A stretch of 32,476 nt of DNA from Candidatus Mcinerneyibacteriota bacterium. GTDB lineage: Bacteria > Macinerneyibacteriota > Macinerneyibacteria > Macinerneyibacteriales > DSCS01. The translations under genes and the position numbers were made by a program. Positions 1 through 32,476 of this stretch are shown here, one piece after another; the first letter of the stretch is position 1; the number at the start of each line of letters is the position of its first letter. A model generated the notes under the pieces. It searched no databases. It worked only from the letters and a program-made list of their open reading frames with translations, and was not told where the DNA came from. The stretch lies in the NCBI GenBank assembly GCA_016937175.1, contig JAFGWL010000019.1, positions 1-32,476 of the forward strand. Reading direction: 5' to 3'.

Positions 1-828
1 AACCTCTATTGTTCCCTCGTGGAGGCGGGCGAAGCAGGAGGCCTGCTGACTAATGTCCTGGACCGCCTTTCTATCTACATGGAAAAGAATATGGAGCTGG
101 TGGGGAAAGTCAAATCAGCCATGACCTATCCCCTCATCATCATGATCGTGGCGCTAGCCCTGATCATAGGCATGATGTATTTCGTCATCCCAACTTTTGA
201 AGAGATGTTTGACAGTATGGGGCAGACACTGCCCTCACTGACGCAGTTCGTAGTCAATGTCAGCCGTTTTACCCAAAAGTATATCGTCCATATCATTCTT
301 GTGATCATTTCGTCTGCTGTCATATTCGTCACATGGAAACGGACGAAAAAGGGCCGTTATGCTTTGGATAAGATCATTCTTAAAACTCCGATCTTCGGGG
401 ATATCACCAAGAAAAACGCCGTGGCCCGGTTTTCCAGAACCTTCGGGACTCTGGTGGCCAGCGGTGTTGATATTCTGAGATCCATGGAGATCACCGCCCG
501 GACCGCCGGTAACTCGGTGATCGAGGCTGAACTGATGAAAGCCCGGACCAAAGTCTCAGGCGGGTCAGAGATCGCTGTCCCGCTGGGAGAAGCCAAGGTC
601 TTCCCCCCTATGGTCGTCTCGATGATCTCCGCTGGTGAAAAATCGGGTTCTCTCGAAGATATGCTGGCCAAGATCGCCGATTTTTACGAGATGGAAGTGG
701 ACCAGGCGGTGGGAACCCTGACAACGGCCCTGGAGCCCCTTATCATGGTCTTCCTCGGAGGCGGGATCGGGACCATTGTCATCTCCCTCTTTATGCCGAT
801 GTTTACCATGGTGTCCGCTATTTCATGA
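1..828 (+). CDS. Type II secretion / type IV pilus inner-membrane platform protein (GspF/PilC family), 3' part
   Basis: This is the C-terminal 275 codons of a GspF/PilC-family protein. The gene runs in from the left edge: the frame is open from base 1, and the GTG at base 19 lies inside a conserved stretch, so it is not the true start. The family forms the polytopic inner-membrane platform that works with the assembly ATPase to extrude pseudopilins or pilins. The visible part holds the end of the first GspF domain (VEAGEAGG, then an LDRL helix), a membrane segment, and a second domain with ARFSRTFGTLVASGVDIL and SAGEKSGSLEDML. It closes with the hydrophobic segment ending FMPMF that is typical of the family. 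The stop overlaps the next start as ATGA, so the next gene is translationally coupled. GspF and PilC cannot be told apart from this fragment. Confidence 0.93.
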   Translation, partial: NLYCSLVEAGEAGGLLTNVLDRLSIYMEKNMELVGKVKSAMTYPLIIMIVALALIIGMMYFVIPTFEEMFDSMGQTLPSLTQFVVNVSRFTQKYIVHIILVIISSAVIFVTWKRTKKGRYALDKIILKTPIFGDITKKNAVARFSRTFGTLVASGVDILRSMEITARTAGNSVIEAELMKARTKVSGGSEIAVPLGEAKVFPPMVVSMISAGEKSGSLEDMLAKIADFYEMEVDQAVGTLTTALEPLIMVFLGGGIGTIVISLFMPMFTMVSAIS

Positions 829-1628
829 GAGGTTTGTTTCATCCGAAAAACTATCACTCTTCAGCTTTCTCCTCTGCGGAGCCCATGAATCTGCTCAGGG
901 CTGTCCTTTCAGATTTTTCTGCAATTCCTTATGAGAACTTGACAAAGATCATAAAATTTGCCCGGCAGGGGGGGAGTGACCCCCGGGAGATCCTCCGACA
1001 TCCCCGGGAGGTCTTCGAAGACCATGAGCGCTACGGATTAGGCGGAACCTGTTTCTCTCTGACGTATGCCTTAAAAAGTCTTCTGGATCCTTTGGGAATC
1101 CCCACTTTTTATATAACAGCGGATATGAAGCCAGGAAAAAATGTCCACTGCGCCTTGATAGCTGAACTCAGCGGGGCAAAATACCTGGTGGATCCGGGAT
1201 ATCTCTTCTCAGAACCCCTTCCCCTTCTCAATGGGGGCCGGAAGAAGGGGACTTCCCAAAAGTTCGTCTTTGCAGCCCTGGAACAGAGAGAAAGCCGGTG
1301 GAACCTTTTGACATTTCATCCTTCGGCCGGAATGAGATGGCGGTATGTCTTTGACGATGTCCCGGTTTCAGAGAACGAATTTTTCCAATACTGGCAGGCT
1401 TCCTTTTTTGCTAAAAGTATGAACCACTTATGCATATCCCGTGTCTCTGAAGACCGACAGGCATTTTTCGCAGGTGATTTTATGCGTGTGACCACACCGG
1501 TATCAAAGACCAATATCAATGTCAAAATGGAGGCGCACAAAAAGGTCAGGGAGGTGTTCGGGATCGAAGAAAAGATCTTTTTTGAGGCCCGTGAAGCCCT
1601 GGAAAGCCTGAGGAGCAGTAAGGTATGA
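825..1628 (+). CDS. Arylamine N-acetyltransferase-like protein
   Basis: The 267-residue protein resembles the NAT family, cysteine acetyltransferases that move an acetyl group from acetyl-CoA to arylamines or hydrazines. The N-terminal helix motif IPYENL (residues 34-39) matches the family's IPFENL. The triad is visible as Cys76 in GGTCFSLT, His108 in VHCALI and Asp123 in LVDPGYLF, in family order and spacing. The length fits the usual 260-280 residues. There is no signal peptide, so it should be cytosolic. The ATG overlaps the upstream gspF stop and its own stop overlaps the next ATG, so it is embedded in a translationally coupled run. The C-terminal half, which shapes the substrate pocket, is divergent, so the substrate cannot be named. 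Confidence 0.8.
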   Translation: MRGLFHPKNYHSSAFSSAEPMNLLRAVLSDFSAIPYENLTKIIKFARQGGSDPREILRHPREVFEDHERYGLGGTCFSLTYALKSLLDPLGIPTFYITADMKPGKNVHCALIAELSGAKYLVDPGYLFSEPLPLLNGGRKKGTSQKFVFAALEQRESRWNLLTFHPSAGMRWRYVFDDVPVSENEFFQYWQASFFAKSMNHLCISRVSEDRQAFFAGDFMRVTTPVSKTNINVKMEAHKKVREVFGIEEKIFFEAREALESLRSSKV

Positions 1629-2149
1629 ACCGGCCCCTTGTCAAATATTTTACAGGGGTCCTATGCTCTCCCGTCATCCCCCGGGAGGACATTATCGCAG
1701 CCCTTGAAGAGGCCTTCGGGGCCGTTGATTTTGTCAGTCCTGAGTTCGAGTTTTCTTCCACCGACTATTATGTCCCTGAGATGGGCCGGGGGCTCATCCG
1801 TTTCTTTATCTCCTTTTCCCAGTTAGGTGATCCTGCAGCCCTTCCCCGGTGGAAGAGAACAACCTCTATTCTGGAAAAGAGGTGGGAGCAGCAGGGGGCG
1901 CGCCGGGTCAATCTGGATCCGGGATATATGGATACCTTTAAAGTTGTTCTGGCTTCCTTCAAGGAGGGAGGGCAGAAGATCTATCTGGGAGAGGAGGTCT
2001 GGGCTGACATGACGCTGCAGTTCAGAAAAGGGGAATGGATTCCCTTTCCCTGGACTTTCCCCGATTTTGCTGGGAGCGCCTATCATGATGTCCTGGACAA
2101 AATCAGGCAGAAGTTGAAAGAAGATAACAAACTGCAACATAAATGTTGA
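1625..2149 (+). CDS. DUF4416 family protein
   Basis: The 174-residue protein has the pattern of DUF4416 proteins: an N-terminal VKYFTGVLCS segment, a central NLDPGYMDTFKVVLAS motif, then KIYLGEEVWADMTLQF and a C-terminal PWTFPDF motif. The family has no established biochemical function that I know of. No membrane segment or signal peptide is seen, so it is probably cytosolic. Its ATG overlaps the stop of the acetyltransferase gene by four bases, suggesting coupled translation with the gspF run. The stop lies within a likely promoter for the next gene, so transcription appears to restart just after it. Confidence 0.8.
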   Translation: MNRPLVKYFTGVLCSPVIPREDIIAALEEAFGAVDFVSPEFEFSSTDYYVPEMGRGLIRFFISFSQLGDPAALPRWKRTTSILEKRWEQQGARRVNLDPGYMDTFKVVLASFKEGGQKIYLGEEVWADMTLQFRKGEWIPFPWTFPDFAGSAYHDVLDKIRQKLKEDNKLQHKC

Positions 2150-2173
2150 CTTTAAGCTCTCTTATGATACGAT
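2146..2173 (+). promoter_or_regulatory. Predicted sigma-70-type promoter of the pseudopilin-like gene
   Basis: A TTGACT -35 hexamer (2146-2151) is followed after 16 bases by TACGAT (2168-2173). An overlapping GATAAT lies at 2171-2176. The strong GGAGGTGG ribosome site and the ATG at 2201 follow within about 30 bases. The -35 overlaps the stop codon of the DUF4416 gene. The match is by eye only. Confidence 0.5.
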
Positions 2174-2200
2174 AATGGAGAAATAATACGGAGGTGGTGT

Positions 2201-3244
2201 ATGAACAATAGAGGGAAAAGCATGATTCTTCTGGACCTTATCATAGTCGTTCTTTTAGGAGCCCTGATATATTCTTTCGTCAGGCCGACACAATTGAGCC
2301 AGAAAGACCTGCATAGCCGCTCTGACGCGGAAAAAGCCTTATCGACCCTTCAAGTGGCGATTGATATGTATAAGACCAAATATGACGGCGAATTGCCCGG
2401 AACGAGCGGTGAAGGCCTGGACGCTGTCAAAGGAATCGTCGAGGATATCAAGCGCTCCGGAGTGTTCCAGTTCGAAAAAGTCGATCTGGATGATTTGAAG
2501 ACTGTTTTTGCTCCCGCTGTAAAGGGGACACAGTATCAGGAGATGTCCGGCGGCGGATATGAACTGGTCGTCTTCGCCAAAGACCGTTATCCGTACAAAT
2601 ATGTCCTGAACCAGGAAAAGATCACCATTGTGGATCCCGAGAAAGTCCTTGTGGATATCTTGGGCCAGCTGGACGGGATGAAAAAAGATATTCAGACAGA
2701 AGCAGAAAGATTCAGGCTTGTTCAGGAGAATGTGCCCAAGATCGATGTCAATTTGAAGGAACTGGCTGCTCAGGAAGAGGATTTCAAGCTCATCGACAAA
2801 GTCTATGAGGACTTTGTAGCGGCAGAGACAGCTGCAGATATCAATCAGAGCGAGTATGACCAGGCCCGGGAACTTCTTCAGGGATTGGCCTATCGTATTG
2901 ATGAGATCAAAAGTGTCAAGTCTGTCTCTTCTGAAGTCATCCAGAATCTGGGGAAATTCTATTTTGATGCCGAAGATTATAAGACCCGTCTGACTGATAT
3001 GGTCTCTTATCTGAAAGCGGGGAAACTCAAGGGGATGGCAAACGGACTCATCGGCGATGCCGATTCCATCATGTCTGACATCGACAAATACATCGAGCGG
3101 TTCAGCTCCAAAGCACAGGAAATGGCCCAGGCTGTGGACAGCCGCCAGGAAGAGGTAGACAAGTGGGATGGGCTCCTTCTGGATTATAAGAACAAGATGC
3201 AGTATGTGGTCCAGAGATTCGTCGACCTGAAAAAAGCTTCCTGA
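2201..3244 (+). CDS. Pseudopilin-like protein with long C-terminal coiled-coil region
   Basis: The 347-residue protein starts with a short basic leader (MNNRGKS) and one hydrophobic segment (about residues 8-26), as in class III signal sequences of type IV pilins and pseudopilins. The RG|KSMILLDL junction resembles RG|FTLIELL, but the glutamate at +5 is replaced by Leu. Residues 40-75 (LSTLQVAIDMYKTKYDGELPG, then GLDAVKG) recall the GspG-type repeat of a helix followed by Y-P-G-L. From about residue 150 to the end the chain is highly charged and heptad-like, predicted to be a long coiled coil; that part is not pilin-like. The GspF-type platform gene upstream supports a role in the same machine. 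It has its own promoter, a strong ribosome site and an intrinsic terminator. The exact family is not recognised. Confidence 0.65.
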   Translation: MNNRGKSMILLDLIIVVLLGALIYSFVRPTQLSQKDLHSRSDAEKALSTLQVAIDMYKTKYDGELPGTSGEGLDAVKGIVEDIKRSGVFQFEKVDLDDLKTVFAPAVKGTQYQEMSGGGYELVVFAKDRYPYKYVLNQEKITIVDPEKVLVDILGQLDGMKKDIQTEAERFRLVQENVPKIDVNLKELAAQEEDFKLIDKVYEDFVAAETAADINQSEYDQARELLQGLAYRIDEIKSVKSVSSEVIQNLGKFYFDAEDYKTRLTDMVSYLKAGKLKGMANGLIGDADSIMSDIDKYIERFSSKAQEMAQAVDSRQEEVDKWDGLLLDYKNKMQYVVQRFVDLKKAS

Positions 3245-3270
3245 TAAAAATTTATAATACGGTCATTCAA

Positions 3271-3301
3271 GGGCTCTCAGCAACGAGAGCCCTTTTTTTT
3301 T
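3271..3301 (+). terminator. Intrinsic terminator after the pseudopilin-like gene
   Basis: A perfect 8-base-pair stem, GGGCTCTC (3271-3278) with GAGAGCCC (3285-3292), closes a six-base AGCAAC loop and is followed by nine T residues. It lies 27 bases after the stop at 3244. The opposite strand has only two T residues after the stem, so it should act mainly on the + strand and protect the convergent phoR end. Confidence 0.93.
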
Positions 3302-3308
3302 GTATTTT

Positions 3309-5030
3309 TTATAGAGCCGGGAAACGGACGGTAAAGGAAGAGCCCTTTTTTTGTTCGGATTCGACACTGATGGAGGCTCCATGCATCACGGCGATGTGTT
3401 TTACAATGGAAAGCCCCAGCCCTGTACCTCCCGTTCGGCGGGATCTGGATTTGTCCACGACGTAAAAGCGTTCAAAGATCCGTTCTGTTTTCTCACGGGG
3501 GATACCGATCCCGGTATCTGAAACCGTGAGAAGGATACGGTTGTCTTCCCTCCGGGCTGTGACCTTGATAGTTCCCTCGTCTGTATAGCGGAGAGAATTT
3601 TCCATTAGGTTGATGAGGAGCTGTTCCAGCCTCAGGCGGTCCCCGTAGACAAGGAGGGGGCCGGCGGGAAAGTCTGTCAGGAGTTTCAATGATTTTTCTT
3701 TGATCTTTTTATCGAAAAGAAGGATCACATTTTCGATGATTTCACAGAGGTTTACGGATTCAAACCCTTCCGTTCCCTTCTCTTCAAGACGAGAAAGATC
3801 ACCCAGATCCCGGACAATGGAGATAAGCCGATCTGTATGAGCGGCAATGATATCAAGGTATTTCCTGTCGGAGTCTTCTGCTGACTCCAGAAGTGTGTCC
3901 GCAAAACCCTTGATGGCAGTCAGGGGAGTCCTCAACTCATGCGAGACATTGGCGACCAGGTCTTTTTTCATCTTTTCTGTTTTTCTGATCAGGGTGATAT
4001 CATGAAGAAGAACCACTGCGCTGCCGGCCGTTGTCATGGTCACACTGGCCAGCCATACTTTTTTGCTCAGGGAGATCTCTTCTGACCGGGTCTGATTATC
4101 TGCCCGGCACTCTTCGATAAGAGTGAGGAGTTCAGGCCAGGGCAGGATGTCAATGAGAGGGTGTCCCTCAGCTTTCGGGCATTCTGCCAGGTGAAGAAAG
4201 CTTGTATTATAGAGGGTGATCATGCCTTGAGCATCGATGACCACAAGAGCTTCGCTCAGAGATTCGATAATACTTGAGATCTTTTCCTTTTCTTCGCTCA
4301 ATTGTCTGAAGAGGGTAGAGAGTTTGTCGGTCATGAAGTTGAAATTGTCGGCCAGTGTTTTGAGCTCATCATGGTTTTTAAGGTGGACTTTGGTGCCGAA
4401 CCGGCCTTGCGAGACATCCATAGAAGCTGCAGCGATGGCTCTGACCGGGGCAGAAAGGGAGCGGGAGAGGAAAAAGGCAAGGAGCAGGGCCAGGGCGATA
4501 AGGATCCCCAGGAGATGAATAAGGCTCCGGAAAAGGGCCTGGTTCAGGACCGTGACATCTTCAAGATAAAGACTGGCTCGCACTACCCCGAGTGATCCTT
4601 CACCTCGTGAGTCGGCAGGGAAGGGAAGAGCGACATAAAGCATCTTTTTTTGCTCTGTATCGCTGTAACGGATGGAAAAGCCCGTCCCTTTCAAAAGAGC
4701 CTGACGGATCTCGATCCTGTTATTATGGTTTTCCATGGTCCGGGGATCGTTGGTGGAATCAGCCCAGACTTTCCCGTCCCGCCCGATGACAGTGATCCTT
4801 GTCTTGATGGCTTCACCCAGGGAATCGACTGTCTGCTCCAGTGAGGGGGTTTCCCCGAGGTCAGCCGCCAGAGGAACGATTGTCCTGACGGTCTTTTCCA
4901 GTTCGCGTTTGAGGACATCGGTAAAATGCTTTTCGATGGTCCGTGATGAAAAAAGAGAGAGGGGAAGGGCCAAAAGAAGGATGATGAATATAAAGGAGAG
5001 AATGATCTTCAGAAAGATGGAGCGTATCAT
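3309..5030 (-). CDS. phoR: Phosphate regulon sensor histidine kinase PhoR
   Basis: A 573-residue membrane histidine kinase of the PhoR/PnpS type. Domains in order are TM1 (about 8-27), an extracytoplasmic region (30-165), TM2 (about 168-188), HAMP (190-243), a PAS-like domain (about 248-345), HisKA with the phospho-acceptor His364 in NVSHELRTPLTAIKGF, and HATPase_c. The HATPase has an N box (LMENSLRYTDEG), a G1 box (DTGIGIP), an F box (FERFYVVDKSRS) and a G2 box (GTGLGLSIVKHI). All catalytic motifs are intact. It overlaps phoB by four bases (ATGA) and is therefore co-transcribed with it from the divergent control region. It should phosphorylate PhoB at low phosphate and be restrained through PstSCAB-PhoU. 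The large extracytoplasmic domain is like PnpS/PhoR of Gram-positives and unlike the short periplasmic part of E. coli PhoR. Confidence 0.95.
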   Translation of the reverse strand: MIRSIFLKIILSFIFIILLLALPLSLFSSRTIEKHFTDVLKRELEKTVRTIVPLAADLGETPSLEQTVDSLGEAIKTRITVIGRDGKVWADSTNDPRTMENHNNRIEIRQALLKGTGFSIRYSDTEQKKMLYVALPFPADSRGEGSLGVVRASLYLEDVTVLNQALFRSLIHLLGILIALALLLAFFLSRSLSAPVRAIAAASMDVSQGRFGTKVHLKNHDELKTLADNFNFMTDKLSTLFRQLSEEKEKISSIIESLSEALVVIDAQGMITLYNTSFLHLAECPKAEGHPLIDILPWPELLTLIEECRADNQTRSEEISLSKKVWLASVTMTTAGSAVVLLHDITLIRKTEKMKKDLVANVSHELRTPLTAIKGFADTLLESAEDSDRKYLDIIAAHTDRLISIVRDLGDLSRLEEKGTEGFESVNLCEIIENVILLFDKKIKEKSLKLLTDFPAGPLLVYGDRLRLEQLLINLMENSLRYTDEGTIKVTARREDNRILLTVSDTGIGIPREKTERIFERFYVVDKSRSRRTGGTGLGLSIVKHIAVMHGASISVESEQKKGSSFTVRFPAL

Positions 5031-5716
5031 AAATCCAGCTTATACCCTACGCCCCTGATATTTTTGATCAGATCGCCGTAGGGCTCCATTTTTTCACGGA
5101 TATGTTTAATATGGACATCCACAGTACGGTCCAGGACCGCCTTTTCGTCTCCCCAGAGGTGGTCCAGGATCTGTTCGCGGGTAAAGACCCAGCCCCGGTG
5201 ACGGGCCATGTAGAGGAGGATATTGAACTCTGTCGCTGTGAGCTCGATATCCTTTCCATCGACCATGACTCTGTGGCGGTTGACCTCGACCTGAATATTG
5301 TCTGTCAGCATCAAAGCGACCTGAGCGGAGGACTCCACATCAGGGTAGCTTCTTTTAATCAGGTTTTTGATACGCGCTGTCAGTTCCCGGACAGAAAAAG
5401 GTTTGGGAATGTAGTCATCGGCACCGATCTCCAGGCCCAGGATACGGTCGATCTCTTCCCCGCGGGCTGTGACCATGACCACCGGGATGGATTTTGTGTT
5501 TTCGTTCCGTTTCAGCTCTTTACAGGCTTCAAGCCCGTCACCGTCAGGCAGCATCAGATCCAGAAGGATCACTTTAGGGCGTTTCTGCCCCATCCTCTCG
5601 GTGAAAGAGTGCAGAGTCGTAAAAGTCTCTACAGTAAAGCCGGCTTTTGTCAGATGAAGGGAGATCAGATCGGCGATATCCTCTTCGTCTTCGACGATAT
5701 AGATAAGATCATTCAT
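5027..5716 (-). CDS. phoB: Phosphate regulon response regulator PhoB (OmpR/PhoB family)
   Basis: A 229-residue response regulator. The N-terminal receiver domain has the acidic pocket E9/D10, the phospho-acceptor Asp53 in LLDLMLPDGDG and the conserved Lys in PKPFSVREL. The C-terminal winged-helix DNA-binding domain (about 130-229) contains LTATEFNILLYMARHRGWVFTREQIL and the DRTVDVHIKHIREK recognition region. I chose the ATG at 5716: an AAAGGAG ribosome site lies seven bases upstream, whereas the in-frame TTG at 5722 would sit only one base after that site. It is translationally coupled to phoR and divergent from pstS, which identifies it as PhoB and not a generic OmpR-type regulator. It should bind the direct-repeat array between phoB and pstS. 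Confidence 0.95.
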   Translation of the reverse strand: MNDLIYIVEDEEDIADLISLHLTKAGFTVETFTTLHSFTERMGQKRPKVILLDLMLPDGDGLEACKELKRNENTKSIPVVMVTARGEEIDRILGLEIGADDYIPKPFSVRELTARIKNLIKRSYPDVESSAQVALMLTDNIQVEVNRHRVMVDGKDIELTATEFNILLYMARHRGWVFTREQILDHLWGDEKAVLDRTVDVHIKHIREKMEPYGDLIKNIRGVGYKLDL

Positions 5717-5740
5717 CAGCAAGCTCCTTTCCCTTCTATA

Positions 5741-5769
5741 ATAGTAGCACAGGATAAAGGAAATTTGAA
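5741..5769 (-). promoter_or_regulatory. Predicted phoB-phoR promoter
   Basis: On the - strand, TTCAAA (5764-5769) and TACTAT (5741-5746) are separated by exactly 17 bases, and the phoB ATG follows about 25 bases after the -10. The Pho-box array begins eight bases upstream of this -35, so PhoB bound there could also control its own gene. Identified by eye. Confidence 0.55.
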
Positions 5770-5776
5770 TATTCCG

Positions 5777-5863
5777 TTAATTTCAGGTTAAGTTTATCCT
5801 TCACTATTATTAACGGAAAATTAACATTTCCTTCACCTCTCTTTCATTGCAGGGAGGTATCTT
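5777..5863 (+). promoter_or_regulatory. Extended Pho box and pstS promoter
   Basis: Seven TTMAY-like direct repeats start at 5777, 5788, 5800, 5810, 5821, 5832 and 5843. The spacings are 11, 12, 10, 11, 11 and 11, so the whole array keeps an exact 66-base period over six steps. Units read TTAAT, TTAAG, TTCAC, TTAAC, TTAAC, TTCAC and TTCAT. Eleven-base direct repeats are the known binding geometry of PhoB/PhoP-type dimers, and the motif is closer to the Bacillus TTAACA type than to the E. coli CTGTCAT type. The last unit ends 10 bases before a TATCTT -10 element (5858-5863), which is the class II activator position known for PhoB. A strong AAAGGAGG site and the pstS ATG follow. Confidence 0.8.
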
Positions 5864-5886
5864 AAGACAAGACAAAAGGAGGATAT

Positions 5887-6933
5887 ATGAAATCTATTTT
5901 GAAATTGTTTGTGGTAGCTGTGTTGCTTCTAACCGCCTTCGGGACAGCCCGGGCGGCGGACAATGAACTTATGGGGGCAGGAGCTTCGTTTCCCTATCCT
6001 CTCTACACCAAGATGTTTGCTGAATATCACAGGGAGACAGGTGTGAAAGTCAATTATCAGGCCATCGGGTCCGGCGGCGGAATCAAACAGGTCATGTCAA
6101 AAGTCGTAGATTTCGGCGGGACAGACGCTTACCTTGATGATGCCAAATTGAGCGAGGCCAAAGAAGAGATCCTTCATATCCCCACATGCCTGGGGGCTGT
6201 GGCTGTGACCTATAACCTTCCGGGAAATCCCCAGCTGAAACTGACCGGGGATGTCATCGCGGATATTTTTATGGGGAAGATCACAAAATGGAATGACGAG
6301 AGGATCAGCAACCTGAATAAAGGTGTGAAACTGCCCAAAATGAGGATCACAGTGGTCCGCCGGTCGGACAGTTCAGGGACGACTTTTATCTTCACCGATT
6401 ACCTCTCTAAAGTCAACCCCGAGTGGGAAAAGAACATGGGGAGGAGCAAGAGCCCGTCCTGGGGCGCTTACGCCATCGGAGCTGCCAAGAACGCAGGAGT
6501 CGCAGGACAGGTCAAGAATATTCCCGGGGCTGTGGGTTATGTGGAAGTCATCTATGCCCTCTCCAACGGGATGCCTGTGGCATCTGTGAAGAACAGAAGC
6601 GGAGCCTTTATAGCGCCGACCCTTGAAGGCGTGGGGCTTGCGGCAGATACGGAGATGCCGGCTGATACCCGTGTCACCATCACAGACACAGGGGCAGCCA
6701 AGGGCTATCCTATCTCCAGTTTTACCTGGATCATTTTCTACAAAGAGCAGAACTACGGCGGCCGCACTTTGGCCCAGGCAAAGGAGACCCTCAATCTGCT
6801 GTGGTGGATGATCCATGACGGACAGCGTTACAATGAAGATCTGAAATATGGAAAACTTCCGGCGGAAGCTGTGAAGAAAGCGGAAACTGTCCTGAGATCG
6901 GCCCGTTACAACGGGAAACCCATCCTAAAATGA
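5887..6933 (+). CDS. pstS: Phosphate ABC transporter, phosphate-binding protein PstS
   Basis: A 348-residue periplasmic phosphate-binding protein. The signal peptide is residues 1-23, with likely cleavage at ARA|ADNE. The lack of a lipobox Cys suggests a soluble periplasmic protein. The mature start MGAGASFPYPLYTKMF and the phosphate-contact motifs (GAGASFP; IGSGGGIKQV; FGGTDA; RRSDSSGTTFIFTDYLS) match the PstS family and not the sulfate or molybdate binding proteins. The length is typical. It is the first gene of pstSCAB-phoU, preceded by the Pho-box array and a strong ribosome site, and should be strongly induced by phosphate starvation. Its stop overlaps the first candidate pstC start, and a stable hairpin follows within 30 bases. 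Confidence 0.97.
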   Translation: MKSILKLFVVAVLLLTAFGTARAADNELMGAGASFPYPLYTKMFAEYHRETGVKVNYQAIGSGGGIKQVMSKVVDFGGTDAYLDDAKLSEAKEEILHIPTCLGAVAVTYNLPGNPQLKLTGDVIADIFMGKITKWNDERISNLNKGVKLPKMRITVVRRSDSSGTTFIFTDYLSKVNPEWEKNMGRSKSPSWGAYAIGAAKNAGVAGQVKNIPGAVGYVEVIYALSNGMPVASVKNRSGAFIAPTLEGVGLAADTEMPADTRVTITDTGAAKGYPISSFTWIIFYKEQNYGGRTLAQAKETLNLLWWMIHDGQRYNEDLKYGKLPAEAVKKAETVLRSARYNGKPILK

Positions 6934-7865
6934 CCATGATGAAAGCCGGGGATGCAAGGGGGGCGGAAGCGGTTTCCGCCTCCCGCCTCACTTCTCACAA
7001 GATGAAGGAAAAGGGGTTCGCCTCTTTTCTTCTTTTTGCGGGGATTTCAGTTCTTATGGTTCTGGGAGCCTTTTTTGTGACACTGGTGCTTCAGTCCTGG
7101 CCTCTCTTCAGAGAAACGGGGTTCAGCTTTTTTACCACCCTGCGCTGGGCACCCATGGAAGAGGCTTTCAGCGTTCTTCCTTTTCTGGCAGGGACACTGA
7201 TGACCTCTCTTCTCAGTATTCTGATAGCGTTCCCCTTTTCAATGGCGTTATCGATCCTGTTGGGCGAGTATCTTAAAACCGGCCCCTTTGCTGCCGCCTT
7301 TAAGAGTGTTACGGAGCTTTTAGCCGGGATTCCTTCTGTCATCTATGGGTTTTGGGGTATCATGATCCTCATGCCGCTTATTCAATCTCTGCAGATGAAA
7401 CTGGGGTTGATCCCTTATGGAGTAGGGATTCTTACAGCATCTCTGATCCTTTCTGTCATGATCATTCCCTATGCAGCTTCCCTGGGACGGGATGTGATCT
7501 CCATGGTCCCGGGAGAGTTGAAAGAGGCGGCCTATGCCATGGGGGCTACACGTTCGGAAGTGGTCTTCCATGTCATCCTGCCCTACGCTCGTTCGGGGAT
7601 CACAGCAGGGTTTTTTCTGGCCCTGGGACGTGCTGTGGGGGAGACCATGGCAGTCACGATGCTTATCGGGAATTCCAATTTTATACCCAGGGGGATCTTC
7701 AGCCCGGCTAATACCATGGCCAGTGTCATCGCCAACGAGTTCGGAGAGGCCGATGGGATGCATACCACAGCTTTGATCGCTGTAGGCCTTGTCCTGATGA
7801 TCCTGACCGGGCTTATCAACTATGCAGGGAAAAGCATTATGAAACGCTTTCAGGTAGGAGGATAG
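6930..7865 (+). CDS. pstC: Phosphate ABC transporter permease PstC
   Basis: An inner-membrane permease of 311 residues with about six transmembrane segments and the ABC-permease coupling motif ELKEAAYAMGATRSEVVFHVILPYARSGI. The IPSVIYGFWG segment is typical of PstC. It pairs with PstA to form the phosphate channel. The ATG at 6930 overlaps the pstS stop (ATGA), and ATGs at 6936 and 6939 are also possible. The first 24 residues are a hydrophilic extension not typical of PstC, encoded across a GC-rich hairpin. The ATG at 7002 gives a more standard N terminus but has no ribosome site. I keep 6930 because of coupling. Confidence 0.93.
   Translation: MTMMKAGDARGAEAVSASRLTSHKMKEKGFASFLLFAGISVLMVLGAFFVTLVLQSWPLFRETGFSFFTTLRWAPMEEAFSVLPFLAGTLMTSLLSILIAFPFSMALSILLGEYLKTGPFAAAFKSVTELLAGIPSVIYGFWGIMILMPLIQSLQMKLGLIPYGVGILTASLILSVMIIPYAASLGRDVISMVPGELKEAAYAMGATRSEVVFHVILPYARSGITAGFFLALGRAVGETMAVTMLIGNSNFIPRGIFSPANTMASVIANEFGEADGMHTTALIAVGLVLMILTGLINYAGKSIMKRFQVGG
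6958..6984 (+). promoter_or_regulatory. GC-rich hairpin just after pstS, within the 5' end of pstC
   Basis: An 11-pair stem forms between 6958-6968 and 6974-6984: the sides are GGGGGGCGGAA and TTCCGCCTCCC, with one G-T wobble, and the loop is five bases. No T-run follows, so it is not a terminator. Hairpins after the binding-protein gene of ABC operons are known to stabilise the upstream message and to lower permease expression. That role here is inferred. Confidence 0.6.
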
Positions 7866-8714
7866 ATGAAAAATCCGTCCGTATCAAAACGTATGGTCAA
7901 AGACCATTTTTTCAAGGGGCTGGTCCTCTTTTTCGCTTCCCTTGTGGTGATCCCTCTCTTTCTCCTGCTGGGGTATATCTTTAAGAAAGGGATAGGAGCC
8001 ATCAACTGGGATTTCATCTTTTCCATGCCCGCTGGTGTGGGGGAGAGCGGCGGCGGAATCGTGCATTCATTGACAGGGACGCTGATCCTCATCATCATTG
8101 CGGTTATCCTTTCTGTTCCCGTGGCTGTGGCTACGGCTCTTTTTATCAATGACCATCCCAAAAACAAGATATCCCGTATGATACGGTTTACCGTGGATAT
8201 GCTGCAGGGGATCCCTTCGATCATCATGGGTATCGTCGTCTATATCTGGATCGTGCTGCCCATGAAAAATTTTTCTGCGTTTGCTGGCGGGGTGGCTCTG
8301 GGGATCATGATGCTCCCCATTGTGATCAAATCGACAGAAGAGACCCTGAAGATGGTGCCTGAGAGCTTGAAAGAGGCATCCATGGCCCTGGGAGCCCCCT
8401 ATTACAAGACGGTTCTTCATGTCATCCTGCCTGCAGGCCTTTCGGGGATTTTGACAGGCGTCCTTCTGGGAGTCTCGCGTATCGCAGGAGAGACGGCTCC
8501 TCTTCTCTTTACTGCTTTCGGGAATCCTTTTCTCAATACTAATATCTTCAAGCCGGTGGACGCCCTGCCCCTGCTGATCTATAATTATTCCACAAGTCCC
8601 TATCCCGAATGGCATAGCCTGGCCTGGGGAGCTTCTTTCATTCTGGTCGCCTTTGTCCTGATTTTGAACCTGATAACGAGATTGGTGGTGAAAAAATGGC
8701 AGATAAAGTATTAA
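7866..8714 (+). CDS. pstA: Phosphate ABC transporter permease PstA
   Basis: The 282-residue second permease of the Pst transporter. It has about six hydrophobic segments, the [15 protein letters not shown] entry segment, [11 protein letters not shown], and the coupling-loop motif [30 protein letters not shown]. The C-terminal [13 protein letters not shown] motif separates PstA from PstC. The start follows the pstC stop directly (TAGATG), and the GGAGG ribosome site sits inside the end of pstC. The last 19 bases overlap pstB in another frame, so the operon is tightly coupled. Confidence 0.96.
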
Positions 8715-9460
8715 GCGTACGGGGCTTGAATGCCTATTACGGAAATAAAAAAGCGGTCCTGGACGTCAATGTCGATTTTTATAAGAACAAGATCACCGCG
8801 ATCATGGGCCCGTCAGGTTGCGGGAAGACGACGTTTCTGAGATGTCTCAACCGGATCCATGAGGTCAACATAGAAGCCCGGGCCAGGATCGAGGGAGATA
8901 TCTTTCTCAATGGCGAAAATATAGCCAGGATGCACCCTATCCTTGTCCGGAGAAGGATAGGGATGGTATTCCAGAAGCCGAATCCTTTTCCCCATATGAC
9001 GATTTACGACAATGTGATCGCCGGATATAAACTTAACGGGATCAAAAAGAAAAAACATGAATTCGATACCATTGTGGAACAGTCTCTCACCAGGACAGCC
9101 CTCTGGGAAGAGGTCAAGGATTCTCTGTACGACCGGGGGACATTCCTCTCGGGAGGTCAGCAGCAGCGCCTGTGTATCGCCCGGGCGCTGGCCATGAACC
9201 CCGATGTGATCCTTCTGGATGAACCTACTTCAGCTCTGGATCCCATTGCCACAGCAAAGATCGAAGAGCTTCTGAATGAATTGAAAGAAAATGTGACCAT
9301 CATCATCGTGACTCATAATATGGCCCAGGCCGGCCGCATCTCAGACTATACAGCCTTCTTTTACCTGGGTGAGCTGCTGGAATACGGGACAACGGAAAAA
9401 CTCTTTACAAATCCCGAAAACGAAAAGACTGAAAACTTCCTCACAGGGCGTTTCGGGTAA
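8696..9460 (+). CDS. pstB: Phosphate ABC transporter ATP-binding protein PstB
   Basis: A 254-residue cytosolic ATPase that powers phosphate import through PstC-PstA. The Walker A motif GPSGCGKT is at residues 38-45, the Q-loop is in VFQKPNPFP, the ABC signature LSGGQQQR starts at residue 151, the Walker B is [13 protein letters not shown], and the H-loop is VTHNMAQA. The FQKPNPFP motif and the length are typical of PstB. The region before the signature (DSLYDRGTF) is slightly divergent from the common KDRLHESAL. It overlaps pstA by 19 bases. Confidence 0.97.
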
Positions 9461-9471
9461 GGGGAATGAAC

Positions 9472-10134
9472 ATGTTTGAAAAAAGAATGAATGAGATCAA
9501 AAACAAACTTTCATTGCAGGCCGGGACAGTTGAATCAATGTTGCAGCATGCGCTGAGCGGACTTTTTGACAGTGACCGGGAGTCGTGTGAAAAAGTCTTT
9601 CAACTGGAAGAAAACGTCAACAGGCTCGAGATTGCCATCGATGAGCTGTGCACCATGGTCCTGGCGCTGAACCAGCCTGAAGCGAGACATCTGCGGATGA
9701 TCATCACAGCGCTTAAAAACAATAACGACCTGGAACGTATAGGGGACCATGCTGTGAATATCTGTGAAAGTGCCCTGGAGCTCATAAGCTATGTGAACAA
9801 AAAGGATTATGTCCTTCTCCCGCGAATGGCCGGCGTGGCCATGGAGATGTTTAAAAAGGCTGTCCGCTCATTTGTGACCGATGATGTGGATCTGGCTGCA
9901 GAGGTAAAAGAGCTGGATGATACAGTCGATGAGATGGAACAGCAGATCCTCAAACGCTCCATCTCCATCATGGCTGTGGAGACGGACTATATCTCCCTGG
10001 AATATCACATCATCAGGATCGCCCAGAATCTGGAAAGGATCGCCGATCTGTCGACGAATATCGCCGAAGAGACCATCTTTATGAAAGAGGGACGGATTGT
10101 GAAACACGGAGAGAATGAGACCCTGGGTGAGTGA
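9472..10134 (+). CDS. phoU: Phosphate transport regulator PhoU
   Basis: A 220-residue all-helical protein with two PhoU repeats. Each carries the metal-binding helix motif: NNDLERIGDHAVNI in the first and AQNLERIADLSTNIAEE in the second. PhoU links the PstSCAB state to PhoR and is needed to shut the regulon off when phosphate is plentiful. I prefer the ATG at 9472, since the GGGG of the ribosome site (9461-9464) is seven bases from it but only one base from the in-frame ATG at 9466. It is the last gene of the operon. No intrinsic terminator is visible after it, and a separate promoter precedes the next gene. Confidence 0.95.
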   Translation: MFEKRMNEIKNKLSLQAGTVESMLQHALSGLFDSDRESCEKVFQLEENVNRLEIAIDELCTMVLALNQPEARHLRMIITALKNNNDLERIGDHAVNICESALELISYVNKKDYVLLPRMAGVAMEMFKKAVRSFVTDDVDLAAEVKELDDTVDEMEQQILKRSISIMAVETDYISLEYHIIRIAQNLERIADLSTNIAEETIFMKEGRIVKHGENETLGE

Positions 10135-10166
10135 GTGAAGAGTTAGAGAACAAAACAGCAATATTC

Positions 10167-10195
10167 TTGAAAATCGAGGGGGAGTGTGATAAAAT
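10167..10195 (+). promoter_or_regulatory. Predicted sigma-70-type promoter upstream of the lipoprotein gene
   Basis: TTGAAA (10167-10172) and TAAAAT (10190-10195) are separated by 17 bases, and the ATG at 10218 follows with a purine-rich ribosome site. It lies in the 83-base gap after phoU, so the lipoprotein run can be expressed independently of phosphate control. Confidence 0.65.
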
Positions 10196-10217
10196 AGAGG
10201 AAAAGGGGGCTTAATCT

Positions 10218-10778
10218 ATGGCTAAGTCACGTTTTTTTCTCTTATTTTCGTTGCTTCTCTTCGTTTTATTTTCCTGTACACAGAACTTCACCGGCAAACC
10301 GGGTGAGGAGAGTGGGAGAAGCGCTTTTCCCGTTCCCTCTGAAAGCCCTCTGATCAGGCTGGACTACCCTGCCGGCTGGAAGATAGACACAAGCCAGGAT
10401 TACTGTGACCTCATTGCCTTCGGGCCCGATGACATCTACTCTATAGTCACTGTCGAGGTGATGTCCGGAGAAGGGCTGGAAGCTTACATCAGAAAATATT
10501 TTCATTCCTTCTCTTTTTATGAGGATTTCACCGTCCGCGAAGAGAGGGTCTTTCCTTTCTCTTCCGGCGCTGGACGGGCCTTTCTCTATTCCTACCGGGA
10601 GACGGCGCGTAACCAGGACTTTAAAGAATGGGCCGTTTTCCTTGAGGTTGAAGGCCATGTCATCGTGATCCAGTATACAGCTCCGGGAGATTTATTCGAC
10701 CGTTATCAGGCGCTTTTTCAGGAGCTCTCGGCAACCGTCCGCAGGTCTGACAGGAAAAAGGAGGGGATTTCCCGTTGA
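10218..10778 (+). CDS. Putative outer-surface or periplasmic lipoprotein, unknown function
   Basis: The 186-residue protein opens with a lipoprotein signal peptide: a basic start (MAKSR), a long hydrophobic core and a lipobox LFSC with Cys20. It should be lipid-anchored after cleavage. The mature part begins with a Gly/Ser-rich linker, then a compact alpha/beta-like region (LDYPAGWKIDTSQDYCDLIAFGPD, VTVEVMSGEGLEAYI, VIQYTAPGDLFDRYQALFQELSATVR). This arrangement recalls PsbP/DUF1795-like folds with a terminal FxxLSATVR helix, but I cannot assign a family with confidence. Its TGA overlaps the TTG start of the next secreted protein, so the two are likely made together. Confidence 0.75.
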   Translation: MAKSRFFLLFSLLLFVLFSCTQNFTGKPGEESGRSAFPVPSESPLIRLDYPAGWKIDTSQDYCDLIAFGPDDIYSIVTVEVMSGEGLEAYIRKYFHSFSFYEDFTVREERVFPFSSGAGRAFLYSYRETARNQDFKEWAVFLEVEGHVIVIQYTAPGDLFDRYQALFQELSATVRRSDRKKEGISR

Positions 10779-11890
10779 AAAAAAGCTTGGGCGTAATCCT
10801 TTTGATCCTTATTCCGGCCGTTTCCCTGTGGGGAGAGAGCCTGAAAGCGGAATTGCAGCTTTTTCAATGGAGTTTTTCATCCCGCCCCTATTGGGCGACT
10901 TCAGAGTATCAGAAGAACAGCGCTCCGCTTAAACAAGTAAAGATCGACGGGGTTTTCGGGGCCGGGAAGGCCTTTGACGGAAACCCCGGAAGTGTCTGGA
11001 TCCCCGGCGGGGAGAACCGGGGCGTGGGGGAGTTTCTCCTTTTTGCGGTGAATGAAGATTTCAGCGGCCTTCAGATCGCTCCAGGCCTGGTTTCCGATAA
11101 GACGGTGAACCGGCCTTCTTCCGTGGAGGTCATGTTTTTCGTCGCCTTCGGGTCTCCCGGATATGAGACGGACATAACACGCTCTTATGTCGCTTATCCT
11201 GTGGGAGAGAAGGTTCGGGCCGCCCTGAAAGACAACCCTGTACTTCAGGCCGTGGGGTTTCGGCCTGATTGGGAGAAGGCCGAAGAGGTGATCTTTCAGA
11301 AGACGGGGGAGTTGTCCCGTTACTTCGACCTTTTTCCCGTGGATCTTGATATCCGTTTTATTGTCAAAGTCGAGATCATTTCCGTTTACGGGGAAAACGC
11401 CAGAACCGGGATTTCGGAGATCATCCCCCTTAGGGGAGGAAGGACAGAAGGAAGAGACGTCTATCTCTCTCTTCTGCCGAAGGAGGAGAAGGAAAAGGCT
11501 AATGCTTTTCTTAGGGTGATGTGGAGTTTTTTTGCCCGCTTCTGTGAAGAAGGGAAGGTTATGGAGGCAGCGGCTTTTTTTGCTCCGGAGACCATCATGC
11601 AGGGGACAGGCCTCTTTCCCGGCGAAATCGAAGAGGGGGACAAGCCCCTGTTGGAATCATTTCTCTGCCGGGCGCTATTCCTGCCCCGGGGAGAAGCCTT
11701 CGCCGGTATAAAAGCCGTCCGCTTTACGGGCTATCACACCCGTGACGAGGCTCATAACATCCCATACGGCCGTCTTCTCTTTCGTCTGGAGTCAACAGAC
11801 GGCAGGGCCTTTACCGGGACATTGGCTGTCCAGCCGGAGACAGGGCTCTTTGTCCTGCCGGCTGCACAGAATAATGAGGAGGTATTATGA
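10775..11890 (+). CDS. Secreted protein with NADase-type glycan-binding-like domain
   Basis: A 371-residue exported protein with an N-terminal signal peptide (MKKSLGVILLILIPAVSLWG), probably cleaved near residue 20. Residues about 35-110 (YWATSEYQ, then GAGKAFDGNPGSVWIPG and GVGEFLLF) match the discoidin-like pattern of NADase-type glycan-binding domains, in which an A-x-D-G-xx-x-T/S-x-W core precedes a beta sandwich. The C-terminal 150 residues are an unrecognised domain of mixed helix and strand. The start is a TTG that overlaps the lipoprotein stop (TTGA), supported by a GGAGGGG ribosome site nine bases upstream. The stop overlaps the tpx start. It is probably periplasmic or surface-exposed; the ligand is unknown. 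Confidence 0.6.
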   Translation: MKKSLGVILLILIPAVSLWGESLKAELQLFQWSFSSRPYWATSEYQKNSAPLKQVKIDGVFGAGKAFDGNPGSVWIPGGENRGVGEFLLFAVNEDFSGLQIAPGLVSDKTVNRPSSVEVMFFVAFGSPGYETDITRSYVAYPVGEKVRAALKDNPVLQAVGFRPDWEKAEEVIFQKTGELSRYFDLFPVDLDIRFIVKVEIISVYGENARTGISEIIPLRGGRTEGRDVYLSLLPKEEKEKANAFLRVMWSFFARFCEEGKVMEAAAFFAPETIMQGTGLFPGEIEEGDKPLLESFLCRALFLPRGEAFAGIKAVRFTGYHTRDEAHNIPYGRLLFRLESTDGRAFTGTLAVQPETGLFVLPAAQNNEEVL

Positions 11891-12399
11891 CAAGCGAGAA
11901 GAGACGTGTCACCTTCGGGGGAAATCCTGTGACACTCCTGGGGGAGCCGCGTGCAGTGGGGGATAAGGCCCCGGATTTTACCGTGACTGACAGGGAATTA
12001 AAGTCCGTGCGTTTCTATGAAGTAACAGCTTTGCCCGCGATCATCTCTGTCGTCCCTTCAGTGGATACAGGGATATGCTCAGCACAGACCCGTCGCTTTA
12101 ACGAAGAGGCCGTCGCCCTGAAGGACCTTGTCGTTCTGACAGTCTCAATGGATCTTCCCTTCGCCCTCAACCGTTTCTGTGCCGCGGAAGGGATCGACCA
12201 TGTCTATACCTTTTCGGACCACAGAGAAGCTGACTTCGGGATGAAGTACGGATTTCTCATCAAGGAGCTTCGTCTACTGGCCAGGGGAGTCCTTCTTGTA
12301 GATTCACAGAGAGTGATCCGCCATATCCAGGTCGTCCCCGAGATCGGTCAGCATCCCGATTATGAAGCCGTGCTGGAGGCTGTCCGGGACATAACGTGA
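11887..12399 (+). CDS. tpx: Thiol peroxidase, atypical 2-Cys peroxiredoxin
   Basis: The 170-residue protein matches the Tpx family, which reduces hydrogen peroxide and alkyl hydroperoxides using thioredoxin. The peroxidatic Cys64 lies in SVDTGICSAQTRRFN and the resolving Cys98 in NRFCAAEGI, at the family spacing of 34 residues. The N-terminal VTFGGNPVTLLG and the VGDKAPDFTV motif are typical. There is no signal peptide, so it acts in the cytosol. The ATG overlaps the upstream stop, with GGAGG directly upstream. Its coupling to two exported proteins is unusual and may reflect shared expression only. Confidence 0.95.
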   Translation: MTSEKRRVTFGGNPVTLLGEPRAVGDKAPDFTVTDRELKSVRFYEVTALPAIISVVPSVDTGICSAQTRRFNEEAVALKDLVVLTVSMDLPFALNRFCAAEGIDHVYTFSDHREADFGMKYGFLIKELRLLARGVLLVDSQRVIRHIQVVPEIGQHPDYEAVLEAVRDIT

Positions 12400-12466
12400 A
12401 GGATTCGGGAAGGCAGTTCTGTGGCGTTGTCCTTTTCCCTTTCATTTTCTTGACGGAGTCTCTGTC

Positions 12467-13561
12467 ATGGGGATCCTGATGTTTCTCTTTTTTACACTTT
12501 CCCTCTTCTATATGGGGTTTGCCATATTGGTCATTGCCGGCTTGTGTCTGGGGGGAAAACACGATTCTCTCTCTCCACGGCAAGTCTCTGTGGCCGTTGT
12601 GGCTAGAGATGAAGAAGAGTGTCTTCCGGCTCTCTTAGAGAGGCTGTCCGGGCTGGAAGAGCCTGAAGCGGTGCGGGAGTTTATCCTTGTGGACGATGGC
12701 TCAAAAGACAGTACCGCCGAGTTGATGGAAGATTTTGCCCGGCGCGAGAAGAAAGCCCGGGTCATCCGCCTGGGAAAGAAGCCAGACTCTTTGCCGGGGA
12801 AAAAATGGGGGATCACCAGGGTGATGGAGACAGCAGTGAGTGATTTTGTATTTTTTACCGATGCCGATTGTCTTCCCCCGGCTTCCTGGATAGCAAAAGG
12901 AAGAGATTATCTGGATGAGAAGACCGGAATGGTCATCGGGGCCGTCTTTCCGGACAGCAAAAGCTGGTTTTCCTCTCTGGAAAGTACGAGCGGGGCCCTC
13001 TTCACCTTTGCCCTGGCCCCTTTCCGGCAGGCTCCTTATTGTTCCGGGGGAAATATGGCTGTCTCCGTAAAAGCCTTCAGAGCGTCGGGAGGGTATGAAG
13101 GAACGCCGGTCATGGCTTCCGGAGATGATATGTTTCTTCTTCAAAAAATTCAAAAATCATTTATGATTAAACCTATGTATGGGAGAGAGACAGCTGTTGT
13201 GACTCATCGGCTTTACACTCCCGGCGAATACGTGGAAAAGAATAAAAGAAAATACGGGAAGAATTTTTACGTTCGCCCCTGGCAGCTGGCAGCCTTTTTT
13301 GCGGGAATACTCTATTTCTGCCTAATTCCCGTAGCAGTTGTGAAGGCGTGGGGCTCCTCTCCTCTTCTCCCGGCAGTGCTTGCGGGAAAAGCTCTTCTGG
13401 AGTGGACCGCCTTCTCCATCGGAGCTGTGCGGATGGGGAGGATAAGAGAGATCCCCTTTTTCCCTGTATTTGCGCTCTTGTATCCTCTGAAGATCATTCT
13501 TTTTTCGATCTGGGGGGCTTGGAAAGGATACCGGTGGAAGAGTGAGCGAAAGATCCACTAA
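12467..13561 (+). CDS. Membrane-anchored family 2 glycosyltransferase
   Basis: The 364-residue protein has an N-terminal hydrophobic helix (about 3-27), a GT2 catalytic domain and two or three C-terminal membrane segments. The GT-A fold motifs are VSVAVVARDEEECLPALLERL (nucleotide binding), FILVDDGSKDSTAE, the metal-binding FFTDADC with D-x-D, the CSGGNMAVSVKAF acceptor-side motif and SGDDMFLLQKI as the likely catalytic ED-type region. GT2 enzymes of this layout commonly act on lipid or undecaprenyl-phosphate acceptors at the inner membrane; that acceptor is inferred. A CGGAG ribosome site lies eight bases before the ATG. It overlaps the next gene, a flippase-like membrane protein, by 20 bases. 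Confidence 0.88.
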   Translation: MGILMFLFFTLSLFYMGFAILVIAGLCLGGKHDSLSPRQVSVAVVARDEEECLPALLERLSGLEEPEAVREFILVDDGSKDSTAELMEDFARREKKARVIRLGKKPDSLPGKKWGITRVMETAVSDFVFFTDADCLPPASWIAKGRDYLDEKTGMVIGAVFPDSKSWFSSLESTSGALFTFALAPFRQAPYCSGGNMAVSVKAFRASGGYEGTPVMASGDDMFLLQKIQKSFMIKPMYGRETAVVTHRLYTPGEYVEKNKRKYGKNFYVRPWQLAAFFAGILYFCLIPVAVVKAWGSSPLLPAVLAGKALLEWTAFSIGAVRMGRIREIPFFPVFALLYPLKIILFSIWGAWKGYRWKSERKIH

Positions 13562-14486
13562 AATCATCATCAACCTGGTCAAAGTCCTTCTTCTGGGTGT
13601 TGTCATCTGGTATATCACCGTAGAAGTGGATTACAAAAAGCTTCTTCTCTATATGAGGACCATGGATTTCCTCTGGTTGTTTTTAGCCATAGGGGCTTTT
13701 CTGGCGGGGATGCTTTTCAATATCAACAAGTGGCGCTTTATTCTCTCCCGGTATATTCCGGTCTCTTTCAGGCAGGCCGCCCTCTCCATGATGGGAGGAT
13801 ACACCCTTTCGCTTTTGACACCGGCCAGGCTGGGAGAGGTGGGACGCTGCTTTTTTATCTCCTCTCTGGAAAGAAGGAAGACAGTCTCCCTGGTGGGAAT
13901 AGACAAGATGTTCAATGTCTCCATCACGACTTTTCTCGGAGTCTTTTTTCTCCAGTTCATGCCTATCCCCTACCCCCTCACGGTAAAGGTCATCGTCTAC
14001 TTTTTCTCGCTTCTTATCCTCACTTTTATCGTCCTCTATACCCGTTATCCCTCTCTTCTCCACCGGCTTCTTTCACGTGTCTCCTTTCTTCGCAAAGGAA
14101 AGGGGGAGGAATTTCTCGTTGCTGTGAAGAACAGTAATAAAAAGGATAATATCATCATCTTTCTCATGACCCTCGCTATGTACCTCTTCTATCTTGCTGA
14201 GTTCGTCTTCTTCTCCATGGCTCTGGCTCCGGGGAGTTTTATCGTGGCTCTCAACGGTTATGTCATATCTCTCTTTTTAAAGACAGCCCTTCCCCTTACT
14301 GTAGCAGACTGGGGGATCAAAGAAGTCTCGCTCATGGAGTTCTATATGTTTTTCGGGCTTTCTTCGGAGATCGCTCTGGGAGCGGCTCTTTTCATCTATT
14401 TTTTGAATATTCTCCTTCCCGCGGCCCTGGGCCTTATACCTGTCCTCAAATTGAAGAAAGGGGATCTGCTCTATGGAAAAGAATAA
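13542..14486 (+). CDS. Lysylphosphatidylglycerol synthase transmembrane-region (flippase-like) protein
   Basis: The 314-residue polytopic membrane protein matches the LPG_synthase_TM family, the flippase-like part of MprF-type proteins without the synthase domain. The typical pattern is seen: FLWLFLAIGAFLAGMLFNINKWRFIL, GGYTLSLLTPARLGEVGR, DKMFNVSITTFLGVFFL, and a C-terminal LPLTVADWGIKE. Stand-alone members are often next to glycosyltransferases, as here, and are thought to move lipids across the inner membrane. The GTG start at 13542 overlaps the glycosyltransferase by 20 bases; the purine-rich GGTGGAAGA just before it may serve as the ribosome site. The substrate is unknown. Confidence 0.85.
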   Translation: MSERSTKIIINLVKVLLLGVVIWYITVEVDYKKLLLYMRTMDFLWLFLAIGAFLAGMLFNINKWRFILSRYIPVSFRQAALSMMGGYTLSLLTPARLGEVGRCFFISSLERRKTVSLVGIDKMFNVSITTFLGVFFLQFMPIPYPLTVKVIVYFFSLLILTFIVLYTRYPSLLHRLLSRVSFLRKGKGEEFLVAVKNSNKKDNIIIFLMTLAMYLFYLAEFVFFSMALAPGSFIVALNGYVISLFLKTALPLTVADWGIKEVSLMEFYMFFGLSSEIALGAALFIYFLNILLPAALGLIPVLKLKKGDLLYGKE

Positions 14487-15612
14487 TGCTCTTTTTATCG
14501 CGGTGACGGGATCGTTGATCCTGCTTGCCTTCGTCTTCTCTCCCGTCCTCGCTCCGCCACTTCTGGCCTTCGCCTTCTTTTACTTCTTCTACCCCTTTCT
14601 CTCGAAGAATTTCTTTGTGAGAAGGGCCTTCAGCGTTACGGCCTTTTTCCTGGTCCTCTGGCTATGGCGGGAACTCAAGGGGATCCTTATTCCCTTTGTC
14701 ATCGCTCTTTTCCTGGCTTACCTCCTGGATCCGATAGCGGATCTTCTCCAAAAAAGGATGAAGCGTCCCGTTGCTGTCCTGATCATTATGGCGGTGATCG
14801 TGGGATTAAGCGCCCTTTCTCTTTTTGTGGTCGTGCCCAAGGTCATCGAACAGATGACTCAGCTTGTGAATACCGTGGGGAAAAACCAGGATCAGATCCT
14901 TGCCTTTGCCAAAAAATACTGGGAGGCAGTGGAGAAGAGCGGCCTTGTGGACACCCAGGCGATTTTAGCCTCTATCAAGGAATTTATGAATGATCTGACC
15001 AAGCAGATCTCTCTTCTTTTTACAGGCTTTTCAGCTCTTTTCAAACAGCTGTTCAATCTGGTCATTATTCCCGTGGTGACTTTCTATCTGTTACGGGACT
15101 TTGACAAGATCCGCATGTGGGCTTTTTCGCGGTTTGAACAGAACCAGAAGAAAGTCGAGGAGGGATACAGCCATTTCAACAGGATCTTCGGCCGGTATGT
15201 CCGGGGAGTCCTTCTTGACTCCCTGATCGTAGGGACGCTGACCTTTGGCGGCCTCCTAATCGCGGGGATCCCCTATGCCCTTTTCATCGGGATCATTACC
15301 TTTATCTTCAACCTGATCCCCTATGTGGGGATCTGGCTCTCCTTCGGGCTTGCTGTGATCATCGTTCTTTCTTCAGGGCTTGGAATAGGGATGATCCTCG
15401 TCATGGGGCTGATCTATTTTGCAGTCCAGATGATCGAAAGCATCTTTCTCTACCCTCGTATCGTCGGGAAGATGGTGGGGCTTTATCCGGTGGCTGTCAT
15501 GGTCATGCTTCTGATCTTATCCCGGTTCCTGGGGATCTTTGGACTTTTCCTGGGCGTTCCGATTTCAGCCTTACTTTGGTATATGGTTGACAGGAAAATG
15601 AAAACAACATAA
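14473..15612 (+). CDS. AI-2E family transporter (YhhT/TqsA-type, PF01594)
   Basis: A 379-residue membrane protein with seven or eight hydrophobic segments. The family motifs are visible: GILIPFVIALFLAYLLDPIADLLQKR near the start, the central soluble loop with NDLTKQISLLF, VIIPVVTFYLLRDFDKIR, a second half with FGRYVRGVLLDSLIVGTLTFGGLLIAGIPYALFIGIITFIFNLIPYVG in the region 15181-15330, and a final GVPISALLWYMVDR. The family includes exporters such as TqsA and Na+/H+ antiporters, so the substrate cannot be called from sequence. The gene overlaps the LPG-type gene by 14 bases. Confidence 0.9.
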   Translation: MEKNNALFIAVTGSLILLAFVFSPVLAPPLLAFAFFYFFYPFLSKNFFVRRAFSVTAFFLVLWLWRELKGILIPFVIALFLAYLLDPIADLLQKRMKRPVAVLIIMAVIVGLSALSLFVVVPKVIEQMTQLVNTVGKNQDQILAFAKKYWEAVEKSGLVDTQAILASIKEFMNDLTKQISLLFTGFSALFKQLFNLVIIPVVTFYLLRDFDKIRMWAFSRFEQNQKKVEEGYSHFNRIFGRYVRGVLLDSLIVGTLTFGGLLIAGIPYALFIGIITFIFNLIPYVGIWLSFGLAVIIVLSSGLGIGMILVMGLIYFAVQMIESIFLYPRIVGKMVGLYPVAVMVMLLILSRFLGIFGLFLGVPISALLWYMVDRKMKTT

Positions 15613-15623
15613 AAGGAGTTACT

Positions 15624-16130
15624 ATGGGACAAAAAACGATTATTGAGATGGTGACCAGCTTGGGAGATATAAAAGCTGAGCTTTTTCATGACAAGGCACC
15701 GGAGACAGTAGATAATTTCCTCTCTTATGTCCGGGAAGGGTTTTACGAGGGGACTCTCTTTCATCGGATCATCCCGGGATTTGTGATCCAGGGCGGAGGG
15801 CTCGAACCTTCGGGAGAAGCCAAGGCGACCCGTCCCCCGGTGAAGAACGAAGCCGGTAACGGAATGAAAAACGAGCGGGGGACTCTGTCCATGGCGCGGA
15901 CATCGGTGATCGACAGCGCCACATCGCAGTTCTTTATCAATCTTGCCGATAATGCCTTTCTGGATCATAAAGACGAGACAGGAGCCGGATTCGGTTATTG
16001 CGTTTTCGGCCGCGTGATCGCCGGAATGGATGTAGTAGACCGTATTGCTGAGGCCCCCACAGGCACACGGGGCCCCCATCGGGATTTCCCTCTGGAAGAT
16101 ATATTGATCAAAGAGGTCAAGATCTGCTGA
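15624..16130 (+). CDS. Cyclophilin-type peptidyl-prolyl cis-trans isomerase
   Basis: The 168-residue protein is a complete single-domain cyclophilin. The core motifs are APETVDNFLSYV, the catalytic FHRIIPGFVIQGG (Arg in FHR), GTLSMART, SQFFINL and FGRVIAGMDVVDRI. It has no signal peptide and resembles the short bacterial PpiB type, so it should help fold proteins in the cytosol. An AAGGAG ribosome site precedes the ATG. Its TGA shares one base with the next ATG (TGATG), which couples it to the EamA transporter gene. Confidence 0.95.
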   Translation: MGQKTIIEMVTSLGDIKAELFHDKAPETVDNFLSYVREGFYEGTLFHRIIPGFVIQGGGLEPSGEAKATRPPVKNEAGNGMKNERGTLSMARTSVIDSATSQFFINLADNAFLDHKDETGAGFGYCVFGRVIAGMDVVDRIAEAPTGTRGPHRDFPLEDILIKEVKIC

Positions 16131-17062
16131 TGACAAAGGAGATCCACCCCCATCGCCTGGGGCTCATCTACGCTTTCGCTGCCCTATTCCTGTGGGGGAT
16201 ACATGGGCCGGCGGGACGTTATCTGGCTCTTCAGGGGGTGAATATGTATGTGGTCACGGCTCTGCGCTTCTGGCTGGGGGCTTTTGTCTTTTTCCTCTAC
16301 ACACTCCGCCATGGCCATCTCAGGAAAGTCAGGTTCAAAGAGCGGATAAAGCTTGTACTTCTGATAGCTTTTGTGGGGGTCGCCCTCAATTCTCTTTTCT
16401 ATCACCTGACTCTGATCTATCTGCCCGGGACCCTGGTGATGATCCTGGAGAACCTTTCTCCGGTCTTTGTCCTGGCTTTCTCATTTCTTCTGGAGCGCAT
16501 CAGGCCCCGGTTTGTAGAGCTTCTTTCGCTGGCGCTTTCTTTCGGCGGGGTGCTTCTTATCGTCCTGGGCAAGGAGCATTTTGAAGACCTCCACAGCCTT
16601 TTCTATTTCGGGATCTTTTTGGGTATCATCACAGGCCTTACCTTCGGAGTCTATGTCTACTTTTCTGCTGTCTTGGTCCGGCCTCTCCGGGGGAGGCCTG
16701 AGGATATCGTCGCTTTTCTCATGAAGATCTTCACCATAACAGCCCTGATCATGTCGCCTCTTCTGCTTATCCCCGGCCGATGGCCCCAGAGTTTCTGGGA
16801 GTGGTTCTGGCTTATTGAGATGGGGATCTTCCAGTCCGGAGCGGCCTATATCCTCTGGAACTATGCCCTTTCTCTTTTACCGACGAATGAAACATCCATT
16901 TTATTTTTGATGACGATCCTCTTTACAACAGTGAACGAGATGCTTTTTTTGGGGTTGAAACTCAACCGTTTTTTAGTGACCGGAGGGATTTTGATCATGG
17001 CCGGAGGATATTTTTTAACCCGGCGCAGGAAAAAGCGTGTGGTGACTGAGGCAATGATATGA
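16130..17062 (+). CDS. EamA/DMT family transporter
   Basis: The 310-residue protein has about ten hydrophobic segments and two EamA repeats. The first contains ALFLWGIHGPAGRYLALQGV and NLSPVFVLAFSFLLERIRP; the second contains GAAYILWNYALSLLPTNETS and a terminal LIMAGGYFLTRRRKKR. This is the usual drug/metabolite transporter layout of inner-membrane exporters for amino acids or metabolites. The substrate cannot be predicted. It starts within the stop of the cyclophilin gene and ends in an ATGA overlap with the next gene, so it lies inside a coupled run. Confidence 0.92.
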   Translation: MTKEIHPHRLGLIYAFAALFLWGIHGPAGRYLALQGVNMYVVTALRFWLGAFVFFLYTLRHGHLRKVRFKERIKLVLLIAFVGVALNSLFYHLTLIYLPGTLVMILENLSPVFVLAFSFLLERIRPRFVELLSLALSFGGVLLIVLGKEHFEDLHSLFYFGIFLGIITGLTFGVYVYFSAVLVRPLRGRPEDIVAFLMKIFTITALIMSPLLLIPGRWPQSFWEWFWLIEMGIFQSGAAYILWNYALSLLPTNETSILFLMTILFTTVNEMLFLGLKLNRFLVTGGILIMAGGYFLTRRRKKRVVTEAMI

Positions 17063-17700
17063 AGGCTCTTCTGTACGCTGCCGGTGCTTTGGTCTTGATT
17101 CTTGTCTTAACTGTGATTTTCAGGCCTCCTCCTCCTTTTGCCGCTGATTATTATAATGAGGACCTTGACCCGGCCCGGGCTCCTGTACAGGAAGAAACGG
17201 ATGAAGAGGTATTTCCCATCCGTGTTTCCCACGGGACGATGATGCTTACCCCACTGGCTTCTTATGATATAACAGCTGTGGTCCTTTCTAAAAAGAGATA
17301 TTATTTCGGGTGGAGTGCCGAGGTCGCTCCCTATGATTTCGCCCTGGGCTGGAAGGGAATGGCCAAAGAGAATACACGGAAGACTGTTCATATCCGCCAG
17401 CGAAGCCGGTGGTATTATTTTCAGGTCAAGGGAGAAAGCCCCTATACACTGGGATATATCAGCCGTAATTCTGCCAACACCCATGTGATTCCCGCCACAG
17501 AGAATCTCAGGTGGGCGTTGCGGAGAGTAAAAAAAGACGATTATATCAGGCTCAGCGGTTTTCTTGTCAAGGCCCGGGGGTTTATCCGGGGCCGGGAAGT
17601 CTTCTGGAATTCCAGCATCAGCCGGACGGATACAGGTGACGGAGCCTGCGAGGTGCTGTATGCTTTCCGGCTCTATCATGAAGGAAAGATTTATGAATAG
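17059..17700 (+). CDS. Membrane-anchored conserved hypothetical protein
   Basis: A 213-residue protein with one N-terminal hydrophobic helix (about 3-21), followed by a Pro-rich stretch and a globular domain likely outside the cytoplasm. Conserved-looking segments are LTPLASYDITAVVLSKKRYYFG, NSANTHVIPATENLRWALRRVKKDDYIRLSGFLV in the region 17467-17568, and SISRTDTGDGACEVLYAF. I recognise this pattern as a widespread uncharacterised family but know no assigned function. The ATG overlaps the EamA stop (ATGA). The next gene, a flavocytochrome, starts 53 bases later without a visible promoter. Confidence 0.75.
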   Translation: MKALLYAAGALVLILVLTVIFRPPPPFAADYYNEDLDPARAPVQEETDEEVFPIRVSHGTMMLTPLASYDITAVVLSKKRYYFGWSAEVAPYDFALGWKGMAKENTRKTVHIRQRSRWYYFQVKGESPYTLGYISRNSANTHVIPATENLRWALRRVKKDDYIRLSGFLVKARGFIRGREVFWNSSISRTDTGDGACEVLYAFRLYHEGKIYE

Positions 17701-17753
17701 GGAAGCCGGGCGAAGATAAGGGCGACATGACGACAGAGAAATAAAGGGGAATT

Positions 17754-19019
17754 ATGAAGAGAATGCTGCTATTTATCGGGTGGAGCCTTTGCGCTGCTGT
17801 CCCTCTCTATCTCTGGAGCGCAACTATGGCGGCCCAGGGAGGAGAGATCGCTCTTCTTGATGTGGCCGGGCTTCTCGGCCACCTGGCCTATGCCTTCCTT
17901 TTCCTTCAGGCCTGTGTCATTCTGGCTTTCCCTTGGACCGAGCCCCTTTTGGGGACACAGTCCAGCTATGAGATCCATGAAAAATTCGGGCTCATGGCTC
18001 TGACGGCGCTCTTGTCTCACGGTTTTCTTTTCGTGGCTGTCTACGGAGGACTCCCCCGGGGGTTCTTTCTCTGGCCGGCTCATGCCGCTTTCTTTCTTCT
18101 TTGTCTCAATCTTCTTCTGAGTTACGGCGCCAAGGCAGGAGTGATCGGGTATCATCTCTGGGCAGAAACACACAAAAGCGCCGCTCTGATCTTCCCTCTC
18201 TTTTTTCTCCACGGGGCCCTCATCTTCCGCGGCTCCTATTCGACCCCCATAGCCGTCTACTATGGCGTGCTTTTTCTCCTTTTTATGATCCTTGCCATCT
18301 GCCGTCTGAAAAGAGGAGAGCGGCTGAAGAGGCATGCTCACAAAATCCTTGACATCATCAAAGAGAACCATGAAGTCTGGACTGTCGTGTGCGAAAAGAA
18401 GAGGTTCAAGTATGTCCCCGGCCAGTATGCTTTTATCCGAACGATCCACAATGGAAGGATTTCCGCTCCCCATCCCTTTTCCATGACTTCCCAGCCCCGT
18501 GAAAAAAATGTGGCATTTACCGTCAAGTGGGTCGGTGATTTCAGTTCGACTATCCATCATCTGAAGCCGGGGGACTCTCTGGTCATCGACGGCCCTTACG
18601 GACAGTTCAGTTTTCTGAAGTATGACTCTCCGGAAATGGTCTTTATAGCCGGGGGGATCGGAATCACGCCGCTCTTTTCCATGCTCAGGTATGCCCATGC
18701 GGTGAAAAGCCGCCATCCTATCCTTCTGCTCTGGGGGAACAAAAGAAAAGACGATATCATCTTCCGCCAGGAGTTAAAACAGATGACTCTGGATATGGAG
18801 CGTTTTAAGGTGGTCCATATCCTCTCCAGGGAAAAGTCCAAACGGGGAGAGAGGGGGCATGTGGATGAAGAAAGGATCAAAAAATATGTGGAGCAGCCCT
18901 ACCGGGCCCACTACTTCATCTGCGGCCCGGCGGGATTACAAAAGAATACCGTCCGGATTTTAAAAGAGATGGGAGTCGAGGAGAAAAGGATCCATGTGGA
19001 AAAATTCTCTGTTGTATAG
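17754..19019 (+). CDS. Ferric reductase-like / NADPH-oxidase-like flavocytochrome
   Basis: A 421-residue protein with an N-terminal membrane domain of about six helices and a C-terminal FNR-type flavoprotein domain. Candidate haem ligands are His75/His89 and His140/His153, in two helices 14 and 13 residues apart, as in the ferric reductase/NOX family. The FAD-binding motif HPFSMTS starts at about residue 240, the NAD(P)-binding GGIGITPLFSM is near residue 300, and the C terminus has YFICGPAGLQ and VEKFSV. No [2Fe-2S] domain is present. It should move electrons from cytosolic NAD(P)H across the inner membrane to an acceptor such as ferric iron, oxygen or a redox partner; which one is not shown. 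A GGGG ribosome site precedes the ATG. Confidence 0.85.
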   Translation: MKRMLLFIGWSLCAAVPLYLWSATMAAQGGEIALLDVAGLLGHLAYAFLFLQACVILAFPWTEPLLGTQSSYEIHEKFGLMALTALLSHGFLFVAVYGGLPRGFFLWPAHAAFFLLCLNLLLSYGAKAGVIGYHLWAETHKSAALIFPLFFLHGALIFRGSYSTPIAVYYGVLFLLFMILAICRLKRGERLKRHAHKILDIIKENHEVWTVVCEKKRFKYVPGQYAFIRTIHNGRISAPHPFSMTSQPREKNVAFTVKWVGDFSSTIHHLKPGDSLVIDGPYGQFSFLKYDSPEMVFIAGGIGITPLFSMLRYAHAVKSRHPILLLWGNKRKDDIIFRQELKQMTLDMERFKVVHILSREKSKRGERGHVDEERIKKYVEQPYRAHYFICGPAGLQKNTVRILKEMGVEEKRIHVEKFSVV

Positions 19020-19027
19020 ATTCCAGG

Positions 19028-19056
19028 TTGAAGAGACTACAGCTTTTTGATATGCT
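19028..19056 (+). promoter_or_regulatory. Predicted extended -10 promoter of the TPR-GGDEF gene
   Basis: TTGAAG (19028-19033) is followed after 17 bases by TATGCT (19051-19056). A TGA immediately precedes the hexamer, giving the extended TGnTATGCT form. Transcription would begin near 19063, upstream of the chosen GTG start at 19095 but downstream of the alternative TTG at 19047. Confidence 0.5.
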
Positions 19057-19094
19057 TAAGAGACTCTGTAACGAGAAACGGAAGAGAGAACGGC

Positions 19095-20723
19095 GTGAAA
19101 AAAAAGATTTTTGAACGACAGATGGAAGAAGCCAAATCCCTTCTGGGAAGTGATCCCGGAAGAGCAGCTTTGCTTCTGGAGGAATTGCTCAGGACTCCCC
19201 GTATCTCCAAAAGAGAGAGAGCTCAGCTGCTTATCGAGCTTGCCCGTTCCTATCGGCATACATCGCAGTTTCGCCGGTCCCTGGAATCCTTTCAGGAAGC
19301 CCTTGAACTGGCAGAGAAGAAGGGATTTACCGACATTATCACCGACGCCTTGAACGGGCTGGGTATCGTCTATCGTCATCTGGAAGATTATGAAAACGCC
19401 CTTCGGGAATATTTCCGTCTCCTCCCCATTTATGAAAAAATGGATGATTATAAAAAGATCGCCGTGACCTACAATAATATAGGAGTGGTCTACCGTCACC
19501 TTGAGGAGAGAGAAAAGACCCTGGAGTTTTACTTTAAAGCCCTGGATCTCTATGAGCTGGCCAGAGAAGAGCGGGGATATAATGATACACTATGCAATAT
19601 CGGCCTGATCTTTTGCGACCTGGGAGAGTATGATTCAGCGGGGGAATATGTGCAGCGATCCCTTAGATTAAGAACTCAGGCCGGGGATGAAAAGGGCATC
19701 GGGATCTCCGAGCATAACCTGGGGCTTATCGAACTGAAAAAGAGAAATTTCAAAGAATCCCGAAAGCATTACAGACGCTCCCTCCATATTTTTCACAAAA
19801 GAAACGATTCTTATGCTGTTGCAAAAAACCTGGAAGCTTTAGCAGAATGCTTTCAGGAAGAGGGGCGGAACAACAGGGCCCTGCACTTGTATCAAAGAGC
19901 CTTGTCCATTGCTGAGTCTCTGAATCTTCCCGAAATGCATCGGGATATCCAGGAGAAGGTCGCGTCCCTCTATGAGAAAAGCGGAGATGCTGTCCTCGCA
20001 TTGGCTCACTACAAGATCTTCCATGAAGAAAATGAAAAATTGGTGGCCCGGAACAAAGAAGACACCTTGGAAAAGATCATGATGCAGCATGAGATCGAAC
20101 GGAAAAAACAGGAAGCGGAGATCTACAGGCTGAGAAATGTTGAATTGAATAAGGCTAAGACCATGCTTCAGAAGAAGAAGAGGGAGCTGGAGGTGGCTTA
20201 TGCCAGGCTTCAGGAACTGGCCAACCACGATACCCTCACCGGCCTGGCCAACCGGCGCTATTTCATGGAGCATGTGGAGAGTGAATTGATCCGTTTTGAG
20301 CGTAACCATAAGAATTTTGTCATCATCGTGGGAGACCTTGACGGATTCAAGCGCTTTAATGACCAGTATGGGCATGATTGCGGTGATTATCTCCTGCTTC
20401 AGGTAGCCCGGACAATTCAGAAGGCTTTGAGAAAGCAGGATGTGGCGGCCCGATGGGGAGGCGAAGAGTTTATCCTGCTCCTTCCAGAGACGGACTTGAA
20501 GGGGGGAGAGGTGACGGCGGAGAAGATCCGGCATAATCTGGAACAGAAGGTTTTTGATTATAAAGGAAAAGACCTCAAGGTGACCATCACTTTCGGAGTC
20601 AGTGTCTACGACGGAACGATTCCTGTGACACAGGCCATCATCGAAGCGGATCAGGCTCTCTATCTCGGCAAAAGGATGGGAAAAAACAGGGTCCAGGCCG
20701 GGAAAGAGCCTGTAACCGGGTGA
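19095..20723 (+). CDS. TPR-repeat diguanylate cyclase (GGDEF)
   Basis: A 542-residue cytosolic protein. Residues about 5-310 form at least seven TPR units (recurring pattern of A...Y..LG..Y..L..Y..AL..Y), a coiled coil follows (about 320-372), and a GGDEF domain completes the chain. The GGDEF start LANHDTLTGLANRR and the active site GGEEF at 455-459 are intact. The I-site RxxD is at Arg446-Asp449, five residues upstream, so product inhibition by c-di-GMP is expected. It should make c-di-GMP from two GTP; the TPR array probably senses a protein partner. The GTG at 19095 was chosen over TTG 19047 because a promoter overlaps the latter and the sequence from 19095 is a normal start. There is no signal or membrane segment. 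Confidence 0.93.
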   Translation: MKKKIFERQMEEAKSLLGSDPGRAALLLEELLRTPRISKRERAQLLIELARSYRHTSQFRRSLESFQEALELAEKKGFTDIITDALNGLGIVYRHLEDYENALREYFRLLPIYEKMDDYKKIAVTYNNIGVVYRHLEEREKTLEFYFKALDLYELAREERGYNDTLCNIGLIFCDLGEYDSAGEYVQRSLRLRTQAGDEKGIGISEHNLGLIELKKRNFKESRKHYRRSLHIFHKRNDSYAVAKNLEALAECFQEEGRNNRALHLYQRALSIAESLNLPEMHRDIQEKVASLYEKSGDAVLALAHYKIFHEENEKLVARNKEDTLEKIMMQHEIERKKQEAEIYRLRNVELNKAKTMLQKKKRELEVAYARLQELANHDTLTGLANRRYFMEHVESELIRFERNHKNFVIIVGDLDGFKRFNDQYGHDCGDYLLLQVARTIQKALRKQDVAARWGGEEFILLLPETDLKGGEVTAEKIRHNLEQKVFDYKGKDLKVTITFGVSVYDGTIPVTQAIIEADQALYLGKRMGKNRVQAGKEPVTG

Positions 20724-20736
20724 TCGAGGCAGATAG

Positions 20737-21660
20737 ATGGACGTGAGAGAAGAGATCCGGGGAAGCCTTTTTGCCGGAGCGGCCTTCTCCCTGTGGGGGG
20801 TGCTTCCTCTCTACTGGAAGCTTCTGAGCCGCATTTCCGCTGCTGAGATCCTCTCACACAGGATCATCTGGTCTTTTATTTTTACTACAGGATTTCTCTT
20901 TTTATATGGGAAAAAAAAGAATCTTTATACCCTTTTCCGTGATCAAGCCAAAATGAAATATATCGCCCTGGGGGCATTTTTTGTCAGCGTGAACTGGCTC
21001 GTCTATATCTGGGCTGTGAACAACAGCCGGATCGTCGAAGCAAGCCTGGGCTATTATATCAATCCCCTGATCAGCTTTCTCATCGGTGTGATGCTTCTGG
21101 GGGAAAGTACCGATAAAGTCAAGACATCGGCTATTCTTCTGGCTCTCGGCGGTGTGGCTCTTATCGCAGCAGGAAGCGGACGTCCTCCCTGGGTCTCTCT
21201 GACACTGGCTTTCAGCTTTGCGCTCTACGGTCTGATGAAAAAAAAAGCGCGGGCTGATGCCCTGCCGGCTTTAGCCCTTGAAACGGCATTGGCGTCTCCC
21301 TTCGCCCTGGCTTATATCCTTCTGACAGCAGGGCCTGCCGCTGCTGTGGGAAATGCGACGGCCTCCATCCATTTTCTGCTCTTTTTTTCCGGAATCGTCA
21401 CGGCATTTCCTCTCTTTCTTTTCGCCTTGGCGGCGAACCGGATATCACTGAGTACGATAGCTTTTCTGCAATATCTTACTCCCACGATCAATCTTGCCCT
21501 GGCGACTCTCCTTTACAAGGAGCCGTTTACAGATCTTCACATGGCCAGCTTCACCCTGATCTGGGCCGGGATCCTGCTCTTCTCCTTTTCCCGGTGGTGG
21601 GATTACCGAAAGCTGCACCCCCGTGGGCCGGCCGGAGCCGGAAGGAGAGAGAATATATGA
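20737..21660 (+). CDS. rarD: RarD-type EamA family transporter
   Basis: A 307-residue ten-segment membrane protein of the DMT superfamily with the RarD pattern: an N-terminal GAAFSLWGVLPLYWKLL, EILSHRIIWSF, VNWLVYIWAVNNSRIVEASLGYYINPL (region 20989-21069), and FLQYLTPTINLALATLLYKEPF. RarD was named for chloramphenicol sensitivity; its substrate is not settled. The GAGG ribosome site is seven bases before the ATG. Its stop overlaps the first lysO-like gene as ATGA. Confidence 0.93.
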   Translation: MDVREEIRGSLFAGAAFSLWGVLPLYWKLLSRISAAEILSHRIIWSFIFTTGFLFLYGKKKNLYTLFRDQAKMKYIALGAFFVSVNWLVYIWAVNNSRIVEASLGYYINPLISFLIGVMLLGESTDKVKTSAILLALGGVALIAAGSGRPPWVSLTLAFSFALYGLMKKKARADALPALALETALASPFALAYILLTAGPAAAVGNATASIHFLLFFSGIVTAFPLFLFALAANRISLSTIAFLQYLTPTINLALATLLYKEPFTDLHMASFTLIWAGILLFSFSRWWDYRKLHPRGPAGAGRRENI

Positions 21661-21923
21661 CGGTTATTCTCTTTCTTGTCCTGGGATTGCTCATCGGCTG
21701 GAAGCTTAAGCTTGCAGGAACCCCGCGGAAAATAATCCATCAAGCCCTGACCTTGTCCATCTGGATCCTCCTCTTTTTCATGGGGTTGGATATCGGCTCG
21801 GACAAGAATGTATTGCAGCAATGGGGTCGCATCGGCGGGAAGGCTGCTGTGATAACCTTCTTTTCGCTTTTGGGAAGCTTCGCAGCAGGCTTTATCGTGT
21901 GGAAAAAGGTGATGGACAGATGA
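21657..21923 (+). CDS. LysO-type lysine exporter, N-terminal subunit
   Basis: An 88-residue membrane protein with three hydrophobic segments that matches the N-terminal part of the lysine exporter LysO (YbjE, DUF340 family): a short helix, then LSIWILLFFMGLDIGSDK and a third helix ending in FIVWKKV. The rest of LysO is encoded by the following gene, so the exporter is split into two polypeptides. A GGAAGGAGAG ribosome site precedes the ATG, which overlaps the rarD stop. The stop overlaps the next ATG (ATGA). Two-gene LysO arrangements are known in other bacteria, so a deliberate split is more likely than a frameshift. Confidence 0.75.
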   Translation: MTVILFLVLGLLIGWKLKLAGTPRKIIHQALTLSIWILLFFMGLDIGSDKNVLQQWGRIGGKAAVITFFSLLGSFAAGFIVWKKVMDR

Positions 21924-22525
21924 ATTTGATCAGAGAGAATCTTTTCCCCCTGTTGGCATTCGGAGCCGGGATCGGGGCGGCCAGGCTGGGGTTGGCCCCT
22001 GTAGAAAGGGGAGGGATGATCGTCCTCTGCTTCCTCGTCTTCCTGGTGGGGTTGAGTGTCGGCGGGACTCCGGGCATCCTGGCTCTCATGAAAAAGATGA
22101 AAGGGCGGATTTTCCTGATTCCCCTTGGAGTCATCCTCGGGACAGCAGCAGGGAATATCGTGGCAGCACTTCTCTTTTCGGGGATCAGCTTAAGACAGGC
22201 TCTGCTGGGAGGGGCAGGATACGGGTATTACAGTCTTTCGGCGATCTTGATCACCGAACAGGGAGAGCCGGTTCTCGGAGCCATGGCCCTCGTCTCCAAT
22301 ATGATGCGTGAACTGGCCACATTAGCCGGAGCCGGGCTCATGGCGCGCTTTCTGACTCCCTTGGGGCCTATAATGGCCGGCGGAGCGACTTCCATGGATG
22401 TTACTCTCCCGGCTGTCACTCGTTTTTCAGGGGCGGATTATGCTCCTCTTTCATTTGTGAGCGGGCTTCTTCTCAGTATTGCAGTCCCCTTTATGATTGC
22501 TTTGATAAGCATGATCCTTCCCTGA
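21920..22525 (+). CDS. LysO-type lysine exporter, C-terminal subunit
   Basis: A 201-residue protein of about six membrane segments with the core LysO motifs: VFLVGLSVGG, GYGYYSLSAILITEQGEPVLGAMALVSNMMREL (region 22219-22317) and GGATSMDVTLPAVTRFSG. LysO exports L-lysine and related toxic analogues such as thialysine. The start was set at the ATG at 21920, whose A lies inside the stop of the N-terminal gene, with AAGGTG about nine bases upstream; an earlier in-frame start exists but would overlap deeply. Together the two products total 289 residues, the size of an intact LysO. Confidence 0.8.
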   Translation: MNLIRENLFPLLAFGAGIGAARLGLAPVERGGMIVLCFLVFLVGLSVGGTPGILALMKKMKGRIFLIPLGVILGTAAGNIVAALLFSGISLRQALLGGAGYGYYSLSAILITEQGEPVLGAMALVSNMMRELATLAGAGLMARFLTPLGPIMAGGATSMDVTLPAVTRFSGADYAPLSFVSGLLLSIAVPFMIALISMILP

Positions 22526-22541
22526 AGGACAAGGAGGATGT

Positions 22542-22865
22542 GTGAATCCTTTGACAGAGAGAATCATTCAAATCATTCAAACGATACCCCGGGGCCGGGT
22601 AGCTACATACGGGGGTGTCGCCGCCTGTGCGGGAAACCCCAAAGCGGCCCGGCAGGTGGCCCGTATCCTTCACACATGCAGCCGAAGCCATCATCTTCCC
22701 TGGCACAGGGTCGTGGGATCCGGGGGGCGTATCGTCCTCAAGGGCGGGGGATTTGAGGAGCAGAAGAGGCTGCTGGAAAAGGAAGGCGTGAAGGTGAGCA
22801 ATCGTGGCCTGATCGATATGGAATCCTTCGGGACAGCGGGCCCTGACGAGGGGCCGCTCATCTGA
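22542..22865 (+). CDS. Alkyltransferase-like DNA repair protein (ATL)
   Basis: A 107-residue protein homologous to the DNA-binding domain of O6-methylguanine-DNA methyltransferase. The minor-groove helix-turn-helix and finger residues are present: RGRVATYGGVAACAG and Arg37 in KAARQVARI. The active-site PCHRV is PWHRV here, with Trp54 in place of the acceptor Cys, which defines the ATL family. ATLs bind O6-alkylguanine and direct the lesion to nucleotide excision repair instead of transferring the alkyl group. The length is typical. The GTG start is supported by an AAGGAGG site four to five bases upstream. It follows the lysO pair by 16 bases. Confidence 0.92.
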   Translation: MNPLTERIIQIIQTIPRGRVATYGGVAACAGNPKAARQVARILHTCSRSHHLPWHRVVGSGGRIVLKGGGFEEQKRLLEKEGVKVSNRGLIDMESFGTAGPDEGPLI

Positions 22866-22893
22866 AGTAAGCAAAATCTGAAAGAAGGATCTC

Positions 22894-22922
22894 TTGACAA
22901 TAGGCTATTTTCCTTTCACAAT
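22894..22922 (+). promoter_or_regulatory. Predicted hldD promoter
   Basis: A consensus TTGACA (22894-22899) is followed after 17 bases by CACAAT (22917-22922). It lies in the 81-base gap after the ATL gene. Transcription would start about 20 bases upstream of the hldD ATG at 22947, which argues against the earlier in-frame ATG at 22923. Confidence 0.55.
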
Positions 22923-22946
22923 ATGGTGAAAGGTGAGGAGGACTTT

Positions 22947-23915
22947 ATGATCGTTGTCACAGGCGGAGCGGGCTTTATCGGAAGCAATATCGTACGGGGC
23001 CTGAACCGGACCGGTTATACGGATATTCTCATTGTGGATGACCTCAGCAAGGGGGAAAAGTGCCGGAATATGAATGCCCTCCGGTTTTCCGATTATGTGG
23101 ATAAAGACCTCTTTCTGGCCGATACCGATCGCTTCCTTTCCCCCAAGACAGAAGCATTGATCCATCAGGGAGCCTGTACCGACACCATGGAGCACGACGG
23201 GTTAAAGATGATGGCTCTGAACTATGAGTATACAAAAAAGCTCTTTGAAAAAGCCATGAAAAAAAAAGTCAGGTTTATCTATGCTTCTTCGGCTTCAGTC
23301 TACGGAAACGGTATCCACGGGTTCAGCGAGGATCCGCGTAATGAAAACCCCCTCAATGTCTATGCCTTTTCCAAATACCTTTTTGATACCTACTTGAGAA
23401 AGAACAGAGCCCATTGTCCTGTGCAGGCAGCCGGCTTGCGGTATTTCAATGTCTACGGACAGCAGGAAAACCATAAAGGGCGCATGGCCTCTACTGTCTA
23501 TCACTTTTATCATCAGTTGAAACAGACAGGGGAGGCCCGGCTTTTTGAGGGGAGTGATAAGTTCCTCCGTGATTTCATTTATGTGGATGATGTGGTGGAG
23601 GTCAACCTCTTTTTGCTCGATCATCCCGAAATAAGCGGGATCTACAACTGCGGGACAGGAAAGGCTGAGAGCTTTACCCTCATCGCCCGGACTTTGACAG
23701 AACTCATGGGGCAGGGAAAGCTGAAAACGGTTCCCTTCCCCGAAGAGCTCAGAGGGAAATACCAGTCCTTTACCCAGGCCGAGACGACAGCATTAAGGCA
23801 GGCCGGTTATACCCGACCCTTTACGGAATTGAAGGAGGGGGTCTCTCTCTATTACGAATACCTGGATAAACATGAAGGGTTTTTCCCCTATGAAGTAAGA
23901 GAGGAAGAGCTGTAA
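22947..23915 (+). CDS. hldD: ADP-L-glycero-D-manno-heptose 6-epimerase
   Basis: A 322-residue short-chain dehydrogenase-fold epimerase of the HldD (RfaD) type. It converts ADP-D-glycero-D-manno-heptose to the L-glycero form, the heptose donor for the LPS inner core or for other glycans. The Rossmann motif TGGAGFIGSNIV is at residues 5-16, LIHQGACTDTM and YASSASVYG follow, and the catalytic Y139xxxK143 lies in NVYAFSKYLFD. The C-terminal FIYVDDVVEVNLFLLD is also typical. ATG 22947 was chosen: it gives the standard MIVVTGG start and has GGTGAGGAGG nearby. No other heptose genes are in the window. Confidence 0.93.
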   Translation: MIVVTGGAGFIGSNIVRGLNRTGYTDILIVDDLSKGEKCRNMNALRFSDYVDKDLFLADTDRFLSPKTEALIHQGACTDTMEHDGLKMMALNYEYTKKLFEKAMKKKVRFIYASSASVYGNGIHGFSEDPRNENPLNVYAFSKYLFDTYLRKNRAHCPVQAAGLRYFNVYGQQENHKGRMASTVYHFYHQLKQTGEARLFEGSDKFLRDFIYVDDVVEVNLFLLDHPEISGIYNCGTGKAESFTLIARTLTELMGQGKLKTVPFPEELRGKYQSFTQAETTALRQAGYTRPFTELKEGVSLYYEYLDKHEGFFPYEVREEEL

Positions 23916-23957
23916 ACGAGGAAAAGAGAAGACAGGCACAACGAAAGGAAGGCTTCT

Positions 23958-25187
23958 GTGGGACATTCATTGGCCTCATTGCTGAGACAGGCGTATCAGT
24001 TTACTTCAGGGTGTACAGAACCGGCAGCCATAGGCTTGAATGCAGCCATCGCCGGTTTTTATCTTAGCGGGGCCCTTCCCGAATCCTTTGAGATCGAGAT
24101 AGACCTGTTGACCTATAAAAATGCCTACAATGCGGGGATTCCCAACGGCGAGGGGGAACATGGCACGGTCTGGGCGGCGCTTTACGGCTATCTCACCGCC
24201 CGTCCCCAGCTGAAGCTGGAAATATTCAACGGTGTGGACAACGATATCGTCCTCAAAGCCAAATCCTTTCTGGACAATCATGAGATACGGGTCAAGGTCC
24301 TTGAAAAGGAATCTCTCTACATCAGGACGACAATCCGGGCCGGCTCTTCTGAAGCAGTGGTGGAGACAAGAGGCAGTCATCTCAATATCACAGAAAGCCG
24401 TCTAAACGGAATAGCCAAGCCCCTTCCCTGGAGACAGGAGGAGGAGAAGGAAGAGAAAAAGAGCGATCCCTTCTATCCCGATGAAGTCTATTTCCACGAA
24501 GAGTATTGGATCGAAATGGTGGAGAAACTTTCCCGGGACCTCACTCTCATGGCAAAATTGCGTAAGGGAATGGAGATCAACCTGAAGGCGGCCTCTTACG
24601 GAAAACGATATGATACAAGCACCGACGATTTCGGCGTTGCTGGCGCTGTCTATGCTCGTATGCATGGAGATACCATACCGGTCATGAGTGTGTCAGGGTC
24701 AGGGAACAAAGGTTTGATCAGTATCATCCCGCCGGCACAGTATGGTGCCAAGAAGGGGGCTTCACAGGAAGAGGTGGAGAAGAGTGTCCTTCTCTCGACG
24801 TTGGTCACCATGCTGATCACCTATAAATTCGGGTCGGTCTCTTCTATCTGCGGTGGAGTTTACGGAGCGGGGACAGGAGCTATGGCGGGGCTTCTTTATC
24901 TGGACAAGAGCCTGGACCGCTTTTTCGATGCCTTCAGAAACTATATCTCCTCTATCTGCGGCATATTCTGCGACGGGGCCAAGGGCAGTTGTGCTTTGAA
25001 AGCCTCAGCAGCCGTCCTCATGGTCCGACGCTCCATCGACCTTGTCGGGAAAGGCTTTTCAGTCGACGCCAAAGACGGCTTTTTGGGGGAGAATTTTTAC
25101 GGGACCCTTGAAAATCTGGTCCGGTACAATGAGCATTTTGCCCGTTTCGATAAAAGCACCGTAGAGATCCTTCAGTCAAAGAGTTGA
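23958..25187 (+). CDS. L-cysteine desulfidase-like protein (UPF0597/CyuA family)
   Basis: A 409-residue cytosolic protein. The N-terminal motif GCTEPAAIGL (Cys19) and the C-terminal Cys cluster (Cys298 in SSICGG, Cys334, Cys338 and Cys345 in SSICGIFCDGAKGSC) match the iron-sulfur L-cysteine desulfidase/serine dehydratase alpha-chain-like family. Members break L-cysteine to pyruvate, ammonia and sulfide using a [4Fe-4S] cluster. The GTG start has an AAAGGAAGG site upstream. The gene begins 42 bases after hldD with no clear promoter or terminator between. The substrate could also be serine or a related amino acid. Confidence 0.85.
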   Translation: MGHSLASLLRQAYQFTSGCTEPAAIGLNAAIAGFYLSGALPESFEIEIDLLTYKNAYNAGIPNGEGEHGTVWAALYGYLTARPQLKLEIFNGVDNDIVLKAKSFLDNHEIRVKVLEKESLYIRTTIRAGSSEAVVETRGSHLNITESRLNGIAKPLPWRQEEEKEEKKSDPFYPDEVYFHEEYWIEMVEKLSRDLTLMAKLRKGMEINLKAASYGKRYDTSTDDFGVAGAVYARMHGDTIPVMSVSGSGNKGLISIIPPAQYGAKKGASQEEVEKSVLLSTLVTMLITYKFGSVSSICGGVYGAGTGAMAGLLYLDKSLDRFFDAFRNYISSICGIFCDGAKGSCALKASAAVLMVRRSIDLVGKGFSVDAKDGFLGENFYGTLENLVRYNEHFARFDKSTVEILQSKS

Positions 25188-25242
25188 ATTGTCTCCGGGA
25201 AGAGCCCGGAAATGTTGTCATAGAGAAGACGAGGAGGAAAAA

Positions 25243-26241
25243 ATGGCTGATTTATCAACCAGATACATGGGGCTGAAGCTGAAAAGTCCCATTATCGTCG
25301 CCAGCAGTGATTTTACCAAAAGCACCGGACAGATAGAAAAATGCCGGGATTATGGCGCCGGGGCTGTGGTCCTCAAATCGATATTTCAGGAAGAGTTCAC
25401 CGCTGAAAGTATCAGGACAGAGCTGGAATCAGGGTATCCCCAGTATGCGGAAAGCTTCGACTATGTCGAACAGATGATCGCCCATAGGGGGCAGGAGGCC
25501 TACCTGGAACTGATCAGGGAGGCTAAAAAAAGAGTGGATATTCCGGTCATCGCCAGTATCAACGCCTATTCTTCAAAGGGATGGGCAGAATATGCCCGGC
25601 ACGTAGAGGAGGCAGGGGCCGACGCTCTGGAGCTCAATACGGCTCTTCTGCCGGCTTCTCCCTATGAGACTTCTGAGGAGATCGAAAAGCGCTATGTGGA
25701 TATTATAAAGACGGTAAAGAAGGAGGTCTCCCTTCCTGTTGCCATGAAGATTGGCCCTTACTTTACATCAGTCTTCCGTATCGCAGACCGTATGTATGCG
25801 TCCGGAGCCGATGCCCTGGTCCTCTTCAACCGTTTTTATCAGTTTGATTTTGATATCGATAAGATCAGCCTGACCTATGGAGGGTTTTTAAGCACGCCGT
25901 CGGAGATGTCCAATACTCTCAGGTGGATGGCCCTTCTCTATGGTGTGGCTGACGGCGACCTTGCGGCAGCCACGGGAATCCACTCCTCAGAAGGTGTCGT
26001 CAAACAGCTCCTGGCCGGTGCCACGACAGTCCAGGTCTGCTCTGCTCTCTACAAAAACGGCCTGGATCATCTCAAGAAAATGAATGAAGGCTTATCCGAC
26101 TGGATGGATAAGCACGGGTTTACTTCGGTGGATGCATTCCGGGGTAGACTTAGTAAAGAAAAAGCTCATTACCCCGATGAGATCGAACGCCTTCAGTTTA
26201 TGAAAGCTCTTCTGGCAGAGGGAGAACGGAAAGGCCGCTGA
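25243..26241 (+). CDS. Dihydroorotate dehydrogenase-like flavoprotein
   Basis: A 332-residue TIM-barrel protein of the DHOD-like family. Motifs are the start LSTRYMGLKLKSPIIVASSD, VVLKSIFQEEF, PVIASINAYSSKGW, ALELNTALLP and PVAMKIGPYF, typical of FMN-binding dihydroorotate dehydrogenase relatives. Members of this sub-family are annotated as DHOD-like and may not make orotate; no pyr neighbours are seen here. The ATG at 25243 is preceded by GAGGAGG and gives the standard start; the longer in-frame ORF from TTG 25189 crosses a small hairpin and looks artificial. Confidence 0.82.
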   Translation: MADLSTRYMGLKLKSPIIVASSDFTKSTGQIEKCRDYGAGAVVLKSIFQEEFTAESIRTELESGYPQYAESFDYVEQMIAHRGQEAYLELIREAKKRVDIPVIASINAYSSKGWAEYARHVEEAGADALELNTALLPASPYETSEEIEKRYVDIIKTVKKEVSLPVAMKIGPYFTSVFRIADRMYASGADALVLFNRFYQFDFDIDKISLTYGGFLSTPSEMSNTLRWMALLYGVADGDLAAATGIHSSEGVVKQLLAGATTVQVCSALYKNGLDHLKKMNEGLSDWMDKHGFTSVDAFRGRLSKEKAHYPDEIERLQFMKALLAEGERKGR

Positions 26242-26243
26242 GA

Positions 26244-27179
26244 ATGACCGCTGAAGGGGAACACGGGGAATTTTTCTACAACAGGTTAAAAAAGAAGAAA
26301 CGGCTCCTTTTCCCCTGGGCAGAAAGGCACGGCCTCGACGCTTTCCGTCTCTATGACAGGGACCTTCCTGAGGTCCCGCTCACCGTTGATATCTATGGTG
26401 ATTATGTGATGATCTGCGATTACCGGAAGGATAAAAGCCCCCGCGAATGGCTGGAGGAGATGAAAAAGAAGGTTCTGGCTGCCACAGGAGTTCCGGATGC
26501 GCGGTTGTTTATCCATGAGCGGCACTCCCGTGCCGGAGGACAGTATGAAAAAGAGGAGAATCCTCCGCATGAAATCATCGTTCGTGAGCAGGGGGCCCGG
26601 TTTTTAGTTAAACTTGGGGCTTATGCGGACACCGGGCTATTTTCTGATCACCGCCTGACACGACAGTGGGTGAAAGAAAGGGCTGCAGGAAAAAATGTAC
26701 TTAACTTATACGCCTATACCGGGTCTTTTTCTGTCTACGCGGCGCTGGGGGGTGCAGCTTCCACCCTTTCGGTCGACCTCTCCCGTCCTTATTGCCGGTG
26801 GGCGGAACGGAACCTGGAGTTGAACGGAGTTACAGGGGAGAAGAACAAGGTGGAAACGAGCGATGCCTTTGCCTTTCTCGACCGGGCTCGGGGCCCCTTT
26901 TGGGAGTTGATCATCATCGATCCCCCGACCTTTTCTACAAGCAAAAAGATGGATTATGTCTTCGATATCAAAAAAGCTCATCTCCCCCTTATCAGAAAAT
27001 CTCTCTCCCTTTTAAGGGATGAGGGGATGATACTTTTTTCCACCAATGCAAGAAAATTTAAAATAGATCCGGCTTTGTTTAATGAAGCTCTGATCCGGGA
27101 GATCACAGAAGAGACGATCCCTGCTGATTTCCGTCAGCACAGGCCCCATCGATGCTGGGTGATCAGGAAGAGTAAATAA
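26244..27179 (+). CDS. Stand-alone RlmK-like 23S rRNA methyltransferase
   Basis: The 311-residue protein resembles the C-terminal half of RlmKL (RlmK), which makes m7G2069 in 23S rRNA. Matching segments are FYNRLKKKKRLLFPWAERHGLDAFRLYDRDLPE (region 26271-26369), YADTGLFSDHRLTRQWV, the SAM-binding NLYAYTGSFSVYAALGG, LSVDLSRPYCRWAERNLELNGV and the catalytic IIDPPTFSTSKK (DPPTF). It lacks the N-terminal THUMP and RlmL domain, so it is a stand-alone version. RlmI-type enzymes share the fold but begin with a PUA domain, absent here. Its start is two bases after the DHOD-like stop. Confidence 0.75.
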   Translation: MTAEGEHGEFFYNRLKKKKRLLFPWAERHGLDAFRLYDRDLPEVPLTVDIYGDYVMICDYRKDKSPREWLEEMKKKVLAATGVPDARLFIHERHSRAGGQYEKEENPPHEIIVREQGARFLVKLGAYADTGLFSDHRLTRQWVKERAAGKNVLNLYAYTGSFSVYAALGGAASTLSVDLSRPYCRWAERNLELNGVTGEKNKVETSDAFAFLDRARGPFWELIIIDPPTFSTSKKMDYVFDIKKAHLPLIRKSLSLLRDEGMILFSTNARKFKIDPALFNEALIREITEETIPADFRQHRPHRCWVIRKSK

Positions 27180-27215
27180 ATAAGCGTCCTGAAGAAGGCG
27201 CAGGAAGGATGAGCC

Positions 27216-28370
27216 GTGAGTATCACGATAAAAGAGATGAAGAGCAAAACAGACCTAAAAAGATTTATCAAGTTTCCTTTTTCTTTGTATAAGGATAACG
27301 ACTTCTGGGTTCCCCCTCTCTTTATGGATGAGATCAATACGCTGACCCCCGGCAAGAATGCAGCTCTTGAATTCTGCGATGCCGCCTACTGGATGGCTTT
27401 TAAAGACGGGAAGCCCGCCGGCCGGATCGCCGGGATCATCAACAACCGGTTCATCGAACAGTGGGGCAGCAAACAGGCCAGGTTCGGCTGGTTTGACGTC
27501 ATCGATGACATCGATGTCACCAAAGCTCTCCTGGAAACCGTTGAACAGTGGGCAGTCCGGAAGGGGATGGATGCTCTCCACGGGCCCCTGGGTTTTACCG
27601 ACATGGATAAAGAGGGGGTTCTGGTGGAAGGTTTCAACGAGCTGGGGACCTTTGCCACTATCTATAATCATCCCTATTATGCCCGGCACCTGGAGGAGCT
27701 TGGCTATGTCAAAGATACCGACTGGGTGGAATATGAGATCACTGTCCCTCAAGAACCTGTTGAAAAACTGGAGCGGCTCACTGATATCGTCCTGAAAAAA
27801 AACAGGCTCACCATCTTTAAGCCGAAGAATAAAAAAGAGCTTGTTAAACGTTACGGCCATGAGCTCTTCACCCTGATCAATGATGCTTACGGCCATCTCT
27901 ATGGATTTGTCACGCTGACCGAAAAACAGATCAATCAGTATATCGATCAATACCTGGGGTTCCTCAGGCTGGATTATATCTGTGTAGTCATCGATGAAGA
28001 GGAGAAGGTAGCCGGGGTGGGGATCACCATGCCCTCTCTGTCAAAAGCCATGCAGCGGTGCCGGGGGCGTCTTTTCCCCAGAGGGGTATTCGATATCCTC
28101 CGGGCTATCAAAAAAGTGGATCTGGTGGATCTCTATCTTGTCGCTGTGCGCCATGAACTCCAGGGAAAAGGTGTCAACGCTGTTCTCATCAACACTTTTC
28201 TCCATAATTTTATCCGTTTGGGAATAACCAAAGCGGAAAGCAATCCTGAGCTGGAAGAAAATGCCAATGTCCAGGGCCAGTGGAGGTTTTTCCCTCACCG
28301 GCAGCATAAACGCCGTCGCTGTTATATCAAACACCTTCGCCATTATGGAGACCCGGTCAAAGGAGAGTAG
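27216..28370 (+). CDS. GNAT/YghO-like hypothetical protein
   Basis: A 384-residue protein of an uncharacterised family related to YghO/GNAT acetyltransferases. Recognisable segments are an N-terminal FIKFPFSLYKDNDFWVPPL, LHGPLGFTDMDKEGVLVEGF in the middle, a GNAT-like VAGVGITMPSLS with LYLVAVRHELQGKGVNAVLIN, and a C-terminal AESNPELEENANVQGQWRFF followed by a basic RQHKRRRCYIK tail. The QGKGV loop resembles an acetyl-CoA-binding motif; the function is unknown. The GTG start is preceded by a GGAAGGA site. It ends one base before the gtrA start. Confidence 0.7.
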   Translation: MSITIKEMKSKTDLKRFIKFPFSLYKDNDFWVPPLFMDEINTLTPGKNAALEFCDAAYWMAFKDGKPAGRIAGIINNRFIEQWGSKQARFGWFDVIDDIDVTKALLETVEQWAVRKGMDALHGPLGFTDMDKEGVLVEGFNELGTFATIYNHPYYARHLEELGYVKDTDWVEYEITVPQEPVEKLERLTDIVLKKNRLTIFKPKNKKELVKRYGHELFTLINDAYGHLYGFVTLTEKQINQYIDQYLGFLRLDYICVVIDEEEKVAGVGITMPSLSKAMQRCRGRLFPRGVFDILRAIKKVDLVDLYLVAVRHELQGKGVNAVLINTFLHNFIRLGITKAESNPELEENANVQGQWRFFPHRQHKRRRCYIKHLRHYGDPVKGE

Positions 28371-28371
28371 C

Positions 28372-28851
28372 ATGCATCACCATTTCACACCCTTGCGCCG
28401 ACTGACCCGTTATTTTACAGCCAGCCTTCTGGGAACTGCAGCGGACCTTTTTTTTCTCTGGCTCTTTACTCTCTTGGTACAGAGTTATTCAGCGACCTAC
28501 ATCGTCGGGCCCATCTTCTCCTTTCAACTGGCCATGCTTATCAACTTTACAGTCTCCTGTCTCTGGATCTGGCCGGACCGTCTTCAAAAGGGTTTAAAAC
28601 ACCATTTCTGGAAAAGGTTCGCTGCCTATGATATCGCAGCGCTCATGATCCTCGGAATCAAGATGATCCTGATCATCCTTTTGGAGCAGATGACCCATTG
28701 GGGTGTTCTTTTGTGTAATCTTGTGGCCCTGACCATTACAGGGACCTTGAACTTCTTCATCCGGGAACGCTTTATATTCAGCCCTGAAGCCTTCCCCTCG
28801 CCTCTTGAAATCCATCCCGAAGATGGTATAATGAAGATAAAAGGGGAGTAA
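28372..28851 (+). CDS. GtrA family membrane protein
   Basis: A 159-residue protein with four hydrophobic segments. The N-terminal LRRLTRYFTASLLGTAADLFFLWLF and the central LINFTVSCLWIWPDR match the GtrA family, whose members are thought to flip or support transfer of undecaprenyl-linked sugars for cell-surface glycans. I chose ATG 28372 with a GGAGA site five bases upstream; a longer in-frame start would run back over the previous gene. A strong promoter for the next gene lies in its last 50 bases. Confidence 0.85.
   Translation: MHHHFTPLRRLTRYFTASLLGTAADLFFLWLFTLLVQSYSATYIVGPIFSFQLAMLINFTVSCLWIWPDRLQKGLKHHFWKRFAAYDIAALMILGIKMILIILLEQMTHWGVLLCNLVALTITGTLNFFIRERFIFSPEAFPSPLEIHPEDGIMKIKGE
28805..28832 (+). 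promoter_or_regulatory. Strong predicted promoter inside the gtrA 3' end
   Basis: TTGAAA (28805-28810) and a perfect TATAAT (28827-28832) are separated by 16 bases, and a TGG directly before the -10 gives the extended TGnTATAAT form. It would drive the charged coiled-coil gene at 28870. Confidence 0.7.
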
Positions 28852-28869
28852 GCAAGGAGGTCTATGCGT

Positions 28870-29388
28870 ATGAATGAAAATGAAAACAAAGGAACCATGC
28901 ATAAAGTGTGGGATAAAGTCAAAAAAATCAGCTCGGAAGCGTATGAAAAGGGACGGGAATATACAGCCATCGCCGAGTTGAAGATCAAGATCAGTTCATT
29001 GAACAAAGAAAAGAACAATCTTTATGCCGAAATGGGTGAATATCTCTACGATCTGATCAGCCGGAAAGAAGAGGATATCTGCAACCGGACGGAGATCAAA
29101 GCCCGGTATGAGAAGATCAGTGATATCAATGAGAAGATCAATAATCTGGAGTTTGATATAAACCGGATCAAGGAAGAGCATAATATCGACGATGCGGACC
29201 TGAAACGTTTGGCAGAAGAAGAAAAGGAAGAGGAGGAAAAGGCGAAAAAAGAGAAAGATGATAAAAAAAAGGCCGATGAGAAGAAAAAGGCCTCTTCAAC
29301 CACAAAAAAAAGCGCCTCAGCCTCCAAAAGCAAGAGCCCGGGAAGCAGGAAGGGGACCGGCCCCAAAAAAAGTGAAGGAGCCTCCTGA
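28870..29388 (+). CDS. Charged coiled-coil protein with Lys/Ser-rich tail, unknown function
   Basis: A 172-residue cytosolic-looking protein. Residues about 1-105 have a heptad-like helical pattern (AIAELKIKISSLNKEKNNLY, then EKISDINEKINNLEFDIN), probably coiled coil. A run of Glu/Lys follows, and the last 50 residues are Lys/Ser/Ala-rich and disordered. No signal or membrane segment is seen. The AAGGAGG site is about nine bases before ATG 28870 and only three before ATG 28864, so 28870 is preferred. The basic tail could bind nucleic acid or the envelope; no family is recognised. It is driven by a strong promoter and is followed three bases later by the HD gene. Confidence 0.75.
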   Translation: MNENENKGTMHKVWDKVKKISSEAYEKGREYTAIAELKIKISSLNKEKNNLYAEMGEYLYDLISRKEEDICNRTEIKARYEKISDINEKINNLEFDINRIKEEHNIDDADLKRLAEEEKEEEEKAKKEKDDKKKADEKKKASSTTKKSASASKSKSPGSRKGTGPKKSEGAS

Positions 29389-29390
29389 CC

Positions 29391-29939
29391 ATGACAGAAC
29401 GCTCTGAAGCCTTGGCCCTGTTGAAAAAACATCTTAAAACGAAAAACCTGGTCAAGCACTGTCTGGCTGTGGAAGCTGCCATGAAAGCGTTGGCCGAAGA
29501 ACTGGGCGGGGACCCGGACCGATGGGCCCTGGCAGGACTTCTACATGATATAGATTACGACCGGACTATGGAGACACCGGATAAGCACGGCCTCGTCGCC
29601 GAAGAGATCTTAAAAGCGGAAGCGGACCTGGATGAAGAGATGCTCTACGCCATAAAAGCTCATCCCGGGAAACTTCCTCGTGAGAGTCTCATGGATAAGG
29701 CTCTCTATGCTGCTGACCCCCTCACAGGACTGATCGTAGCGGCAGCCCTCATGCATCCGGATAAAAAAATCGGGGCTCTTGACGGGGAGTTCATCATGCG
29801 CCGCTTTAACGAAAAGAGTTTTGCGCGGGGAGCAAACAGGGAGATCATCCGATCCTGTGAATCCTTCATGCCCCTTGAAGAGTTTATTGATGTGGTCCTG
29901 GACGGAATGAAGGGGATCTCCTCAGAACTCGGCCTTTAA
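29391..29939 (+). CDS. HD-domain (HDIG-type) metal-dependent phosphohydrolase
   Basis: A 182-residue single-domain HD protein. Metal-ligand candidates are His23 in KHCLAVE, His52-Asp53 in LLHDIDYD, His66 in KHG, His91 in AHPGK and Asp109 in LYAADPLTG, the order found in HDIG-type proteins. The family hydrolyses phosphomonoesters or nucleotides; the substrate is unknown. There is no membrane segment. Its stop TAA shares one base with the next ATG, so it is translationally coupled to the PrmA-like methyltransferase. Confidence 0.85.
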   Translation: MTERSEALALLKKHLKTKNLVKHCLAVEAAMKALAEELGGDPDRWALAGLLHDIDYDRTMETPDKHGLVAEEILKAEADLDEEMLYAIKAHPGKLPRESLMDKALYAADPLTGLIVAAALMHPDKKIGALDGEFIMRRFNEKSFARGANREIIRSCESFMPLEEFIDVVLDGMKGISSELGL

Positions 29940-30853
29940 TGGAACATTTTTATAAGATCATTATCGACTGGAGCCTGGAACGATTCGGCCCTTACGAAGA
30001 TTATTTTACCCCCGAGATGCTGGCCCGGGCCTCTGTCGAAGATTTTGATTCCCTTTTCGCTGCCTATGGAGATGATCCGGATGCGTTGCCGGATACTTAT
30101 CCCGTGGGCAAGGGGCAAGTAAGACTTGCCTTTTTTGCGCCCTGTTATGATGAAGCGACGACGATGAAGGATCTTCTGGAAAGATTTCTGCCTCCGGAAG
30201 CTTCTGTTTTTATCGAAGAGGGGGAGATCACTCTTTTTCCCAGGCGGATCCCCTTTATCGGGGATATACAAATCCTGCTGGGAGAAGAGGTGAAGCCTCT
30301 TCCGCAAGAAAAGGCCATCCGCCTGTGGGGATCTCAGATCTTCGGAACAGGCGAGCATGCGACGACACGCCTCATGGCGGAGATGATGGAGAGTTTCAAC
30401 TTTTCAGGTAAACGGGGTATTGATGCCGGCGCCGGGAGTTGCATCCTGACGCTTTATGCTCTGATGAAGGGTGCGCAGGACTTGTATGCCTTTGATGTGG
30501 CGGATAACTTCCGGGAGACAGCCGGCCATGTCATGACTCTTAACAAGGCGAGGTTCCATGCTTTTCAGGAAGATCACCTTGCTTTTTCCGCGCGCTATAC
30601 CCGCTGGAAAGAGACCGATTTTCTCCTGGCCAACATGCTGCCCCGCTATCTCTTTCCTGTCCTCGCCCTCTTTGCCGAGAAACTTTCATCACGGACGTAT
30701 GTTTTATTGTCAGGTATCCCGGAGGGGCGCAGAAAGGAAGCTGAAGCTTTTTTTGATAGAACGGGATTTACCGTCACGCAATCATTTCAGCATGAAGAAT
30801 GGGCCGGATATACCGGTTTTATTGCCGGCAGAAGGCCGGGAACAGAACTTTAA
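29939..30853 (+). CDS. PrmA-like class I methyltransferase
   Basis: The 304-residue protein resembles ribosomal protein L11 methyltransferase (PrmA). The family motif SQIFGTGEHATTRLMAEMM corresponds to AFGTGxHxTT, and the SAM-binding motif GIDAGAGSCILTLYAL and an acidic FDVAD follow. The active-region DFLLANMLPRYLF corresponds to the DLVVANILA of PrmA. The N-terminal half is divergent and longer than usual, and the Gly-rich motif has a Cys where PrmA has Gly-Ile. It should use SAM; whether L11 is the target is inferred from the motif only. It starts inside the HD gene stop. Confidence 0.72.
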   Translation: MEHFYKIIIDWSLERFGPYEDYFTPEMLARASVEDFDSLFAAYGDDPDALPDTYPVGKGQVRLAFFAPCYDEATTMKDLLERFLPPEASVFIEEGEITLFPRRIPFIGDIQILLGEEVKPLPQEKAIRLWGSQIFGTGEHATTRLMAEMMESFNFSGKRGIDAGAGSCILTLYALMKGAQDLYAFDVADNFRETAGHVMTLNKARFHAFQEDHLAFSARYTRWKETDFLLANMLPRYLFPVLALFAEKLSSRTYVLLSGIPEGRRKEAEAFFDRTGFTVTQSFQHEEWAGYTGFIAGRRPGTEL

Positions 30854-30871
30854 AAGAGAATGGAGGTTACG

Positions 30872-32476
30872 ATGAATGACAGTTTAGACAAAAAAGATCC
30901 CGAAATGGATCAGGATAACATCTCGACGGAAAAGAAAATTGTCATCGCCGACGAGATCCTTCCCCATAAACTCTTTATCCTTCCTCTGAAGATGAGGCCG
31001 ATCTTCCCCGGGCTTGTAGCGCCAGTCCTGGTAGTCGAGGAACAGCTCAAACAGATGGTCGATGATATCCTGGAACGGGATCATATGATCGGGTTTATCT
31101 ATCTGAAGAATGATGTGGAGGAGATGAACGCCATTACCCAGGGAGACCTTCATATGGTGGGGACAGCCGCCAAGATCTTCAAAAAGGTGGAACTTCCCGA
31201 AGGCCATTATAATATCCTGGTCAACACTATGAAACGGTTTTCCGTGAAAAAATTTATCTCATTTGAACCCTATATCACCGTTGCAGTGGAGTATTTTGAT
31301 GAAGAGGAACCGGACGAGAATGATATCGAACTCCGGGCTCTGACCCAGTCCATGTTGGCCGACATCAAGTTTGTCATAGAGAACAACCCCCTCATGACCC
31401 AGGAGATGAAACTGAACCTCATCAACATCAACGAGCATCCCGGCCGTATGGCGGATATCATCGTCAGCGTCCTCAATATCGCCCCGGCCCAACAGCAGAA
31501 GATCCTTGAGACCTTTGAGATCAAAAAGCGTCTGGAAAGGCTTCTGATCCTTCTTAACAAGGAGAAGGAGATGCTCAAGATGCAGAATAAGATACGAAAA
31601 GAGATCGAGGAAAAGGTCGCCAACCGTCAGCGTGAGTATTTTCTGAGGGAACAGCTGAAGATGATCAAAGATGAGCTGGGGATGGAAAAGGATGAGAAGA
31701 CCCGGGATGTGGAAGAATTCAGGAAACGTTATGAAAGTGTCCGTGCTGCTCTCTCTGAAGAGGTGAGCGAAAAGATCGAGAAAGAGCTGGAGAAGCTAAA
31801 CCTTCTGGAACCCATCTCCGCCGAATATGGTGTGGTAAGGAATTATCTGGACACCCTTCTCTCCCTTCCCTGGGTGGAACGAACGGAGGATAATATAGAC
31901 ATTACAAGAGCCAGAAAGATCCTTGATACTGACCATTACGGGCTTCAGGACGTCAAGGACAGGATTTTGGAATTTCTGGCTGTCAAAAAGATCAAACCCG
32001 ATTCCCGGGGATCCATTATCCTTTTTGTAGGGCCTCCCGGCGTGGGCAAGACTTCTGTAGGAAGGTCTTTGGCCCGCTCCATGAACAGGGAGTTCTTCCG
32101 CTTCTCTCTGGGCGGGATGAGAGATGAATCAGAGATCAAGGGGCACCGGAGGACTTATGTGGGAGCCATGCCGGGAAAGATCATGCAGGCCATGTCTATC
32201 GTCAAGACGAAAAACCCTGTAATCATGTTGGATGAGATCGACAAACTGGGTATCAGCTTCCAGGGAGACCCTTCGGCGGCTCTGCTGGAAGTGCTGGATC
32301 CCGAGCAGAACTACTCTTTCCGGGACCACTATCTTGATATCCCTTTTGACCTTTCTGAAGTCCTCTTTATCTGTACAGCCAACACGCTGGATACCATTCC
32401 CCGCCCGCTTCTGGACCGGATGGAGACCATCCGTCTCTCAGGATATATCGATGAGGAGAAGACAGAGATCGGGAAG
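30872..32476 (+). CDS. lon: ATP-dependent protease La (Lon), 5' part
   Basis: The first 535 codons of lon; the frame is open to the window edge. Domains are an N-terminal LON substrate-binding domain (about 30-235, with FILPLKMRPIFPGLV), a helical coiled-coil linker (RQREYFLREQLKMIKDELG), and the AAA+ domain. Walker A GPPGVGKT is at 387-394 and Walker B ends in MLDEID at Asp454-Glu455. The Ser-Lys protease domain lies beyond the edge. The hydrophilic N-terminal extension of about 30 residues before the LON domain is longer than in E. coli Lon. A GGAGG site is six bases upstream of the ATG. Lon degrades misfolded and regulatory proteins in the cytosol. Confidence 0.96.
   Translation, partial: MNDSLDKKDPEMDQDNISTEKKIVIADEILPHKLFILPLKMRPIFPGLVAPVLVVEEQLKQMVDDILERDHMIGFIYLKNDVEEMNAITQGDLHMVGTAAKIFKKVELPEGHYNILVNTMKRFSVKKFISFEPYITVAVEYFDEEEPDENDIELRALTQSMLADIKFVIENNPLMTQEMKLNLININEHPGRMADIIVSVLNIAPAQQQKILETFEIKKRLERLLILLNKEKEMLKMQNKIRKEIEEKVANRQREYFLREQLKMIKDELGMEKDEKTRDVEEFRKRYESVRAALSEEVSEKIEKELEKLNLLEPISAEYGVVRNYLDTLLSLPWVERTEDNIDITRARKILDTDHYGLQDVKDRILEFLAVKKIKPDSRGSIILFVGPPGVGKTSVGRSLARSMNREFFRFSLGGMRDESEIKGHRRTYVGAMPGKIMQAMSIVKTKNPVIMLDEIDKLGISFQGDPSAALLEVLDPEQNYSFRDHYLDIPFDLSEVLFICTANTLDTIPRPLLDRMETIRLSGYIDEEKTEIGK

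Follow-up and report, generated by a model that had tools for sequence, protein, structure and literature searches.

The phoB–pstS Locus

The window, by which we mean the whole stretch of 32,476 nucleotides analysed here, is contig C31 of a 1.88-Mb MAG. Its phosphate genes are arranged divergently, with phoR and phoB on the reverse strand, a 170-bp intergenic region, and then pstS-pstC-pstA-pstB-phoU on the forward strand. The response regulator gene phoB (5027..5716, − strand) begins at an ATG at position 5716, the same ATG that opens the phoB ORF in a sister species, and its product contains the Pfam domains PF00072 and PF00486; the top NCBIfam model is TIGR02154 PhoB, at 234.6 bits, under its cut-off of 296.2. 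The sensor histidine kinase gene (3309..5030, − strand) is of the phoR/pnpS type, and the best-matching of its profiles, NF046044 PnpS, likewise scores 352.7 bits, under its cut-off of 400. On the other side of the intergenic region, pstS (5887..6933, + strand; TIGR00975, 350.8 bits against a cut-off of 205) leads the pstSCAB-phoU genes (5887-10134, + strand), with PstS, PstC, PstA, PstB and PhoU all above their NCBIfam cut-offs. The organism appears to be a diderm, judging by its porin-like genes. No Rfam family or tRNA was found across the window, and no terminator-like or sigma-70-like site was found in the phoB–pstS intergenic region.

Seven Words on the Forward Strand

A first-pass annotation had described the intergenic region as a single array of seven Pho-box-like units, spaced at about 11 bases and ending 10 bases before the pstS −10 element. 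Seven TTMAN words are indeed present on the forward strand, starting at 5777, 5788, 5800, 5810, 5821, 5832 and 5843 and spanning 66 bp. When the 170-bp intergenic region was shuffled 10,000 times with its dinucleotides preserved, a chain of seven never arose, and the longest chain had four words. The spacing, however, is not even. The steps between the words are 11, 12, 10, 11, 11 and 11, so that the word at 5800 is one base out of step with its neighbours on both sides. Under the narrower TTMAY pattern that the annotation had used, the longest forward chain falls to five, because the second word (5788) reads TTAAG.

The last four words are a complete operator by themselves. This pstS Pho operator (5810..5847, + strand) consists of TTAAC at 5810, TTAAC at 5821, TTCAC at 5832 and TTCAT at 5843 with an exact 11-bp period, and the −10 element TATCTT (5858..5863, + strand) lies 10 nt past the last repeat, precisely as the annotation had it. 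Sixteen of the 20 unit bases are the same in the sister species, and all of the changes stay within the consensus. The earlier description is supported on these points: the units are Pho-box-like, follow the helical repeat, stand to the pstS −10 in PhoB class II geometry and are conserved in the sister.

A Second Array on the Reverse Strand

What the first reading missed is the array on the other strand. The phoB Pho operator (5754..5791, − strand) has the units TTAAC (5791-5787), TTAAC (5780-5776), TTCAA (5769-5765) and TTTAT (5758-5754), again with an exact 11-bp period, and 10 nt past the last of them is the −10 element TATTAT (5738..5743, − strand), which is TATCAT in the sister. It is the weaker of the two operators, its last two units being off-consensus, and it is the same as the sister at 19 of 20 unit bases. 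Like pstS, phoB appears to carry a Pho operator where a −35 element would be. The phoB −35 element that the array had been said to abut is not evident, as a sigma-70 consensus scan of the region gave no −35/−10 pair at all.

The distal ends of the two operators face each other, 18 bp apart. Since the phoB array overlaps the first two of the supposed forward units, the seven-unit count runs two features together. Each of the distal phoB units has at its core the palindrome TTAA, which also reads on the forward strand, and a stray TTCAC (5800..5804, + strand) happens to sit between the operators, off the 11-bp register. The apparent length comes from reading two opposed arrays as one. The underlying regulatory feature is real, well conserved and of a known kind, and its core biology is well known.

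A strict grammar can be written for these promoters: four TTHA words spaced exactly 11 bp apart, followed after 10 nt by TANNNT. The 32-kb window has one match per strand (5810, +; 5791, −), and the sister intergenic region likewise has one per strand. Even with one mismatch allowed, there are only two matches in the 1.88-Mb genome, and they are the two promoters described here, at 5810-5863 on the + strand for pstS and at 5791-5738 on the − strand for phoB. The grammar is present in 1 of 100,000 shuffles, a count that is post hoc because the grammar was written after the window had been seen; the one blind check is a further genome of the order, G002. A genome scan for TTMAY-N6 repeats, which had been suggested along with the seven-unit claim, singles out the pstS operator, which in either genome of the genus is the sole match to four units with 0 mismatches. 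Many matches of looser patterns fall within coding DNA or antisense to it and were treated as chance, and the counts given by reversed-pattern controls in these scans are not negligible.

Could the whole pattern be an accident of base composition, or the site of some other OmpR-family regulator? The intergenic region has a GC content of 35% against 50% for the window, and the genome encodes one further Trans_reg_C protein (G000:C10). Such an origin is nonetheless barely credible in view of the shuffle tests, the conservation in the sister and the uniqueness of the sites in the genome, as well as their location between phoB and pstS and the matching layout at pstS in other phyla.

Comparison with Relatives and Other Phyla

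The sample of the genus is two genomes, the second being the sister species (L003/G001), whose PstS is 82% identical. Its intergenic region aligns without gaps across both operators, and the operator units are kept. The units are far better conserved than the sequence between them, with 35 of 40 unit columns identical compared with 19 of 49 linker columns (Fisher P = 3e-6). In G002, phoB is not divergent from pstS; it lies about 4 kb downstream of it in the same orientation. The pstS promoter of this genome consists of four units followed, 10 nt on, by TATAAT, and matches the strict grammar with 0 mismatches.

The same layout extends well beyond the order. From 80 loci we took the 14 pstS promoters with a recognisable array, in genomes labelled Kryptonia, Desulfofervidaceae, WOR-3, Bacteroidota, Acidobacteria and others; all 14 have four units, a consensus fifth unit at one exact step further upstream is absent from every one of them, and most have a hexamer starting with TA at 10 nt. 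Four units, 10 nt and a TA-rich −10 are thus the usual layout of the pstS promoter in these loci. In a comparison of promoters by their gap, 10 nt was found in 11 of 11, some of the candidates among them having been found by a pattern that includes this gap.

Two variants seen upstream of pstS are worth describing. In L007, L009, L010 and L015 (Kryptonia and Bacteroidota), TAACTTTG or TAATTTTG lies 10 nt past the four-unit array. These fit the −7 element of the Bacteroidota type, TAnnTTTG; the array spacing seems to be kept in these loci with a different promoter type. In L058 and L047 the arrays are mixed, TTCAY TTCAC GTAAC GTAAC, with G in place of the first T in the two proximal units.

The comparisons bear directly on the idea of one extended forward operator, in which three extra distal units would aid pstS through cooperative loading of PhoB. 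Promoters with multiple PhoB boxes are known, such as E. coli ugp (PMC4415409); the seven words at steps of 10 to 12 bp are far above chance, and those at 5777 and 5788 are kept in place in the sister. A single extended array would have all of its units conserved, in register and on one strand, and the seven words do not behave in this way. The second reads TTAAG in both species. The third is off-register and becomes TTTTC in the sister, where its score falls from 6.4 to −0.3 on a word-scoring matrix built solely from the loci of other phyla. With the same matrix the first two words score higher on the reverse strand in both species (7.3 on − against 5.0 on + at 5777, and 7.3 against 2.0 at 5788), a preference that the full reverse-strand operator explains. 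The 14 array-bearing promoters and G002, moreover, have four units. We regard the longer version as unlikely.

The annotation had also proposed that both operons may be under the control of the same sites. The compactness of the 170-bp region and the adjoining of the arrays would favour a shared operator, with phoB driven from the far side by the pstS array and having none of its own. However, phoB does have its own complete four-unit operator in the correct orientation, with the 10-nt gap to its −10 and nearly all of its unit bases retained in the sister, which makes this arrangement very improbable.

Two Probable Back-to-Back Operators

We conclude, with a probability of roughly 85%, that the intergenic region contains two separate, complete and canonical four-unit PhoB class II operators, placed back to back, one for each of the divergent promoters. 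Both show the tandem direct repeat at 11 bp by which a PhoB/PhoP Pho box is recognised, with an exact period, and the class II geometry, a gap of about 10 bp to a TAN3T/A −10, is seen at both promoters of the two species and at the pstS promoter of G002. Both operators sit at known Pho regulon genes, and a PhoB/PhoR pair is encoded, albeit with both models below their cut-offs.

From these features we infer PhoB binding and phosphate control at both sites, along the following lines. When phosphate is scarce, PhoR would phosphorylate PhoB. Each operator, with its four head-to-tail 11-bp units (TTAAC/TTCAC/TTTAT plus 6 nt) and 10 nt to a −10 hexamer without a −35, would accommodate phosphorylated PhoB as two tandem dimers that stand in for the −35, and the bound PhoB would recruit the sigma-70 RNA polymerase in the manner of class II activation. 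The forward operator would in this way turn on pstSCAB-phoU, and the reverse operator would provide autoactivation of phoBR.

A more elaborate form of regulation may be imagined. Read on the forward strand, too, the words at 5777 and 5788 are kept in both species, in exact phase with the pstS operator (33 and 22 bp), and could for this reason work on both strands. The pair of operators might act as a composite switch, where dimers on the eight units meet head to head on a conserved helical register, these two palindromic TTAA words accept dimers in either orientation, and the autoactivation of phoB is coupled to the induction of pst. We consider this coupling improbable, and prefer the two separate operators.

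Relation to Known Pho Boxes

The TTAAC-type core had been likened to the Gram-positive motif. The PhoP boxes of Bacillus subtilis are TTAACA-like repeats, and the operators here share with them and with the Streptomyces PHO boxes a similar TT(A/C)AC core in 11-bp direct repeats; they differ in that the organism is apparently a diderm, of a genus with a fixed layout of four units and 10 nt. The Streptomyces boxes are 11-nt units of GTTCACC (PMC4415409, PMC6988585), 11 nt being the size by which a Pho box unit is defined (PMC4415409). The motif is in fact not peculiar to Gram-positive bacteria, as four-unit arrays of the TTAAC type precede pstS in many diderm lineages and the SphR box of cyanobacteria is CTTAACCT, in at least three tandem repeats (PMC1906773). 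The SphR boxes have the TTAAC core, the 11-bp period and the position before pst genes in common with the present operators (PMC1906773), whereas the latter have four units, belong to a different phylum and serve the divergent regulator gene by a second array.

The rule in E. coli is that tandem boxes end 10 bp before a TAN3T/A −10 (PMC1906773), and PhoB sites also occur upstream of phoB itself (PMC10294691). The class II promoters of E. coli pstS, phoA and phoB share with those described here the tandem 11-bp units replacing the −35 and the 10-bp gap. The E. coli unit, however, is CTGTCAT as compared with the TTAAC/TTCAC-like units here, and, unlike in E. coli, phoB and pst are neighbours transcribed in opposite directions, with their operators back to back. 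For a phylum that has been little sampled, the locus offers a simple and testable grammar of PhoB operators, which is met again at pstS in several further diderm phyla. There is a reason for caution as well: a palindromic TTAA core can let two opposed arrays pass for one long array.

Candidate Regulon Members

The grammar also points to likely further members of the regulon, namely an operon of porins and a glycosyltransferase with a possible part in lipid remodelling. In front of a porin-like cluster, a pattern that leaves out the −10 found an orthologous four-unit site in both species (G000:C45:8470-8507 and G001:C2:103245-103282), and in both a −10 is present at exactly 10 nt. The candidate operator with its −10 covers L146:2471-2524 (G000:C45:8470-8523) and, in the sister, L149:2230-2283 (G001:C2, − strand). 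L149 is the true ortholog; L144 (G001:C23) was rejected in this role, being inside a coding ORF. The cluster consists of four paralogs, one of which has a weak Porin_4 match just under the cut-off, and on the strength of these sites the paralogs are candidates for phosphate regulation.

Two other sites, G000:C44:6623 and the palindromic G000:C36:7748, were not convincing as Pho sites. For the alkaline phosphatase gene (L153:3663-5001, G000:C8; Pfam PF00245), inspection by eye of the short upstream gap and of the region before the preceding ORF gave no Pho operator.

Weaker Pho-like operators are found at L183:5574-5627 and 4705-4736 (G000:C30, − strand) and, in the sister, at L145:2641-2694 and about 3507-3560 (G001:C11). 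Their positions in the two species are orthologous, one preceding a small membrane protein and the other an 804-aa protein with GT4 domains; being weaker, and having been chosen in part for their −10, they rank as candidates. The 804-aa protein has a PHP-like N-terminus, as judged by eye. One may speculate that this locus serves lipid remodelling under phosphate limitation, with glycolipids replacing phospholipids.
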